From Sulfolobus acidocaldarius SUSAZ (GTDB taxonomy: Archaea; Thermoproteota; Thermoprotei_A; Sulfolobales; Sulfolobaceae), in NCBI GenBank assembly GCA_000508305.1, contig CP006977.1:1954621-2018620 (forward strand): a DNA stretch of 64,000 bases, in the 5' to 3' direction. The notes beneath the pieces are model-generated. The model was not told the DNA's origin, ran no database searches, and saw nothing but the letters and a program-made list of their open reading frames with translations. How positions within the stretch are numbered: the first letter of the stretch is position 1; each line of letters opens with the position of its first letter. The position numbers were made by a program, and so were the translations under genes. Positions 1 through 64,000 of this stretch are shown here, piece by piece.

Positions 1-3000
1 CTCGCTGTGAGCAGATTGTAGACCTTGATTTAATTGGTTACTAAATGTTACATATGTTGATGTCTTATTGAATAACCCTGTAGTTTGCTGAGCAACAACA
101 GCCAATGTATAAGTACCGTCGGGATATTTTGTGGTATTAAGTTGATAGCTAAATGTTCCACTACCACTAAATGTGGTCAACAACTGATTATCTAGGTATA
201 GACTCACTTGCGATACTTGACTACCTGAGACTGTTATACCAATATTTACTGTACCAGTTAGATTACCTGAGGGAACACTTATTTGAATCGTGGGAAGGGC
301 TGGCGAGACACTGAGAATATTAGAATTTATCTCTGAACTGATCTTGGAGTTAGTTAAGTCTGCACTATTAACGGTTGTGGATATTAGGTTAATATTGCTG
401 TTTACCGCATTTATTGAGGCAACCTGTGAATTTACAATTGTAATATTGGCATTCTCGATGGTTATGGATGACACATTAGAGCCCACTAGCATAAAGTTAC
501 CATTTGATAGAACTACGTTCTGGAGAACATTACTTCCTAAAATGGAGTAACCCGTTATATTTACGTTTCTTAAAACCATATTGTATAATTCCACGTTCGA
601 TAGGGTCTGATTTTCAATTAGTGTATATGGAGTTACATAGAAGGTATATGCAGAACTTAAGTCATTTGTTGTAGGCACACCATCTGCAGAAACTCCTGAA
701 ATCAGTATCTGGAATGGACCTGTGAAGTAAGTTAAACCTTTGAAATAGCTGAAGTTGCCTAATGAGGAAGATGATGGTAAAGTGAAATTGCCCTCCCATA
801 GTTGAGTAGAAGGATTGTAGAATAATGGTATATTAACATTCGCACTTATACTTGAATAGTTGGAACTGAATGTCATTGGATAAACTGTAGCTGAATACAT
901 TCCATATCTTACAGGTGTCCCATTTGGATATGTGATATTAGCATAGACGTATACTGTTTGACCTTGATATACATACTTTTGAATATTTATTTGTGGTACA
1001 CTGTACTTTGGTACAACGTAGATCTGTCCGTAAAAGAAACCTGTAAATACTTGACCCAGTGTTGACGAATTAAAACTTGCGAATAGTAATATAGTGTATA
1101 GACCAGCATTTACTTTCTGAGGAATTGGTATGTAGCCATAGTATAGACCTAATGGACTAAAAGTGACAAGTCCTTGACTCACAACTTCACCCTGCTGGTT
1201 GAGTAACTCAGCTTTTATTGTGATTCCCTGTGCTATAAAAGGATCAGGAATGTTTGTTAATGGTACTCCTTGTATTATTATTGACTGACCACTTGCAACA
1301 CCACCAGGTTCAGCAATAACTTGGGGTAGAATGAATAAGGATTGTAGATATATTCCATTAGAGAATGCTACAATACCATAAGCATTATTCACGTAAATTA
1401 GATCATCACCTACCGTTAAGTTAGCTGGTAAAGTACCTACCCATGCGGCTACATTATTAATATATACTAGAGTAATGTTAGTGAGGAATGTATATGAATT
1501 ATCTGTTATATTATAAGAGTAAACAGAGGCTTCAACTGTAAAGTTAGCAGGCGCAGGATTACCGTTAATATCTGTGACGATTGCTTCAACTGGATTTATG
1601 CCTGAATAGAATGGAGACATAGTTACTGGAGATAAGAAAGTGACGTAATAGCCTGAAAATGTCTCAGTGAAACCATAGCCACTTATTCCTTGAGAACTTC
1701 CATATACTACAACTGATAAGATTCCATTAGCAGTTGACGGAAGGGTAAACTGTCCTGTCCATAAGCGAAGGCTTGAATTATAAGTTAGAGGTATGTTAGT
1801 CACATTTCCATACAAATCCTCTAATACTGCATTAAAGCTACCTGATGAAACTACAGTTCGATTGTTGGTTATATTTGCTATTACAGTCATCGTTTCTCCC
1901 GGCATGAATGTGCTCTGAGATCCTTGTGAACCTAATAATTCAACTATGATGGATAGAGTATTATTAAGTACCGATTTATACGATTTTAAGTATTGCGCAA
2001 ACTCTCCTGCATTCAGAGCTCCCCAACCTGTGGCTAAATTGTAGCCATAACTAGATGTCCATGGAATGGTATACCCAAATGTTATTGGGTAGAATATTTT
2101 AGAGTATAACTGAGGATTCTCACCTATCTGATATAATAGAGGATTTATGAGCCCTAGACTATGGTTAACATAACTCATAATAGCTACGAGCATTCCTGCT
2201 AGTAGTGGAGAAGCTTCACTTGTTCCTCCAGTAATGAATGTCTGATTAAATCCGCCTATTATATATATTCCAGGGTAAACATTAGCATTTGCTGAAAGAT
2301 CTGGACCAAGCCTACCATACGGATATGTTTTAGGAGAAGATATTCCCCATTGATACCAAGGTTTAGGTTCCGCAATACTTACACCACCAGTGCCTCCCCC
2401 ATAGTTTACTCCATTTGGTACAAATCCATAATTGGACCATGCAGTCTGATAGAATGAGCCATTAGGGAATTGAATGTATGTTGTAGTTCCTCCGGCTGAA
2501 AGAACATAAGGGGAAGTAGATGGATATCCAGGTGTCCCTAAGGGACCATTACTATAACCTGAACCACCTGCATCTCCACTACTTGCAATAAACGTTATGC
2601 CTTCTACTGATCCCAGTGCATAGTATACATCAGTGAGAGCTATGTTGGTGTAATAAATTGGAGCGGGAAAACTAGATAAGGAACTTTCACTTATACTGAA
2701 ACTTTGAGATATGACATTAACTTTATGTTGCTGATCAATATATGCAATTATTGCCGATAATGGCAAATTAAAATCTGCAATATACAAGACCATATTTGCT
2801 TTAGGCGCCATTGTATGAGCCGACTCCACATCAAGACTAATTTCTAAATCCCATCCTGTAGCAATACCTAAGCCTGGATTATATGGACCAACTGGAACAA
2901 TAGTGAAGCTAGGAGGATTAGGTAACTTAACAATACTGTCATAGTAAGCTAACTGCTGTTCTACGTAAGGGTTACCGGCAAAATCTAAAATACCTATGGT

Positions 3001-3681
3001 AAAGTTCTGACCTTCATATCCTTTACTGTATAGTGAGGTCAAGTTGTAAACCTTCTGGAGTGCAGTTGGCCAGTATGCCTCTATGGGTGCAGTAGTATTG
3101 GGTAGACTCTTGAAAGAACTTAAAGATCCTTCCGAGATAAGTGTACTTGGATGTCCAAATATTAATTTCGTTACGTTTGAGGAGTATATGTAAACATTAT
3201 TCACTTTTGGTGTTCCGTACACAGTGTAATATGATACGCTTCCATTACTCATCATTACATATTGTACTCCTAAGTAATTCTCAACTTGTTGTACTGTTCC
3301 TGTTGCTACAATAACAGAATCAGCTGCAGTGTAAACTATATTAAATCCTGAGCTTTTGAGGTAACTTAATATTTCATTGAACTGATCAGTCGGGTAGAAT
3401 AATTTCTCTACCTGCGCTTCTGTCAGGAAGTGCTGATAAAGAGGAGACGAAGGATTTGATATTTGACTTACGTAATAATAGAGTAGGTCAATATTCTTTA
3501 GGGGTATGTAAACTGTAAATTCCACAGGATAATTGGACGGAAGGGTACCAGCTTCACTGAAACCCTTTACGTTAATTGGCTGTATATATTGTGTAGCTGC
3601 TTGGGACTTTAAAATTAAAGTAGTTGGTATTATAAAAATACAGACCAAAAAGATAGATATTATCTTTTTAGTATACTTCAT
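1..3681 (-). CDS. Sedolisin-family (S53) secreted serine-carboxyl protease, C-terminus beyond left edge
   Basis: An uninterrupted minus-strand reading frame of 1227 codons runs from an ATG at 3681 off the left edge. Residues 1-28 form a signal peptide (KKIISIFLVCIFII). A pro-kumamolisin-like propeptide follows (roughly 40-190). The catalytic domain has the sedolisin Glu/Asp pair in DLEISLDVE, SSGDAGGSGYS, and the nucleophile serine in GGTSEASPLLAGM. After about residue 600 come several beta-rich, Thr/Ser/Asn-rich repeats with many N-glycosylation sequons and a beta-helix-like stretch near the edge, suggesting a long extracellular stalk. Family knowledge places S53 enzymes as acid-active endopeptidases outside the cell, fitting an acidophile. 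The fold assignment is confident; full length and any C-terminal membrane anchor cannot be seen. Confidence 0.88.
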   Translation of the reverse strand, partial: MKYTKKIISIFLVCIFIIPTTLILKSQAATQYIQPINVKGFSEAGTLPSNYPVEFTVYIPLKNIDLLYYYVSQISNPSSPLYQHFLTEAQVEKLFYPTDQFNEILSYLKSSGFNIVYTAADSVIVATGTVQQVENYLGVQYVMMSNGSVSYYTVYGTPKVNNVYIYSSNVTKLIFGHPSTLISEGSLSSFKSLPNTTAPIEAYWPTALQKVYNLTSLYSKGYEGQNFTIGILDFAGNPYVEQQLAYYDSIVKLPNPPSFTIVPVGPYNPGLGIATGWDLEISLDVESAHTMAPKANMVLYIADFNLPLSAIIAYIDQQHKVNVISQSFSISESSLSSFPAPIYYTNIALTDVYYALGSVEGITFIASSGDAGGSGYSNGPLGTPGYPSTSPYVLSAGGTTTYIQFPNGSFYQTAWSNYGFVPNGVNYGGGTGGVSIAEPKPWYQWGISSPKTYPYGRLGPDLSANANVYPGIYIIGGFNQTFITGGTSEASPLLAGMLVAIMSYVNHSLGLINPLLYQIGENPQLYSKIFYPITFGYTIPWTSSYGYNLATGWGALNAGEFAQYLKSYKSVLNNTLSIIVELLGSQGSQSTFMPGETMTVIANITNNRTVVSSGSFNAVLEDLYGNVTNIPLTYNSSLRLWTGQFTLPSTANGILSVVVYGSSQGISGYGFTETFSGYYVTFLSPVTMSPFYSGINPVEAIVTDINGNPAPANFTVEASVYSYNITDNSYTFLTNITLVYINNVAAWVGTLPANLTVGDDLIYVNNAYGIVAFSNGIYLQSLFILPQVIAEPGGVASGQSIIIQGVPLTNIPDPFIAQGITIKAELLNQQGEVVSQGLVTFSPLGLYYGYIPIPQKVNAGLYTILLFASFNSSTLGQVFTGFFYGQIYVVPKYSVPQINIQKYVYQGQTVYVYANITYPNGTPVRYGMYSATVYPMTFSSNYSSISANVNIPLFYNPSTQLWEGNFTLPSSSSLGNFSYFKGLTYFTGPFQILISGVSADGVPTTNDLSSAYTFYVTPYTLIENQTLSNVELYNMVLRNVNITGYSILGSNVLQNVVLSNGNFMLVGSNVSSITIENANITIVNSQVASINAVNSNINLISTTVNSADLTNSKISSEINSNILSVSPALPTIQISVPSGNLTGTVNIGITVSGSQVSQVSLYLDNQLLTTFSGSGTFSYQLNTTKYPDGTYTLAVVAQQTTGLFNKTSTYVTFSNQLNQGLQSAHSE

Positions 3682-3698
3682 GAATCCTTGTGGTATTC

Positions 3699-3711
3699 AA
3701 AAATATATAAG
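3699..3711 (-). promoter_or_regulatory. TATA box of the sedolisin gene
   Basis: On the minus strand an ACTTATATATT box is centred about 26 nt before the ATG at 3681. That spacing predicts transcription starting at or next to the start codon, the usual leaderless arrangement in Sulfolobales. Confidence 0.6.
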
Positions 3712-3870
3712 TTTTATTTAAGTATTAAAGGATCCAAATTATTTTTAAACTAGTGCATAAAGTTTTATAGTTATTATACTTTTTCCAAAGATAAAATAAC
3801 AGAATGTTTAATATTCTAAACATGGGACGTAGTAAAATATAGAAAAAAAGTTAAAAATATTTTACTTAAA

Positions 3871-4398
3871 TTATTTCTTCTCGATACTCTTCAATGCCTT
3901 TACAAGTGAAGCTGCAAAGTAAGGTAAATCGCCAGGATGTCTTGAAGATATTAGATTGTCGTCAATTACAACTGCCTCATCAACATATTGTCCTCCTGCG
4001 GCTATAACATCATCTTTAATTGAGCCAAAAGAAGTCAATTTCCTTCCCTTTACAACATTTGCAGATATTAAAACTTGAGGACCATGACAAATGGCAGCAA
4101 CAGGTTTCTTCAGGTCAAAGAACCTTCTTGTTAAGACCTTTAGTTCTTCACTGTTTCTAATGTTCTCAGGACCCCTTCCACCAGGTATAACCAATGCTAA
4201 ATAATCCTCAGGTCTAACGTCCTTGAAGGCAACATCGGAAATAACACTGTATCCGTGTTTACCTGTAACCTTAGCTCTGGCTTCCTTCCAGGCAACTACT
4301 GGCTTAAAGCCTTCTTCTATTACCCTGTAATAGGGGTAAAGGAACTCTATATCCTCGAATTCCTCTCCTATAACAAACAAGACTTTCTTTTCGTTCAT
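3871..4398 (-). CDS. DJ-1/PfpI family protein (class I amidotransferase-like)
   Basis: From the ATG at 4398 this is a 175-residue single-domain protein. It shows GEEFEDIEF near the N-terminus, PGGRGPE in the middle and the nucleophile elbow AAICHGPQVL with Cys104-His105. This is the signature of PfpI/DJ-1 proteins, described as intracellular peptidases, glyoxalase III or deglycase enzymes. Cys-His is intact, so it is likely active, but the substrate is open. A GTG at 4437 would add 13 residues. I prefer the ATG because MNEKKVLFVIG matches the usual family start and the TATA-like box at 4451-4458 would put transcription start near 4430, inside that extension. It is transcribed divergently from 4487. 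Confidence 0.88.
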   Translation of the reverse strand: MNEKKVLFVIGEEFEDIEFLYPYYRVIEEGFKPVVAWKEARAKVTGKHGYSVISDVAFKDVRPEDYLALVIPGGRGPENIRNSEELKVLTRRFFDLKKPVAAICHGPQVLISANVVKGRKLTSFGSIKDDVIAAGGQYVDEAVVIDDNLISSRHPGDLPYFAASLVKALKSIEKK

Positions 4399-4486
4399 AA
4401 ATATATATGACTGTTCATAAAATTTAAGATTAACCACCTTAAAATTAAGGTCTTATATTTTAAACCAGGAGTAAGATCGGAAATTA

Positions 4487-5437
4487 GTGAAAAACAAAAA
4501 GAATGAAATTAAGGAGATAGAGCCGTGGGGCGTTAATATACCTTATTTGATACTAGGGTTAGTGTACTGGGGGATAGGAGGGATATCAGTATTCAATAAT
4601 CTACCTCAACATTTTTACTTTATGATGATTGGAACTTATTCTATCTACTTTGGAATGATCTCCAGGCTATTTTTCCCTGCTAGAAACTATCTCGCAACTC
4701 ATCTTACCTCGCTCTTCCTCTTGGCTATACCTTATTACCCTTTCCAAGCTCTTGCATCCTTAGTGTTGATAATTACAGAACTGTGGTCCGTCTCAGATAT
4801 AAGAGGATACGGCAGTAGATTTCCTTTAAACTTGTTAGTATTATCGTCGCCATTCGCTTCCCTAATAGGTTGGATATTTTACATCAAATTTGGATACTCT
4901 ATTTTAGTACCTCCACTTCTTCTCTATCTATTGGGTGTTAATATAGGGGTATTTAGTGCAACCTTAGGAGCAAAAGCTAAACTAGGGTTCAAACAATTTC
5001 CCATTTTTATCTTAGTTCTGCTGTACCCAATTTCAATTAGTGTAACAGTTGTAGGTTATGTTTTATGGTTATTATATAAAAGTCAAGTGAAGGAGAGAAA
5101 CCTATCATCAATTTTAACTCTGTCTGTAGCCGTAGTTGTATCTTTTTCCTCACTCTTTCTGGGAGAGCAAATACATGCTTTCGCTTTCGGGGTTATGATA
5201 CCCTTCTTCTTTAACTGTATTACATATTCGACATCCCGATATAATTACGGGAAGTTTTTCCCAATACCAATATTGTCAGCCCTCTCTTACTTTATGCGAT
5301 TTGTAAATCTTCCTTTATCGTCAATATTTTTCATTTCAGCTGTGTTAATCTTCCTCGTTTTGAATAGACATAATTTTACTATAAGGACGATAAAGTTAGG
5401 CATGTCTACTAAATATCTTCCGAGGAATTTAGAGTGA
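4487..5437 (+). CDS. Polytopic membrane protein of unknown function
   Basis: I do not recognise a family. The 316-residue product starts with GTG and has about nine hydrophobic segments (for example YLILGLVYWGIGGISVF, SLFLLAIPYYPFQALASLVLI, FPIFILVLLYPISISVTVVG), so it should be an integral membrane protein of the cytoplasmic membrane. There is no signal peptide and no large soluble domain. A TATA-like sequence at 4452-4461 lies about 30 nt before the GTG and is shared back-to-back with the DJ-1 gene. The smaller membrane protein at 5500 follows on the same strand with its own TATA-like region. Function cannot be inferred. Confidence 0.8.
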   Translation: MKNKKNEIKEIEPWGVNIPYLILGLVYWGIGGISVFNNLPQHFYFMMIGTYSIYFGMISRLFFPARNYLATHLTSLFLLAIPYYPFQALASLVLIITELWSVSDIRGYGSRFPLNLLVLSSPFASLIGWIFYIKFGYSILVPPLLLYLLGVNIGVFSATLGAKAKLGFKQFPIFILVLLYPISISVTVVGYVLWLLYKSQVKERNLSSILTLSVAVVVSFSSLFLGEQIHAFAFGVMIPFFFNCITYSTSRYNYGKFFPIPILSALSYFMRFVNLPLSSIFFISAVLIFLVLNRHNFTIRTIKLGMSTKYLPRNLE

Positions 5438-5499
5438 GATCAAATGTGTAATAAATTTTGAAATGATCTTTTAAATTATATAAAGTTGGACTATGAATT

Positions 5500-6021
5500 A
5501 TGAGTGAAAGGATATACAGGGGGAATATGATTAGTATCATAGCATCAGCATTTATTTTAGTTGAACTTATATTAGTCCTCATAAATGGACTTCAGTACCT
5601 ATTTTCAACCACATCTAAATTACTGATGTGGATAATATTTATCTTAGCCCTACCCTCTTATATCACATATTCTAGATCGAACCTCAAGAAAAGTTTCTTT
5701 ATGAGAGTATTTGGAGCATTAGCAATAATCATAGCCTTTGCTGGACTTATACTAATCCAATTGAATCAGTTTATTGGAATTGAAACGTTAATATTAGGTT
5801 ATATGTTTGAGCCTATTGCAGGAATCTCTATATATCTCTCGCTTTATAACGTGAATAGACTATTCTCCTCATTATTTTTCTATGGTGCACTAATATACAC
5901 GATAGGGCTTCCCATGTATCTAATAAACTTAGGCATAGTCTCTGTAGCTGGAGATGTAATAAAAATGATAGGGTTATTTATGTTAATAATGTCTTTTTAC
6001 ACTAAAAGGAGAGTGCTTTAG
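5500..6021 (+). CDS. Small membrane protein of unknown function
   Basis: A 173-residue ATG-started protein with six predicted membrane spans (first: MISIIASAFILVELILVLI; last: VIKMIGLFMLIMSFY) and very short polar loops. No recognised motif. It follows the membrane protein ending at 5437 by 62 nt. The spacer holds an AT-rich TATA-like stretch (AAATTATATAAAG, about 5471-5485), so it may be transcribed separately and leaderless. It could be an accessory of the neighbouring membrane protein, but this is only positional inference. Confidence 0.75.
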   Translation: MSERIYRGNMISIIASAFILVELILVLINGLQYLFSTTSKLLMWIIFILALPSYITYSRSNLKKSFFMRVFGALAIIIAFAGLILIQLNQFIGIETLILGYMFEPIAGISIYLSLYNVNRLFSSLFFYGALIYTIGLPMYLINLGIVSVAGDVIKMIGLFMLIMSFYTKRRVL

Positions 6022-6082
6022 AATTAGTATTACGATACGAACTGTTCTCCATCTGAAATATTCAACCTTAATTTATATGATA

Positions 6083-6125
6083 AAAGAATTACAAACCTCG
6101 CCCTTTAGGGCGGGGAGTGGGTCAG
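6083..6125 (+). repeat. Palindromic IS200/IS605-type end element, copy A
   Basis: TTAC at 6089-6092 is followed by AAACCTCGCCCTTTAGGGCG and GGGAGTGGGTCAG. The inner CGCCCTTTAGGGCG forms a perfect hairpin. It is one of seven related copies in the window (others near 23028, 32315, 42323, 55127, 62080 and 62440). It lies in the 193-bp spacer between 6021 and 6215. Confidence 0.75.
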
Positions 6126-6214
6126 ATACTCACTTTCCTTTCTTTAATTCAGCCCACATGTAGAAGAATTTCCTTCAGTATTGGGTATAAATACCTGAAT
6201 TTATATTATACATT

Positions 6215-7837
6215 ATGGAATCTGGTGCCAAAGTATTTTTGGAAAATTTGAAAGAGTTGGGCGGAGTTGATAAAATATTTATAGTTTCAGGTACGGATTA
6301 TGCAGCGTTTATTGAGGAGAAAGCAAAAGATGGAACTTTGCCTGAGTTTATTGTTGTACCACATGAAATAACAGCTACTGCAGCTGCTATGGGCTACTCA
6401 CTTGCGGGTAAAACTGGAGTAGCAGCAGTGCATACCATTCCGGGAACATTGAACGCACTAGGTATAATTGTAGATGCTTACACGTCAAGGATTCCACTTA
6501 TAGTTATAGCAGGTAGAAGTCCTTATACGGAGGAGGGACATGAGGGAAGTAGAAATCTCAGAATCCACTGGACCCAGGAAGCTAGAGACCAAGGGACAGT
6601 GGTAAGGCAATGGATAAAATGGGACTTCGAAATAAGAAAAGTTGAACAAATTCCTGAGGCTATAGCAAGAGGGATTCAGCTAGCTTACAGTGAACCAAGA
6701 GGACCAGTTTACATAACGATTCCTAGAGAAGTAAGCGTAGAAAAGACACAGTCTCGAATATCAAGGAAGTTATCAACCTTTGAACCTGGAGCTAGATTAG
6801 AGGACATTAAGATAGCCCAAAGGATGATCGAGGAAAGTGAAAGACCTATAATACTCACCTGGAGGGCAGGTAGAAGAAAGGAATGGTTTGATGAGATGAA
6901 GAAATTTGTTGATAACACAGGAATCCCTGTAGTACATTACATCGGGGAAGTGGTAAACTACGAAGGTGACTTTGGGTTATATGAGTTTGACATAAAAAAT
7001 TCGGATTTAGTGATCGTTGTAGAAAATGAAGTGCCATGGATACCTAAGAAGGTCGGAAAAATAGATGCTAAGGTAATAAGGGTAGACGTAGATCCCTCTT
7101 ATTCTTATATACCTTTCTATGGATTTCCCTGCGACCTATGTATACAATCAACTGTCTCAGATTTATTTTCCAAATTAAGAGTGACCGAAAAGAAAGAGTG
7201 GAAGGAGAAGGTATTAGAAATTAGAAGAGAACAAGATAAGAAGAAGACCGAAGAGATAGAGAGATTGTCCAAAGGGAGGGATAAAATACATCCTAGATTA
7301 CTCTCTTATATGATCACCAAGCTCTCTAAGGAACTGCTGGGAGACCAATACGCCATATTTAATGAATACCCGTTCAATCCGAAATATGCTAAACTGCATT
7401 TTGGACAATACTTCTCAGATCCCGCATTTGGTCATTTGGGTTGGAGTTTAGGTGCATCCTTCGGTTTCAGTCTAGCCACAAACAAAAAAGTAATAGCTAC
7501 TGTAGGTGATGGATCCTTTATATTTGGAGTTCCTGATGCATTCTATTATGCAGTGAGGAGTTATGGGGGTGATGTTACAGTGATAATCTATGACAATGGA
7601 GGTTGGCTTGCAAGTGCAGAAGCCACAGTCCATGTATATCCTGAGGGAGAGGCAAGAAAAAGGCAGAACTATCCTGGAGCAGATTTCAAAAGATATAATA
7701 TAGGAGAGGGGGTTAAAGCATATGGAGGTTTCTACAAAATAATAGAAGAAGTTAGTGAACTAGAATACTCTCTGAAAGAGGCTATATTGAATCATGGACT
7801 ATCGATCTTACAAGTGATAGTAGAAAAAACTAGATGA
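6215..7837 (+). CDS. Thiamine-diphosphate-dependent enzyme (acetolactate synthase / 2-oxoacid decarboxylase-like)
   Basis: 540 residues with all three domains of the POX/ILVB family: N-terminal PYR domain with catalytic Glu51 in PHEITATAAAMGYS, a central domain (about 195-320), and a C-terminal PP domain with the diphosphate/metal motif GDGS...DNGGW at about 431-464. Family members are acetolactate synthase, benzoylformate or oxalyl-CoA decarboxylase and similar enzymes. No acetolactate synthase small subunit and no other ilv genes are nearby, so a catabolic 2-oxoacid decarboxylase or carboligase is as likely as acetolactate synthase. It is convergent with the MFS transporter at 7879-9213, which may import a related organic acid (inference). 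The ATG lies about 25 nt after a TTTATATTATAC box. Confidence 0.85.
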   Translation: MESGAKVFLENLKELGGVDKIFIVSGTDYAAFIEEKAKDGTLPEFIVVPHEITATAAAMGYSLAGKTGVAAVHTIPGTLNALGIIVDAYTSRIPLIVIAGRSPYTEEGHEGSRNLRIHWTQEARDQGTVVRQWIKWDFEIRKVEQIPEAIARGIQLAYSEPRGPVYITIPREVSVEKTQSRISRKLSTFEPGARLEDIKIAQRMIEESERPIILTWRAGRRKEWFDEMKKFVDNTGIPVVHYIGEVVNYEGDFGLYEFDIKNSDLVIVVENEVPWIPKKVGKIDAKVIRVDVDPSYSYIPFYGFPCDLCIQSTVSDLFSKLRVTEKKEWKEKVLEIRREQDKKKTEEIERLSKGRDKIHPRLLSYMITKLSKELLGDQYAIFNEYPFNPKYAKLHFGQYFSDPAFGHLGWSLGASFGFSLATNKKVIATVGDGSFIFGVPDAFYYAVRSYGGDVTVIIYDNGGWLASAEATVHVYPEGEARKRQNYPGADFKRYNIGEGVKAYGGFYKIIEEVSELEYSLKEAILNHGLSILQVIVEKTR

Positions 7838-7878
7838 CTTAGACAAAAATAAAAAATAATAATAAGAGACTTTCTTCT

Positions 7879-9213
7879 TTACCTTATTTTTTGACTTTCC
7901 TCTGTCCAATACAGATCCACTGTTCTAGTCTCAGGTCCTACTAAAGCAGCTATTCCATAAATTACAGCACTTAACATTAGGAAGAATGCAGCAACAAACC
8001 ATGGGTCTCCTCCCTCAATACCAGCAAAATATGCTGACAATGGTATAGAATATATTGGCATCCAAGCTGATATAAATACTCCAGAACTATAACCGAAACC
8101 GACACCGCTAGCTCTTCTCTTTGTTATAAATCTTTCTGAAAGATATACTGGTACAAGTCCCCAAGGCCACTGAGTTAACCAACCTATCAAGAACGAACCA
8201 AGGAATAACAATCCAGCATCATTAGCTTTGGCAGCATTATACCACAGATAGAATGAGGGCGTTGCTAAAATAATAGTTACAATTGCAGCTATCAGAAAAG
8301 CCTTCTTTCTTCCAATGAAATCTGAAGATAAACCCCATAGTGTAGCAATTATAGCCGCAAATACACCTGCTAAAGAGTAATAGAGTGAAGCCTCTTGTGT
8401 TGACAAACCAGCCTTAGTGAGTACTCCAGTAGCGAAATCAAATAGTGAATAAGAGCTGAAGAATAGTCCAGTCATTAACACGAAGACATTTAAGAACGTG
8501 TATAATGTTGGTGGTCTGAACAGCGAGAAGAATGGAATTCTCTCTAGTTTCCTCTCACTCAGAGCCTTTCTGAAAACAGGAGTTTCAGGTACTAGGTACC
8601 TTATTATGAAAGCAATTGCTGCAGGGATTAGACCAGTGAAAAAGACTAATCTCCATCCATAGTCACTCATTGCTTTATCTCCTAAAATTGAAATAAATAG
8701 ATAGACTATTCCAGCACCTAGAGCAGTTCCCCATGAGAATGCACCTTGGGCAATACCGCTTGCTAGTCCTCTCCATCTACTCGGTGCATATTCTATGGCG
8801 AATGGATGTCCTACGGCATATTCTCCTCCTACAAATATTCCTTCTATGAATCTTAACAGTGCGTATAAAATTGAGGCAGCTACTCCTATTGCGGCATATG
8901 TTGGTAAAAGCCCAATTAATGCACTAAACACTGAAAAACCTACTATAGTTATCATTAATGTCCTTCTTCTACCCCATACGTCACCGAAGTTACCGAATAT
9001 AGCACTTCCTAAGGGTCTTCCTAAGAGAGTGAGTCCTAGTCCTAATGCTAACGTCACGAAATATCCTACAAGACCTGTTAAGCCTGGTGGTACTAGGTTC
9101 TTCTCTATATATGGTGTCAGGGCTGATACAAATAGTAGATCGTAGGCATCTAACATGAATCCTAAAAATTGGGAAGTTAGGGCAAGCTTTGCTTCTCTTG
9201 TCCAGCTTTCCAT
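7879..9213 (-). CDS. MFS transporter, metabolite:H+ symporter type
   Basis: 444 residues with 12 membrane spans and the MFS loop signature GNFGDVWGRRR between helices 2 and 3, repeated in weaker form after helix 8 (SSDFIGRKKAF). GGEYAVGHP in helix 4 is typical of the sialate/shikimate/aromatic-acid symporter branch (sugar-phosphate/organic-acid subfamilies). It should import organic or aromatic acids with protons across the cytoplasmic membrane. Its position beside an aromatic-degradation island and a 2-oxoacid-type enzyme fits carboxylate uptake, but substrate is inference. The start codon is ATG and the N-terminus (MESWTREAKLALTSQFLGFMLDAYD) is normal for the family. Confidence 0.87.
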   Translation of the reverse strand: MESWTREAKLALTSQFLGFMLDAYDLLFVSALTPYIEKNLVPPGLTGLVGYFVTLALGLGLTLLGRPLGSAIFGNFGDVWGRRRTLMITIVGFSVFSALIGLLPTYAAIGVAASILYALLRFIEGIFVGGEYAVGHPFAIEYAPSRWRGLASGIAQGAFSWGTALGAGIVYLFISILGDKAMSDYGWRLVFFTGLIPAAIAFIIRYLVPETPVFRKALSERKLERIPFFSLFRPPTLYTFLNVFVLMTGLFFSSYSLFDFATGVLTKAGLSTQEASLYYSLAGVFAAIIATLWGLSSDFIGRKKAFLIAAIVTIILATPSFYLWYNAAKANDAGLLFLGSFLIGWLTQWPWGLVPVYLSERFITKRRASGVGFGYSSGVFISAWMPIYSIPLSAYFAGIEGGDPWFVAAFFLMLSAVIYGIAALVGPETRTVDLYWTEESQKIR

Positions 9214-9337
9214 ATGATAGATAGATATAACCAGTTAATAAATTGAATGTTAGAAAAAGGAAGTCTATTGTTTAAATTTTTTATCTAAAATATATATATG
9301 GTTTTAAAAATTGATGAATTTTTATACCGGAATTGGT

Positions 9338-9910
9338 TTATAGTAAGCTATTCCAAAATTGTAACTCATAAAATTGTATTATTGTAGATATTTCTTTATA
9401 TCTTCCTAAATATCTTGAGACTATAGTCTCGACTTGATCATCATCAATTTTGACTTTTACGAAGAGATCAAGAAACCTTACATCAGCTTTACCTTTAAAA
9501 GCATTAGCAAGCCTTCTGCAATTGTCTGCCCAGACCGGCAAGTTAACTGTTAATGCTACAGCTTGCTCTCCGGGATTACCATAATTTGCCAACCACGATA
9601 GATAATGCGTGTAGGATATAGCACTAGGAAGTGGTGAGTAAGTTTTCTTTGCGACTTCTCTGAGTATTTTTAGGCCTTCATAATCACCTTGAAGAATTGA
9701 AAGAAAGAAGTCTAGCTCATCTTGCTGGTTAGCCCTACTTACCATGATCGCCAGTGATCGTAAATCATAATTTACAATATACCATTGCTGGTCATAAAAC
9801 AACTCGAGTTTGCTTAATGGTAAATCTCCACTTTCTGCCCTCAGTATAAAGGGATGATTTAATATTTTCTCGTTTAAATTACTTAACTCCTGTCTTAACT
9901 CTTTTAACAT
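9338..9910 (-). CDS. TenA/PqqC-like (heme-oxygenase fold) protein
   Basis: 190 residues, all-helical by composition. HPFILRAESGDLPLSKLELFYDQQWYIV is the N-terminal helix pair typical of the TENA/THI-4/PqqC superfamily. The region GDYEGLKILREV and the later AVALTVNLPVWADNCRRLANA match the family's substrate-pocket helices. TenA proteins are aminopyrimidine aminohydrolases in thiamine salvage; PqqC-like members are oxidases. The usual active-site Cys of TenA is seen only as WADNC, so function is uncertain. It is followed downstream on the same strand by the 7879-9213 transporter, but 125 nt away. Confidence 0.68.
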   Translation of the reverse strand: MLKELRQELSNLNEKILNHPFILRAESGDLPLSKLELFYDQQWYIVNYDLRSLAIMVSRANQQDELDFFLSILQGDYEGLKILREVAKKTYSPLPSAISYTHYLSWLANYGNPGEQAVALTVNLPVWADNCRRLANAFKGKADVRFLDLFVKVKIDDDQVETIVSRYLGRYKEISTIIQFYELQFWNSLL

Positions 9911-9949
9911 ATAAAATTAGATGAGAGGGAGAAATTTAAACAGTTTTCC

Positions 9950-10432
<483 letters not shown>

Positions 10433-10598
10433 TTACAATTTGAGTTTAAATACTTATCGACTATGTATAAACCTAAAAACTAAAGTATAATCATTTGAAA
10501 ACTGTACTATAGATTAGATAGTTTAAATTCAACTTTTTATTTTAGCCACGGATAAAACAAACATGAAGGTCAAATTTAGAAGTAGTTTTTAAAAAATA

Positions 10599-11342
10599 TT
10601 ACCTGCCTTTATACTTGGGCTCACGTTTTTCTATGAATGATTGAACTCCTTCTTTAAAGTCCTCAGTCTTGCCTAACTCACTTTGTAACAATGCTTCGTA
10701 CTCAAGAAAATCATCCATGTCCTCAAATAATATCTTATTCACCATCTTCTTTCCTGCCACATAAGTTAAGAATGGACCTGCAGAAATTCTTTGAGCTAAC
10801 TTAACAGCCTCTGACAGAGGATCTTCAGATATTTTTACTAAACCCCACTTTTCAGCATCTTCTGCCGTGAATTCTCCTCCTAGAATTAACAGGTCATACG
10901 ACTTCACGCCCAATAGTTTAGCTAAAAAGTAAGCTACTCCCGTATCTGAGGTAAGACCAATTCTTTGAAAAGCTGTCACAAACTTTACATCTTTTTTACT
11001 TATTCTGAAATCTGTAGAGAGCACTATTCCTAGACATGCACCTGCTACCACTCCGTTAATAGCAGAAATATATAGTTTATTTGGGTTTCTTATTTCATTG
11101 ATAATTGGCTGGAAGGTATACTTGAGATCAGAGTAAATATCTTCAACCATCTCACTTAAATCAGCTCCTACACAAAATCCCCTACCTTCTCCAGTTAGAA
11201 TTACTGACTTAACAGTAGGATCAGCGTTTAATTTTCTTAGTATCGATATCATATCATTCCTTGTTTTTAGGTTAAGTGCATTCAATTTCTCAGGTCTATC
11301 GAACTTTACTATTGCATAACCATCTTTGTTCTCAACTATCAT
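10599..11342 (-). CDS. Enoyl-CoA hydratase/isomerase family protein
   Basis: Crotonase-fold protein of 247 residues. It shows ALNLKTRNDM near the N-terminus, the oxyanion-hole loop TGEGRGFCVGADLSEM, and the second oxyanion stretch INGVVAGACLGIVLSTDFRIS. The catalytic Glu position of the second motif reads TGVAYF rather than the usual PxxGGxxRL, so this member may be an isomerase or ring-hydrolase variant (PaaG-like) rather than a classical hydratase. I take the ATG at 11342, which overlaps the stop of the upstream hydratase as ATGA; a GTG at 11351 is the alternative. Tight coupling to the next gene implies joint translation. Confidence 0.85.
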   Translation of the reverse strand: MIVENKDGYAIVKFDRPEKLNALNLKTRNDMISILRKLNADPTVKSVILTGEGRGFCVGADLSEMVEDIYSDLKYTFQPIINEIRNPNKLYISAINGVVAGACLGIVLSTDFRISKKDVKFVTAFQRIGLTSDTGVAYFLAKLLGVKSYDLLILGGEFTAEDAEKWGLVKISEDPLSEAVKLAQRISAGPFLTYVAGKKMVNKILFEDMDDFLEYEALLQSELGKTEDFKEGVQSFIEKREPKYKGR

Positions 11343-12106
11343 TCTTCCCACCTGGGTTTTCTCTTCTCCAGAAATGCCTTCATACCCTCTTTAGCTTCTT
11401 CGCTAGCTAAAGCTACATAGAAGTTTCTCCTCTCTATATCTAAACCTTGTTGAAGATTAGTCTCTAGAGCCCTATTTACAGCTTCCTTTGCTAAAATTAA
11501 GGAGAATAAGGGCTTTGAGGCTATTTCATTAGCTAATCTAATAGCCTCATCTATTAGCGAACCATCAGGAACAACCTTAACCACTAATCCCATGTCTTTA
11601 GCCTCCTTAGCAGAAATGAGTTCTCCGGTCAGCACTATTTTCATCGCGTTGTACTTTCCTACTGTTCTGGTCAATCTCTGTGTACCACCTGCGCCAGGGA
11701 TTATACCCAGGTTAATCTCAGGCTGACCAAATTTAGCTGATTCAGATGCAATGATTATATCACAAGCCATAGCAAGTTCCAGTCCTCCACCTGCTGCCAC
11801 ACCATTAACAGCAGCTATTACAGGTTTCTTAAAAGACCTCATCTTCTCCCATAAAGGCATATGACCTTTAAGTACAATTTCTTTTAAAGGAGTGTCAACC
11901 ATTTCTTTTACATCTGCACCAGCTGAAAAAGCTTTACCTTCTCCTGTAATTATCACCACTTTTACTGGGGACTTCTCTAGTTCATCAAGGGCATTAACCA
12001 GATCATCCACCATTTTAAAGTTTATTGCATTGAGCCTGTCAGGTCTATTTAATTTTATGATACCAATCTTTTTATCCTTCGTCTCGAGTTTTATTGTCTC
12101 GTACAT
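11339..12106 (-). CDS. Enoyl-CoA hydratase (crotonase)
   Basis: 255 residues with the complete crotonase signature: TGEGKAFSAGADVKEM, AVNGVAAGGGLELAMACDIIIAS, and FGQPEINLGIIPGAGGTQRLTRTVG, which carries both catalytic glutamate positions. It should hydrate 2-enoyl-CoA to 3-hydroxyacyl-CoA. It is the first of two adjacent crotonases, overlapping the second by four bases. Two different crotonases side by side is the arrangement seen for PaaF/PaaG in aerobic phenylacetate degradation and in general beta-oxidation. The ATG at 12106 is preferred over a TTG at 12109. Confidence 0.92.
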   Translation of the reverse strand: MYETIKLETKDKKIGIIKLNRPDRLNAINFKMVDDLVNALDELEKSPVKVVIITGEGKAFSAGADVKEMVDTPLKEIVLKGHMPLWEKMRSFKKPVIAAVNGVAAGGGLELAMACDIIIASESAKFGQPEINLGIIPGAGGTQRLTRTVGKYNAMKIVLTGELISAKEAKDMGLVVKVVPDGSLIDEAIRLANEIASKPLFSLILAKEAVNRALETNLQQGLDIERRNFYVALASEEAKEGMKAFLEKRKPRWEE

Positions 12107-12154
12107 CAATATTTAAGCTACCTACAAAAATAAAAATTCATAACAAAATTATGA

Positions 12155-13378
12155 TCATAATTTCCTTATGTCAAAGGATTCATCCTTCAGCTTATCTATC
12201 TTACTCTTTATGTCTACCTTATCCTGAATTAGCTTATTTATAGCCTCTAATTCACTCATATCTCTGTTGAACGCAACATAACCTATAACTAACCCTCCTT
12301 TGATATAAATTACGTTCAATGATTTTTTGTCAAAATTACCCCTCATAACATATTCATCATAACCAGTTGTCTCCCCACCAGACTCTATATGGAGGTCAAA
12401 TATATCGGACCAAACTGTAGACAAAAAGTTATAACTCTCATTATGACCCATCATATTTCTCGCAGCAAGTTGACCAGTATAATACGCGTTATTCCAGTGT
12501 TCTATCCTCCTTCTTTTCCCTGAAACTGGATCCAGAATATTAGCCACATCTCCCGCAACATATATGTCCTCCTTAGCTTTTAGATGTTCATCCACTAATA
12601 TTCCGTTGTTAACTTGTAACTCCCTAGCAATCTCGACATTAGGGCTTATACCTACAGCCACAAGAACCATACTACTCTCAATTATCTTTCCACTAGATAC
12701 TATGACACTATTAACCCTCTGGCTTCCTTCGAATTCCTTAATACTTTCATTAAGAAGGAAAGTCACGCCCTTATTCTCAAAGTACTTCCTTACCATTTCA
12801 GAAACTTTTTCATCCACAAACGTACTCCATATGAAAGGCTTTACCTCTATTACTACAGGCTCAAAACCTAGGCTCCTAAGACTAGCGGCTACCTCAACAC
12901 CTATGAACCCTGCCCCAACAATTACTGGCTTTTTGCTATATTTCAAATCCTCCTTAATTGAATCTGCATCACTTAAAGTTCTAAGATAATGAACTCCATT
13001 GAGATTCTCGCCATGGATACCCAGTTTTCTAGGCTTTCCCCCTGTTGTTATGAGCAATTTATCAAAGTTCAGTGTTTGTCCTGTGGAGAGCGTTAAAAAC
13101 TTCTCCTTCACATTTAACCTTTCGACCGTAGTGTTAAGCATTACTTTCAGGTTATCCCGTTGATAAAATTCAGGCTTTTCAAAGAATAAACTGTCCCTAT
13201 CCCTTTCACTTCTCATATACTCCTTAGATAACGGAGGTCTATCGTAAGGTAAAGCATTATCACTAGTAACTAGTGTAATATTTGCCTTAGGGTCTATGTT
13301 TAACATCTCTTTTAACGCGTGATAACCGGCTATTCCACTTCCTATAATAACATATTTAGAGGTGAGTTTTGATGACAC
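12155..13378 (-). CDS. FAD-dependent NAD(P)H:ferredoxin/rubredoxin reductase-like oxidoreductase
   Basis: Pyridine nucleotide-disulfide oxidoreductase fold: FAD site YVIIGSGIAGYHAL at the N-terminus, NAD(P) site PVIVGAGFIGVEVAASL near residue 150, and second FAD motif DIYVAGDVANI near 280. No CxxxxC redox disulfide is present, so it belongs to the ferredoxin-reductase class of oxygenase electron-transfer chains. I set the start at the GTG at 13378 (407 residues) because a minus-strand TTATATAT box at 13400-13407 lies exactly at leaderless distance; an ATG at 13420 would lie upstream of that TATA box. It could supply electrons to the di-iron oxygenase at 16745 (inference). Divergent from the thiolase. 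Confidence 0.87.
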   Translation of the reverse strand: MSSKLTSKYVIIGSGIAGYHALKEMLNIDPKANITLVTSDNALPYDRPPLSKEYMRSERDRDSLFFEKPEFYQRDNLKVMLNTTVERLNVKEKFLTLSTGQTLNFDKLLITTGGKPRKLGIHGENLNGVHYLRTLSDADSIKEDLKYSKKPVIVGAGFIGVEVAASLRSLGFEPVVIEVKPFIWSTFVDEKVSEMVRKYFENKGVTFLLNESIKEFEGSQRVNSVIVSSGKIIESSMVLVAVGISPNVEIARELQVNNGILVDEHLKAKEDIYVAGDVANILDPVSGKRRRIEHWNNAYYTGQLAARNMMGHNESYNFLSTVWSDIFDLHIESGGETTGYDEYVMRGNFDKKSLNVIYIKGGLVIGYVAFNRDMSELEAINKLIQDKVDIKSKIDKLKDESFDIRKL

Positions 13379-13397
13379 ATCTAATATATCAATAACG

Positions 13398-13410
13398 TAA
13401 TATATAATCT
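13398..13410 (-). promoter_or_regulatory. TATA box deciding the reductase start
   Basis: Minus strand reads AGATTATATATTA, centred about 26 nt upstream of the GTG at 13378. It argues that the coding region starts at 13378 and not at the ATG at 13420, which is upstream of the box. Confidence 0.6.
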
Positions 13411-13458
13411 CGTATTTCAAATAAGAGTTTATTAATTATCAAACGCTAGTTTAAAAAT

Positions 13459-14619
13459 ATGAGAAAGGTCGCAGTTATAGGTGTAGGACACTCTAAGTTT
13501 GGAAAGAGAGATGACGTAAGTATCCAGGAATTAGCTTGGGAGTCGATTAAGGAAGCCTTTGAAGATGCTGGAGTAACCCAGAAAGATGTTAATACGGTGA
13601 TATTAGGTAGCACTGCATATAGAGGTGTTGAACTTTATCCAGGACCTATTGTAGCTGAATACACAGGTTTAACAGGAAAAGTACCCATGAGAGTAGAGGC
13701 TATGTGTGCGACCGGTCTCGCGGCTGCTCTAACAGCCTATTCCCTAGTAGCATCTGGTCTAGCTGAAATAGCTATGGCTGTGGGCGTAGATAAAATGACT
13801 GAGGTCGATACTTCAACCTCTTTAGCAGTAGGAGGAAGGGGAGGAAACTACCAGTGGGAATATCACTTTTACGGTACTACATTTCCTACCTACTATGCTC
13901 TTTACGCTACTAGACACATGGCAGTCTTCAGTACCACAGAAGAACAAATGGCTCTAGTATCGGTTAAGGCACACAAATATGGAGCAAGTAATCCTAAGGC
14001 TCACTTCCAAAAACCTGTCACAGTTGAGGAAGTGTTAAAGTCTAGGGTTATTTCATGGCCCATAAAGCTTCTTGATGCATGTCCAATTAGTGATGGTTCA
14101 GCAACAGCAATATTTGCCTCGGAAGAGAAGGTGAGAGAGCTAAAGATAGATTCACCAGTGTGGATTAGTGGAGTAGGATTTGCTAATGACTACGCATATG
14201 TTGCGAGAAGAGGAGAGTGGTTGGGATTTAAGGCTACGACATTAGCTGCTCAGGATGCTTATAAAATGGCTGATATTACACCTAATAGTATAGAAGTTGC
14301 TACAGTTCATGATGCGTTTACCATAGCAGAAATAATGGGGTACGAAGACCTAGGATTTGTAGAGAAAGGTAAAGGAGGAAAGTTTATAGAGGAAGGACAA
14401 AGCGAAAAAGGAGGAAAAGTTGGTGTGAATTTATTTGGAGGCTTAAAGTCCAAAGGTCATCCTTTGGGTGCTACTGGCTTGTCAATGATTTATGAGATAA
14501 CCAAACAGCTTAGAGAAGAAGCAGGGAATTTACAACAACCACTTAAAAGGTACACTGGACTGGTTCATAATGTGGGAGGGACAGGTCACTATGCATATGT
14601 TATGGTTCTCAGAAGATGA
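13459..14619 (+). CDS. Thiolase (acetyl-CoA acetyltransferase / SCPx-type)
   Basis: 386 residues of the thiolase fold, SCP2-thiolase subgroup typical of archaea. The nucleophile Cys83 is in EAMCATGLAA, the active-site His in TVHDAFTIAE (about 277), GHPLGATG (about 336) and a C-terminal HNVGGTGHYAYV. It should cleave 3-ketoacyl-CoA or condense acetyl-CoA. In many archaea such thiolases are encoded beside a zinc-ribbon/OB protein (DUF35) that partners them. Such a partner lies at 16348-16773, though not adjacent. It is divergent from the reductase and convergent with the thioesterase (25 nt between stops). Confidence 0.92.
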   Translation: MRKVAVIGVGHSKFGKRDDVSIQELAWESIKEAFEDAGVTQKDVNTVILGSTAYRGVELYPGPIVAEYTGLTGKVPMRVEAMCATGLAAALTAYSLVASGLAEIAMAVGVDKMTEVDTSTSLAVGGRGGNYQWEYHFYGTTFPTYYALYATRHMAVFSTTEEQMALVSVKAHKYGASNPKAHFQKPVTVEEVLKSRVISWPIKLLDACPISDGSATAIFASEEKVRELKIDSPVWISGVGFANDYAYVARRGEWLGFKATTLAAQDAYKMADITPNSIEVATVHDAFTIAEIMGYEDLGFVEKGKGGKFIEEGQSEKGGKVGVNLFGGLKSKGHPLGATGLSMIYEITKQLREEAGNLQQPLKRYTGLVHNVGGTGHYAYVMVLRR

Positions 14620-14644
14620 AAAATACGTGTTCATAAGGAGGAAT

Positions 14645-15055
14645 CTAAACCTTGTTTTCTCCCTTATTACTCTGTTCTTTTTTTACAGAATCCAAGTGAT
14701 AAGCTAGAGCCGTGACATGGGCAATTATTTTCCCATCCTCGTTCTTAACCACTATTCTATATAGCGAAGTAGTTTTACCCTTACTCTCTTCAAAACCTTC
14801 CGCAATTATTTTCTCACCTAAAGTTGCTTGTCTTCTAAAATCTATGTCCATATGAAGGGCTACGGAATCCCTTGAGAAGTTACTTATGTATTCAAAGGCA
14901 GTATCAGCTAAAGCAAATATAAAAGAACCATGAACGTTCCCATGTATGTTGAGGTTTTCTTCCCTAACTTCAGCAGATACTTTGACGTAACCTTCCCTTA
15001 TTTCCTCTAATTTTAAATGGAGATATTTTGCAAAATTGCTTTCTCTGAGGTTCAC
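14645..15055 (-). CDS. Hotdog-fold acyl-CoA thioesterase (PaaI-like)
   Basis: 136 residues. The hotdog core NIHGNVHGSFIFALADTAFEYISN has the PaaI-type HG(G/S)xxxxLADxA motif. A long strand-rich C-terminal half follows (ATLGEKIIAEGFEESKGKTTSLYRIVV). Members hydrolyse (hydroxy)phenylacetyl-CoA or other acyl-CoAs and serve to recycle trapped CoA esters. It is the last gene of the 17773-to-14645 minus-strand operon, 9 nt after the CoA ligase, which supports a role with the same acyl-CoA. Confidence 0.87.
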   Translation of the reverse strand: MNLRESNFAKYLHLKLEEIREGYVKVSAEVREENLNIHGNVHGSFIFALADTAFEYISNFSRDSVALHMDIDFRRQATLGEKIIAEGFEESKGKTTSLYRIVVKNEDGKIIAHVTALAYHLDSVKKEQSNKGENKV

Positions 15056-15064
15056 AGTAAATCC

Positions 15065-16351
15065 CTATTCCATAATAATTACCCTCTTACTCTTACCCTC
15101 AAATCTGGGCAGAGACCCTACCTTTATGAACTCTATTTCCGGTGTCACGAAAGCAACTGTCCTTATTTCCTCCACTATTTTATGCTTCAACTCGTTAGAA
15201 GGATTCTCGACCTCTAATCTCAGTATCATTTTATGTTCATTACATCTCCTGTCAAAAACCACTTGATATTCGGCAATCTCTGAATACTTCATTAAAACTA
15301 GGTTTATAGCAGAAGGGTATATCTTCACCCCTTTGTAAAATATGACATCGTCAATCCTACCCTTTATTATACTTATTTTAGGGTAAGGGATATCGTCATC
15401 GCTTTCAGTAATCTTAGTAATGTCCCTTGTTCTATACCTAATCAGGGGCATAGCTTCTTTAGAAAGAGTTGTTATAACTAACTCTCCTTCTTCTCCCTCA
15501 TCTAAAACTTCTCCAGTTTCTGGATCGACTATCTCAGCGATAAAATGATCTGTCCATATGTGCATCCCTTTATGATCGTCATAAGGACACTCCTGAGAGA
15601 CACCTGGTCCCATAGCCTCTGTAAAACCATATATTTCTCTCGCACCCTCCTTTAAGGCTAATTCACTTTCTATCCTCTTTAGCATCTCCGAGGTCATTGC
15701 CTCTGCCCCCGGAATGGCAAGTCTCAAATTCAACGTAGTTGGGTCAATGCCCAGTTTTTTGATCGTCTCAGCTACTACCAGTTCATATGATGGTGTTCCG
15801 GTTATCACAGTAGCTTTAAAATCCTTTATAGCCTTGACCATTCCTTCAGTTCTCCCTGCACTCCACGGAATCACCTTTACTCCTATTTTCTCAGCCCCCT
15901 GCTGAAGACCAATCCCTCCTGTAAATAAACCGTAACCGTAAATATTCATCATTATATCATTCTTGTTTACGTTAGCAGTTTTGAGACACCTCGCTACCAG
16001 GTTAGACCAAACCTCAATATCATAAGTTGTATAAGCGTTTACAGTCGGTATACCTGTAGTTCCAGAGGTCATATGAAACCTTGCAACCTTTTCAAACGGT
16101 ACAGCTAGAAATTCTCCGCCATATGGGTATGCCTTATCTCTAAGCTCCTCTTTTGTAGTAAAAGGGAGTTTTCTTAAATCTTCCACTGTTTTTATATCTT
16201 CAGGAGAAATTCTTCTCTGCTGAAAAAGCTTCCTATAATACGGGGAATTTTCATATACGTAGTTTATAAGCCTTCTCAATCTCTTTTGTTGGATCTTCAT
16301 TATGTCGTTCTTAGAGAGTAGTCTAGGATTAGTTTCATCATATCCACTCAT
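15065..16351 (-). CDS. paaK: Phenylacetate-CoA ligase-like AMP-forming ligase
   Basis: 428 residues, the short PaaK length. It has the PaaK-type phosphate loop FHMTSGTTGIPTV (about 93-105), YGFTEAMGPGVSQEC, and the C-terminal lid SIIKGRIDDVIFYKGVKIYPSAI. The reaction would be arylacetate + ATP + CoA giving aryl-CoA + AMP + PPi. Its start overlaps the stop of the zinc-ribbon gene (ATGA-type, 4 nt). Together with two crotonases, a thiolase, a thioesterase and a di-iron protein nearby it suggests CoA-dependent aerobic degradation of phenylacetate or a related acid. The exact substrate is inference, so the symbol means family only. Confidence 0.85.
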   Translation of the reverse strand: MSGYDETNPRLLSKNDIMKIQQKRLRRLINYVYENSPYYRKLFQQRRISPEDIKTVEDLRKLPFTTKEELRDKAYPYGGEFLAVPFEKVARFHMTSGTTGIPTVNAYTTYDIEVWSNLVARCLKTANVNKNDIMMNIYGYGLFTGGIGLQQGAEKIGVKVIPWSAGRTEGMVKAIKDFKATVITGTPSYELVVAETIKKLGIDPTTLNLRLAIPGAEAMTSEMLKRIESELALKEGAREIYGFTEAMGPGVSQECPYDDHKGMHIWTDHFIAEIVDPETGEVLDEGEEGELVITTLSKEAMPLIRYRTRDITKITESDDDIPYPKISIIKGRIDDVIFYKGVKIYPSAINLVLMKYSEIAEYQVVFDRRCNEHKMILRLEVENPSNELKHKIVEEIRTVAFVTPEIEFIKVGSLPRFEGKSKRVIIME

Positions 16352-16773
16352 TCTACCACCTCAGCGATTATCCTCTGACCGTCTGTAGATATCCTTACTT
16401 TACTCCCTACTCTTGGTCTTCCCTTAACCCAAGCCATCACACTTACTTCTCCGAGTCTAACTATTCCAATCACGTAATCTGGATACTTCTCGAATCCTTG
16501 AGGTTTCTGAGACACAATGCTATAGGTCATTAGCTCCCCTTCGCTCTGTAATTCAACCCATTCCATTTTATCTGAACCGCAATTTGAACAGTCCTTTTGA
16601 GGGGGGAAATATACAGAGTTACAGCTGACGCACCTTGTAGCTACTACCTTACCCTCCTTTAATTTCTCTAGGAATTGGTCTGGATAGGTTATTTTATAGC
16701 TGTATGTTATCGGTAGCCCGTCTACTTTCAAAACCGTTACACCCTTAGAACACTGGAATGAAGTCGTCCTCAC
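16348..16773 (-). CDS. Zinc-ribbon/OB-fold protein (DUF35), acyl-CoA-enzyme partner
   Basis: The N-terminal rubredoxin-like zinc ribbon is CVSC(12)CSNC (CVSCNSVYFPPQKDCSNCGS, about residues 48-67). A DUF35 OB fold follows (WVELQSEGELMTYSIVSQKP ... VIGIVRLGEVSVMAWVKG). Such proteins partner SCP2-like thiolases or HMG-CoA synthase in archaea and bind acyl-CoA. The GTG at 16773 overlaps the upstream di-iron gene by 29 nt. A TTG at 16731, preceded by GGGTG, would give 127 residues starting LKVDGLPITY, closer to the usual family start. Here it is coupled to a ligase and a di-iron oxygenase instead of a thiolase. Confidence 0.83.
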   Translation of the reverse strand: MRTTSFQCSKGVTVLKVDGLPITYSYKITYPDQFLEKLKEGKVVATRCVSCNSVYFPPQKDCSNCGSDKMEWVELQSEGELMTYSIVSQKPQGFEKYPDYVIGIVRLGEVSVMAWVKGRPRVGSKVRISTDGQRIIAEVVE

Positions 16774-17773
16774 TTATATCCTTTACTTCCTCTCCACTTA
16801 TACCAAGTTCAGGCATATCAGGTAATTTTATCCCATATCTCTTCAAGGAAGCGCCTACTCTAAGCACAGCCTCCTTCCATGCCTCCTCCTTTTCTTTCTC
16901 TGTGGGAATATAGAAGCCTGCATCTCTAGCTAGATCTTCCATTCTCTGATGGACCTCCAGGAACCAAGGAGGTAATTTCCAAAATTCCTTAGGGGGTTTG
17001 TAAGTAATTAGTGATAGGAACACAAAGCCAGCCCTAATTTGCTTTGTGACCAGTTTTTTCCTATCTTCATTCATATTAGGGGCATTCTGGGTCATAATCA
17101 AATGGGTAAAGGCATAGTGACGTGTTTCATCAACAGCTGTATTCTTAAAAATCTTTGAAAACTCCTCATTCTTAGCATTCTTTCCCATGCTAGTGAATAC
17201 TGTTGTGGCTGCTGCCTCTCCCATCATAAATGACGTGAATAATACATCAAGAGCGTACTTCTTGTAAGCGTCTAAGTAAGCTTTCCAATATCTTGATCCA
17301 TTCCACCAAACCCATTGGACATTTAACATTGCCTTCTTCTCAAGATCATCTTGAGGTTTGAAATTCAATGGGAAACCTTCCATTGCATTCTTTATTGCTA
17401 GTCCACAAACTAAGTTGTGCCTATTTTCGTCCCAGGTTATGGTTGTAAGTATTCCTCTGACTGCAGTATCCAAATGGTGCTCAAATGATTTTACTACTGC
17501 ATAAGCGAATACAGGGGTCGCGTGATCGAAGTTTGATAAAAGACCATACCAATAGGCTATAGCCAGTCTCTGTTTCCTGTCTAATCCAGACATCCACTCC
17601 TTTACTCTCTTCCAATCAATATTATCTTCGTCCCACTGCTCTTTTTTAGCCCTCCTATACAGTTGCCATGCTCTCTCGTTATCGAAATCCCATATTGGGG
17701 GATATACATTATATTCAGGGTAAGCGGGTGACTCTTCAAAATTTATTGAATCATACTTATTCTCCTTACTCAT
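16745..17773 (-). CDS. Ferritin-like di-iron oxygenase (ring-oxygenase / R2-like)
   Basis: 342 residues, helical, with two iron-binding ExxH motifs: DENRH at 115-119 and DETRHYAF at 215-222. Glu186 in FMMGEAA is the likely third-helix ligand, and an acidic residue in SFEHH or NFDHA the first. This is the four-helix di-iron carboxylate layout of ribonucleotide reductase R2, BoxB, PaaA and related monooxygenases. With the downstream CoA ligase it probably oxygenates an aryl-CoA (BoxB- or PaaA-like), acting on the ring of a CoA-activated acid. No PaaBCDE-type partners are seen; the flavoprotein at 12155 could reduce it. The substrate is unproven. Confidence 0.78.
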   Translation of the reverse strand: MSKENKYDSINFEESPAYPEYNVYPPIWDFDNERAWQLYRRAKKEQWDEDNIDWKRVKEWMSGLDRKQRLAIAYWYGLLSNFDHATPVFAYAVVKSFEHHLDTAVRGILTTITWDENRHNLVCGLAIKNAMEGFPLNFKPQDDLEKKAMLNVQWVWWNGSRYWKAYLDAYKKYALDVLFTSFMMGEAAATTVFTSMGKNAKNEEFSKIFKNTAVDETRHYAFTHLIMTQNAPNMNEDRKKLVTKQIRAGFVFLSLITYKPPKEFWKLPPWFLEVHQRMEDLARDAGFYIPTEKEKEEAWKEAVLRVGASLKRYGIKLPDMPELGISGEEVKDISEDDFIPVF

Positions 17774-17885
17774 AAAATTCTCACAATTTTTTATTCACCA
17801 TAATAATATTTAAAGTCATAATCAAACAAGTTAAATAAATAGGTATTATAAAAAGTAGCTAAATTAAAAATATTCATCAGACAAT

Positions 17886-18734
17886 TTATATAACTTTAAC
17901 AGGATTAACTAGGGAACCTATTCTCTCTACGTGCACTTCCATAGTAGTATTTTTAGCCTCAAGTTTGTATTCAGACGTATCTTCAGCACCAGAATACCCT
18001 ACAGTTCCAGTTGTTATAACACTTAATTGCGGTATTGTGAGTATGGTGGAGAGCTCCTTTATAATCTCCTCGGGAGAAAATATGAACTCTTCAGTTGTAC
18101 TGTCTTGAATTACCTTATTATTATAAACACTCGTCATCCTAAGTCTATCCAACTTAACCTCATCAGGAGTAGTTATAATAGAACCTAAAACTGCAAATGT
18201 ATCCCTATTCTTATTCCTAAAGTGGGCACCCCTGATAATCATTCGTTTCACTACTCCATCATTAGGATCCCTCCTCCTCGCATAATACCAATCCTTACTA
18301 GCCTCACCCGGAGCCGTAACGTCATTAAATACAGTGTAACCCAGGATGTAATCATCTATTTTTTCAGAATTTATGTTCCTTAATTTTTCCTTAACAATTA
18401 TACCTATTTCCACCTCAGGTCTAATACCACTCTTAGGGGCATAAACTACATCTCCGTTTCCAACTGCGATAGAAGGGAGCTTAATGAAAAATTTAGGAGT
18501 ACCCAGCATCTCTTTTCCTTCCTGTTTACTTGAGGCACCCAGCATTTTATAGGAATTGACCAAAACACAAAAAATTGAAGTAGTTTGGACAGGAAGAATC
18601 TTTACAGATCGGATATCATAACTTCCACCTTTAGGCTCCTTATTAACACTCTCCATTTCGATAATATTATTTCCTATGACTTCTCCCAATCTTACCTTTC
18701 CTTGATACTCAAAGAAAGCTAATTTCATTTTCAT
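17886..18734 (-). CDS. Fumarylacetoacetate hydrolase-family enzyme (HpaG/2-oxo-hept-diene isomerase-like)
   Basis: 282 residues. The FAH-domain metal ligands are in RPEVEIGIIVKEKL (two Glu) with the following GYTVFNDVTAPGE (Asp). The FAH family includes decarboxylase/isomerase HpaG and hydratases acting on meta-cleavage products of catechols. Its ATG overlaps the stop of the hydroxylase gene as TAATG, and it is third in an operon with an extradiol dioxygenase and an HpaB hydroxylase, so it very likely processes the ring-cleavage product. Some family positions differ (KDWYYARRRDPN), so isomerase versus hydratase is not decided. Confidence 0.83.
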   Translation of the reverse strand: MKMKLAFFEYQGKVRLGEVIGNNIIEMESVNKEPKGGSYDIRSVKILPVQTTSIFCVLVNSYKMLGASSKQEGKEMLGTPKFFIKLPSIAVGNGDVVYAPKSGIRPEVEIGIIVKEKLRNINSEKIDDYILGYTVFNDVTAPGEASKDWYYARRRDPNDGVVKRMIIRGAHFRNKNRDTFAVLGSIITTPDEVKLDRLRMTSVYNNKVIQDSTTEEFIFSPEEIIKELSTILTIPQLSVITTGTVGYSGAEDTSEYKLEAKNTTMEVHVERIGSLVNPVKVI

Positions 18735-20206
18735 TACGCCTTAGGATTAGGCATCTGATCCATGATATCCCTTACCAATTTCACATATTCCCTCTTCCTA
18801 TCCTTAAACACCTCAGTGTACATCTGAGCCCATCTTATTGTAGGATCTCCTCTACTAAACCTATCATATTGTTCATATCTCATACCACTCTCAGAGCCGA
18901 TAACATCCCACAATAAATTGAATAGCTTTACCCTTTCAAGAGCTGGTAGACCCTTAGACGCAAGGTATTTCTCCAGCATTGCCCTTTCCTCAGGGTTCTC
19001 AAAATCCCTTATACCTGCGGGTATGGGTATAGATGAACCAGCTGAAATAAGCCTAAGGATTTCGTCAACTCTAGGTAAAGCCCTCATGTTGAAATGACTA
19101 GCTGTGATGGAGATATAAGGATTGGGTCTATATATGTTTGGTAAGTATTCTCCGTTTTCCTCAGCTGCTATCAGTGCTGCCTCATTCAAAGTGAGATAAA
19201 TCAGTATTTCTCCCAACTTTTCTTGAACATTAATGAAGTTATTAATACCAACTGACTCTGCAATAGTCATGGCTAATCCAGCGTAGAACTTCAGTCTAGA
19301 GTAGTGTTGAATCGCGAAATGCCAATTAAACCATGTCCTTAGTTGAACAGTGTGCCACATAAACCCTTCAATTTCTTCTGGCTTCTTGTAAAATATTATC
19401 CTATCCCATGGAACTAGAACATTATCTAAAACCAGTATTGCATCAGATTCCTCAAATCGTGAAGATATTGGGTACTCAAATTCTCCTAGATTCTCCCTGG
19501 GATAGAAGCCTCTCCTTGTTATGAATTTTACACCCTTTGAATTTGCAGGTATGGAGAAAAATATAGCATACCTAGGATCACTATCTCTCCTTATGTTAGG
19601 CAAATACCATAGCATTTCAGCATAAGGTCCTGCAGTACATATCATCGCTGCACCTCTAACTATCACTCCCTCATTAGTCTCTTTGACAACACCGATCTGA
19701 ATATATGGATCCTCCCACTGAGATGGTGGTCTTGATCTGTCATACATTGGGGCTACAATAGCGTGAGTATAGAATAGGTCTTTCTTAGTGGCTTCTTTAT
19801 ATATATTTATCACATTCTCCATTATTTTACTTCCAAATACTTTCCCAAAGTAATCCTCTGCATGTGCATAAAATACCATACTCCATATATTGAGATAGTC
19901 TGGGCTCCTTCCGAAAAAGCCATAGTAGTTGTCATAAATCCTGTTTAAACCTACCCTCATTTTCTTCAGGTCTTCTTTTGACCTGGGTCGGAAGAAAGAT
20001 ATACTTGTGTCTTCACCGACATCTCTGTTGTAGATTCTTAAGGCGTCATCTTCCCAATGTAGATCATAGTATTTGGCTACTGTCTTAATAGGTATTTTAA
20101 ATGCGTGATGGTTTACTATGTCTTCAACTTTTTCACCATTATAGTAAACTTCTCCGTGATTTCCTTCCTTCAGACTTTTAATATATTCTTCTCCCCTTCT
20201 AATCAT
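18734..20206 (-). CDS. hpaB: 4-hydroxyphenylacetate 3-monooxygenase, oxygenase component (HpaB type)
   Basis: About 490 residues, the usual length of HpaB/PheA flavin-dependent hydroxylases of the acyl-CoA-dehydrogenase fold. It includes [14 protein letters not shown], a flavin-binding stretch ([20 protein letters not shown]) and [17 protein letters not shown]. It uses reduced FAD and O2 to hydroxylate a phenol next to the hydroxyl, giving a catechol. No HpaC-type flavin reductase is visible in the window. An ATG at 20206 is preferred, with GGGGGTGG five bases before it; a GTG at 20215 is possible. It overlaps the upstream dioxygenase gene and the downstream FAH gene. Confidence 0.88.
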
Positions 20207-21144
20207 GTATTCCACCCCCTTAAATTACCCGTAAAGGGATCCTCTACGGGAATCCATTCATTTAACCAAGACTCGGGTATAGGTCTCGACCAGTAGTCAC
20301 TCCTATATCTAAATTGTTCATAAGTCCAAACTACTGGTTTCCACTTATCTGGGTCTAAAACTACATAATCACCCGTGAAGAACTCTAGTCTTCCGCCATT
20401 CGGGTCTCTCAGGTAAATGTATACTCCTTGGGTAACACCATGCCTTCCAGGACCTCTCTCTATGTAGTCCCATAGCTCTGCTGAAGCCATTATATCTGCA
20501 GCTCTTATAACGTCCCTTAAATCGTGTACGTAATATGTAAAATGATGAAATCCGGGTGTCTTTTTGGACGATTTTGATATAGCTAGATCATGAGAGTCAC
20601 CAGACTTACTCAGCCACGAGATCATCTTCTTTCCTTCCTTATCTAGAAAAATCTCAGTTTCATAAAATCCCAAACTCTGGTAGAATTTTATTTCGTCCTC
20701 AAAAACATTAGAATCCACCATGAGATTTACGTGAGCTAATCTTATGGGTGAAACTCCCTTATGTATGTGAAACTTCATTCTAATGTCATCAACGTACTCC
20801 ATATTTTCATAGAATACTGTAGGTATTCCACCAATGTCAGAAAAGATTATTGCGTTATCCACTCCTTTTTCCTCAAATTTTCTCGTCTTAAGCCCAGTAG
20901 CCTCAAGCTTTTCCTTAATCTTATCCACGTTTCTTACCCTATAGGCTATATAGGATAACCCAGGTGATTCTGCCCTCTTGAGTACCAAACTATGATGCTG
21001 TCCTTCCTCGTATCCCCTCAGATATATGTAATCACCGTTCTTTTCGGTTTCATGGAAACCTAGTAGATCCCTGTAAAAGAAAAGAGACTTCTCCATATCT
21101 ACTACTCTGACACAAACATGCGATAGTCGGAGTACTTCGCTCAT
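20203..21144 (-). CDS. Extradiol ring-cleavage dioxygenase (HpaD / catechol 2,3-dioxygenase type)
   Basis: Vicinal-oxygen-chelate (glyoxalase) fold in two modules: [24 protein letters not shown] (N) and [25 protein letters not shown] (C). The iron ligands are recognisable as His in LAHVNL, His in GFHHFTYYV, and Glu in RLEFFTGDY near residue 257. It should cleave homoprotocatechuate or catechol next to the hydroxyls. Being first in an operon with HpaB and an FAH enzyme gives a meta-cleavage route: phenol to catechol to ring-opened product. I prefer the ATG at 21144 ([10 protein letters not shown]); an ATG at 21153 adds three residues. Activity is likely because ligands are intact. Confidence 0.88.
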
Positions 21145-21232
21145 AATATACATTTAGTTAAAAATAAAATAAAATAGGACAATAAAACAAGTTAGAGGAA
21201 TAAGCTAAAAACTATGAAAGACATTCATCCCT

Positions 21233-21865
21233 TTAGGTTAAATGAGTCAAGTAAAACTCAACTAATTTCTTTTCAGCTGACCTCAGGTGGTATAAAAACG
21301 TCACCTTACTTATGTTTAGCCTTTCTGCCAACATATCGGCATTAGCATCCCTGGGGTAGTCTAAATATCCGTATTCGAAGGCGGCTTTCAGTACCCTTAC
21401 CTGCGATGGGGATAGATAAGGAAAGAACATATCGTCTACTTGATCCACTTTTGTCTCAATTAGCTCTCCATGGCTATTAAGTTGATCAATTATCTCATTA
21501 ACTGCAGTACTTGTAGTTATGAAGTCCCATAGCTCTTTCTCTTCCCTAAGCTCATTTCTCAGAAACAACGTCTCATAATCGTATAGTAGACCTGCTATAG
21601 AATTCCTATAAGTGTTAAGGAAATCTACATATATATCGGAATCAAATTGGTTAACTTGTAATATCCTTAATATACCTTTGTCCTTTGCTCTTTTCATCTT
21701 ACTTAACTCGTTTTTCCTTGAGGAAGGAAAAATAACTCTAGCCCTCAAGTAGCCTTTCTCAGGGTAAACATGATAATTAATAGTGTAACCACTGAGGTCA
21801 ACAGATGAAGTCCAACACTTATCATGAGCTATCAAAACTTTAACTCTGTTTAAATGCTTCTTCAT
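21233..21865 (-). CDS. Bat-type HTH_10 transcription regulator
   Basis: 210 residues. An N-terminal sensor region (beta-rich, STSVDLSGYTINYHVYPEKGYLRARVIFP) leads to the C-terminal HTH_10 domain LSPSQVRVLKAAFEYGYLDYPRDANADMLAERLNISKVTFLYHLRSAEKKL. This layout is typical of archaeal bacterio-opsin-activator-like regulators. It lies immediately upstream of the dioxygenase-hydroxylase operon on the same strand (80 nt from its first start), so it is a good candidate to control aromatic degradation in response to a ligand (inference). A TATA-like box is not obvious upstream. Confidence 0.85.
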   Translation of the reverse strand: MKKHLNRVKVLIAHDKCWTSSVDLSGYTINYHVYPEKGYLRARVIFPSSRKNELSKMKRAKDKGILRILQVNQFDSDIYVDFLNTYRNSIAGLLYDYETLFLRNELREEKELWDFITTSTAVNEIIDQLNSHGELIETKVDQVDDMFFPYLSPSQVRVLKAAFEYGYLDYPRDANADMLAERLNISKVTFLYHLRSAEKKLVEFYLTHLT

Positions 21866-21973
21866 TACCTAAATATTCTCGATCTTAATTAAAAACTTAA
21901 TGTATTTAATGGAAAAAGCTTTTTTTATGAGTAAAAAGAAAAATATGTATAATTAGAAATATTTCTTGTCCTC

Positions 21974-22855
21974 TCAAAAGTCTTCATGTAAAGGCTCTTT
22001 CTTCCTTACAAAAGTCCCATTCCTAAGATCATTTAAAGCTTCTAAGATTTGTTCTTCACTATTCATAACAATGGGTCCATACCAATACACAGGCTCATTT
22101 AAAGGTCTACCTGAGATTAATATGAATCTACCATTTCCTGAGAGATCAACCTCGTCTCCCTCCCTATCAAAAATGATTAAGTTTCCAGAGTCAATATATG
22201 GGGTATTTACAGTCCTTATCTTCCCCTCAACGACATAAACTAACACTGTGTAGCCGTTCTTTACAGGTATTTTAACTTCCCCATCCAATAACACGTCTAG
22301 ATATGTTGGGTCAACTGGGCTCTTAACTCTTACAGGACCCTCAATACCCATAAACTTACCTGATAGTATCTGAACCTCTCCGAAGTCAAACCTCTCTTTC
22401 GGTAATTGTTTAACATCTCTGTATACAGGATCTGACATTTTCATATTAGACGGCAAATTCACCCATAATTGTAGACCATACATGTCCTCAGGTTTTTGAT
22501 TATACCTAGCTATTTCCGTACCCTCCAATGGTCTAGGCATTTCCTGATGGAAAATTCCGCTTCCCGCTGTCATCCACTGAGACTGCCCAGGATAAATCAC
22601 ACCTTTATTCCCCTCACTGTCCTGATGTTCCACCTTTCCTTTGTAAAGCAAAGTTACAGTCTCTATACCTCTATGAGGATGCCATGGAAATCCTGCAAGA
22701 TAATCTGAAGGATTAGATGAACCGAAGAAGTCTAGCAACAGAAATGGATCGGTATACTCAACTGTATGCATACCCCCAAATACTCTGTACAACTTTACCC
22801 CAGCACCGTCCATTGTGGACTTTCCTTTTATTAATCCTGAGACTCCTCTTTTCAT
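21974..22855 (-). CDS. Pirin family protein
   Basis: 293 residues of bicupin fold. The metal site is complete: PWHPHRGIETVTLLYKGKVEHQDS with the His-His-His part and SGIFHQEMPR with the later His/Glu. Archaeal and bacterial pirins act as quercetinase-like dioxygenases or redox sensors. It sits between the HTH_10 regulator and a divergent CoA ligase and may belong to the aromatic-compound response, though a housekeeping role is equally possible. The start ATG (MKRGVSGLIKGK) is normal for the family. Confidence 0.87.
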   Translation of the reverse strand: MKRGVSGLIKGKSTMDGAGVKLYRVFGGMHTVEYTDPFLLLDFFGSSNPSDYLAGFPWHPHRGIETVTLLYKGKVEHQDSEGNKGVIYPGQSQWMTAGSGIFHQEMPRPLEGTEIARYNQKPEDMYGLQLWVNLPSNMKMSDPVYRDVKQLPKERFDFGEVQILSGKFMGIEGPVRVKSPVDPTYLDVLLDGEVKIPVKNGYTVLVYVVEGKIRTVNTPYIDSGNLIIFDREGDEVDLSGNGRFILISGRPLNEPVYWYGPIVMNSEEQILEALNDLRNGTFVRKKEPLHEDF

Positions 22856-23027
22856 AATAGATACTTTAACCTTCGTAGAATATAAATTAGATTCAACTTA
22901 ATTATGATTATTTAATGAAGAGAAATCGAGCCATGTTCCGTTAAAGAGAAAGTACTATAACAACCACATAAAGTAAGGAGCTATCCAGAAGTTATATCCA
23001 AATTCAAGTATGACATGAAGGATTTTC

Positions 23028-23074
23028 CTGACTTACTCGCCCATAAATGGTGAGGCTTTCCTCATTTTGTAAAT
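23028..23074 (-). repeat. Palindromic IS200/IS605-type end element, diverged copy
   Basis: Reading on the minus strand: TTAC AAAATGAGGAAAGCC, then a decayed palindrome TCACCATTTATGGGCGA and the right end GTAAGTCAG. Matches the other copies in both termini but the hairpin has mismatches. It is in the 277-bp spacer between pirin and the acyl-CoA synthetase; I see nothing else there. Confidence 0.6.
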
Positions 23075-23131
23075 AAAATATAATTTATTTTATATATGTA
23101 TTACTTTAAATCTAACCCTCTCTAATATAAT

Positions 23132-24955
23132 ATGATGAGCTGGGTTCCAGGCAAAGAATGGATTGAAAAAAGCAATGTTTATCAATACATGATTTCCAGG
23201 AATATTCCTGATTTAGAGAAATTCCATGAGTTCACATATAGTGAGGCTTTTTGGGATGATTTCGTAAAAAACGTATTGAAGTTAAACTTTGAAAAACCAT
23301 ACACGCAAACACTGGACTTAAGTAAAGGTAAACAATGGGCTAAATGGTTTGTCGACGGGAAAATTAATATCACAAATCAACTAGAGGAGACTTCAAAACC
23401 CTTAGTAAGGTGGATGAACGAAAGAGGTGAAAGTAAGACATTAACGTACAATCAAGTATTATATGAATCGAAGGCTGTTTCCTCGTGGCTCAAAAGAAGA
23501 TATAAAAAGGGAGATAGAATTGGCATATATTTACCAATGATACCTGAAATAATTCCCATTTTCTTAGGAATTATCAGGGCAGGAATGATAGTAGTCCCAC
23601 TTTTCTCGGGTTTTGGAAAGGAACCAATAAAAGTGAGACTCGAAGATAGTGAAATGAAAGCCATATTTACTACAGATCTAACTACGAGAAAAGATAAAGA
23701 AATAAACCCGACTGAAAACCTGGAGGACTTTCAAGTAGATAAAATAGTAGTAGAAAGGGGAGGTAAGCCAAAGGTAAACTACATTTCATACGATGAAGTT
23801 AAAAAGACACCTGGTGATGGGTTAGAGAAGACCGCATCTGAGGATCCTCTAATGATAATTTACACCAGTGGTACGACTGGAAAACCTAAAGGCTGCGTTC
23901 ACGTACACATGGGATTTCCAATAAAGGCTGCTGCTGATATCTATTTCCAGTTCGATATGAAGAATGGTGAATTACTTACGTGGATTACTGACCTAGGATG
24001 GATGATGGGTCCGTGGCTAATATTTGGTGGAATACTCTTACGAGGTCAAATAGGTCTATATGAGGGCTATCCAGGATTTGACCAAATTTCACATTTCACT
24101 GAAGACTTTAAACCCGGTATTTTAGGACTCTCAGCAAGCCTTGTTAGATCATTTAAAGGAAGGGAAGGAAAGCTTCAAGTTAGACTTGCTGGAAATACAG
24201 GAGAGCCTATAGATCCAGAGAGCTGGAATTACCTGTATAGGCTTATCGACCATAACCCAATAATCAACTACTCTGGAGGAACAGAAATTTCAGGTGGAAT
24301 ATTGGGAAACTACGTGATAAAGGAAATCAAAGCGTCGTCGTTTAATGGTCCTTCCCCAGGTACAAAAGCTGATGTTTTCGATGAATCTGGAGAGAGAGCA
24401 CCACCGAATACTGAGGGAGAGTTAGTGGTTTTGTCTGTATGGCCAGGGATGACGAGAGGATTTTGGAGAGATGAGAAGAGATATTTGGAAACGTATTGGA
24501 GCAAATGGGACAATGTTTGGGTTCATGGTGACTTGGCTTACTATGATAACCATGGATATTTTTACATCGTAGGCAGGAGCGATGATACAATAAAAGTTTC
24601 GGGAAAAAGAGTAGGTCCTGCTGAAATAGAGTCTGTGATCAATACTCACCAAAAAGTGTTGGAATCAGCCTGTGTTGGGATCCCTGATCCATTGAAAGGG
24701 GAGAAAATAATCTGCTTTACGGTAACTAAGGAAGAGATTAATGAGAACGAGTTGATTAACTTCGCTCAGGATAAACTAGGAAAAGCCTTTTCTCCAGACC
24801 GAATATTTCTTGTCAAGGAACTGCCTAAGACTAGAAATGCAAAGATTATGAGAAGGCTATTGAGGGCTATAATTCTCGATAAGCCACTAGGAGATATATC
24901 GTCATTAGAAAACCCAAGTGCAGTTGAGGAAATCAGAAAAGTAGTTAAAGGCTAA
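23132..24955 (+). CDS. AMP-forming acyl-CoA synthetase (acetyl-/propionyl-CoA synthetase type)
   Basis: 607 residues. Phosphate loop IIYTSGTTGKPKGCVHVHMGF (about 245), the adenine-binding NYSGGTEISGGI, and the C-terminal hinge and catalytic lysine region GRSDDTIKVSGKRVGPAEIES ... KTRNAKIMRR (the acyl-adenylation lysine). It activates a carboxylate as acyl-AMP and then CoA thioester, using ATP. It is in one direction with the PCD-like and OYE-like genes (28 nt and 44 nt spacers), so they may be co-transcribed. The substrate may be short-chain; the length and WITDLGWMMGPW motif resemble acetyl-CoA synthetases. Confidence 0.9.
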   Translation: MMSWVPGKEWIEKSNVYQYMISRNIPDLEKFHEFTYSEAFWDDFVKNVLKLNFEKPYTQTLDLSKGKQWAKWFVDGKINITNQLEETSKPLVRWMNERGESKTLTYNQVLYESKAVSSWLKRRYKKGDRIGIYLPMIPEIIPIFLGIIRAGMIVVPLFSGFGKEPIKVRLEDSEMKAIFTTDLTTRKDKEINPTENLEDFQVDKIVVERGGKPKVNYISYDEVKKTPGDGLEKTASEDPLMIIYTSGTTGKPKGCVHVHMGFPIKAAADIYFQFDMKNGELLTWITDLGWMMGPWLIFGGILLRGQIGLYEGYPGFDQISHFTEDFKPGILGLSASLVRSFKGREGKLQVRLAGNTGEPIDPESWNYLYRLIDHNPIINYSGGTEISGGILGNYVIKEIKASSFNGPSPGTKADVFDESGERAPPNTEGELVVLSVWPGMTRGFWRDEKRYLETYWSKWDNVWVHGDLAYYDNHGYFYIVGRSDDTIKVSGKRVGPAEIESVINTHQKVLESACVGIPDPLKGEKIICFTVTKEEINENELINFAQDKLGKAFSPDRIFLVKELPKTRNAKIMRRLLRAIILDKPLGDISSLENPSAVEEIRKVVKG

Positions 24956-24982
24956 TATATTACACTACCCAATATTTAAAGT

Positions 24983-25258
24983 ATGAAACTAGATGAAAAT
25001 GAAATAAAAAGGAGATTAGGAGAAATCGAAGGATGGAGTTATGAAAATAATAAGCTCAAGAAGACATTCAAGTTTAAGAATTTTTATGAGTCTGTGGAAT
25101 TCGTAAGGAAGATACAACCTATTGCTGATGAAATGGATCATCACCCTGACTTATGTGTATATTATAACAGGGTTGTGCTAGAGCTTTCAACCCATAGTGA
25201 GGGCGGAGTTACTGAAAAAGATTTTGAATTAGCTAAGAAAATAAATAAAATTCATTGA
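24983..25258 (+). CDS. Pterin-4a-carbinolamine dehydratase-like protein
   Basis: 91 residues, full length. The PCD signature is present: ADEMDHHPDLCVYYNRVVLELSTHSEGGVTEKD with His-His-Pro, the later His and the terminal Asp. PCD dehydrates 4a-hydroxytetrahydrobiopterin; in archaea, which use modified pterins, several copies are tied to molybdopterin or unknown roles. No pterin-dependent hydroxylase is visible in the window, so its partner is unknown. It follows the acyl-CoA synthetase by 27 nt. Confidence 0.85.
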   Translation: MKLDENEIKRRLGEIEGWSYENNKLKKTFKFKNFYESVEFVRKIQPIADEMDHHPDLCVYYNRVVLELSTHSEGGVTEKDFELAKKINKIH

Positions 25259-25301
25259 AAAGCGATAATCTTATTTTGTTTGATAACCATCAGAATTTTT
25301 T

Positions 25302-26954
25302 GTGAGACTTTTAGAACCCTTCAAAATAGGAGATGTTGAGTTAAAGAACAGGGTAGTAATGTCACCAATGATAACAAATTTCGGTACACCTGAGGGATAT
25401 CCGACAGAGACTCACATAAGATACTTCGTCAGGAGATCTTCACTTGGACTACTGATAACTGAGTACACATACGTAAATAGAACAGATGCTAGAGGGTCAC
25501 CCAATGAGTTAGGACTATATACAGACGAATTTATTCCTAAATTTGCAAGACTGACAGAGGCAGTTCACAATCATGATACTAAGATATTTGTGCAATTAGT
25601 CCATGTGGGAAGAAAGACTAGGAAAGCCTTAATATGGGGTAATAGTCCAATTGCACCGTCGAACATACCATTAATTGATCCCGTAAGGGAGATGACAAAA
25701 GACGACATAAACAGAGTTATAGATGACTTCGTAAAAGCCGCAGAGAGAGCTGAAAAGAGCGGTTTCGATGGAATAGAGCTACATGGAGCCCATGGATATC
25801 TAATTGCACAATTCCTCTCTCCAGCTACAAATAAAAGAGAAGACGAATACAGGGACGGAGTGAAATTTCTGGAGGAGATAATCAAGGAAGTTAAAAGAGT
25901 AGTCTCAATACCTGTGGGATTAAGGATTTCAGCAACTGAGTTTGATGCTCAAGGATTAAATCCTGAGACTGTTGGAAAAATTGTCAAGAGAGTTGAGAAT
26001 CTTTTAGACTATCTCCACTTGTCCGCAGGAAGAGACGGACCACTAGGGGGCTCATCTTCATTCTACTATAAAGAGCCGAGCTATCTTGAAGAGGCTAAAG
26101 TAATCAGAAATCAGTTTGGAAAAACATTATTGGTTGCCGGTTCAATCCTGACAGTTGATGATGCGGAAAAAGTACTAGAGTTCGCAGATGCAGCAGTATT
26201 AGCTAGACAAATTCTTGCTGATCCAGATTGGCTAATAAAGGTAAAGGATGGTGGAAACATAAGACCTTGTATAAGGTGTAACCAACTATGCAGACTGATG
26301 GCTACAAGAGAAGTGAGATGCGACGTAAACCCTGAACTTGGCTGGGAGCTTGTGGAATTAAGAAAAGGGGAAGGAGAAGTTAACATAGTGGGTGGAGGAG
26401 TTACAGGACTTGAAATGGCTAGGGTTTTAGCGAAAAGAGGTTTTGAGGTTAAACTTTATGAAAAAGATAGCAAATTAGGTGGGCAACTCAATGAATATAA
26501 AGATCCTTACAAGAAAGCCTCCTTCATAAAGCTATTAGAATACTATGAGAAAGAACTAAAGAGGTTAGGGGTAAAAGTTTATCTCAACTCTTACATTAAA
26601 TCCATCGATGAACATACAATATTTGCGGTACCCTCTCAAAGGCAACCGACATATCAAGAATATAAGGGAGAAGTAATATTAGTGGACTCCAATTTATACG
26701 CCTATCAAGACTACATATTTGAGTGGGTAAAGCAGAACGAGGTTTATATCACAAGGAATTTGTTTAAGGGTCTAGATAGAAATCGTGGTTATTTATTGGA
26801 AGAGAAATACAAAGAAATAGGAGTAAGGGAATGGGATAACAGAACTAAGCCAACAGTCCACATCCATGATGTAAGAAATAGTCAACAGTCCATAGGTCAA
26901 TCCATATCTAAAGCATTCTGGTATGCTGTAGAATATGATAACAGTAGAAAGTAA
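25302..26954 (+). CDS. Old-yellow-enzyme / 2,4-dienoyl-CoA reductase-like iron-sulfur flavoprotein
   Basis: 550 residues, start GTG. The N-terminal FMN-binding TIM barrel (about 1-330) has [34 protein letters not shown] and a 4Fe-4S motif CIRCNQLC(11)C at about 323-342. The C-terminal part has an FAD-type [22 protein letters not shown] followed by a nucleotide-binding domain. This is the build of 2,4-dienoyl-CoA reductase (FadH) and related enoate reductases. It could reduce unsaturated acyl-CoA or aromatic-pathway intermediates. The C-terminal domain is somewhat shorter than in bacterial FadH (about 670 residues), so a different electron donor is possible. Confidence 0.87.
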
Positions 26955-27293
26955 TCTTCTTAACTGGAACTGATATTTTTTACATTCTCTTCTTTAAAAA
27001 ACTGATATTATGAAGCTATAATGAAATTATAAGCCCCAACTTTTAACTTAATTCTAATATTATAAGACAGCGTATGGAGTATTCATAAAATCAAAGCTTA
27101 GTTCACTCTACACTTTCCCGTATTAAGATCAATAGAAAAATATTCCATCTCACATACAACGTATAATTTCTTGAGCCCTCAACTGATTATAGGTAAAAAA
27201 GTAGTAATTTAAAAATAAAAATAAAACTTTTTATTATGGCAAAGGGTTAAGATAACTAATAGTATTTTCGTATAGAGAGAAGAGGCTGGGAAA
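26955..27293. other. Intergenic region without a recognised gene
   Basis: About 340 bp between the reductase and tricorn genes. AT-rich, several stop codons in all frames, no tRNA-like or repeat structure seen. A GAGAAGAGGCTGGG stretch precedes the tricorn start and an AAAATAAAACTTTTTATT stretch near 27220-27238 may hold its promoter. Confidence 0.5.
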
Positions 27294-30200
27294 ATGAAAG
27301 GGTATTACATGTATCCAGATATAAGAAATGATTTTGTGGCTTTTACAACTGATGACGATGTATGGCTTACGTCACTGAAAGACATGAGACCGATTAGAGT
27401 TACAACTGACACTGGTGTTTCCATAAAACCTAAGATTAGCCCAGACGGTAAAAGGATAGCCTTTACCACATTATGGTTAAGGAGCGGAAAGCAAGGTGCT
27501 GATGTATTTATTGTAGAAGACGGTAGGTCCAAAAGGGTGACATATTTCAACAGACCAACCATATGGGTTGCAGGCTGGCTATCAGATAAGGAGATAGTGG
27601 TAATAACAGATTACCATACACCATTTAACGCGTGGACAGAGGCTTACAAAGTAAATGTAAATGATGAGAGTTATGAACCACTTCCCTTTGGAATAGTTTC
27701 AAATATTTCAATAAAAAAAGAGACTATTGTAATAGCCAGAGGATATCAAGATTTACCCTTCTGGAAAGGATACCGAGGAGGAACCAAAGGGGAACTATGG
27801 ATATCCTTTGATGCTGGAGAAACTTTCAAGAAATTTCTCAGCTTAAATGGAATAATTAGCCATCCCATGATATTAAATGATAGAGTCTACTTCTTATCGG
27901 ACCACGAGAGTGTAAGTAACCTTTACTCAGTGGACATGCAGGGAGAGAACTTACTAAAACACACTAACTTCTCAGATTATTACTGTAGAAATGCCAGCTC
28001 AGATGGAAAAAGGATTGTGTTTCAGAGAGCGGGAGATATTTACTTGTTTGACCCACAGACTAATAACACTGTTAAGCTCGAGATCGAGGTATTCACGGAG
28101 AGGAAGAAAAAGAGACCAAAATTTGTTTCAACTATGGAATACTTAACCGATGTAGATGTTAATCAGAATTACATTGGGCTAGTAGTTAGAGGTAAACCTT
28201 TTATCATGAGACCATGGGAAGGTCCTGTACTACAATTAGGTGAAAAGCAGGGGGTAAAATATAGGGAATTGCAGATTCTATCAAATGAAGATATTGCTGT
28301 TGTAGATAGTAATGAAAATAAACTGTTGATTTTATCGAAGGACGGAAATATTAAACAAAAAGTAGAAAAGGATTTTGGTAGAATTGAAAAAATCAAAGCG
28401 TCTCCAGATGGTAAAAAGCTCCTAATATCGAACAACAGGCTAGAATTATGGTTATATGACCTAGAATCAAAAAAGGAAAAACTTATAGATAAAAGTTCTT
28501 ATGGGATAATTCGTGAGTTTGATTGGCACCCTTCAGGTGAGTGGTTTAGCTACGCATTCCCTGAAGGATCCAGAACTCAGTCCATAAAGATAGCTAACGT
28601 ATCAGGAAATACTATAAGAGTGACTAGTCCTTATGCGTTTGACTTTTCACCTTCTTTTGACCCAGATGGAAAATTCCTTTACTTCTTATCTGCTAGAACT
28701 CTAGACCCTAGTTCAGACAAATTTATATTTAACATGAGCTTTCAGCGTGTAATAAAGCCTTACTTAGTAGTTTTAAATAAAGCCTACTCTCCATTTAATC
28801 AACCACTTGACGAAGTAAAGCATGATAAAAATGTTGACCCTGAAGGTATTCAGTATAGGGCAATACCATTCCCTGTAGAAGAGGACAACTATGTAAAAAT
28901 TAGCGGAGCTAAATCAAACAAGGTATTACTGTACTCTCAACCCATAAGAGGGCAACTCAATCCACAAGAGGATACTTTAGGAAAAATTGAGATATTTGAT
29001 ATTGAAACTAAATCAAAAGAGGTCTTTGCAGAGAATGTAAAAAACTTCATTATAACCAAGGATGGTTCGAAGGTTCTATTGGTTTTCAAAGATAGTATTA
29101 GACTCGTTAATGCTACCATAAAGCCAGATTTAAGCACACAGGGAATAAAGGGGGGAGTAGTTGACACAACTAGAATTAAGGTACTTGTAGACCCAGAGAA
29201 GGAATGGAGACAAATGTTATTTGAAACATGGAAATTGATGAAGGAGAACTACTGGAGCGCAGAAAAGTTGCAGGGATGGGACAGTGTTCTAGGCAAGTAC
29301 GAAAAACTTCTAGATAGAGTGAGCACTAGATATGAGCTTTCTGATGTATTAAAAGAAATGCAGGGAGAAACTAAAACCTCTCACTCATATGAGACTCCAT
29401 ATGATTTTGAAACAGCAGAACCATTAGTGATAGGAGGTTTAGGTGCAGAATTTAACTATGATGAACAAAGAGAATGCTTCAAAATATTTAAGATATACTC
29501 TGGTGATCCAACAAATGAAGGAGAAAGAAGTCCATTAAAAGATCCAGGTGTAGAACTAAACGAAGGAGACTGTATCCACAGTATTGATGGGGAAAAGGTA
29601 AGAAGGGGAAGTATAAACTCATATTTCATAAATAAAGATCAAGCTATCCTTGAGGTTCTAACCAATGATGGGAAAAGTAGAACCGTAAGTGTAAGGTTAA
29701 TGAAAGATGAGAAGTATCTAATGTATCGTCATTGGGTGGAGAAAAACAGGGAGTACGTACACAAAGTAAGTGACGGAAAATTAGGATATGTCCATGTACC
29801 TGATATGATGTACCAAGGTTTTGCCGAATTCTTCAGATTGTTTATATCTGAGTTTTATAGGCAGGGTCTGATAGTGGATGTGAGGTTTAACAGAGGTGGA
29901 TTCATTTCAGGTTTAATATTGCAAAGATTATTACTAAGAAGAGAAGGATACGATGTGCCTAGAAATGGCGAACGTATTCCGTTCCCCTATTTGTCCTCTC
30001 CTAAAGTAATAGTAGCTGTGACGAATGAAAACGCAGGCTCTGATGGGGATATATTCTCTTACCTATTCAAAAGGTATAAGATAGGTATGTTAATAGGTAG
30101 AAGAACATGGGGTGGAGTTATAGGAATAAGCCCACGTCATCTATTAGTCGATAAAACAGTTGTTACACAGCCTGAATTTGCTGCAATTTTTGACGAAGTA

Positions 30201-30332
30201 GGATTAGGTATAGAAAATTACGGTGTGGATCCAGATATAGAGGTTGATAATTACCCGCAGGACTATAGGATAGGAAATGACAGGCAATTAGATAAAGCAA
30301 TAGAGATTGCGCTCAAACAAATGGATACCTAA
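27294..30332 (+). CDS. tri: Tricorn protease
   Basis: 1012 residues, close to the Thermoplasma enzyme. N-terminal six-bladed and seven-bladed propeller repeats (short SPDGK-type motifs at about 45, 370 and 460) gate substrates. A PDZ-like domain follows at about 740-810. The catalytic residues are visible: KTSHSYE (Ser/His pair, about 696-702) before the PDZ and NENAGSDGDIFSY with the nucleophile Ser near 921 in the C2 domain. The protein should cut peptides released by the proteasome to short oligomers in the cytosol and form a hexameric capsid. No signal peptide, as expected. Confidence 0.94.
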   Translation: MKGYYMYPDIRNDFVAFTTDDDVWLTSLKDMRPIRVTTDTGVSIKPKISPDGKRIAFTTLWLRSGKQGADVFIVEDGRSKRVTYFNRPTIWVAGWLSDKEIVVITDYHTPFNAWTEAYKVNVNDESYEPLPFGIVSNISIKKETIVIARGYQDLPFWKGYRGGTKGELWISFDAGETFKKFLSLNGIISHPMILNDRVYFLSDHESVSNLYSVDMQGENLLKHTNFSDYYCRNASSDGKRIVFQRAGDIYLFDPQTNNTVKLEIEVFTERKKKRPKFVSTMEYLTDVDVNQNYIGLVVRGKPFIMRPWEGPVLQLGEKQGVKYRELQILSNEDIAVVDSNENKLLILSKDGNIKQKVEKDFGRIEKIKASPDGKKLLISNNRLELWLYDLESKKEKLIDKSSYGIIREFDWHPSGEWFSYAFPEGSRTQSIKIANVSGNTIRVTSPYAFDFSPSFDPDGKFLYFLSARTLDPSSDKFIFNMSFQRVIKPYLVVLNKAYSPFNQPLDEVKHDKNVDPEGIQYRAIPFPVEEDNYVKISGAKSNKVLLYSQPIRGQLNPQEDTLGKIEIFDIETKSKEVFAENVKNFIITKDGSKVLLVFKDSIRLVNATIKPDLSTQGIKGGVVDTTRIKVLVDPEKEWRQMLFETWKLMKENYWSAEKLQGWDSVLGKYEKLLDRVSTRYELSDVLKEMQGETKTSHSYETPYDFETAEPLVIGGLGAEFNYDEQRECFKIFKIYSGDPTNEGERSPLKDPGVELNEGDCIHSIDGEKVRRGSINSYFINKDQAILEVLTNDGKSRTVSVRLMKDEKYLMYRHWVEKNREYVHKVSDGKLGYVHVPDMMYQGFAEFFRLFISEFYRQGLIVDVRFNRGGFISGLILQRLLLRREGYDVPRNGERIPFPYLSSPKVIVAVTNENAGSDGDIFSYLFKRYKIGMLIGRRTWGGVIGISPRHLLVDKTVVTQPEFAAIFDEVGLGIENYGVDPDIEVDNYPQDYRIGNDRQLDKAIEIALKQMDT

Positions 30333-30579
30333 GGGAAATTGAACAACAATCTCATTTTTGTGGATGTTGTGTACGTAAGTTCGGATTTTTTTTCTTTAAG
30401 TTCAATTATTACTCAGTTCATATCAATAAAATTAAGTTAATGTATGTATATGCACTCTTATTATTTCCGATTTCACAGTAGTAAGTTAATACAAGAGTTT
30501 CTCATTATTCTAAATTTTTAATTGGATAGAATTACTATAAATCAAAATATTTAAGAGAAAAAAGCAGATATTATGGTAT

Positions 30580-31407
30580 ATGCTGGAGACTATTGATTTG
30601 ACAAAAATTTACGGGGATGGCACTAAGGCGTTGGATAATCTGAACTTCAAAAGTAATGTTAAAGTCCTCTCCGTTTTAGGAAGAAATGGTGCAGGAAAAA
30701 CAACACTGGTAAGAATACTTTCCACTCAACTTTTACCTACCAGTGGGACAGCGAGGATAAATGGTTTGGACATAGTTAAGGAAGCCAAAAAAGTGAGAAA
30801 ATTAATTTCGTCCATACCCCAAGAAGCTAGACCTGTTGGTATGTCGTCTCCCTATGAACACTTGCTGATGTACCTCACCGCCAGAGGAATGTCCATCAGT
30901 GAAGCAAGAGAGATATCTAGGAAGACACTTAAAGATATAGGTTTATGGGAAGTAAGAGACAAGCCTACTGATGAACTTTCGGGAGGAATGAAAAGGAAAA
31001 TATTCGTTGCTATGGCTATAGCTTCAAATGCTGAACTCATTTTCTTAGATGAGCCAACTGTAGGTTTAGATCCTTACTCAAGAACTGAGGTATGGTCAAT
31101 ACTGAAAGAGGCAGACTCTAAGCTTGTTTTAACGACACATTACATGGAGGAAGCTGAGGAACTCTCTGATGAAATTGTGCTAATACATAAAGGAAAACTT
31201 ATTTCTAAAGGAACAGTGGAGGATCTCTTAAGTAAATTCAAGGATAAGGTAAGAGTAGAGGGAACTGGTGAAATAAAAGTTGGTAAGATGAAGATAAGCT
31301 ACGTAGATAGAAAAGAGGCTGAAACATATATAGGGAAATACATAGTTAAACCTATAACGCTGGAGGATCTTTTCATAATCTACGCAGGTGAAGGACTTGA
31401 AGATTAA
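30580..31407 (+). CDS. ABC transporter ATP-binding protein
   Basis: 275 residues. Walker [10 protein letters not shown] (about 37-45), signature ELSGGMKRK (about 134), Walker [15 protein letters not shown] (about 153-166), and the His of TTHYMEE. This DrrA/CcmA-like group powers export systems with a separate permease. The start is TTG or an in-frame codon giving MLETIDL; the immediately preceding TATTTAAGAG is AT-rich. The following permease overlaps it by 20 nt, so the two are one operon. Drug or lipid export is the usual role of this class; the substrate here is unknown. Confidence 0.9.
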
Positions 31408-32131
31408 ATTTATCCTGTCTTTTGCGCTGTTTTATGGAGTAGCACCAGTTAAAAGAGGAACGATATACGTTATAACCTACATGATTACTCCCTTGGCAGA
31501 ACTTTTCCTAATTTACGTTGTAACGAGAGGAGCATTAATTGGATATGCAATAATGGGTGGATTAGTGGCAATTGTTGCAGGAAATGGAATATCTTTTCTT
31601 GCAGATTTCGCATTTCTGAGGCTAGAAACTAAAATTCAAGATTTGTTAGTAGCTACAGAAGTCACGCCTACAGAGTATATTTTTGGGCTAATGCTCTCTA
31701 ACTTAATTTTCTCAGTACCAGGAATAGCACTGTATATTATTTTAGCTGTTTTGTATAGGTTAGTGAACATTCTAAATATACTTCCAATAGTTTTAGTTCT
31801 CGTATTGTTACTACTAACAACCTCCTCTATAGGCTTCTTAATAGGAAGTTTCATTCCACATATAAGGTACTCCTGGGGACTGGGTTCAATATTGTCCATA
31901 TTACTTACAGTTCTACCGCCAGTATTTTACCCATATTTCCTTATACCTAAAACAGCATTTTATGTCATATTTCCAATACCAACTACTTTAGGTGCAATGA
32001 TCCTACAAGACTTAACAGGACTAATACACCTATCTTCAAATGTCTTATACGGTAGTATAGCGTTATTAATCGTGGAGACTGTGATATTTTACTACTTATC
32101 AAGAAGGTTCAGCAGATGGGTTAGTGCTTAA
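31388..32131 (+). CDS. ABC-2 type permease
   Basis: 247 residues with six hydrophobic segments (for example [56 protein letters not shown]), the usual ABC-2 exporter permease. It overlaps the ATPase gene 30580-31407 by 20 nt, so they form one exporter. Its 3' end overlaps the tiny zinc-ribbon gene on the opposite strand by 33 nt. Substrate unknown. Confidence 0.85.
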
Positions 32132-32257
32132 GTGTTTTACCTCATATTTTATAAAAACGTGACCACATAGAGGACAACTCTTAGTTATAGTTTTACCCTC
32201 TCTAGTCACGTTTATTTCAACGACCTTCTTACACTTTGGACATTCTCTTCTTGCCAT
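32099..32257 (-). CDS. Small zinc-ribbon protein (52 residues)
   Basis: A minus-strand frame from ATG at 32257 to TGA at 32099 encodes 52 residues: MARRECPKCKKVVEINVTRE then GKTITKSCPLCGHVFIKYEV and a short tail. Two CxxC knuckles (CPKC and CPLC) spaced 20 residues apart form a treble-clef or rubredoxin-like zinc site. Such tiny zinc-ribbon proteins are common in Sulfolobales; function unknown. It overlaps the end of the ABC-2 permease gene. Coding is supported by the cysteine pairs; I see no operon partner. Confidence 0.7.
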   Translation of the reverse strand: MARRECPKCKKVVEINVTREGKTITKSCPLCGHVFIKYEVKHLSTNPSAEPS

Positions 32258-32310
32258 GACTACTGAATTACATGAAATTACTTATAAAGTGTAAGACATC
32301 TCCTAGTATT

Positions 32311-32360
32311 GAATCTGACTTCCTCCCCCGCCCTAAAGGGCGAGGCTTTCATTCTTTTTT
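32311..32360 (-). repeat. Palindromic IS200/IS605-type end element, copy B
   Basis: On the minus strand: AAAGAATGAAAGCCTCGCCC, TTTAGGGCGGGGGAGGAAGT, CAG. The hairpin CGCCCTTTAGGGCG is perfect. No TTAC directly upstream in this copy. It lies between the zinc-ribbon gene and the second ABC operon. Confidence 0.75.
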
Positions 32361-32408
32361 AAAACAGGGATATACTGCGAGAGTCAGAGGAATATCGGTA
32401 GTTTTAGA

Positions 32409-33239
32409 TCAACTTATCCTTTTTGGAATGTCTCTCCTAGAGAATGAGTATAGTGAAATAATGAATGGAATTAATGTATAAACAACTATAGATATAACAG
32501 CAATAAAAGTATTTCCTTGAATTGGAAACATATCTATAAACTGTGTTATGTTCGATAAAGGTGATGATGATAAAAGAATGAAAGGAAGCTGAGTAGACCC
32601 CCAGGATGGTAGATACGTTGCTATACTCTCATAAGAGGTATTATTAGTTAGAAAGCTGATGAATAATAGCACGTCTGACACTAGTATACTGCCAATAAGC
32701 GTAAAACTAGAAATTATAAAAGATAGACTGCTTCTTCTCAGAATTTCTCCTACACTAAAAGAAATACAGAAGAAGACTAACGAGGAGAAAATAACCGATA
32801 CAATAGTTATCCAAAAATATTCTAAATATTCCTGAACTCCAAATAAGGTATACGAGAGAAAGAGAGATAGTATAACCATTAAAACGTAGATCATGACCAA
32901 TAACGAGAAAGAACCTAACCACTTCTCGATATAGAACTGTAACCTCGTTATGGGTTTTGTCAAAAAGAAGTCCACAGTACCCTGTTCATATTCCTCGGAC
33001 ATGGAGCCTGAGGCAATAGAAATAGCCAGAAAATGTAGAAGTAAATCCTGTGGTAAAAGCGTACCTATAGCCCAGGTATATGGATAAACTGGGATTAAAT
33101 AAGTTCTGACTGTTTGAGAGGGCACAAGATATAATGCTAAGTACACTGCTATTTCAAATATAAAAGAGATCATGATAAGGACTATTACCTTCTTCCTTCC
33201 TATCGCTCTTCTCCACTCGTAAAACAAGACATCAAGCAT
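32409..33239 (-). CDS. ABC-2 type permease
   Basis: 276 residues with about six membrane segments (KVIVLIMISFIFEIAVYLALYLV; SFSLLVMIYVLMVILSLFL; FIAVISIVVYTLIPFIISLYSF). The start overlaps the upstream ATPase (33232) by 8 nt, so they form a second exporter separate from the one at 30580-32131. The C-terminus contains SRRDIPKRIS, a short positively charged tail. Substrate unknown. Confidence 0.83.
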   Translation of the reverse strand: MLDVLFYEWRRAIGRKKVIVLIMISFIFEIAVYLALYLVPSQTVRTYLIPVYPYTWAIGTLLPQDLLLHFLAISIASGSMSEEYEQGTVDFFLTKPITRLQFYIEKWLGSFSLLVMIYVLMVILSLFLSYTLFGVQEYLEYFWITIVSVIFSSLVFFCISFSVGEILRRSSLSFIISSFTLIGSILVSDVLLFISFLTNNTSYESIATYLPSWGSTQLPFILLSSSPLSNITQFIDMFPIQGNTFIAVISIVVYTLIPFIISLYSFSRRDIPKRIS

Positions 33240-34116
33240 TACTCACAGCCCTCTCATATGCCCTCTCTATATCATTGTCCAAGTAGAATGATTTAACCCT
33301 TACTCCATTAAGCACTAATTCCTTTAACAAGTCCTCTCTTTTATCTTCTCTCAATTTAACATAATACTTCTCGTCATCTGCAGAGTACTCCTCCACATAA
33401 GAGAGTCTATCTAAAATTTCCTTTGCGTTATTATCTGCTTCGATTATAACTCTAATTCCTAAAAATTTCTTTATAAGCTCTTCTGTAGATCCTTCAAACA
33501 GTTTGTTACCTTTATTTATAAGGATTAACCTATCTGCTATTTTCTTAACTTCCTCCAGATCATGAGAAGTCATTAGTATTAACGTCCCATTTTTCTTAAG
33601 CTTATTCAGGAGGCTTCTTACATTAAGGTTAAATATGGGGTCTATTCCGATGTTTGGCTCATCCATAATTAGAATTTCAGGATTTCCTAATAGTGCCTCT
33701 GCAATAGCAATTCTCTGTACCATTCCTTTACTGTACTTGGAAATCTGCTTATCAGCATTTTCCACCATTCCTATTACTCCCAAAAGCTCATCGACCTCGT
33801 CTCTTTTAGCCCCTTTTATGTTTGCCGATAGAAGTAGAACCTGTCTACCCGTAAGAAATGGAGGCAAATTAGGTAATTCTTGGACATAACCCAGTCTGGA
33901 GAAAACTGACTTGTCCTTAAATGGGTCTTTACCAAATATTTCGATCTTTCCTCCATTGGGTCTGATTAACGCTAAAACTATCCTAACAAAAGTTGTTTTA
34001 CCAGCACCATTAGGTCCCAGTAATGTCACTATTTCGCCTCCTGTAATAGTCAAAGATAAACTGTTAAGCACGACTCTGTTACCGTATTTTTTAGTTATAC
34101 CCTCTGAAACTATCAT
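33232..34116 (-). CDS. ABC transporter ATP-binding protein
   Basis: 294 residues. Walker A GPNGAGKTT (about 34-42), signature YSKGMVQRIAIAEALLG with SKGM in place of SGGQ, Walker B EILIMDEPNIGIDP (about 151-164) and TSHDLEE. It is an exporter ATPase of the DrrA/NatA-like group. It is transcribed before the permease at 32409-33239, which starts inside its 3' end. The C-terminal region (DNNAKEILDRLSYVEEYSADDEKY) is an extra domain found in many exporter ATPases. Divergent from the 34191 gene. Confidence 0.9.
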   Translation of the reverse strand: MIVSEGITKKYGNRVVLNSLSLTITGGEIVTLLGPNGAGKTTFVRIVLALIRPNGGKIEIFGKDPFKDKSVFSRLGYVQELPNLPPFLTGRQVLLLSANIKGAKRDEVDELLGVIGMVENADKQISKYSKGMVQRIAIAEALLGNPEILIMDEPNIGIDPIFNLNVRSLLNKLKKNGTLILMTSHDLEEVKKIADRLILINKGNKLFEGSTEELIKKFLGIRVIIEADNNAKEILDRLSYVEEYSADDEKYYVKLREDKREDLLKELVLNGVRVKSFYLDNDIERAYERAVSNA

Positions 34117-34190
34117 TAATATAATGTTATAAAGGAGTCAATTTAAATTAGTATCTAAAGCTTTTATTCTTTTGTAATGATGTTTAAATC

Positions 34191-37292
<3,102 letters not shown>

Positions 37293-37408
37293 ATTTATAA
37301 TTAACATTCCCAAATATAAACTTTTGTTAAGTCAATTAAAGCGGTTTAAATCACTATAAACAACATGGTTATACCTACTAGATCTTATAATTACTTAAGT
37401 AGTAGTTA

Positions 37409-37756
37409 CTACAATTTACCAAGTCTACCTTTGTCCTTTAGATCCAAGTATTCGTAAACTAGGGATACAAAATCTTGATCGGGTCTAATCTCCCTCTCTA
37501 CCACGTACATTATTGTTGATAACTCCAATGATGTCAGCGCATATAACAACAAATATAACCCCGTGGGCTTATGTAGAAGAATACACATTCCTCCTCTATA
37601 TACATACAGGGACAGAACTCTCCCCTCCATTTTGTCCACTAAACCTGTATCTGTAGGTTTAATATCTGTAATTTTATCCTCCCAACTTGCTGAAAGTATA
37701 CTCACATCATCGTCTTTTCCCCCTGACAACTTTACAAACTCCTTAATGACCTCCAT
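37409..37756 (-). CDS. Conserved-looking protein of unknown function
   Basis: I do not recognise this 115-residue protein. It has an alternating hydrophobic pattern in MCILLHKPTGLYLLLYALTSLELSTIMYVVE after a beta-like SLYVYRGG, which resembles a small alpha/beta domain such as roadblock/LC7, but no clear motif. No signal peptide. It is divergent from the RmlD-like gene, with only 34 nt between starts. Confidence 0.65.
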   Translation of the reverse strand: MEVIKEFVKLSGGKDDDVSILSASWEDKITDIKPTDTGLVDKMEGRVLSLYVYRGGMCILLHKPTGLYLLLYALTSLELSTIMYVVEREIRPDQDFVSLVYEYLDLKDKGRLGKL

Positions 37757-37790
37757 ATTAGTTATTTATCTTGGTTAACAAATATATATT

Positions 37791-38501
37791 GTGAAAGTTG
37801 GAGTAACAGATGAAGGAGAGTTTGTCAAGAGTATTGGGAAATTCTTCGACGAGATAGTAGTATTATCAGCAGGTGATAGAGTAATAAAGGAGAGACCAGA
37901 TGTTGTGATACACACGTACGAAATACCTTATGATGAAGCAAATTCCAGCAAAGCCTTAGCGTGGAATATTAATACGTGGCATGCAATAAATATAGCCAAA
38001 AGTGCCAATAAAATCGGAATCACAAATGTATATCTGTCAACGTTTCTTCTATTCGACGGTAAAAAAGGATACTATAGTGAAACATCTACACCCTCACCCT
38101 TAAACTATTACGGGCTAACAAAACTTGTTGGCGAATCTGGCATAATGTCACTAGGTAACTACCTAATCATCAGGCTAGGACTAGTTACATCTTTTAACTA
38201 CCGCAGCATAGCCTACTATTTATATAAAGCCTCACTAAAGAAGAGAAGAATTAAATGTAATACAAATTTTTATGTATCGCCTATAACATTAAATGAAGCG
38301 TCTGAAATCACAGCTGGTCTAATCAAGAAGGGTATCAAAGGAGTAGTGAATGTTGCGGGAAAGAGAAGGAGCATGGTTGAAGTATGTAGGGATATAGGAG
38401 AATCCATGGATGTGGAAGTTGTTCCATTTGAAGGTAAGTATTTTGACTTCTCTCTTGACACATGGCTATTAAAGAGCCTGGGCTTCAATCCTAGGAGCTA
38501 G
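37791..38501 (+). CDS. RmlD-like NAD(P)-dependent sugar reductase / epimerase family
   Basis: 236 residues, start GTG. Short-chain dehydrogenase of the extended type: INTWHAINIAKSANKIGITNVYLSTFLLFDGKKGYYSETSTPSPLNYYGLTKLVGE, with Tyr-x-x-x-Lys YYGLTK and a serine/threonine in the STF strand. It is shorter than typical dTDP-4-dehydrorhamnose reductase (about 290) and lacks the classic N-terminal GxxGxxG (begins VGVTDEGEFVKSIGKFF), so NAD(P) binding may be altered. A MAT2B-like regulatory role is another option. Its 3' end overlaps the opposite-strand gene by 33 nt. Confidence 0.72.
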   Translation: MKVGVTDEGEFVKSIGKFFDEIVVLSAGDRVIKERPDVVIHTYEIPYDEANSSKALAWNINTWHAINIAKSANKIGITNVYLSTFLLFDGKKGYYSETSTPSPLNYYGLTKLVGESGIMSLGNYLIIRLGLVTSFNYRSIAYYLYKASLKKRRIKCNTNFYVSPITLNEASEITAGLIKKGIKGVVNVAGKRRSMVEVCRDIGESMDVEVVPFEGKYFDFSLDTWLLKSLGFNPRS

Positions 38502-38819
38502 TATCTCCTTCTTCAAAGTTATATCAATCTCCGTTACAAAAGTCTGTAGGTAAAAGTCAACTCTTGGGAACTTAACTCTCACTGCATACCTTCTCATCAT
38601 CTCTACGACATTAAATAAATGCTCAGAATCACCCGTGTAGAGGAATTTTGTTATCTCTATACCTAATTTTCTTGGCGTTCTAAAACCACTCTTATAGAGC
38701 AGTCTCATTAATAAAACTAGTGATTTACTAGATCTAATCAATAGTTCACTAAAGCTTTTCGATTCACGAATGGAATATACAGCATCAATATACTTATTCT
38801 CTAATTTTTCTATTCTCAC
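38469..38819 (-). CDS. Protein of unknown function
   Basis: 116 residues, helical composition, with RSSKSLVLLMRLLYKSGFRTPRKLGIEITKFLYTG. No recognised domain. The last 33 nt overlap the convergent RmlD-like gene. Divergent from the methyltransferase gene (49 nt between starts). Confidence 0.6.
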   Translation of the reverse strand: MRIEKLENKYIDAVYSIRESKSFSELLIRSSKSLVLLMRLLYKSGFRTPRKLGIEITKFLYTGDSEHLFNVVEMMRRYAVRVKFPRVDFYLQTFVTEIDITLKKEILAPRIEAQAL

Positions 38820-38868
38820 ATAGTATAGTCGGCTCGGTTACTTAAATAAGTTTGTCAAATTAGATAGT

Positions 38869-39921
38869 ATGAGTTTAGAACTTCTCCTTAGTAGAGTATT
38901 ATTCTATGTAGAGAAAGGCTACCCATTACCTGTAGCGTTTAAAAGAGCAAAAAACTTTGGAGGGTATAGAAAAATAAACTATAATGAAGCTTATGAATTA
39001 AGTAAAAAATTAATATTATCCTATTACTCGTTAACTTTTAAGACCAGAAGAAAAAAAGTGAAAGAATTCCTCAGAGGTAAATACGAGGTTAAATTCCCAG
39101 AATGGATGGAAATAGAGTTGAGTAAGATCTATGATGTAAATTCATTAAAATTCTGGTTATTGAATAAACAAAAATTCACATGGTTCAGAGTAAACACATT
39201 AATAGCAGACGAGGAGAAGGTGATTAAGAACCTCACTGACAAAGGAGTTGATGTGGAAAAAGATAGTGAAATTCCCTACGCATATAAAACTTTAGATAAC
39301 ATAACTGACACGACAGAATTTAAGGAAAACAAGATTATTGTACAGGACAAGGCCAGTATGGCAGTGGTAGAGGCACTAAAACCAGAACCCAATGACCAAA
39401 TATTGGACCTAGCCTCAGCTCCAGGTATAAAGGTCTCACAGATTATGCAACTCACTGAAAATAAGGCAAAATTGCTTGTAGCTGATATAGACAAAGAAAG
39501 GCTGGAGAAGGAAAGACTACTACTTAAGAAGTTCGGTGTAAATGTCGACAGATTAGAGTTCTTGCTGGTCGACTCTGCGAATCTTGCCATTACAAGGAAA
39601 GTAAACAAAGTTCTACTAGATGCTCCGTGCTCTTCATCAGGTGCAATCTGGAATGAACCAACAATCCTCCTGCGACTAACTATGGAAAAAGTTCTATATT
39701 ATGCAGACCAGCAAAGGAGACTATTGAATAATGCAGCTAAACTTGGGGGTGAAGTCATTTATGCTACATGTTCAATGTTTATGAAAGAGGGTGAACTTAT
39801 AGTAAATGATTATACTACACAAAGACCATTAAGCTTCGGTCTCGATGTCAAACACGGAATCAGATTTGTTCCTTATCTTCATGATACAGAAGGGTTCTTC
39901 ATAACTAAATTATCAGTCTGA
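38869..39921 (+). CDS. NOL1/NOP2/Sun-family RNA m5C methyltransferase
   Basis: 350 residues. S-adenosylmethionine site LDLASAPGIKVSQIMQL, then the two-cysteine catalytic pair: DAPCSSSGAIWNEP (motif IV) and VIYATCSMFMKEGE (motif VI). It should methylate cytosine at C5 in tRNA or rRNA. The N-terminal 100 residues are a RsmB/NusB-like or family-specific domain (KTRRKKVKEFLRGKYEVKFPEWM). No PUA domain seen. It converges with the HxlR regulator; their stops overlap by 9 nt. Confidence 0.9.
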   Translation: MSLELLLSRVLFYVEKGYPLPVAFKRAKNFGGYRKINYNEAYELSKKLILSYYSLTFKTRRKKVKEFLRGKYEVKFPEWMEIELSKIYDVNSLKFWLLNKQKFTWFRVNTLIADEEKVIKNLTDKGVDVEKDSEIPYAYKTLDNITDTTEFKENKIIVQDKASMAVVEALKPEPNDQILDLASAPGIKVSQIMQLTENKAKLLVADIDKERLEKERLLLKKFGVNVDRLEFLLVDSANLAITRKVNKVLLDAPCSSSGAIWNEPTILLRLTMEKVLYYADQQRRLLNNAAKLGGEVIYATCSMFMKEGELIVNDYTTQRPLSFGLDVKHGIRFVPYLHDTEGFFITKLSV

Positions 39922-40209
39922 AATCCATTTCCGTAGCTCTTCAAATATTCCTTTCAACTTCACTCCTTTATCCGTTAACTCATATTTTACCCTAAAAGGT
40001 CTATCTCCTATGACTTTCCTTTGGACGATACCACTCTCCTCCAGATCCTTTAATGTCTTTGAGAGAGTCTTGGAATTTAATTTAGTTAACCTAATGAGTT
40101 CATTGAAACCTTTCCCCTCGTCAAAAAGATAATAAAGCACAATTAACTTATTTTCACTACCAATAAGTCTTATAGCCTTTATCACTGGACATACTTCATC
40201 AGACTTCAT
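39913..40209 (-). CDS. HxlR-family winged-helix transcription regulator
   Basis: 98 residues. HxlR/DUF24 signature: CPVIKAIRLIGSENKLIVLYYLFDEGKGFNELIRLTKLNSKTLSKTLKDLEESGIVQRKVIGDRPFRVKYELTDKG. A cysteine lies near the N-terminus (Cys7), as in redox-sensing HxlR members. It begins just 45 bp from the inverted pilin cassette at 40254, so it is a good candidate to be linked to the pilus region, but the target is not shown. Confidence 0.87.
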   Translation of the reverse strand: MKSDEVCPVIKAIRLIGSENKLIVLYYLFDEGKGFNELIRLTKLNSKTLSKTLKDLEESGIVQRKVIGDRPFRVKYELTDKGVKLKGIFEELRKWISD

Positions 40210-40253
40210 ATTTACATCTATCTTATTTTACAACAATAAGGTTTGTGTTACTG

Positions 40254-40724
40254 TTCAAACTCATATTTGTAATATTTCACGTTTGGATTTTGCTAAGTAA
40301 GCCAGGGACTAAAATTAGAATTTCTCATTAGCGTAAGTATAATTGAATATTTAGAGGATTTGGGGAAAAAGAAACTTGCGTTAAAAAATTTTTTATCTTA
40401 TCTTTATGTTATCCTTGGTATATTAATGTAGCTGGTACTCCTTGTCCATTGGAGAAGTAAATTGTAGCTGTGTAAGAGGCACCTTGGGAGAAAGATGGTG
40501 TAGTGCCACTTGGAGGTGTTACTGTAATTGTTATGGTTACTGAACTTCCAGCTGGAATTGCTGTGGCTCTTATTGTTGTGGTTTTAGTTGTTGAATTTAT
40601 GGTTGTTGTAGTTCCAACTGGAACTGAAGTACTGACTACATTGAAAGGTTGTCCGTTAATGTTTACGCTTGTTACACTAACAGCTGAAGTTCCAGTATTC
40701 TTAACTGTAATCGTAATAATGTAA
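40254..40724 (-). pseudogene. Silent, inverted copy of the pilin C-terminal region (cassette L)
   Basis: On the minus strand this reads as the pilin gene at 48218 from about codon 68 to the stop (TAA near 40410) and then a further 150 bp of its 3' flank. The frame is open throughout and lacks a start codon and promoter; an in-frame TAA lies a few codons before the homology begins. It is about 97% identical to the expressed copy except at two places: a block at 40562-40600 encoding INSTTKTTTIRAT instead of the 15-residue TNTNGATITNTITTT, and PPSG replacing PAGS. The flank after the stop is also nearly identical, so the duplication is a DNA-level event. It may be a donor cassette or the arm of an invertible segment. 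Confidence 0.85.
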
Positions 40725-40791
40725 CTTATGAATTGTTATAGGATAAGTTTGATCTTCACCTATACTCAAAGATGATTATAGGGACGCTACT

Positions 40792-41554
40792 GTGAAGTAC
40801 AAGGGTTGGTTTTACAATCCCAAGAGTGGTAGATATGCAAGAGTTGGGTGCGTTGCAGTTTGGTTAACTCCTACTATCTTGTATAAGTTAGATCTTGAAA
40901 ACATGAAAGTGTGGATTAGGGATGTTGGTGAATTATTAATTTTGGACTGTCCTAGAAACTTGTCGCTTTATAAAACTTGGGAAATTAGAGAAGGCAGATT
41001 GGTGTTAAGAGATGGTATGGCTGAGGGTTTACAAAAGAAGTATAATAAGAGATGGGAGGAGAATGAGAGAATATTGAATAGAATAAGGCATTTCCATAGA
41101 AGGACTAGGAACGTTTTAGAGGATTCTGCTAAAAAGATTGGTGAATGAGTGTAGTTAAAATTGCTAAAATGTATGACGTTGCAGCAATATTCTTAGAAGA
41201 CCTAAATAACTTGGTTAAACATGTTAAGCAATTGTTGAAGTAATTTAGAGAATAGACTTTAACTTTATACATTATCGTAGGGTTCAATTTTGGGTTGAAT
41301 GATAAGTAAAGAAAAGTGGATTAAAGATAATTAAAGTCAAGGCTTTCTATACTTCCACTCGTTGTCTCAAGTGTGGTAATGAGATGAAAGAGGTTTCTCA
41401 TAGGTGTTTTAAATACGTCAAATGTTGTTATGAAAATGATAGGGATGTTATTGCTGTGATGAATCTTTGGGAGGTTTTCTGAGCCTCCTGACTGTTGCTT
41501 AGAGATGTAAGCCCGAACCGATGAGGAGAACCCTCATAGCAGTGAGGAAGTCAG
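40792..41554 (+). pseudogene. tnpB: Degraded tnpB (IS200/IS605 family) with right end
   Basis: TnpB-like stretches appear in order: GWFYNPKSGRY...DLENMKVWIRDVGELLILD (from GTG 40792), AEGLQKKYNKRWEENERILNRIRHFHRRTRNVLED, VVKIAKMYDVAAIFLEDLNNLVKHV, FYTSTRCLKCGNEMKEVSHR with the zinc-finger cysteines, and ENDRDVIAVMNLW with the last RuvC Asp. Stop codons and two internal deletions break it, including loss of the first RuvC Asp region. The tail (41500-41554) ends in GAGGAAGTCAG, the right-end sequence also carried by the small palindromic elements. It is inactive and lies directly beside cassette L. Confidence 0.83.
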
Positions 41555-41842
41555 ATATATATCAACTTATGGGCTATTTTATAGTGTACTACTAGATCTA
41601 GAATTAATTGAATCTATCAAAATTTTATATTTAGTTATTTTTATATACTATTATTATCAAAATTATGATTACCTGTATACATTTGTAAGATTTATACAAT
41701 TAGCTTTCACTGCATTATAAAACCGTAAAACAATAAAACTCTTAATACTATTTTCTCTCTTTACAAAATGTAATATGTAGATATAAGTGGAAGATAATAG
41801 TTAATTTTATAAGTTTGTAATAGTTTGTATAATAAGATTACC

Positions 41843-42325
41843 ATGATACGACGTTATAGATATGATAAACGAAGGATCAGAGCACTTTCCGGAGCAATAG
41901 TAGCTTTAATTTTGGTGATAGCAGGAGTCATAATAGCTACCGCAGTAGTCCTATTTGCGTTTGGTCTGATCCCAGCCATATCCAATCAAGGCAGTGCACA
42001 GGTAGTTGGAACTGGTGCTATTGAATACGCAGGTTCAGGTCAATATAATATAATTATAACAGTGAGAAATACAGCATCTAATTTTAACGTGACAGTAAGT
42101 AGCATTAACATCGCTGGTATTAGCTTCACAATAAACAAGATCAATAACATAACTTATAATCCTAATAATCCTATGGAACAAGTAGGACCAGGAAAAATAG
42201 AGACATTGACCATAACAGCAACTCCAACATCATCAATAGTCTTCTCATCTGGTCAAACATATACTGCAACTGTCTACTTTTCTAATGGTCTAGGTGCACC
42301 AACTACTCTAATATATCAAGGCTGA
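41843..42325 (+). CDS. aapB: Type IV pilin, AapB-like
   Basis: About 160 residues. The class III signal peptide is RIRALSGAIVALILVIAGVIIATAVVLFAFGLIPAI: a basic N-terminus, cleavage by PibD near ALSG/A, then the hydrophobic alpha1 helix. The C-terminal part is a Thr/Asn-rich beta domain ending ATVYFSNGLGAPTTLIYQG, the same ending as the second pilin. I prefer the ATG at 41843; a TTG at 41825 gives six extra residues. Upstream is TTTATAAGT at 41805-41813. Its TGA stop is supplied by the palindromic element that begins here. The order of the locus matches the S. acidocaldarius aap genes; the symbol is by that match. Confidence 0.87.
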   Translation: MIRRYRYDKRRIRALSGAIVALILVIAGVIIATAVVLFAFGLIPAISNQGSAQVVGTGAIEYAGSGQYNIIITVRNTASNFNVTVSSINIAGISFTINKINNITYNPNNPMEQVGPGKIETLTITATPTSSIVFSSGQTYTATVYFSNGLGAPTTLIYQG

Positions 42326-42370
42326 CTTCCTCCCCGCCCTAAAAGGCGAGGCTTTCGTCATTTTGTAAAA
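42323..42370 (-). repeat. Palindromic IS200/IS605-type end element, copy C
   Basis: On the minus strand: TTTTTAC, AAAATGACGAAAGCCTCGCC, TTTTAGGGCGGGGAGGAAGT, CAG. TTAC precedes the left end. Its right end meets the pilin gene: the TGA stop of the pilin is the first three bases of this element read on the plus strand. Confidence 0.8.
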
Positions 42371-42464
42371 ACATTATATTTCATAATTTATTTCTAGTTC
42401 TATTTTCCTCTCTTTTGCATGCTTTATTAAAAAACTCTTTATAAAAATTCAATGTAGTTTTCAA

Positions 42465-42555
42465 TGCGGCCGCCGGGATTCGAACCCGGGATTGCTGGCT
42501 TTCCTCTCTGACTAATGGAAGGCCAGCGTCCTAATCCAGACTAGACGACGGCCGC
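42465..42555 (-). tRNA. tRNA-Gly (TCC) with intron
   Basis: Acceptor stem GCGGCCG pairs with CGGCCGC. D arm GTCTAGTCTGGATTAGGAC. The anticodon arm CTGGC/GCCAG encloses C-T-TCC-A, a roughly 15-nt intron at the archaeal 37/38 site (TTAGTCAGAGAGGAA), then A. T arm CCGGG-TTCGAAT-CCCGG. Anticodon TCC. No CCA is encoded. Confidence 0.9.
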
Positions 42556-42608
42556 GAGATAATTAATTGACTTGTAGGCTTAAAAAACTTTTTCCATAAA
42601 ACCTTCTT

Positions 42609-44192
42609 TCATCCGTTTACTAATAACTCGTCGAAGAGACTCTGAATTAGTTTGGGCTCAACCACGCTCTTTAGAGCTATCTTTAAATATTTTACGAATT
42701 CATCACTTCCAGCTATCTCCCTGTTCTCATATGAAGCGTTCTTGCCAATCAGTTTAACTAGATTGTCTATCTTTTCTTCATCCAATGTCTTTTCGCTCAT
42801 CTCATAAACTTTACTTACAATAGTCTTGAGGAACATGGGATCTAATGACTTTATCCATGTTTCATATTCCTTCAAAGATTGCCTGAAATTCTCTATAAAC
42901 TTCTTCCTTATTATAGGGCTAACTAGTTTAACAAAGTAGTCTGGATTCCCTGTCTTTAATGCAGAAAGATTGCTAGCTATTTCTTTGGCTGAATTAAAAG
43001 ACGCAGTATTTATTGAGTTCAGAACCTCATCCACTAATATCTTATCAAGATTTCCTATGTTTACTTCAATGACTTTTCTAGTATAGACAGAGAGAACTCC
43101 TAATTTATATGTTATAAAGGGACAGACTGATTTAGCCTCTCCTTCTTTCTGGGTGGTTCTGTGGGTTATTTGGTAATCAACATCAACTCCTATTTTCTTA
43201 GCCCAAGTACATCCATAAACCTTGTCCCTAACATAAGGCTTTATAACATCATATCCGAAGAAACCTCTTTTACCTCCAAATCTTGTGTAAACGTAAAAAC
43301 CTTCTGGGCATAGGAAGTAAATTCCCTCAGCACTATTATTTTCAAGCAATTTTTCAATATATGTTACATCATTGCGTGCACCACTCAGGTCACCGGCTAT
43401 GTACTTATTGAATCCACAACAGACATTGTCAATAATTTTCACTCTGGGGGAGACGTCAGTAAGATTATCACCATATTTATACAGATATTCTAGAAAACCT
43501 AAGATGCCTATCTCATCGTAATTAGCCATACAGCCGACAAATAACAAATAAAGTGGATATGCGTTGTATTTCTCCTCTAACAATTTCTCGTATTCCTTAA
43601 CTTTGTCAGAAACAGGAGTTATTTTGGGCATATCTTCAAAATCTGTGACATAAGCAGGTATTCTAATGTTGGACGGAACTCTCCTCCTTCTCAATTTATA
43701 TATTGAAGCAGAAAGATAATCCTTCAATTCAGATAACTTAGGTCCCTTATAGTCTAAGTTGAACGTAACCCTTCTATTTTTAACTGTAATGTATAGTTTC
43801 GCATACTCTCTTCCATCTATTATCATTAAATATATAAGAGTCCTGTTCTTGTACAAAACATCTCCTATCATAGCAAAGTATCTTGTAGATAAACTGAAGG
43901 AACCAAATCTGCTTTTAGCCTGCTCAAATAAGTTCTTGGGATCGGCAAGGAATGCGATAATGCTATTGTCACTATCTCCTTCCATTTGGATTGTTTTCTT
44001 GAATCTGAGGAGGCTATTTAGAGTCAATATAATACCAGCAACTAATAAACCTATACCAGCCCCTAACATTGTTGGCGCAATTAGGAAAAATCCTGGTCTT
44101 GAGCGGAAAGCTACGAAAAATACTATTAGGATAATACCTATTATGATAAATAAGTAGTAGTAATAGTTCCTTAATCTGATGAGAGCTGACAT
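42609..44192 (-). CDS. aapX: AapX-like membrane-anchored cysteine-rich oxidoreductase
   Basis: 527 residues. Two membrane helices near the N-terminus (YLFIIIGIILIVFFVAF, APTMLGAGIGLLVAGIILTL), then a soluble part with cysteine motifs VGCMANY ... NVCCGFNKY ... YFLCPEGFY, resembling the CCG domain of HdrB and iron-sulfur oxidoreductases, and a long helical C-terminus. In the S. acidocaldarius Aap locus a gene of this type (AapX) lies with the assembly ATPase and platform protein, and it is reported necessary for pili. The exact chemistry is unknown. It is downstream of aapE (85 nt) and may be co-transcribed. Confidence 0.78.
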   Translation of the reverse strand: MSALIRLRNYYYYLFIIIGIILIVFFVAFRSRPGFFLIAPTMLGAGIGLLVAGIILTLNSLLRFKKTIQMEGDSDNSIIAFLADPKNLFEQAKSRFGSFSLSTRYFAMIGDVLYKNRTLIYLMIIDGREYAKLYITVKNRRVTFNLDYKGPKLSELKDYLSASIYKLRRRRVPSNIRIPAYVTDFEDMPKITPVSDKVKEYEKLLEEKYNAYPLYLLFVGCMANYDEIGILGFLEYLYKYGDNLTDVSPRVKIIDNVCCGFNKYIAGDLSGARNDVTYIEKLLENNSAEGIYFLCPEGFYVYTRFGGKRGFFGYDVIKPYVRDKVYGCTWAKKIGVDVDYQITHRTTQKEGEAKSVCPFITYKLGVLSVYTRKVIEVNIGNLDKILVDEVLNSINTASFNSAKEIASNLSALKTGNPDYFVKLVSPIIRKKFIENFRQSLKEYETWIKSLDPMFLKTIVSKVYEMSEKTLDEEKIDNLVKLIGKNASYENREIAGSDEFVKYLKIALKSVVEPKLIQSLFDELLVNG

Positions 44193-44277
44193 AATCCTCC
44201 CTTAAATTTAATTGGAATATATGAGAAGCAAAAATAAAAATATTTGCATCCTAACTAATGTTAAAAATAAGATAAGG

Positions 44278-45960
44278 TTATACTTTAGCAACACTTATTC
44301 TTTGAACTTCCTTGATTGCTTCATCAGGTTTTATGGAGTATAATACTATGTACTTCTTAACGAAAACATAAGCATCTGGTCTATCTAATATCTGCTTTAT
44401 ACCAGATAACATTTTAAGGTAATTCGCCCTTCTCTTTATCTCATCTCCTACAATATCTAAGTTCAGTCCAATCTCCTCAATTCTGCTCTTCAATACCTCA
44501 CTCTTACTCAAATCGAATGTATGTGAATCAGTATTTGGATCCCAGTTACCAACTTTCTTTAACCTGTTATATGAAACCACTTCATCAACTTCTACAACCC
44601 TTCGCTTGAATGAAAGACCAAATGGTATTCTCCTTACAGTTAAAACAACATTCATCATAGGAATCCAATCCCTAGGTATATTCAGGGGCTCATTCATCAA
44701 CCTCTTTATTGCAGACTCTGGATCATATGCGTGAAAAGTAGTAGCTCCACCGTGTCCAGTACTTAATGCTTGGAACAATACATATGACTCTTCTCCTCTA
44801 ATCTCACCAACAGTTATTATATCAGGTCTATATCTCAGAGATAACTTAAGTAAGTCCATTAGGGTAATCTCCTTTCCTAGGGCACCGAATACTGGTCTAG
44901 TGTAAAGCTGAACCCAATTATCCCTAGCCAACTTCAGCTCTGGTATATCTTCTATACTAACTATTTTCATGGTATCCTTAACCAAGTTCAGTAGTGCGTT
45001 TAGCACAGTGGTCTTTCCTGCTCCAGTGGTACCTATGACCATAAACGACATCTTCAGATCTATGGCATACCATAAGTAAGCAACTAAATCTGCTGAAATA
45101 ACGCCTTGATTTATTAAGTGTAATACAGTCACTGGGCTCTCTGAGAATCTCCTTATTACGAAAGAAGTACCTTTTGCGCTTACCTCTCGTCCGTATGTAG
45201 CTGCTATTCTATCTCCTGCAGGTAACATACCATCTGAGATCGGACTGGCAATAGATATTGATCTCCCTGATAACGATATATATCTCATAGTTATCTGGTT
45301 AAGAAACTCCTCTCCATCAACCTCATCATTCAATACACTCATTCTTTTCTGAAATATTATATTAGTTGGAATATATTCATAGTCCCTATGGTAGACATAT
45401 ATGGGGGCATTTAGTCCATTCACAGATATATCCTCAACTTTATAGTCAGCTAAAAGTGGTGTGAACACATTATAACCTAACAAGTTTCGTATAATGTGAT
45501 ACAGAGCTACCCTAGCTTCAGGTTTTAAGACTGTGTAATCACCACGAGAGCCCTCTATTACATAATCTCTATATATATTCGAAAAGTCCCTAATACTGGC
45601 TCCTATATCAAAATGCTTTCCTACAAACTGCCTCTCGAGATATTTTATAAGTAATTTGTAGATTACAAACGACTTCTCGTCTAGTGGAGGTTCAATGAGA
45701 ACGTACTTGTGAACTCCCCTATCATTATCAAAGTAAATAAAGACGTGAGGATTAGGAATTTTCATTTCTATGCCTGAATTATTCAGCTGATCAACTAGAT
45801 ACTTGGAAATTTGAGATAGTACATCGACCTCATATTCAGACGAGATATTAAGTACTTCTTCTGGAATCCCAGTGAAAGGGTAGAGAGTAACTGGTATCTT
45901 GTATTGAGATATCTCTTCCAGATCCTTATTAGACTTTCGAGTAAATTTACTAAGTGCCAT
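44278..45960 (-). CDS. aapE: Pilus assembly ATPase (GspE/PilB superfamily), AapE-like
   Basis: 560 residues. The ATPase core has VIGTTGAGKTTVLNALL (Walker A, about 320), the Asp-box EDIPELKL, HGGATTFHAYDPE and Walker B DIITVGEIRGEESYVL. The N-terminal half is the archaeal assembly-ATPase domain with DYKVEDISVNGLNAPIYVYHRDYEYI. It hydrolyses ATP on the cytoplasmic face to drive pilin assembly by the platform protein AapF. Its promoter has a TATA-like CTTATATAATTT (45980-45990) at leaderless distance from the ATG at 45960. Confidence 0.92.
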   Translation of the reverse strand: MALSKFTRKSNKDLEEISQYKIPVTLYPFTGIPEEVLNISSEYEVDVLSQISKYLVDQLNNSGIEMKIPNPHVFIYFDNDRGVHKYVLIEPPLDEKSFVIYKLLIKYLERQFVGKHFDIGASIRDFSNIYRDYVIEGSRGDYTVLKPEARVALYHIIRNLLGYNVFTPLLADYKVEDISVNGLNAPIYVYHRDYEYIPTNIIFQKRMSVLNDEVDGEEFLNQITMRYISLSGRSISIASPISDGMLPAGDRIAATYGREVSAKGTSFVIRRFSESPVTVLHLINQGVISADLVAYLWYAIDLKMSFMVIGTTGAGKTTVLNALLNLVKDTMKIVSIEDIPELKLARDNWVQLYTRPVFGALGKEITLMDLLKLSLRYRPDIITVGEIRGEESYVLFQALSTGHGGATTFHAYDPESAIKRLMNEPLNIPRDWIPMMNVVLTVRRIPFGLSFKRRVVEVDEVVSYNRLKKVGNWDPNTDSHTFDLSKSEVLKSRIEEIGLNLDIVGDEIKRRANYLKMLSGIKQILDRPDAYVFVKKYIVLYSIKPDEAIKEVQRISVAKV

Positions 45961-46128
45961 AGTATATATATATAAAACTCCAAATTATATAAGCTTTTCA
46001 CCTTCTATAAGTTATCTTCAAATCAAATAACAAGCTTTTTGAGGAAGAAAAAATACAATAATTAAAAAGGTTTCCTGAACCTCTATTTTCTCATAAGAAC
46101 TAATAAAAAACCTAACTTTCTGAATGAT

Positions 46129-47961
46129 TTAGAAACTTATGTTAGAGTGGAAGTTTGGTACTATTGAAATTCGCAGCTCTACAAACACGAAAATTACAAG
46201 CGTAACTACTATCATGAGTATTATAGCATGTATAAACCCTGCGGCGGCTTTACCATAACCGATCTTACCAATTAATAAACCTGCCAGAAATGCGTTTAGT
46301 ATACCTGATATTGCAGTAATGAATATGATTTGTGGAATTGAAACTAAACCAGTAGCTATTGGTCCATAAACAGCTATTCCAGAATTCAACATACTTAAAA
46401 TACCACTAGCTAAGAGGAACGTAGCAATCAGAGATATCAAGACACCTGCATAGGGAGTAGCAATAAGTGGTTTTACCTTCCCTTGATATTCTCTTCTAAC
46501 TACTAGCTGACTATTTATTTGATCAGCTAGAGCTCTAACGTTGTCAGGTGTCATACTGCCAATCTCAATCATATCTGAAAGAGTGTAAAGAGCTATTTTA
46601 CTTGCGAATTCATTAATCGAATCAGCCCCTCTTTTCAGAGCTATCGTTAGAGGATAGCCTAACTTCAAATATCCATCAACCTTTCTTAAAACTTCCCTGA
46701 ACTTACCCATTTCCTGAGCGTCTTTCAGTCTAGTAACTACAGTCTCGAAAGTAAGACCTGCCAATAGACCTTCAGATATTGCACTCAGAAACTTTACAGC
46801 ATACTCCTCAAATCCACTCTTCTCTCTCATCTCCTTCTGATAGAAAAATGCAGGAGGTACTAAAGCTACTAATAAACCTATTAAGAGAGCAATTGATACA
46901 GGAAAGACGTTCTGCAGACCTCCTGAAAGAGTTATGAAATATATTATCTGATGTTCAAATATCATGATCAGGAAAGCTATAATCAAACCTATTGGTAGTG
47001 AGATGTAAAATATTTTATATGCACTAGATTGACTTTCAGGGAATTTAAGCTGTAAGGAGTCTGCCATATAGACAAAGAGTAAGTTAACCATTGGCACAAC
47101 TAATACCACCACAGGACCAAGAACAGTCAACAAGGAACTCGAGTTACCAACGAAGGGTAATATAGCACCCATTATTAAAACGAGGTATAACATTATATAG
47201 CCAGAAGAAAGCCAAACTACATAAGATTCTGCTACACCCTGAAGCTTATCTGAGGCTAAAGCTGCGGCTAATGAAAACTGCTTAGATAGGTCCTTTAACT
47301 TAGCTTCCATAGTCTCTATCACAGGAGCACCAGTCCTTATTGCCGTAACATAAGCTAGCATAAAGTCATTGAATAGCTTGCCTGGATTTATATCCATAGC
47401 CTTTAATAAAGCCTGCTCAATACTTTCACTTAAGTATTGAACTCTTCTATTAACGTATACTACAATATCTTGGACAAACGAAAATGCCTTAGTTCCCTCT
47501 AATTTTCTAAACAAGATCACTGGAGATAAACCAGACTTAAGAAATATGACAAATAACGTAGCAAATGAGAATGACTCAGCGTCTACCCCATTCTTTATTT
47601 TGTCAATTTTCTGCGATATATCGAGAATAGATATGAGATAAGCTATTGGGGGAATTATAACTCCAAGGAACAACATAACTAATGAGAGAGCTAGATATGC
47701 TGGCAAAAGTGTGGCTCTGTAAAACCTGAGGAAAATTATTAGAGCGAAAGAGATAAACATAACAGCCAAGACGATACATACAAGTAAGATGAGGAACAGC
47801 CTGCTAGCAAACAGTTTCGGATCTTCTGTGTTTCTAGAAGTTAAAAGTCTTTTATCGAAATAACCAGCTAACCTTTTGACAAATGGTGTATTGTAAAATA
47901 ATAAATACACTGAAGGAATGTTAATCTTGGAGGACTTTTTATCCTTACTCATCTTACTCAT
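46129..47961 (-). CDS. aapF: Pilus assembly platform protein (GspF/TadC-like), AapF-like
   Basis: 610 residues with about nine membrane segments in two GspF-like units; the cytoplasmic parts are VESFSFATLFVIFLKSGLSPVILFRKLEGT... and EYAVKFLSAISEGLLAGLTFETVVTRLKDAQEMGKFREVLRKVDGYLKLGYPLTIAL. This is the size and pattern of archaeal double T2SF platform proteins that pair with AapE. It is first of the minus-strand group aapF-aapE-aapX and lies 257 bp from the divergent pilin gene at 48218. The C-terminus (VELRISIVPNFHSNISF) ends after a last membrane helix. Confidence 0.88.
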   Translation of the reverse strand: MSKMSKDKKSSKINIPSVYLLFYNTPFVKRLAGYFDKRLLTSRNTEDPKLFASRLFLILLVCIVLAVMFISFALIIFLRFYRATLLPAYLALSLVMLFLGVIIPPIAYLISILDISQKIDKIKNGVDAESFSFATLFVIFLKSGLSPVILFRKLEGTKAFSFVQDIVVYVNRRVQYLSESIEQALLKAMDINPGKLFNDFMLAYVTAIRTGAPVIETMEAKLKDLSKQFSLAAALASDKLQGVAESYVVWLSSGYIMLYLVLIMGAILPFVGNSSSLLTVLGPVVVLVVPMVNLLFVYMADSLQLKFPESQSSAYKIFYISLPIGLIIAFLIMIFEHQIIYFITLSGGLQNVFPVSIALLIGLLVALVPPAFFYQKEMREKSGFEEYAVKFLSAISEGLLAGLTFETVVTRLKDAQEMGKFREVLRKVDGYLKLGYPLTIALKRGADSINEFASKIALYTLSDMIEIGSMTPDNVRALADQINSQLVVRREYQGKVKPLIATPYAGVLISLIATFLLASGILSMLNSGIAVYGPIATGLVSIPQIIFITAISGILNAFLAGLLIGKIGYGKAAAGFIHAIILMIVVTLVIFVFVELRISIVPNFHSNISF

Positions 47962-48177
47962 GTATATTCACACAGTAAAAGTATATAAATTAAGTTAAGT
48001 CTAAAACTTAAATCTATGGAAAACTGCCTTTTCTTTATAGCTTTAAACAGAGAATCTTATTATTCTAGGATATCCAGAGTATACTAAATACATGATTTAA
48101 ATTCTACCAGTTATTTACTTTTTTGGTATCACTCATTCGATTTTGACTCGAAATATAGTGCTTACAAGAAAGAGGAA

Positions 48178-48191
48178 AAATTTAATATTAA
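48178..48191 (+). promoter_or_regulatory. TATA-like box of the expressed pilin
   Basis: AAATTTAATATTAA about 30 nt before the ATG at 48218. It lies inside the DNA bounded by the inverted repeats, so inversion would carry it together with the pilin N-terminal coding region. Confidence 0.5.
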
Positions 48192-48217
48192 AATCCTTAC
48201 TTTTAATATGATAATAT

Positions 48218-48739
48218 ATGAATGTAGAAGTGAAGAAGAGCAAGAAAAAGAACATGAGAGCATTATCCGGAGCAATAGTAGCTCTAATTCTAGTAATAGC
48301 AGGTGTAATAATAGCCATAGCAGTAGTATTATTCGCCTTTGGTTTAATACCAGGAATATCAAACCAGGGAAGCATACAAGTTCTGGGAAGTGGAACTATT
48401 AGTGGTACTGCAGCTCCTTACACTATTACGATTACAGTTAAGAATACTGGAACTTCAGATGTTAGTGTAACAAGCATAAACATTAACGGACAACCTTTCA
48501 CTGTAAGCAGTACTTCAGTTCCAGTTGGAACTACAACAACCACAAATACAAACGGTGCTACAATAACAAACACAATAACAACCACAGCAATTCCAGCTGG
48601 AAGTTCAGTAACCATAACAATTACAGTAACACCTGCAGGTAGCACTACACCATCTTTCTCCCAAGGTGCCTCTTACACAGCTACAATTTACTTCTCCAAT
48701 GGACAAGGAGTACCAGCTACATTAATATACCAAGGATAA
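48218..48739 (+). CDS. aapA: Type IV pilin, AapA-like (expressed copy with variable C-terminal domain)
   Basis: 173 residues. Class III signal KKNMRALSGAIVALILVIAGVIIAIAVVLFAFGLIPGI with basic leader and PibD cleavage near ALSG/A. The mature protein is a hydrophobic helix plus a Thr-rich beta domain ending ATIYFSNGQGVPATLIYQG. Residues from about 68 onward, and the DNA after the stop, are duplicated in inverted orientation at 40254-40724. The two copies differ mainly at residues 109-123, a Thr/Asn loop that is probably on the pilus surface. It is divergent from the assembly genes, and forms Aap pili with AapB (by synteny with S. acidocaldarius). Confidence 0.9.
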   Translation: MNVEVKKSKKKNMRALSGAIVALILVIAGVIIAIAVVLFAFGLIPGISNQGSIQVLGSGTISGTAAPYTITITVKNTGTSDVSVTSININGQPFTVSSTSVPVGTTTTTNTNGATITNTITTTAIPAGSSVTITITVTPAGSTTPSFSQGASYTATIYFSNGQGVPATLIYQG

Positions 48740-48893
48740 CATAAAGGTAAGATAAAAAATTTTTTAACGCAAGTTTTCTTTTTCCCCAAATCCTCTAAAT
48801 ATTCAATTATACTTACGCTAATGAGAAATTCTAATTTTAGTCCCTAGCTTACTTGGCAAAATCCAACGTGAAATATTACAAATATGAGTTGAA
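48418..48893 (+). repeat. Inverted repeat arm R (pilin C-terminal region and 3' flank)
   Basis: Matches the reverse complement of 40254-40724. Homology begins at TTACACTATTACG within codon 68 of the pilin and ends near ATATGAGTTGAAAG. Outside a 45-nt block (48542-48586, replaced by 39 nt in the other arm) I count about 14 single-base or one-base-gap differences in roughly 430 positions, about 97% identity. The arms enclose 7.7 kb containing all the aap genes, the tnpB remnant and tRNA-Gly. Confidence 0.88.
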
Positions 48894-49319
48894 AGGATTT
48901 TTAATTTTTCACTAAAATAATGCTAATATACATAACGGTTTTACTGTACTAAAAGCTTGGATAAATAACACTAATGAAACTTTCTATAAAAGTATTTTTC
49001 AACAAAAAATAAACGAAATATCATTTCCTAAGGAGGTTGAGATTTAAATAGCAGAGTAGCGTTAGCCAAAATTTTATAAATATCTGTGGTTTTTTATTAA
49101 CATTGTTTATTCAGCCACGTCATGAATTATTTTATATTAAGTAATACTCACTTAAAACGTAAATGGTAAACAATAACGAATGGAACAATACTATAATCGG
49201 AAGATTCTTAACGGTTAAACTTATCCTTAATTCGCACTTCTTGCTACTTTGAAGTTCGAACTTAATCCTACTAAAAATATATATAGTAATTAACTTGTAT
49301 TAGTATCTAGCGACCACGA
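48894..49319. other. Intergenic region without a recognised gene
   Basis: About 425 bp between the inverted-repeat arm and the glutamate synthase gene. An AT-rich stretch with an AAGGAGGTTGAG string at 49030-49041 and an AATATATATAG TATA-like box at 49274-49284 near the next start. An open stretch without start codon (48916-49047) encodes about 43 residues of no recognised family and may be a remnant. Confidence 0.45.
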
Positions 49320-51458
49320 TTGCTCGTTGTAAAGAACTATATACCAATACCAAGGCAGACCGATAGCGAGTTCTGGACAGCTGATAGAATAGATCATATT
49401 AGGAGATTGGCTCTAACAGGAAAGCCACACAAAATATTTCCCCATTATGATACACTTAGAGTATTAGATAGAATAAACTTCAAAAGGGAGAACACCTCAG
49501 TTTCTGAATCCCCTTCATCTAAAATTTCAACAAGTGTTGCCGGGATACCTGTCTCAGCACCCCTTTACCTAGGTGATATGTCTTACGGAGCTTTAAGTGG
49601 AAACCCTAATATAGCAATAGCGAAAGTTGCAGATATAACCGAAACCTTAGCTGGTACAGGTGAGGGAGGGTTACATCCTGAGGTGGGCAAGTCAAAGAGG
49701 ATTTTCATTCAATGGGCTTCTGCACGTTTTGGTGTTGACATGGATGTGTTAATGAAAGGTGCAGCTATAGTAATAAAAATAGGACAAGGAGCTAAACCAG
49801 GTATAGGAGGTCATCTACCCGGTAGTAAAGTGACAGACCCGATATCCTTAACTAGAAGGATTCCTGTTGGAATAGACGCTATATCTCCAGCTCCACACCA
49901 TGACATTTATTCTATAGAAGATCTAGGGCAAAGAATAGAGGCGCTAAAGGAAGCAACGGGTAAACCTGTATTTGTTAAAGTAGCTGCAACAAACTACATA
50001 CCTTACATTGTTTCAGGAATAGCTAGAATGGGTGCAGATGGTGTAATTATTGATGGGCATGGTGCAGGGACAGGGGCAACGCCTACAGTTATAAGAGATA
50101 ATCTGGGAATACCAATAGAGCTTGCAGTTGCAATTTCTGATAAAGTACTTAAGGCACAGGGAATGAGGGATAACTTCACTGTTATAGCAGCAGGAAGGAT
50201 TGCAAATGCTACAGATGCTGCAAAACTAATTGCACTCGGTGCAGATGTTGTGAGTGTTGGTACTGGAGCTTTGATAGCAATGGGTTGTGTTATGGTTCAT
50301 AAGTGCCATATTGGCTCTTGTCCCACTGCTCTCACCAATAAGATAGATGGGACTAGGATGTTTGAAGTGGAGTTTGGTGTTAAGGTTTTGACTAATTTTG
50401 TGAGGGGGTTCTCTCTAGAACTAGCTAACATATTGGATAACTTAGGTATATCTGATGTGAGAAATCTGAAGGGTAGGAAGGATCTCCTGATCGGTAAAGG
50501 TCTATCCAGGGAAACATTAGAAGTGTTAGGTATTGATGGGGAGGAAGAGGAGCTTCCACCTAAACTAGGAGAGTTATGGACCAAGAGAAGAAAGGCTTAT
50601 CTCCACGAATTAATAAACAAGGGAGATCCTGTAATAACAAGTATGGGGAGTACCTCACCACCTGACGTGGAAAAACCTGCTAGAATATTAGACTGGATTA
50701 GGTCTGACGGTGCACAGGTTACTAGACCTTCTATTGATCCGTACAGGGAAGACATAGATACAAGTTTCTACTTGAACCATGGTAGACTCTACTTATCACT
50801 CCCAATAATCTTTGACATTACAGAGGCTGATGAAGATACAAAAGAGGCATTAAGTTGGGCGTCATTTGCATTGAGCTCTGCAGTATTTACAACCGAAACA
50901 AACACTAAATACAGGGACGTTTCCATAAGTCTAGATGGTAAAGGGGCTTTAAACTGGAGTGACGGGTATAAGTTTGGATATTACATTAGACTACCCTCCA
51001 GTCCTGAAGCTGTAGAGAAAGTTGTTGAGCTTAAGGGTGTACCTGGGTTTATAATTGATGAAGATTTAGGCGGAGAAGACCTTGAAATAGTTATCTCAGA
51101 TGTTGATACTAAATTAAAGGAACTAGGAGTGAGAAGAAGATTTGACATCTTAGCTAAATCCTCAAAACTAAGAGATTCTGGAGACGCGTTTAAGCTAGTG
51201 GGTTTAGGTGCAGATTCAGTTATAATGAGCCATAAGATCTTAGATGTGGCAATTGGAGAGGGAAGTCGTAGCTCCCTGAAGGATAAGGCATTTAATTTAG
51301 TTGCGGGCTTCAAAAAGGAAATAGCTCTATTGGCAGGGGCAGCAGGAGTTTACAGTGTCCAATCCACTTTACTTGGAAATAGGGAGTTACTTAGAGCTGT
51401 GAATCTAAACTCGTACATCCTTAAAAGGCTCAGAATCAGAGTGGCTGGTTCCCTATGA
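49320..51458 (+). CDS. Glutamate synthase, FMN/iron-sulfur synthase domain (GltB-like)
   Basis: 712 residues, start TTG. The glutamate-synthase TIM barrel has [20 protein letters not shown], the FMN-loop [14 protein letters not shown] and [26 protein letters not shown], and the 3Fe-4S cysteines [17 protein letters not shown]. This is the stand-alone archaeal version of the central and FMN domains of GltB. It turns 2-oxoglutarate and ammonia (channelled from glutamine) plus reductant into glutamate. The next gene overlaps by 4 nt and supplies the glutaminase and GXGXG domains, so the enzyme is split in two. Confidence 0.9.
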
Positions 51459-53434
51459 TTCACCCTTCTGGTTGTGGAGTTTTAGGTATTTTAAGGAAAA
51501 GACATGCTGAGCAAATACAGGGAAGCTCGGTCGTAAGAGCAATAGAAAAAGTAAGGTATAGGGGAAGTGATAGGGGAGCAGGTTTCGCAGTCTTTAATCT
51601 ACATAGGAAGAATGTCTACACAATAAGGGCTTTTAGTGAAGAGGATGCTAATGAAATAAAGTCATTACTGGAGTCTCAGGGTCTTAAAATAAAAGATTCT
51701 AGGTTAAACTATATTAATGAAGAGATCTGTGACTGCAATTTTGAAGTTGTTATTGATGATGTGACAAAAGCCAGAAAGGCTTTCAGAAATATTAATGAAA
51801 TAATTTGGGGTAGTAAGGAAGGAAAAAGAGGTAGAATATATAGCATCGGTTCCTCACTAAGTGTGTTCAAAGGAGTTGGTTACCCAAAGGACATTTCTAA
51901 GATGTATGATGTGGAGAAGTTAGCAGGTGATTTATGGCTAGCTCACACAAGACAGCCTACAAATTCTCCAGGTCACTTTCCATACTGGTCTCACCCATTC
52001 TCTACATTTAACATTGCAATAGTCCATAACGGTGACATAAGTTCTTTTGGTGCGAATCTAGAGTTTTTAAAGGAGAGGGGATGGGAAGGATTCGTGGGTA
52101 CAGATAGTGAAGTAATAGCTTTCTTGTTCGAGGAATTGTTAAGTGAAGGTTTCTCTATTGAGGAAGTAGTAAAGATAATGGTTAATCCTTCTAGAAGGCT
52201 AAATGTAATAGACCCGTCTTTGGACTACACCTACAGGAACGCTAGGTTAGATGGACCATTTACGGCAGTCATTGGCTATGATTCAGGAGACGACTTATAC
52301 TTAATTGCAATTGCCGATAGAGCTAAATTCAGACCAGCGATTGTGGGTGAGGATGAAAACTACTATTATGTAGCAAGTGAGGAGAATGAAATAAGAGAGA
52401 TAAGCCCCAACGCCAGAGTTTGGACGTTGGAACCGGGTTCCTATTTCATGGCTTCCTTAAACAGGGGAATAATATCATTTGGCAGAGACGAGGAGAGAGT
52501 TCACTCATTTTCCCCACCTCCAGTATTTATACCTGAACACTATGACATTGACGCTAGGAATCTTAATTATAAAGAGTTAAACTATGTAATAGCAGAGGTA
52601 GCGAAGAAGGGTAAAAAGGAAATTACTGTAGCAAATGTAACTGGTCACAGATACATAGGTATAAACTTTAAGAGACTAGGTGTTCATAACACAAGGATTA
52701 ACCTTTACGGTATAGTAGGTAATGTTTTTGCAAACCTTAATGAAGATAACGAATTTTACGTTTACGGAAACGTATCTGATGACTGTGGAGATACGATGCA
52801 CGGAGGAAAGGTTGTAATTTATGGCGATGCCAGAGACGTGTTAGCTCAAACTTTTCAAAATGGCAGGATATTCGTGAAAGGGAATGCGGGAAACAGGGTC
52901 GGTATTCAAATGAGAGAATACAAGGACAGGAGACCATACCTAGTAATTGGCGGATTCGTAGATGATTACCTAGGAGAGTACATGGCTGGCGGTGTTATAG
53001 TTGTACTAGGTACTAACGTGAAGGGGGAACCTGTAGGGAATTATGTAGGATCAGGTATGGTAGGAGGAAGAATATATATAAGAGGAAAAGTGTCTCCTTC
53101 AAGGATTGGTATACAACCCACTAGGCAAGAGGTACTTAACTTCTTGAAGGCACTACTGGTGGAAGGTTATATTGGAGAAGAGGAATTCTCATCATTAAAG
53201 GATAAGTATTACATAGAAGTAATGGACTCGCTGAAGGACAAAGCAAAGGAATATGCTAAGAGATTATTTGAGGAAAAGATTGGTATACCAGAGTACGAAT
53301 ACAGGGAGTTAAACGAAGAGGAGTTTAAAGAGCTATTTGGAGTAATTAAAGAATTCTCGCAGGATATGGGGAGAGATTACACTGAGTATCTAAAGGAGAA
53401 GTTTACCGTTATAAAATCTAGAAGTAAAAAATAG
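51455..53434 (+). CDS. Glutamate synthase, glutaminase (class II) plus GXGXG domain
   Basis: 659 residues. The N-terminal class II glutamine amidotransferase has [19 protein letters not shown] and [21 protein letters not shown]. Its nucleophile would be the Cys in [12 protein letters not shown], at residue 7, so either the leader is processed or the real start differs. The C-terminal half (about 390-600) is a GXGXG beta-helix: [71 protein letters not shown]. It releases ammonia from glutamine for the synthase encoded upstream. Confidence 0.88.
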
Positions 53435-53486
53435 TAATTTAAGCTACACTAAGTTTTTATCTCATAAACGCAATATTATATACAAA

Positions 53487-54314
53487 TTGTACTATAATAA
53501 AATCAGGGTTATAGGGAATAGCTCTCTAGCAGATAGGATTATAAAATTGCTAAATGAGATTGGATATTTCATAGTAAATGAAAGTGAAAATCTAAGAGTT
53601 GTAGTTGGTCCCTTATCTAGAGCTATAAAGTATGCGAACAAACCAGTCATTTTAGTTACGGAGAATGGTGAATATGTTATTCCCTTAAACAGGGAGGAGT
53701 CTGGAGTATCTCTAATAGCATCTCTGATATCTGATATGATAGGAGGTAACCTTATACTGACCTCTAAAATGGCAGAAAAGGGAGTTTACAGTGTACAAGA
53801 GTTCTCCTGGGTAAATGGATTATATTGGACGAACTCTGAAAAAGTTAAGGAGCTGAATAAAAAGATGTTAAAAAGCAGTAAACTCACCGTCTACTATGAT
53901 AAGAAGATTATACTTCCGGAAGGATATTCGAATGTCGAAAAACCATGTAGTGCTGATATTGTCGTGGGGGATTATGACTGTAACTCACTTGTACTCAAAC
54001 CATATAAGGTGGTTATGGGCTTAAAATATAATTCCACTATTCCCCCTGAGGTCATTTTGTATAGTATTAGACTAACCTTGAAATCAATTTACATACTTAA
54101 TGACAGAATAGACGTAATAGTCTCTCCCGTGAAGGATAAAAATATCTTAAGTATATCCACATTGTTAGGTGCTGAATTATTTACGATTTATGGGGATACA
54201 TGTGAAAGTATGCTCCTTCAATACGGGGGTAAAATTCTCCTTAAAGGCGTAAAGAGGGCTTTTGGACTGGAAACGTGTTTAGGGGTCGTAAAGATTGAGA
54301 AAGGTATACAATGA
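53487..54314 (+). CDS. CbiG-like cobalamin-biosynthesis related protein
   Basis: 275 residues, start TTG. RVVVGPLSRAIKYANKPVILVTENGEYVIPL and GVSLIASLISDMIGGNLILTSKMAEKG resemble the N-terminal CbiG region, and IDVIVSPVKDKNILSISTLLGAELFTI the C-terminal CbiG domain. CbiG opens the ring in anaerobic cobalamin synthesis. Some conserved family stretches are weak, so this is a family-level call. The stop overlaps the next gene by 20 nt; that gene is a BtuF-like binding protein, consistent with a cobalamin theme. Confidence 0.6.
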   Translation: MYYNKIRVIGNSSLADRIIKLLNEIGYFIVNESENLRVVVGPLSRAIKYANKPVILVTENGEYVIPLNREESGVSLIASLISDMIGGNLILTSKMAEKGVYSVQEFSWVNGLYWTNSEKVKELNKKMLKSSKLTVYYDKKIILPEGYSNVEKPCSADIVVGDYDCNSLVLKPYKVVMGLKYNSTIPPEVILYSIRLTLKSIYILNDRIDVIVSPVKDKNILSISTLLGAELFTIYGDTCESMLLQYGGKILLKGVKRAFGLETCLGVVKIEKGIQ

Positions 54315-55101
54315 AGTACTCGACGAATATCTCTCCTTACCTGATAAAGTTGAAAGAATAATAAGTTTGGACCCTGCAGCCACAGAAACACTCTTTATGC
54401 TAGGTTTTGGTGAAAAGGTAATTGCAACAGACGCATTTAGTTACAGACCTGCTGAAGCTAAGAGGAAGTTGAAGATAGGGAGTTATACCCATGTTAGGGT
54501 TGACCTACTTGAGGATCTAAAACCAGACATCGTATTTACAACTATGGGAGCCCAAAAGGAACTGACCAGAAAACTGATTGATAAAAATTTCAACGTTTAT
54601 CCTTTAGGTGTAACAACGTCTGTGTCTAGGATTTTAAATAACGTGATCCTGATCTCATTAGTCGTTAATGCACATGATATCGGGAGAAAATTATACCAAT
54701 CACTACTTTTAGACCTGATGAGCTATAGAAGATCAACCAATAAAAGACCAAGAGTATATGTTGAATTTGACTTAGGAGGACCAATATCATGTGGATATCC
54801 AACACATGTGAGTGATGCAATTAACCTGGTAGGTGGTGAAAACATCTTTGACGATATTTCAGATGCGTACTTCACCCCCAATGATTATGAGGTAATGCAG
54901 AGGGATCCTGAGCTAATAATATATGAACCTAAAAGGCTCACCGATTATGAGAAGGAGAGGATTCTGAATTATATGGAGAGGAGAGGATTAGGAAAATTCA
55001 AGGAAAAAGTAGTATTTACAGTAGGAGATTTCTTAGCCCATCAAGGTCCTACCTTTATTACTGATGGCATAAAATTTCTATATAGTGTTATCCCTTGTTA
55101 G
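54295..55101 (+). CDS. BtuF/FhuD-like cobalamin or iron-complex binding protein without signal peptide
   Basis: 268 residues. The periplasmic-binding fold of class III: VERIISLDPAATETLFMLGFGEKVIATDAFSYRPAEAK, LKIGSYTHVRVDLLEDLKPDIVFTTMGAQ, and a second lobe SDAINLVGGENIFDD ... VMQRDPELIIYEPKRL. This is the BtuF-type pattern. It has no N-terminal hydrophobic signal or lipobox and starts within the upstream CbiG-like gene, so it is probably cytosolic. A chaperone or cobalamin-handling role is inferred. An export signal upstream is not available. Confidence 0.8.
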   Translation: MRKVYNEVLDEYLSLPDKVERIISLDPAATETLFMLGFGEKVIATDAFSYRPAEAKRKLKIGSYTHVRVDLLEDLKPDIVFTTMGAQKELTRKLIDKNFNVYPLGVTTSVSRILNNVILISLVVNAHDIGRKLYQSLLLDLMSYRRSTNKRPRVYVEFDLGGPISCGYPTHVSDAINLVGGENIFDDISDAYFTPNDYEVMQRDPELIIYEPKRLTDYEKERILNYMERRGLGKFKEKVVFTVGDFLAHQGPTFITDGIKFLYSVIPC

Positions 55102-55126
55102 TTTCCTGGTTCTCTTCTCTTATAAA

Positions 55127-55681
<555 letters not shown>

Positions 55682-55742
55682 ACGTACTGCAAAAGTAAGT
55701 TAAAGCTTAAAAATCTTATCTATAGTATTTTACCTATGTCCG

Positions 55743-57314
55743 GTGTTTACGAAATCTGTTGAGGTATTAGATACAACTCTAAGGGATGGAGCACAAACAG
55801 CAAATATATCATTCACGTTAAACGACAAGATTAGGATAGCTCTACTTTTAGATGAATTAGGGGTAGATTATATAGAAGGAGGATGGCCTTCATCAAATCC
55901 TAAAGATGAAGAATTCTTCAAAGAGATAAAGAAGTACAAGTTAACAAAGGCTAAGATTGCAGCCTTCGGTAGCACAAGAAAGAAGGAGAGTACAGCAAAG
56001 GAGGATCAAAGTTTAAATTCTATAATAAAGGCAGACGTGGATGTGGGCGTCTTATTTGGAAAAAGCTGGTCTCTTCACGTTACCGATGTATTAAAGATAT
56101 CACTAGAGGAAAATCTTGATATAATATATGACAGTGTAAATTATCTTAAATCTCATGGTTTGCGGGTTGTTTACGACGCTGAGCACTTCTACCAAGGGTA
56201 TAAAGAAAACAGGGAATATGCTCTTAAAGCCGTGAAGACTGCTGAAGAGGCTGGAGCAGATGTTGTAGTACTCTGTGACACTAATGGTGGTACATTACCC
56301 CATGAGGTCTACAATATAACTAAGGATGTAGTGAACCATCTAAAGGTCAAAATTGGTCTTCATATGCATAACGACTCTGGTGGTGCTGTGGCGAATACTG
56401 TAATGGGAGTCGTTGCAGGAGCTAGACATGTGCAAGGGACGATAAATGGAATAGGAGAAAGAACAGGAAATGCAGATCTTATACAAGTAATCCCCAACAT
56501 TATGCTAAAATTAGGATTAAACTCACTTAAAGGAAATGAGAGCTTAAAGAAGTTAAGGGAAGTCTCAAGAGTAGTATATGAAATAATCGGAGTACATCCA
56601 AATCCATATCAACCTTATGTGGGAGACTTTGCATTTACACACAAGGCAGGAGTTCATGCAGATGCGGTAATGAAAGTCACAAGAGCATATGAACACATAG
56701 ATCCTACATTAGTTGGAAATAATAGAAGGTTTATCATTTCAGAGGTCGCAGGCTCCTCTAATGTGATTTATTATTTGGAAAAATTGGGAATAAAGGTTGA
56801 TAAAAAAGACCCCAGGGTAAGGAGTGCTGTGCAGAGAATAAAAGAATTAGAGAACAGAGGATATAGTTTTGACCTAGCACCAGCATCTGCTGTATTAGTT
56901 GCCCTTAAGGATCTAGGTATGTATAGAGACTTAATAAAAGTAGAATATTGGAAAGTAATGAATGAAAAAGAGTTAGCAATTGCAATTGTTAAGGTAAATG
57001 GTCAACTTGAGGTCGCCGAAGGCGTAGGACCTGTACATTCGGTAGATATTGCATTAAGAAAGGCGTTACAAAAAGTATATCCACAAATAAATAGGGTAAA
57101 GCTGACAGATTATAGAGTGATTCTTCCAGGAGAGATAAAAAATACTGAAAGTGTGGTGAGAGTGACTATAGAGTTTACAGATGGGGAGAAAAACTGGAGG
57201 ACTGAGGGGGTCTCAACCAGTGTAATAGAGGCTAGTGTAATTGCGTTAATTGATGGGCTAGACTATTACTTACAGACTGAGAAACTAATAAAAAGTGAAG
57301 TGATAAATAACTAA
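55743..57314 (+). CDS. Citramalate / 2-isopropylmalate synthase family enzyme
   Basis: 523 residues, start GTG. Catalytic HMGL-like barrel: VEVLDTTLRDGAQTANISF (metal site), HMHNDSGGAVANTVMGVVAGARHVQGTINGIGERTGNADL. C-terminal allosteric domain (about 395-510, YWKVMNEKELAIAIVKVNGQLEVAEGVGPVHSVDIALRKAL). The DTTLRDGAQ variant with SGGAVANT and a full-length regulatory domain resembles the citramalate synthase group (2-oxobutyrate and isoleucine synthesis from pyruvate and acetyl-CoA). IPM synthase or homocitrate synthase remain possible. It is followed after 2 nt by the UbiA-like gene. Confidence 0.87.
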   Translation: MFTKSVEVLDTTLRDGAQTANISFTLNDKIRIALLLDELGVDYIEGGWPSSNPKDEEFFKEIKKYKLTKAKIAAFGSTRKKESTAKEDQSLNSIIKADVDVGVLFGKSWSLHVTDVLKISLEENLDIIYDSVNYLKSHGLRVVYDAEHFYQGYKENREYALKAVKTAEEAGADVVVLCDTNGGTLPHEVYNITKDVVNHLKVKIGLHMHNDSGGAVANTVMGVVAGARHVQGTINGIGERTGNADLIQVIPNIMLKLGLNSLKGNESLKKLREVSRVVYEIIGVHPNPYQPYVGDFAFTHKAGVHADAVMKVTRAYEHIDPTLVGNNRRFIISEVAGSSNVIYYLEKLGIKVDKKDPRVRSAVQRIKELENRGYSFDLAPASAVLVALKDLGMYRDLIKVEYWKVMNEKELAIAIVKVNGQLEVAEGVGPVHSVDIALRKALQKVYPQINRVKLTDYRVILPGEIKNTESVVRVTIEFTDGEKNWRTEGVSTSVIEASVIALIDGLDYYLQTEKLIKSEVINN

Positions 57315-57316
57315 AT

Positions 57317-58207
57317 ATGCAGTGGGATCCTGGAGGAGCTACTGAAAACAGAAGTAAGCTTTACATTTATTTGCGTTTCTTAAGGATCGAACAAGTGTTT
57401 TTTAGCCTGCCAATGGCATATATGGGTGCTTTCCTAGCAATAAGGGAAATCCCCCCGATACAAGTACTAATCCTCATGTTTTTCTCACTCTTCTTCCTCA
57501 GGACAGCAGGAATGACAAATGATAATCTAGCTGATAGGGAGATAGACGCAATGAACCCTAGAACAAAGAGTAGACCTCTGGTTACAGGAAAGATAACAGT
57601 TAGAGAGGCTAAACTTCTCATTATAATTTCGTTGATAGGCTTCTTTATTACAGCCTATTTAATTAACTTATATGCACTTATCTTGGCTCCCATAGTTGCT
57701 CTAATAGTGATGAGTTACCCTTATATGAAAAGGTATACAGCATTTGCCAACTACCATCTAGCTTCTATTCAAGGTTTAGCTGTTTTCAGTGGTGCTGTGG
57801 CATCTCTAGGGCTTTACGCTAAGTCTTTTACAGAACTAGTGACAGGAATTCCATGGCTTTTTGTAATATCCACTATCTTCTGGGCTGTTGGCTTCGATCT
57901 TTATAACCACATACCAGATGCAGACTTTGACAAAAAAATGGGTTTACACAGTTTTGCGGTCTTACTGGGAGATAGAGCGTTAATGTTTGCTGGACTAAAT
58001 CAGCTAATATCAGTATTGTTAGCCCTATTCGGGGATATACAATTTAACTTAGGGATAATAGCTTATATTGCCACAATTCTTCACGGTCTAATAATGGGCT
58101 ATGCATATTACTCTGCAACGAGAGGAAACTTTGGAAGAGCGTTCTATTATAATATTTACTCTTCAATAGTATTGGGTCTAGGTATAATCATTGATATCAT
58201 AGTGTAG
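57317..58207 (+). CDS. UbiA-family prenyltransferase
   Basis: 296 residues, eight or nine membrane helices. The two aspartate-rich prenyl-diphosphate motifs are NDNLADREID (about 75-84) and NHIPDADFDKKMGL (about 197-210). These place it as an intramembrane aromatic prenyltransferase of the 4-hydroxybenzoate group. In Sulfolobales it probably makes a prenylated benzothiophene or menaquinone-like quinone (caldariellaquinone pathway) or a tetraether precursor (inference). It follows the citramalate-synthase-like gene with 2 nt between and ends before the sRNA-like region at 58238. Confidence 0.88.
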   Translation: MQWDPGGATENRSKLYIYLRFLRIEQVFFSLPMAYMGAFLAIREIPPIQVLILMFFSLFFLRTAGMTNDNLADREIDAMNPRTKSRPLVTGKITVREAKLLIIISLIGFFITAYLINLYALILAPIVALIVMSYPYMKRYTAFANYHLASIQGLAVFSGAVASLGLYAKSFTELVTGIPWLFVISTIFWAVGFDLYNHIPDADFDKKMGLHSFAVLLGDRALMFAGLNQLISVLLALFGDIQFNLGIIAYIATILHGLIMGYAYYSATRGNFGRAFYYNIYSSIVLGLGIIIDIIV

Positions 58208-58237
58208 TAACGTGGTAATAGAAAATGAGAAGCTTTT

Positions 58238-58296
58238 ATTCTCAGCCTCGGGTTCCCTCTTCACTTATCTGTTGATGGCGGGCTTCATCATCAAAG
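58238..58296 (-). ncRNA. Candidate C/D box guide RNA
   Basis: Minus strand: C box ATGATGA (58285-58291), a guide-like segment GCCCGCCATCAA, a weak D' (CAGA), C' box GTGAAGA, a second guide GGGAACCCGAGG, then D box CTGA at 58242-58245. The spacing fits archaeal C/D RNAs of 50-60 nt. It begins at the stop codon of the upstream GGCT gene. Targets were not checked. Confidence 0.55.
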
Positions 58297-59112
58297 TCCT
58301 GAACTAATACAGTGTCCTTTCAGTCCGTCTAGTATATATCTTTTGTACTCCTCAGTCGGGTTATGTTCCCCAGATATATTAGGGGCAACATATGCACATG
58401 CATAATATTCCTTACCATCATTATCATAAACTTTAAACACCTCTCTAATATACCTCACAAGATGCTCCTCTGCACTGTCAAGTACATTCAATTCATCCTC
58501 TAATATCATTAATAGATAACCACACACTCTTCCATTTTCATACTTTGTTAGATTAGCACAATGTCCCCATTTACATTTAACATTAAATACTATCTTATAA
58601 CCTGGTAAGTTCACTGGAATCTTCTTAAATATTTTCTTTACTCCTCTAGCTTTTAATATCTCGTCATTAGTATTCTCCGCATATGCAAAGTAGTTAAATA
58701 ACGTTGATGTGCCTACGTATTTAGAGTAGTCACCGTCTATTATTACGTCTCTACCTGTGATATCTTGGTTGTAAACATAAATATAAACATTATCTAAATA
58801 ATATTTCCTCTTGTCATCAAAATACACTCTGACTTTTTCCCTAATATATAGGTCATCAGCAGATCCTCTATAGTCTTCAACCTGATCCAAAACATTTAAC
58901 AACTTATCATCTATCTCATAGACCTCTCCATGTACCACACTGTCTCCCCTTACCACTCCTGGATAGCTCCCAAGATCATACATCTTATAACCTTCCACTA
59001 AACCTAAACCCACAAATCTACTGTTCTTCAAAAAATGATTTAGCTCAAAACCAAATCTTAATGAACCATAGACAAAAATATACGGAATATCAACCACCCC
59101 CCTGATCCACAT
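58291..59112 (-). CDS. Tandem gamma-glutamylcyclotransferase-like (GGCT/AIG2) protein
   Basis: 273 residues with two GGCT-like domains. The first (about 8-110) has FVYGSLRFGFELNHFLKNSRFVGLGLVEGYKMYDLGSYPGVV, the typical YGSL loop and a Glu in DQVEDYRG. The second (about 160-260) has PGYKIVFNVKCKWGHCANL, CGYLLMILEDELNVLDSAEEHLVRY. The second YGSL-type motif is replaced (YFAYAENTNDE), so it may be a divergent copy. GGCT enzymes release 5-oxoproline from gamma-glutamyl compounds; the substrate here is open. It follows the 59090 gene with overlapping starts. Confidence 0.72.
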   Translation of the reverse strand: MWIRGVVDIPYIFVYGSLRFGFELNHFLKNSRFVGLGLVEGYKMYDLGSYPGVVRGDSVVHGEVYEIDDKLLNVLDQVEDYRGSADDLYIREKVRVYFDDKRKYYLDNVYIYVYNQDITGRDVIIDGDYSKYVGTSTLFNYFAYAENTNDEILKARGVKKIFKKIPVNLPGYKIVFNVKCKWGHCANLTKYENGRVCGYLLMILEDELNVLDSAEEHLVRYIREVFKVYDNDGKEYYACAYVAPNISGEHNPTEEYKRYILDGLKGHCISSGL

Positions 59113-59380
59113 AACTTAACCAAAACTGGATTTCAGATTCGTCTAAATCTCTACTGTCCTCCCCTTTAATTACACTTGCTTTCAGAATCTTTAATTTTTC
59201 TCCCTCTATAACACCCCATATTCTGATTATGGGCTTACTATCTTCATCCATGTCCACGCCACTTGCTTCAGAAATAGACGGCGGTACATAATCTATAGTT
59301 ACATTATTACCTTCAATCTGAACAATATAGTTAGGATAACCTCTTAGCACGTCCAAAATTTTAAGGTTAACTTCTAACAC
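59090..59380 (-). CDS. Small protein of unknown function
   Basis: 96 residues, acidic, with a beta-rich pattern (VTIDYVPPSISEASGVDMDEDSKPIIRIWGVIEGEKLKILKASVI). No recognised motif. It overlaps the downstream GGCT-like gene by 23 nt and the upstream NfeD-like gene by 14 nt, so all three are co-transcribed. Confidence 0.6.
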   Translation of the reverse strand: MLEVNLKILDVLRGYPNYIVQIEGNNVTIDYVPPSISEASGVDMDEDSKPIIRIWGVIEGEKLKILKASVIKGEDSRDLDESEIQFWLSYVDQGGG

Positions 59381-59729
59381 GTATATATTTTTTAACTATT
59401 AGTTTTAAATTCTGCATTCCTATTACTATTACCTCATCACCCTTAGATATTGGTTCATTAGAAATCGCCTTCCAATATTCTCCCTCTAGCAAGACATATC
59501 CTTCCTTACCTGGAGAAATATCATCAACTGCCCTTCCTATCTTGCCCTCATAGGTATACGAATTCCTCTTCCTTGTTGTCCATATTACGTTTACAACCCT
59601 GTAGAGCAAAAAACCAACTACAGCAAGTGATGGAATTGCAACAATAGGGTTAGTGTATTGACCAGTAAGTATTAAAGCCAATATGACTACAACAATTATT
59701 ATTATCGACACGGGATCATGTACTACCAT
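59367..59729 (-). CDS. NfeD-like membrane OB-fold protein
   Basis: 120 residues. Two membrane helices at the N-terminus (DPVSIIIIVVVILALIL and PIVAIPSLAVVGFLLY) and the C-terminal NfeD OB fold: KIGRAVDDISPGKEGYVLLEGEYWKAISNEPISKGDEVIVIGMQNLKLIV. NfeD proteins partner stomatins (SPFH), and one lies at 61086. It lacks the ClpP-like protease part of full-length NfeD. Divergent from the thermopsin-like gene with 36 nt between starts. Confidence 0.8.
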   Translation of the reverse strand: MVVHDPVSIIIIVVVILALILTGQYTNPIVAIPSLAVVGFLLYRVVNVIWTTRKRNSYTYEGKIGRAVDDISPGKEGYVLLEGEYWKAISNEPISKGDEVIVIGMQNLKLIVKKYIRVRS

Positions 59730-59765
59730 AATATTTAATACTCCTCGATCTAAAAATACTTTTCA

Positions 59766-61070
59766 ATGCTCATAAGAGTTTTCCTGATTATTGTAATGCT
59801 TATATTGCCTTTAACAGTTACTCCACTATTGCCAAACTCTCAAGCCATAAATTCTTACCCTATAGGTGTATCTTTCTTCCCTTTATTTTCTATATATCAG
59901 ACACAAGAAGTTTTAGGAGAGATTAATATTAGTTCCCTGTATATAGGAAACTCCTACTTATCTAATGGTCAATATCTAACAACAGGTAACGCCTCGCTCC
60001 AGTTGAATTCGATGATAAATGGAATATACTGGGCACAGGATGTAATATTATTCAGCCAGATAAATAAAACAACATTTAACGCTAGTTTAGTTGTAAATAT
60101 CTGGAACCTTCTAGGACCGTTTAATCTAAACCTATCCAAGGGAATTGAGACGACATATCAAAACTTGGGAGTCATATTGTATTCAGGACCCTCATATATA
60201 GTGAAAATACCACTTCAAATCAAATTATTTATGATAGTAAACTCCTCCTCATTATATTTCGGATATTATATAAATGGTCATAGCGGAATATTTTATCAGT
60301 TACCTTTAACAGGGAGTTTTAGAATAGGCGGATTTTCAGCGATAGGACTTCCAAATGACTTGGAATTGGTATTCGGCGGACCTGGAGGGGGCAGTAGTGT
60401 GCAATTGATTACAACTGCTAATGCTAATCTCTATTTTAAGGATGGAAATTCATTAACACTAGTACCCTCAGCATTATCCACAGGTCTCGATACTGCAGAA
60501 ACTGTAATAGGCATAAACTCTGTGGGCAACCTAACAAATTTGTTTAAGCCATCGGTTGTAATAGGACCAGGTGATCCTACTCCTTCTGTACTTTGGCCGG
60601 TAAAACCAGATATTATTGTAAACTCGAATAACTCATCGATATCTGTCAGATTGACGTACAACAACAAACCTGTAACATGGCAGAAAGTAGAGCTTTATGG
60701 GGTGAGTTTGAACGGGTTATATAGCCTCTCCAATATAACAACAGATAGTTCAGGTTATGCATACTTTAATACCTCTCCATCCCTTTATGTAGTATATTAC
60801 CCGGGTAATTTCACCCTATCTTCTACCTATTATGTTTCAGCACCCGCATTGAACTCCTTAATATCCTCCCTTAAATCTGCATACGATTCTCTAGCAAACT
60901 TTTTATCACATTATGATTTCAAAAATGGTATTTCGTCATTCTTTTCTAATGCTAAAAATTCTGTGAATTATAAAAGTAATTATCCTTCACAATACCTAAT
61001 CTTGATCTATATATCAAGTTTCCTTATAGGAGTGGTAATTTCTGCTCTCCTCATAAGATTTAAACATTAA
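59766..61070 (+). CDS. Thermopsin-like membrane-anchored protein
   Basis: 434 residues. Signal peptide FLIIVMLILPLTVTPLL, then a thermopsin (A5) domain: GIYWAQDVILFSQ, NLGVILYSGPSYIVKIPLQI, and GFSAIGLPNDLELVFGGPGGGSSVQLI. After about residue 300 come a fibronectin-like domain and a coiled region, with a C-terminal membrane helix YLILIYISSFLIGVVISALLI. Thermopsin is an acid-active protease; this one seems tethered to the outer face of the cytoplasmic membrane. The catalytic residues of family A5 are not securely known to me. Co-directional with the SPFH gene 16 nt downstream. Confidence 0.78.
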   Translation: MLIRVFLIIVMLILPLTVTPLLPNSQAINSYPIGVSFFPLFSIYQTQEVLGEINISSLYIGNSYLSNGQYLTTGNASLQLNSMINGIYWAQDVILFSQINKTTFNASLVVNIWNLLGPFNLNLSKGIETTYQNLGVILYSGPSYIVKIPLQIKLFMIVNSSSLYFGYYINGHSGIFYQLPLTGSFRIGGFSAIGLPNDLELVFGGPGGGSSVQLITTANANLYFKDGNSLTLVPSALSTGLDTAETVIGINSVGNLTNLFKPSVVIGPGDPTPSVLWPVKPDIIVNSNNSSISVRLTYNNKPVTWQKVELYGVSLNGLYSLSNITTDSSGYAYFNTSPSLYVVYYPGNFTLSSTYYVSAPALNSLISSLKSAYDSLANFLSHYDFKNGISSFFSNAKNSVNYKSNYPSQYLILIYISSFLIGVVISALLIRFKH

Positions 61071-61085
61071 ATAAAATATTATAAT

Positions 61086-61862
61086 ATGGCTATTAGTATA
61101 GGAGATATAATAGGAATAGTCTTCCTTTTGATAATTATCATAATTCTATTGTCTCTTTCCCTTAGGGTTATAGCCGAATGGCAGCGAGCAGTAATATTGA
61201 GATTAGGAAGGGCAATAAGAGTTAAAGGACCAGGAATAATAACTCTTATCCCATTTGTGGATAGACCAATAGTTGTGGACTTACGAATAGTGACAGTAGA
61301 CGTGCCTGCTCAGACCACAGTTACTAAGGACAATGTAACTGTAACTATTGACGCAGTATTATACTATAAGGTAATTGATCCAATGAAAACTATTCTGTCA
61401 GTAGCTAACTATAACTACGCCGTATTGAACCTAGCTCAAACATCACTAAGAGATATTATAGGTCAGATGGAGCTTGATGAAATCCTTGTAAAAAGAGAAG
61501 AAATAAACAAGAGATTACAGTCAATCTTAGATGAGATAACAGAGGGGTGGGGAATAAAAGTTACACAGGTGACTGTCAGGGATATAAGATTATCACAAGA
61601 ACTCCTGTCAGCGATAGCAGAACAAGCAAAAGCTGAGAGGATAAGAAGAGCAAAAGTTATTTCAAGCGAAGGAGAAAGACAAGCTGCTTCCATATTAGCT
61701 GATGCATCACAATACTATGTTAGCAATCCAGTAGCGTTACAGATTAGGTTCTTGGAAATGCTTACAGATATCTCACAGAGAGGTAATACAGTAATAGTAG
61801 TACCTGCAGGACAAGAATTTTATTCAACACTGTCTGTTCTGAAATCCAAACCACAAAGTTAA
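61086..61862 (+). CDS. SPFH/stomatin-like protein (slipin)
   Basis: 258 residues. N-terminal membrane segment IIGIVFLLIIIIILLSLSLRVI followed by the SPFH core: EWQRAVILRLGRAIRVKGPGIITLIPFVDRP, VTKDNVTVTIDAVLYYKVIDP and TSLRDIIGQMELDEILVKREEINKRLQSILDEITEGWGIKV, then a helical tail AEQAKAERIRRAKVI. Stomatins scaffold membrane microdomains and bind proteases or NfeD. The neighbouring NfeD-like and thermopsin-like genes fit that pattern. It follows the thermopsin-like gene closely and is probably in the same transcript. Confidence 0.92.
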   Translation: MAISIGDIIGIVFLLIIIIILLSLSLRVIAEWQRAVILRLGRAIRVKGPGIITLIPFVDRPIVVDLRIVTVDVPAQTTVTKDNVTVTIDAVLYYKVIDPMKTILSVANYNYAVLNLAQTSLRDIIGQMELDEILVKREEINKRLQSILDEITEGWGIKVTQVTVRDIRLSQELLSAIAEQAKAERIRRAKVISSEGERQAASILADASQYYVSNPVALQIRFLEMLTDISQRGNTVIVVPAGQEFYSTLSVLKSKPQS

Positions 61863-61995
61863 TCAGCTGGACTAGGATAATTCACTGATCTTCACAGAAA
61901 TTTTCATCATTTTTATGGTTCTACTTAGCACTAGTTTATAAAGAAATAAAAATATTAAGCATTAGACAATGTTTTATGGCTAAAGAAACTTATAG

Positions 61996-62052
61996 GAAAA
62001 GTGATGACAGAACCCCGGCTTGAAAGATGATAGAGCCGTGTGAGAACTGATC
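61996..62052 (+). ncRNA. Candidate C/D box guide RNA
   Basis: C box GTGATGA (62001-62007), guide-like CAGAACCCCGGC, D' TTGA (62020-62023), C' ATGATAG (62027-62033), second guide AGCCGTGTGAGAA and D box CTGA (62047-62050). The perfect C and D boxes and spacing match archaeal C/D RNAs. A TATA-like AAATAAAAATATT (61942-61954) lies upstream. Targets not verified. Confidence 0.6.
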
Positions 62053-62078
62053 AATGTTTTTCATAACAATTTTACAAA

Positions 62079-62634
<556 letters not shown>

Positions 62635-62680
62635 ATCCAAGAATATGATATTTACAAATATGAATTTTTCGTAGTATATA

Positions 62681-62762
62681 CCATATCCAACTGGTATGAG
62701 AAAGTGACAATGCCACAGGCAATGCTGCTTCAGTTCCTCCATATCTAACTGGTATGAGAAAG
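62681..62762 (+). repeat. 24-bp direct repeat pair with 34-bp spacer (CRISPR-like remnant)
   Basis: A 24-mer beginning CCATATCC/TAACTGG and ending TATGAGAAAG occurs at 62681-62704 and again at 62739-62762, one mismatch apart, with a 34-nt unique segment between. Length, the GAAAG ending and spacer length fit a minimal two-repeat CRISPR or its remnant. No cas gene is in view. The second copy also contains the start codon of a 58-codon open frame (62754-62930) of no recognised family, which is an alternative explanation. Confidence 0.4.
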
Positions 62763-62965
62763 ACGACCCTAACTTTACAGGAGAAGAAAATAGCACAGTC
62801 TCACTATAAGCAAGCGATCTCAGGGAAGCTCAATACAAGTTTAATAAGTAAATTGACTTACCTTAAAGGTATACTCAGCGATGTAAAAGCCTGCCAATTT
62901 AAACTAGCAAGAAATTCAGCTAAGTCATGATATTAATATAATTCAAATAATCAGTTTTGTAGACG

Positions 62966-63051
62966 CGCCGCGGGGTGGACTCGGACCACCGACCACCGGG
63001 TGTCCGTAAGGATTTAACAGCCCGGCGCTCTGCCAACTGAGCTACCGCGGC
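62966..63051 (-). tRNA. tRNA-Asn (GTT) with intron
   Basis: Acceptor stem GCCGCGG pairs with CCGCGGC. D arm GCTCAGTTGGCAGAGC. The anticodon arm CCGGG/CCCGG encloses C-T-GTT-A, an approximately 13-nt intron at 37/38, then A. T arm GGTGG-TCCGAGT-CCACC. Anticodon GTT. No CCA encoded. Confidence 0.9.
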
Positions 63052-63159
63052 ATGTCTATATTGATTAAACCAGCCATAAAAAATTTTCGACGAGAGTGTG
63101 TTTAATATATTTTAATTAAATACGATAGAGTTTTCAGATATAAAGTAGTGAGACAACAA

Positions 63160-63169
63160 AGCTATAAAA
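63160..63169 (+). promoter_or_regulatory. TATA box of thiI
   Basis: GCTATAAAAA about 26 nt before the ATG at 63192, predicting a leaderless mRNA. Confidence 0.6.
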
Positions 63170-63191
63170 ACCATATCTCAAACTTTAGCTT

Positions 63192-64000
63192 ATGCCACTC
63201 ATAGCGCTTACTCCGTCTGGAGAAATTGCTATAAAGTCATCTCGCTCCAGAAGGAGATTCGAGAGAATATTAATAAAAAACATTGGGAAAGTTATCAGAG
63301 TTAAATCATATAAAGTGGATCAAGGCATAATAATTTTAAATACAGATGACGACTACTCTAAATTATCTAAAGTCTTCGGAATATCTAAATATTTTGAAGT
63401 TTATGAATTTAGTTTTTCCTCGATTCAAGACATAGTGAACTTCGTAAAGGACAGGTTTAGTCAGACAATTAAAGGAAAAAAATTCGCTGTGAAAGTTAAG
63501 CGAGTTGGCAACCACAGCTTTAACAGTATGGATGTAACCAGAGAAATTGGCAATGCTCTGTACCCTTATAGTCTAGGAGTAGACCTAGAAAATCCCGATG
63601 TTAAGATTAACCTAATATTAAGACAAGATTATGGTTACGTCTACACGGTTGAAAATGATGGACCTAGGGGATTTCCAGTAGGCTCAACAGGAAAAACAGT
63701 TGTCCTATTTAGTGGTGGCTTCGATTCCCCCGTAGCCACATGGATGCTTATGAAAAGAGGAGTTAGACCAATATTACTTAACTTTGAATTAGGTGGAAAA
63801 GTTCAAAGAGATTTAGTTCTAAAGGAGGTTGACGTTCTAAAGCAGTGGAGTAGTAATAACGTCATAAATGTATACTTCATTAACGGACTAGACATCACGT
63901 CAAAACTGGTAACTGCAGAGCCTAGTTTAAGGATATTACTCCTGAAAAGAATAATGTATAATACGGCAAGAGTTTTGGCTAACAAGTTAAGGGCTTACTC
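63192..64000 (+). CDS. thiI: ThiI-like tRNA 4-thiouridine / thiamine sulfurtransferase, N-terminal part
   Basis: Open to the right edge, 269 codons visible. A ferredoxin-like and THUMP region (about 55-165) is followed by the adenylation P-loop [21 protein letters not shown] at about 177. ThiI adenylates tRNA uridine 8 for thiolation and in some organisms supplies sulfur for thiamine. The rest, including any rhodanese domain (usually absent in archaea), lies beyond the edge. The ATG lies at leaderless distance from a TATA box. Confidence 0.9.

Follow-up and report, generated by a model that had tools for sequence, protein, structure and literature searches.

Inverted pilin genes have been described in Sulfolobus islandicus. 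Rowland et al. reported that pilA1 and pilA2 lie on opposite strands and that seven of 12 genomes carry them as identical copies; the two genes are required for infection by SSV9 and SIRV and carry signs of diversifying selection (PMC7217056). Several Sulfolobus viruses need pili to infect, and pili diversify at the codon level (PMC7217056). A 2022 paper in Viruses recognized pilA1 and pilA2 as inverted repeats, found the interval between them in both orientations among S. islandicus genomes, and pointed out that crossovers could reassort the two genes (PMC9319562). PCR on clones of S. islandicus K00 16-4, whether sensitive or resistant, detected no inversion (PMC9319562). The general idea of inverted pilins is thus already known from these two papers, and a sequence-only reading of the locus considered here was mistaken in holding that no archaeal pilin inversion had been described. 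Literature searches returned no report of a silent pilin cassette in S. acidocaldarius.

We analysed a window of 64,000 nucleotides, positions 1954621-2018620 of the one-contig genome (2,061,920 bp) of Sulfolobus acidocaldarius SUSAZ. BLASTN of the two ends of the pilus locus identified two arms in inverted orientation that are identical in 444 of 474 columns (93.7%, 8 gap positions, E = 0), with exact-match stretches of 105, 71 and 53 nt (Table 1). This is the inverted repeat that the sequence-only reading had reported, with the inner edges where it had placed them and the outer edges shifted by 3-4 bases. As also proposed there, the match begins at codon 68 of the expressed pilin gene, aapB, and runs through the stop codon into the 3' flank. 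The frame of the left copy is open over 104 codons (40723-40412) and ends at a stop at 40411-40409. Codons 1-67 are missing, there is an upstream in-frame stop, and neither a start codon nor a promoter is present, so its description as promoterless, startless and frame-intact was accurate. The only other DNA match to this stretch of aapB in the whole genome is aapA (76% over 147 nt).

Table 1. Features of the aap locus of S. acidocaldarius SUSAZ. Positions are those of the window.
Feature	Position	Strand	Description	Basis
Left arm	40258..40724	-	Silent pilin cassette and 3' flank, no start codon	BLASTN
tnpB remnant	40716..41554	+	IS605-type, 5' part missing	Related genomic copies share its 3' edge
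aapA	41825..42325	+	Second (minor) pilin	ORF, 97% aa identity to G001 copy
tRNA-Trp	42465..42555	-	Within potentially invertible interval	ARAGORN
aapX	42609..44192	-		ORF order, 95% identity to G001; name from published aap cluster
aapE	44278..45960	-	Assembly ATPase	PF00437
aapF	46129..47961	-	Membrane platform protein	PF00482
aapB	48218..48739	+	Expressed major pilin, 173 aa	ORF; best match 8q30 by sequence and fold
Right arm	48418..48890	+	Codons 68-173 of aapB and ~150 bp of 3' flank	BLASTN
Variable block	48542..48583	+	Codons 109-122; beta-hairpin tip of head in AF2 model	Arm comparison

The tnpB remnant, aapA, tRNA-Trp, aapX, aapE and aapF all lie between the arms, as do the promoter and N-terminus of aapB. 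This agrees with the earlier placement of the promoter, the constant N-terminus and the assembly genes between the arms. We identified the genes as an Aap locus from the AapB-type pilin together with aapX, aapE and aapF, the T2SSE and T2SSF domains, and a gene order equal to that of G001, the one other genome examined from the genus (2,225,959 bp). AapB matched no Pfam or NCBIfam family. Its best match, by sequence and by fold, is 8q30, the S. acidocaldarius Aap filament, which an AapB homologue builds alone (PMC11178815). AapA is 97% identical to its G001 copy and AapB only 70%, although the genes are neighbours; thus, the major pilin evolves much faster. A palindromic dispersed repeat of ~47-50 bp, with at least 40 genomic copies, occurs just past the aapA stop codon (42322-42370); further copies are found near 55137-55162, 62089-62114 and 62445-62470.

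The coding parts of the arms differ by 20 substitutions and one in-frame 6-nt indel. The differences form a cluster, with 11 of the 20 substitutions inside 36 nt (permutation P 2e-5), and the variable block of 14 codons contains 11 substitutions as well as the indel. In an AF2 model of mean pLDDT 85 (about 91-93 in the variable block), the block makes up the turn and the second strand in a hairpin whose strands are 92-109 and 115-122. The AapB of G001 has at this position a short loop carrying N103. We modelled 277 crossovers, one at each exact-match point, and every one leaves an intact pilin ORF, of 171 aa if the silent block is gained and of 173 aa if it is not. The expectation that a flip would rebuild an intact pilin of 171 instead of 173 residues is thereby borne out. 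N-X-S/T sequons are absent from active AapB. A single one, N110-S-T in the variable block, is present in the 171-aa products. The G001 protein has sequons at 63, 75, 103 and 129, of which the first three are all glycosylated in the filament structure (PMC11178815).

These features suggest how the locus may work. The arms would pair and recombine through ordinary homologous recombination. A crossover would invert ~7.7 kb, so that the other head would come to follow the aapB promoter and N-terminus, and in a non-crossover event one arm would take over head sequence copied from its partner. Either event would alter the exposed pilin head (hairpin 109-122, with one N-glycosylation sequon) and keep the assembly genes intact. 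Variation of the pilus surface would be the likely benefit, serving surface recognition or defence against viruses that bind pili. For UpsA, 15-22 residues in one patch suffice to change species recognition (PMC7064770); thus, a block of 14 codons could matter.

We lean towards reading the SUSAZ locus as the S. acidocaldarius version of the Sulfolobaceae inverted pilin pair, with one partner reduced to a promoterless C-terminal cassette that is able to recombine. A serious rival, to which we give appreciable but lesser credence, is that the left arm is an inert relic: what is left of a full-length inverted pilin gene of the ancestor, or else of an inverted duplication that arose recently, truncated through rearrangement with tnpB and decaying unused. 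At its 5' edge the cassette meets the truncated tnpB, and both share ATAATG[T/C]AACTTAT; a rearrangement with the tnpB element thus probably cut the cassette, as this explanation would have it. The silent copy also has no start codon, and G001 lives without it. Its stop-free frame is of little weight, as a neutral model predicts no stop with a probability of 0.60. Against a relic, the changes are concentrated in a surface hairpin, and the codons that differ between the arms include 15 non-synonymous and 2 synonymous changes (dN 0.08, dS 0.03-0.04). The neutral model predicts 26% synonymous codons, with P 0.10 for a share as low as that observed. Given these two values, selection on the cassette is suggested by the sequences, the single tests being non-significant, and neither test (no stop, synonymous fraction) gave a signal that distinguishes ongoing exchange from an inert, recent duplication.

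Two further points do not fit a relic, namely that the frame is preserved across the 6-nt indel and that both copies have changed. The latter follows from comparison with G001 as the outgroup, in which the ancestral-like state is found in the silent copy at codons 95, 141 and 142, and in the active copy at codons 87 and 140. The end of aapB and its 3' flank (48625-48846) are only 73.9% identical to G001, compared with 93.7% between the arms, so the arms are far closer to one another than to G001. This closeness may be due either to recent duplication or to homogenisation.

The aap locus of G001 has the same orientation and gene order as that of SUSAZ, but neither a cassette nor a second arm; it lacks the sequence corresponding to 40226-41574 and has ~95 unrelated bases in its place. 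In this comparison with one other genome, from which the cassette is absent, no flip was seen at the aap locus. The test by other isolates that the sequence-only reading had proposed thus gave an unchanged orientation and a missing cassette, and does not support inversion at the locus. The difference fits either a gain of the cassette or its loss. A second silent cassette of the SUSAZ type was not found among 31 Sulfolobaceae genomes, and AapB as a query recovered no relatives from collections of viral contigs and genome contigs. A pilin-alignment search found no acidocaldarius-type second cassette; its only matches were one virus contig and four records from Sulfolobaceae. A relative of the Sulfolobaceae-type pilins (L086:7284-7667, ~45% to that of L051) is encoded on a 40-kb IMG/VR contig and is possibly host DNA within a provirus call.

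Whole pilin genes occur as inverted pairs around a short segment in about 10 of the 31 Sulfolobaceae genomes. Their 5' ends face inward and their 3' ends outward, as in the SUSAZ window, with the exception of L060, which faces the other way. Identity within pairs is 100% over 514 bp in L053, 99.4% in L052, 97% in L051, 95% in L057, ~87% in L066 and L056, and 70-79% in the others, and high identity ends within ~50 bp of the gene on both sides. DNA identity in L056, L057 and L066 is 97.8-100% over the first 60 codons and 74-91% in the heads. Locus L056 includes three pilin genes (6439, 12674 and 13845), one of them inverted, with common N-terminal DNA and three different heads. In G016 (3,034,024 bp), two pilin copies of like orientation that are 99.6% identical (L054:9806-10315 and L055:9819-10328) are separated by 341 kb. 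Each has an inverted copy of a 1.44-kb element (99.9%) nearby; the pair seems to have been split by a large inversion.

Both orientations of the interval are found in Sulfurisphaera-type genomes. The flanks of L065 (G028) and L066 (G029) are colinear and the whole interval, which contains a helicase gene plus two others, is inverted (L065:2627-6808 vs L066:8305-12484). The orientation in L067 (G030; L067:12473-16003, with one pilin only) agrees with that in L066, and the identity of L065 to L067 is 95% for the right flank and 94% for the inverted interval. Each pilin of L065 and L066 retains the outer 3' flank of its own side and carries the inner 5' flank of the other, which places the crossover inside the pilin gene. 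Crossovers at such sites yield chimeric pilins. L051 and L056 show a second relative inversion and L052 and L053 a third, to which we give less weight because mobile-element genes lie within the L052 interval. Inversion between inverted pilin pairs thus extends beyond S. islandicus.

The relatives also bear on the alternative that the silent copy is a one-way donor, feeding aapB by gene conversion in the style of gonococcal pilS with the interval never flipping. Their pairs are homogenised, at 99.4-100% within L052 and L053 as against 81% from one of these genomes to the other, which indicates conversion-type exchange. However, crossovers have flipped the interval in relatives (L065 vs L066 and L067; PMC9319562), and a donor role needs no inverted orientation; we consider this explanation rather unlikely. 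Considered together, the pairs in L052, L053, L057 and L051 (95-100% within a genome, ~81% for L052 vs L053) have the pattern of concerted evolution.

An assembly artefact, or a sequence pieced together from mixed strains, would be consistent with a cassette that is known from one assembly only. It is nevertheless very improbable, as the cassette is flanked on both sides by unrelated sequence and has many differences from the other arm, and the genome is a single contig (100% complete, contamination 0.14). A dedicated invertase with short sites, in the style of Moraxella Piv, is the least credible alternative: the layout resembles an invertible pilin locus, but the pilus genes and neighbours examined from 37.4 to 51.5 kb yielded no recombinase or invertase domain (Piv type included), and the homology is not a short exact site but extends over 470 bp and includes mismatches. 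As no recombinase gene turned up near the locus, exchange would most likely proceed by homologous crossover or, just as plausibly, by gene conversion.

For the reading that we prefer, of a reduced partner in an inverted pilin pair, the parts differ in strength. That recombination between the arms has shaped the aap locus is fairly probable, and that flips occur at a detectable frequency is doubtful. For SUSAZ itself, recombination, its reversibility and selection for it are what we infer. A used switch is possible, judging from sequence comparisons, and a selected one is unlikely. We are similarly hesitant about the fullest form of the idea, a selected and reversible pilus-head switch in which inversion of the whole Aap locus would alternate between sequon-free AapB and AapB with a glycan on the exposed hairpin, as part of a Sulfolobaceae-wide variation of pilus surfaces by inverted pilin pairs. 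The candidate switch put forward in the sequence-only reading agrees with the geometry, the rebuilt pilin and the inversions in relatives; inversion at the SUSAZ locus itself was not seen in the comparison with G001. If one crossover replaces the exposed pilin head, this would be a simple antigenic-variation device for archaea. The head-swap locus is testable, and the species is genetically tractable.

The pilin inversion of Moraxella depends on a dedicated invertase (Piv), and its variable segments are inside the inverted piece. At the SUSAZ locus no recombinase was found around the genes, and it is the constant N-terminus that lies inside the invertible part. The resemblance is to tfpQ/tfpI (Marrs et al., 1988, in the account cited in PMC11868660), where one promoter and N-terminus can be joined to two C-terminal segments by inversion. 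The parallel drawn in the earlier reading is thus a loose one: the joining of a shared start to an alternative C-terminus stands in modelled crossovers only, in the 171-aa products, and the recombinase and the placement of the constant part set the two systems apart.

Like Neisseria pilE/pilS, the locus has a promoterless partial pilin copy, homologous to the expressed gene, with an intact frame and a variable head segment. Unlike pilS, there is a single copy, inverted and within 8 kb, which is a candidate donor. The haloarchaeal virus phiCh1 inverts a structural gene by means of the virus recombinase. It is a case of archaeal inversion altering a surface-exposed protein, as a flip at the SUSAZ locus would, but in a viral system (from the passages on it in PMC8371274 and PMC9319562).

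The pilA1/pilA2 pair of S. islandicus shares with the SUSAZ locus inverted type IV pilin copies with homologous arms and variable heads around an interval, and inversion of its interval is reported among strains. Both S. islandicus pilins are full length and each is able to support infection, so a flip need not alter which pilins are made. In SUSAZ, by contrast, the left partner is a silent C-terminal piece without codons 1-67 and a start, rather than a second full and expressible gene, and the interval holds the whole assembly locus. The arrangement is a variant of the known inverted pilin pair, and the truncated silent partner is what is new. With such a partner, a flip would change the expressed head, that is, a 14-codon hairpin segment and one N-glycosylation sequon.

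Follow-up and report, generated by a model that had tools for sequence, protein, structure and literature searches.

In the 64,000-nucleotide stretch of the Sulfolobus acidocaldarius SUSAZ chromosome analysed here (the window), the gene for the major pilin of the adhesive pilus, aapB (copy B), and a truncated, inverted copy of its second half (S) probably exchange sequence by homologous recombination, with a single hairpin tip staying different between them; we give this reading a probability of about 0.6. An earlier note, made from the DNA alone, had drawn attention to an in-frame variable block in the pilin. That observation is confirmed and is more general than reported, and the interpretation then attached to it is partly supported.

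The chromosome carrying the window is complete (2,061,920 bp). The top PDB match of the window's AapB is 8q30, the S. acidocaldarius AAP filament (E 2.8e-47 by sequence), which also ranks first in a Foldseek fold search (E 3.2e-14), and the gene adjoins aapA, aapX, aapE and aapF, so that both the structural match and the neighbourhood of an AapB-type adhesive pilin are present. The product of 48218-48739 is AapB, the main subunit of the S. acidocaldarius adhesive pilus. Positions 41825-48739 constitute the aap adhesive-pilus cluster (aapA, aapX, aapE, aapF and aapB; Table 1), in synteny with L008. The sister strain used for comparison (contig of 2,225,959 bp) encodes an AapB that matches 8q30 as well. 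Only B is a pilin gene. S has no start codon, promoter or N-terminal helix, the first 67 codons being absent, and retains an intact reading frame of 104 codons free of stops; it is a silent, inverted half-copy, and not the alternative pilin for which it had been taken.

Table 1. Features of the aap region, in positions of the window
Feature	Position	Strand	Remarks
Left arm of inverted repeat: promoterless pilin copy S	40251..40724	-	474 bp; 104 codons, stop and ~150-155 bp of 3' flank
Variable block in S	40600-40562	-	INSTTKTTTIRAT; contains sequon NST
Degenerate, 5'-truncated TnpB (IS605-type) remnant	40725..41554	+	joined directly to S; ~73% to paralogue
aapA, minor pilin	41825..42325	+	synteny with L008
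aapX	42609..44192	-	527 aa; 95% to L008 orthologue
aapE, T2SSE-type assembly ATPase	44278..45960	-	PF00437, E 1e-32
aapF, T2SSF membrane platform	46129..47961	-	PF00482, E 4e-14
aapB, major adhesive-pilus pilin, expressed copy B	48218..48739	+	173 aa; PDB 8q30 match
aapB N-terminal part (signal, alpha helix, first strand)	48218..48417	+	single occurrence; within segment bounded by inverted copies
Island of divergence from sister strain	48401..49200	.	71% identity, against ~88-96% in most neighbouring 400-bp windows
Right arm of inverted repeat: aapB C-terminal part	48418..48890	+	473 bp; 106 codons, stop and ~150 bp of 3' flank
Variable block in B	48542..48586	+	TNTNGATITNTITTT; codons 109-123 of the 173-aa ORF; no N-glycosylation sequon

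The two arms of the inverted repeat are 93.7% identical overall and have identical runs of 105, 71, 53 and 35 bp in common. Within the block, where TNTNGATITNTITTT is replaced by INSTTKTTTIRAT exactly as first described, in sequence and in coordinates, about 11 substitutions fall on 39 aligned bp (~28% of sites, synonymous ones included) in addition to a 6-bp gap. Outside it, the coding sequence carries 9 substitutions in 276 bp (3.3%), all of them non-synonymous, and the 3' flank carries 4 in ~150 bp (2.7%) and two single-base indels. The block is accordingly some nine-fold more diverged than its surroundings (Fisher p = 4e-7), and the coding sequence outside the block and the 3' flank are equally diverged (Fisher p = 1.0). 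The near-identity of the flanks, non-coding DNA included, thus stands as claimed, as does the change from PAGS in B to PPSG in S further downstream. The accompanying claim that change is confined to coding loops fails on three counts: the equal coding and non-coding divergence outside the block, five amino-acid changes upstream of it (T69I, D81A, I87V, T95N and S97V), and the island of divergence at aapB (Table 1), which takes in ~460 bp of non-coding DNA. This island, which otherwise covers the C-terminal half of aapB, is sharply bounded, much as the replacement of an allele would leave it.

The lack of synonymous changes among the nine outside the block is not significant under neutrality (p = 0.06), and has a probability of 6e-9 at a dN/dS of ~0.05, the value of the neighbouring genes, which excludes purifying selection of the kind acting on those genes for the differences between B and S. 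Since coding and non-coding DNA outside the block have also diverged equally, S overall seems to be free of selection, and the block has a history of its own. Synonymous differences amount to 3.5 of 14.8 sites in the block versus 0 of 68.7 outside (p = 7e-4), the count within the block being inflated by its ambiguous alignment. Divergence restricted to the block, with synonymous sites and a 6-bp gap included, argues for a mosaic history and not for point selection on a recent duplicate. The block is of low complexity and rich in Thr, and slippage may have contributed to its divergence.

AlphaFold predicts for AapB (mean pLDDT 85.8) a hairpin between strands 92-109 and 115-122 with the block at its tip, and the same hairpin for S. 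The block position in the DSM 639 AapB structure bears the N-glycan of N88, and S. islandicus pili carry O-glycans at Thr95, Ser97, Thr102, Ser104 and Ser106, which by our own reading of the alignment fall in the strand after the block position (PMC11178815, PMC11178852). An exposed position, which the earlier note had proposed, is therefore supported by the predicted beta-hairpin tip and by homologous sites that carry or border glycans in solved pili. The number of N-glycosylation sequons is zero in the window's AapB, four in the sister strain's AapB and one in S, inside the block. The solved pilus carries glycans at three of the sister strain's four.

Of the 31 Sulfolobaceae genomes examined, nine contain AapB-like pilins as an inverted pair, 3-10 kb apart and 73-100% identical: G015 (514 bp, 100%), G014 (524 bp, 99.4%), G013 (411 bp, 97.6%), G018 (549 bp, 95%), G017 and G029 (~87% each), G028 (79%), G021 (76%) and G020 (73%). 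A further genome, G016, has two 99.8% identical pilin copies 340 kb apart. The window's pair fits this pattern, being inverted, within the same range of distance and alike save for the loop block, and departs from it in that its second copy, S, is incomplete. In several pairs the difference is restricted to the same loop as in the window, and the relatives' variable loop lies, as it does there, directly before the conserved AG strand. The two copies in G013 are identical at every base of 116 codons, with the leader and one loop replaced, and those in G029 are identical over the first 86 codons, with the loop and the next strand heavily diverged, synonymous sites included. Synonymous differences number 6.8 of 18.7 sites in the block versus 0 of 91.3 outside in G013, and 15.7 of 24 versus 4.5 of 86 in G029; the same jump is seen in the G017 pair and is absent from the G018 pair. 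Beside the G020 pair lies a third pilin fragment (L062 7917-8039, minus strand), C-terminal only and 41 aa long, a possible parallel to S.

The pilin tree groups the copies of G013-G017, G021 and G029 by their own genome. The fork of the two G018 copies (94.6% identical) is drawn unresolved, and the G028 and G020 pairs have no supported pairing, homogenisation there appearing to be older or weaker. The pilins of G014, G015 and G016 are 99.8-100% identical within a genome and ~81% identical between genomes, the flanking gene c4 standing at 86-90%. This within-genome likeness holds although G014, G015 and G018 have the left pilin position (beside c1) and the right one (beside c6/c4) in common. 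In G018 (L057) both copies belong to another type, 70-73% identical to the G014 and G015 pilins, while c4 remains at 86-87%; alleles thus replace both copies together. The G018 allele type suggests import, then copying to both sites.

Rearrangements are found at the same pairs. G028 and G029 are colinear in both flanks and inverted in the inner 4.9 kb, which hold the gene of a 627-aa DEAD-box helicase (L060 2600-7482 versus L061 10516-5572); the alignments overlap exactly where the pilin genes lie, and both breakpoints are inside these genes. G029 is colinear with G030. When G014 is compared with G015 and G018, the inner gene is likewise inverted within colinear flanks, and insertion elements make the breakpoints there less clean. 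Exchange between inverted pilin copies across the Sulfolobaceae is well supported at the level of sequence, and homologous gene conversion combined with inversion fits best as the process at the family's pairs. The repeated conversion that the earlier note had suspected from the similar 3' flank gains support from the concerted evolution of the paralogues across the family, the synonymous jump in the block and the inversions at pilin pairs.

The paralogue of the TnpB remnant at G000:C1:1596763-1597752 (~73%) continues leftwards beyond the junction with S. A tnpB-driven capture of the pilin end was considered and rejected, since the remnant, too, is cut short at the junction and paralogues run past it; the junction is therefore a secondary rearrangement and not the end of an element. 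Several TnpB-like relatives occur in the window's genome, and the paralogue just named has a near-identical 3' end of ~50 bp in common with the remnant. The sister strain has neither S nor the remnant, its HxlR-aapA interval being 340 bp versus 1615 bp here, and segment 40725-48417 has the same orientation in both strains, which counts against switching. A single silent fragment, S, was found here, and no set of silent donors, which likewise counts against it.

We propose that aapB and S would exchange sequence through ordinary RadA-type homologous recombination, in which gene conversion would keep most of the shared stretch alike, and the exposed, glycan-bearing hairpin tip would stay different because variants are favoured there or are swapped in as a unit. 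S would be what is left of a formerly complete inverted partner, and may still pass its block on to aapB, through conversion of a short patch or through inversion of 40725-48417. Such an inversion, carried out in silico, yields an intact, in-frame pilin of 171 aa with the S block; in the cell it would move the aapB promoter and N-terminus beside S and so provide another hairpin tip that brings in an N-glycosylation sequon. The cell would likely benefit by presenting an altered surface to viruses or substrates. For S. acidocaldarius, gene conversion in short patches and with discontinuous tracts is reported (PMC4471258), and arms of 30-38 bp are enough there for recombination and targeting (PMC8775617). 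S as a switchable cassette in SUSAZ is plausible. We advance only tentatively, as a rather doubtful extension, an archaeal switch for pilus variation. In it, a silent inverted half-gene would be used to swap the major pilin's glycan-bearing hairpin, either through conversion of a short patch or through homologous inversion of 7.7 kb that include the whole assembly operon; the same process would take a two-copy form in other Sulfolobaceae.

The main rival to such a cassette is that S is a dead, decaying remnant: a pilin allele, the strain's own or another's, would have been duplicated beside tnpB and truncated, the block would differ through the source allele or through mutation in S, and no exchange would be going on in this strain. 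The equal divergence of coding and non-coding DNA outside the block is what a silent, neutrally drifting copy would show, and it counts against exchange. The missing start, promoter and N-terminal helix of S, its junction with a decayed tnpB and its absence from the sister strain agree with a dead copy, which would also still be compatible with exchange across the family. We nevertheless consider it somewhat unlikely, given that the 104-codon frame of S is intact, that the roughly nine-fold divergence of the block requires a source of mosaic origin, and that the relatives' inverted pairs show exchange.

Far less probable is a plain recent duplication followed by fast positive selection, mutation by mutation, on the exposed loop. 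Although all nine changes outside the block alter amino acids, and diversifying selection is described for the pilins of S. islandicus (PMC7217056), S is not expressible as it stands, so that selection cannot act on it; the synonymous jump in the block, particularly strong in G013 and G029, and the concerted evolution seen in the paralogue tree led us to reject this explanation. Even less credible as the source of variation is a dedicated site-specific invertase or a diversity-generating retroelement. The geometry is like that of bacterial invertible pilin systems, but a search of the window's genome gave no serine recombinase match (PF00239) and a single tyrosine recombinase match (PF00589), ~730 kb outside the window; no dedicated recombinase is found at the locus, and the invertase was rejected for lack of a candidate. 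The retroelement was rejected on the base pattern, as the changes in the block are not limited to adenines in either direction, C, G and T changing too. Exchange between B and S by homologous recombination remains our preferred reading.

That bacteria vary their pilins by recombination is textbook knowledge. In Neisseria, one expressed gene (pilE) is accompanied by N-truncated silent copies (pilS), with conserved stretches around a variable surface block, and variation proceeds by homologous recombination; in Moraxella, the inverted copies tfpQ and tfpI recombine, whereby the variable half of the gene is exchanged. The aap locus resembles pilE/pilS in its one expressed gene, aapB, and its promoterless, 5'-truncated candidate donor, S, with homology flanking the block. 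It differs in that the silent fragment is single and inverted, the organism is archaeal and switching is putative. In hsdS-type inversion systems, too, recombination between inverted copies swaps a variable gene half (PMC4948785). Unlike these and the Moraxella pair, the locus described here has no invertase that we could find, and its invertible segment would hold a whole assembly operon.

For S. islandicus, three papers report identical copies, pilA1 and pilA2, under diversifying selection (PMC7217056; PMC11178852; PMC11178815), with pilins that are needed for infection by SSV and SIRV (PMC7217056). As described there, that system is like the present one in its homologous, often near-identical pilins, close together on opposite strands and with diversifying sites; unlike pilA1 and pilA2, both complete, the second copy in SUSAZ is only a fragment, which lacks a promoter and lies beside the machinery operon. 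Gene conversion, inversion or a silent truncated copy is not mentioned in the passages searched, and a literature search that reached few subscription journals returned no description of recombination-based variation of an archaeal pilin. If true, exchange between inverted copies would answer a published puzzle, namely why these genomes retain a pair of near-identical pilin genes in opposite orientation though the alleles differ between strains. Several viruses need Sulfolobaceae pili for infection, and a virus-binding role for the block in SUSAZ is plausible by analogy; surface variants generated by recombination would bear on the coevolution of archaeal viruses and their hosts.
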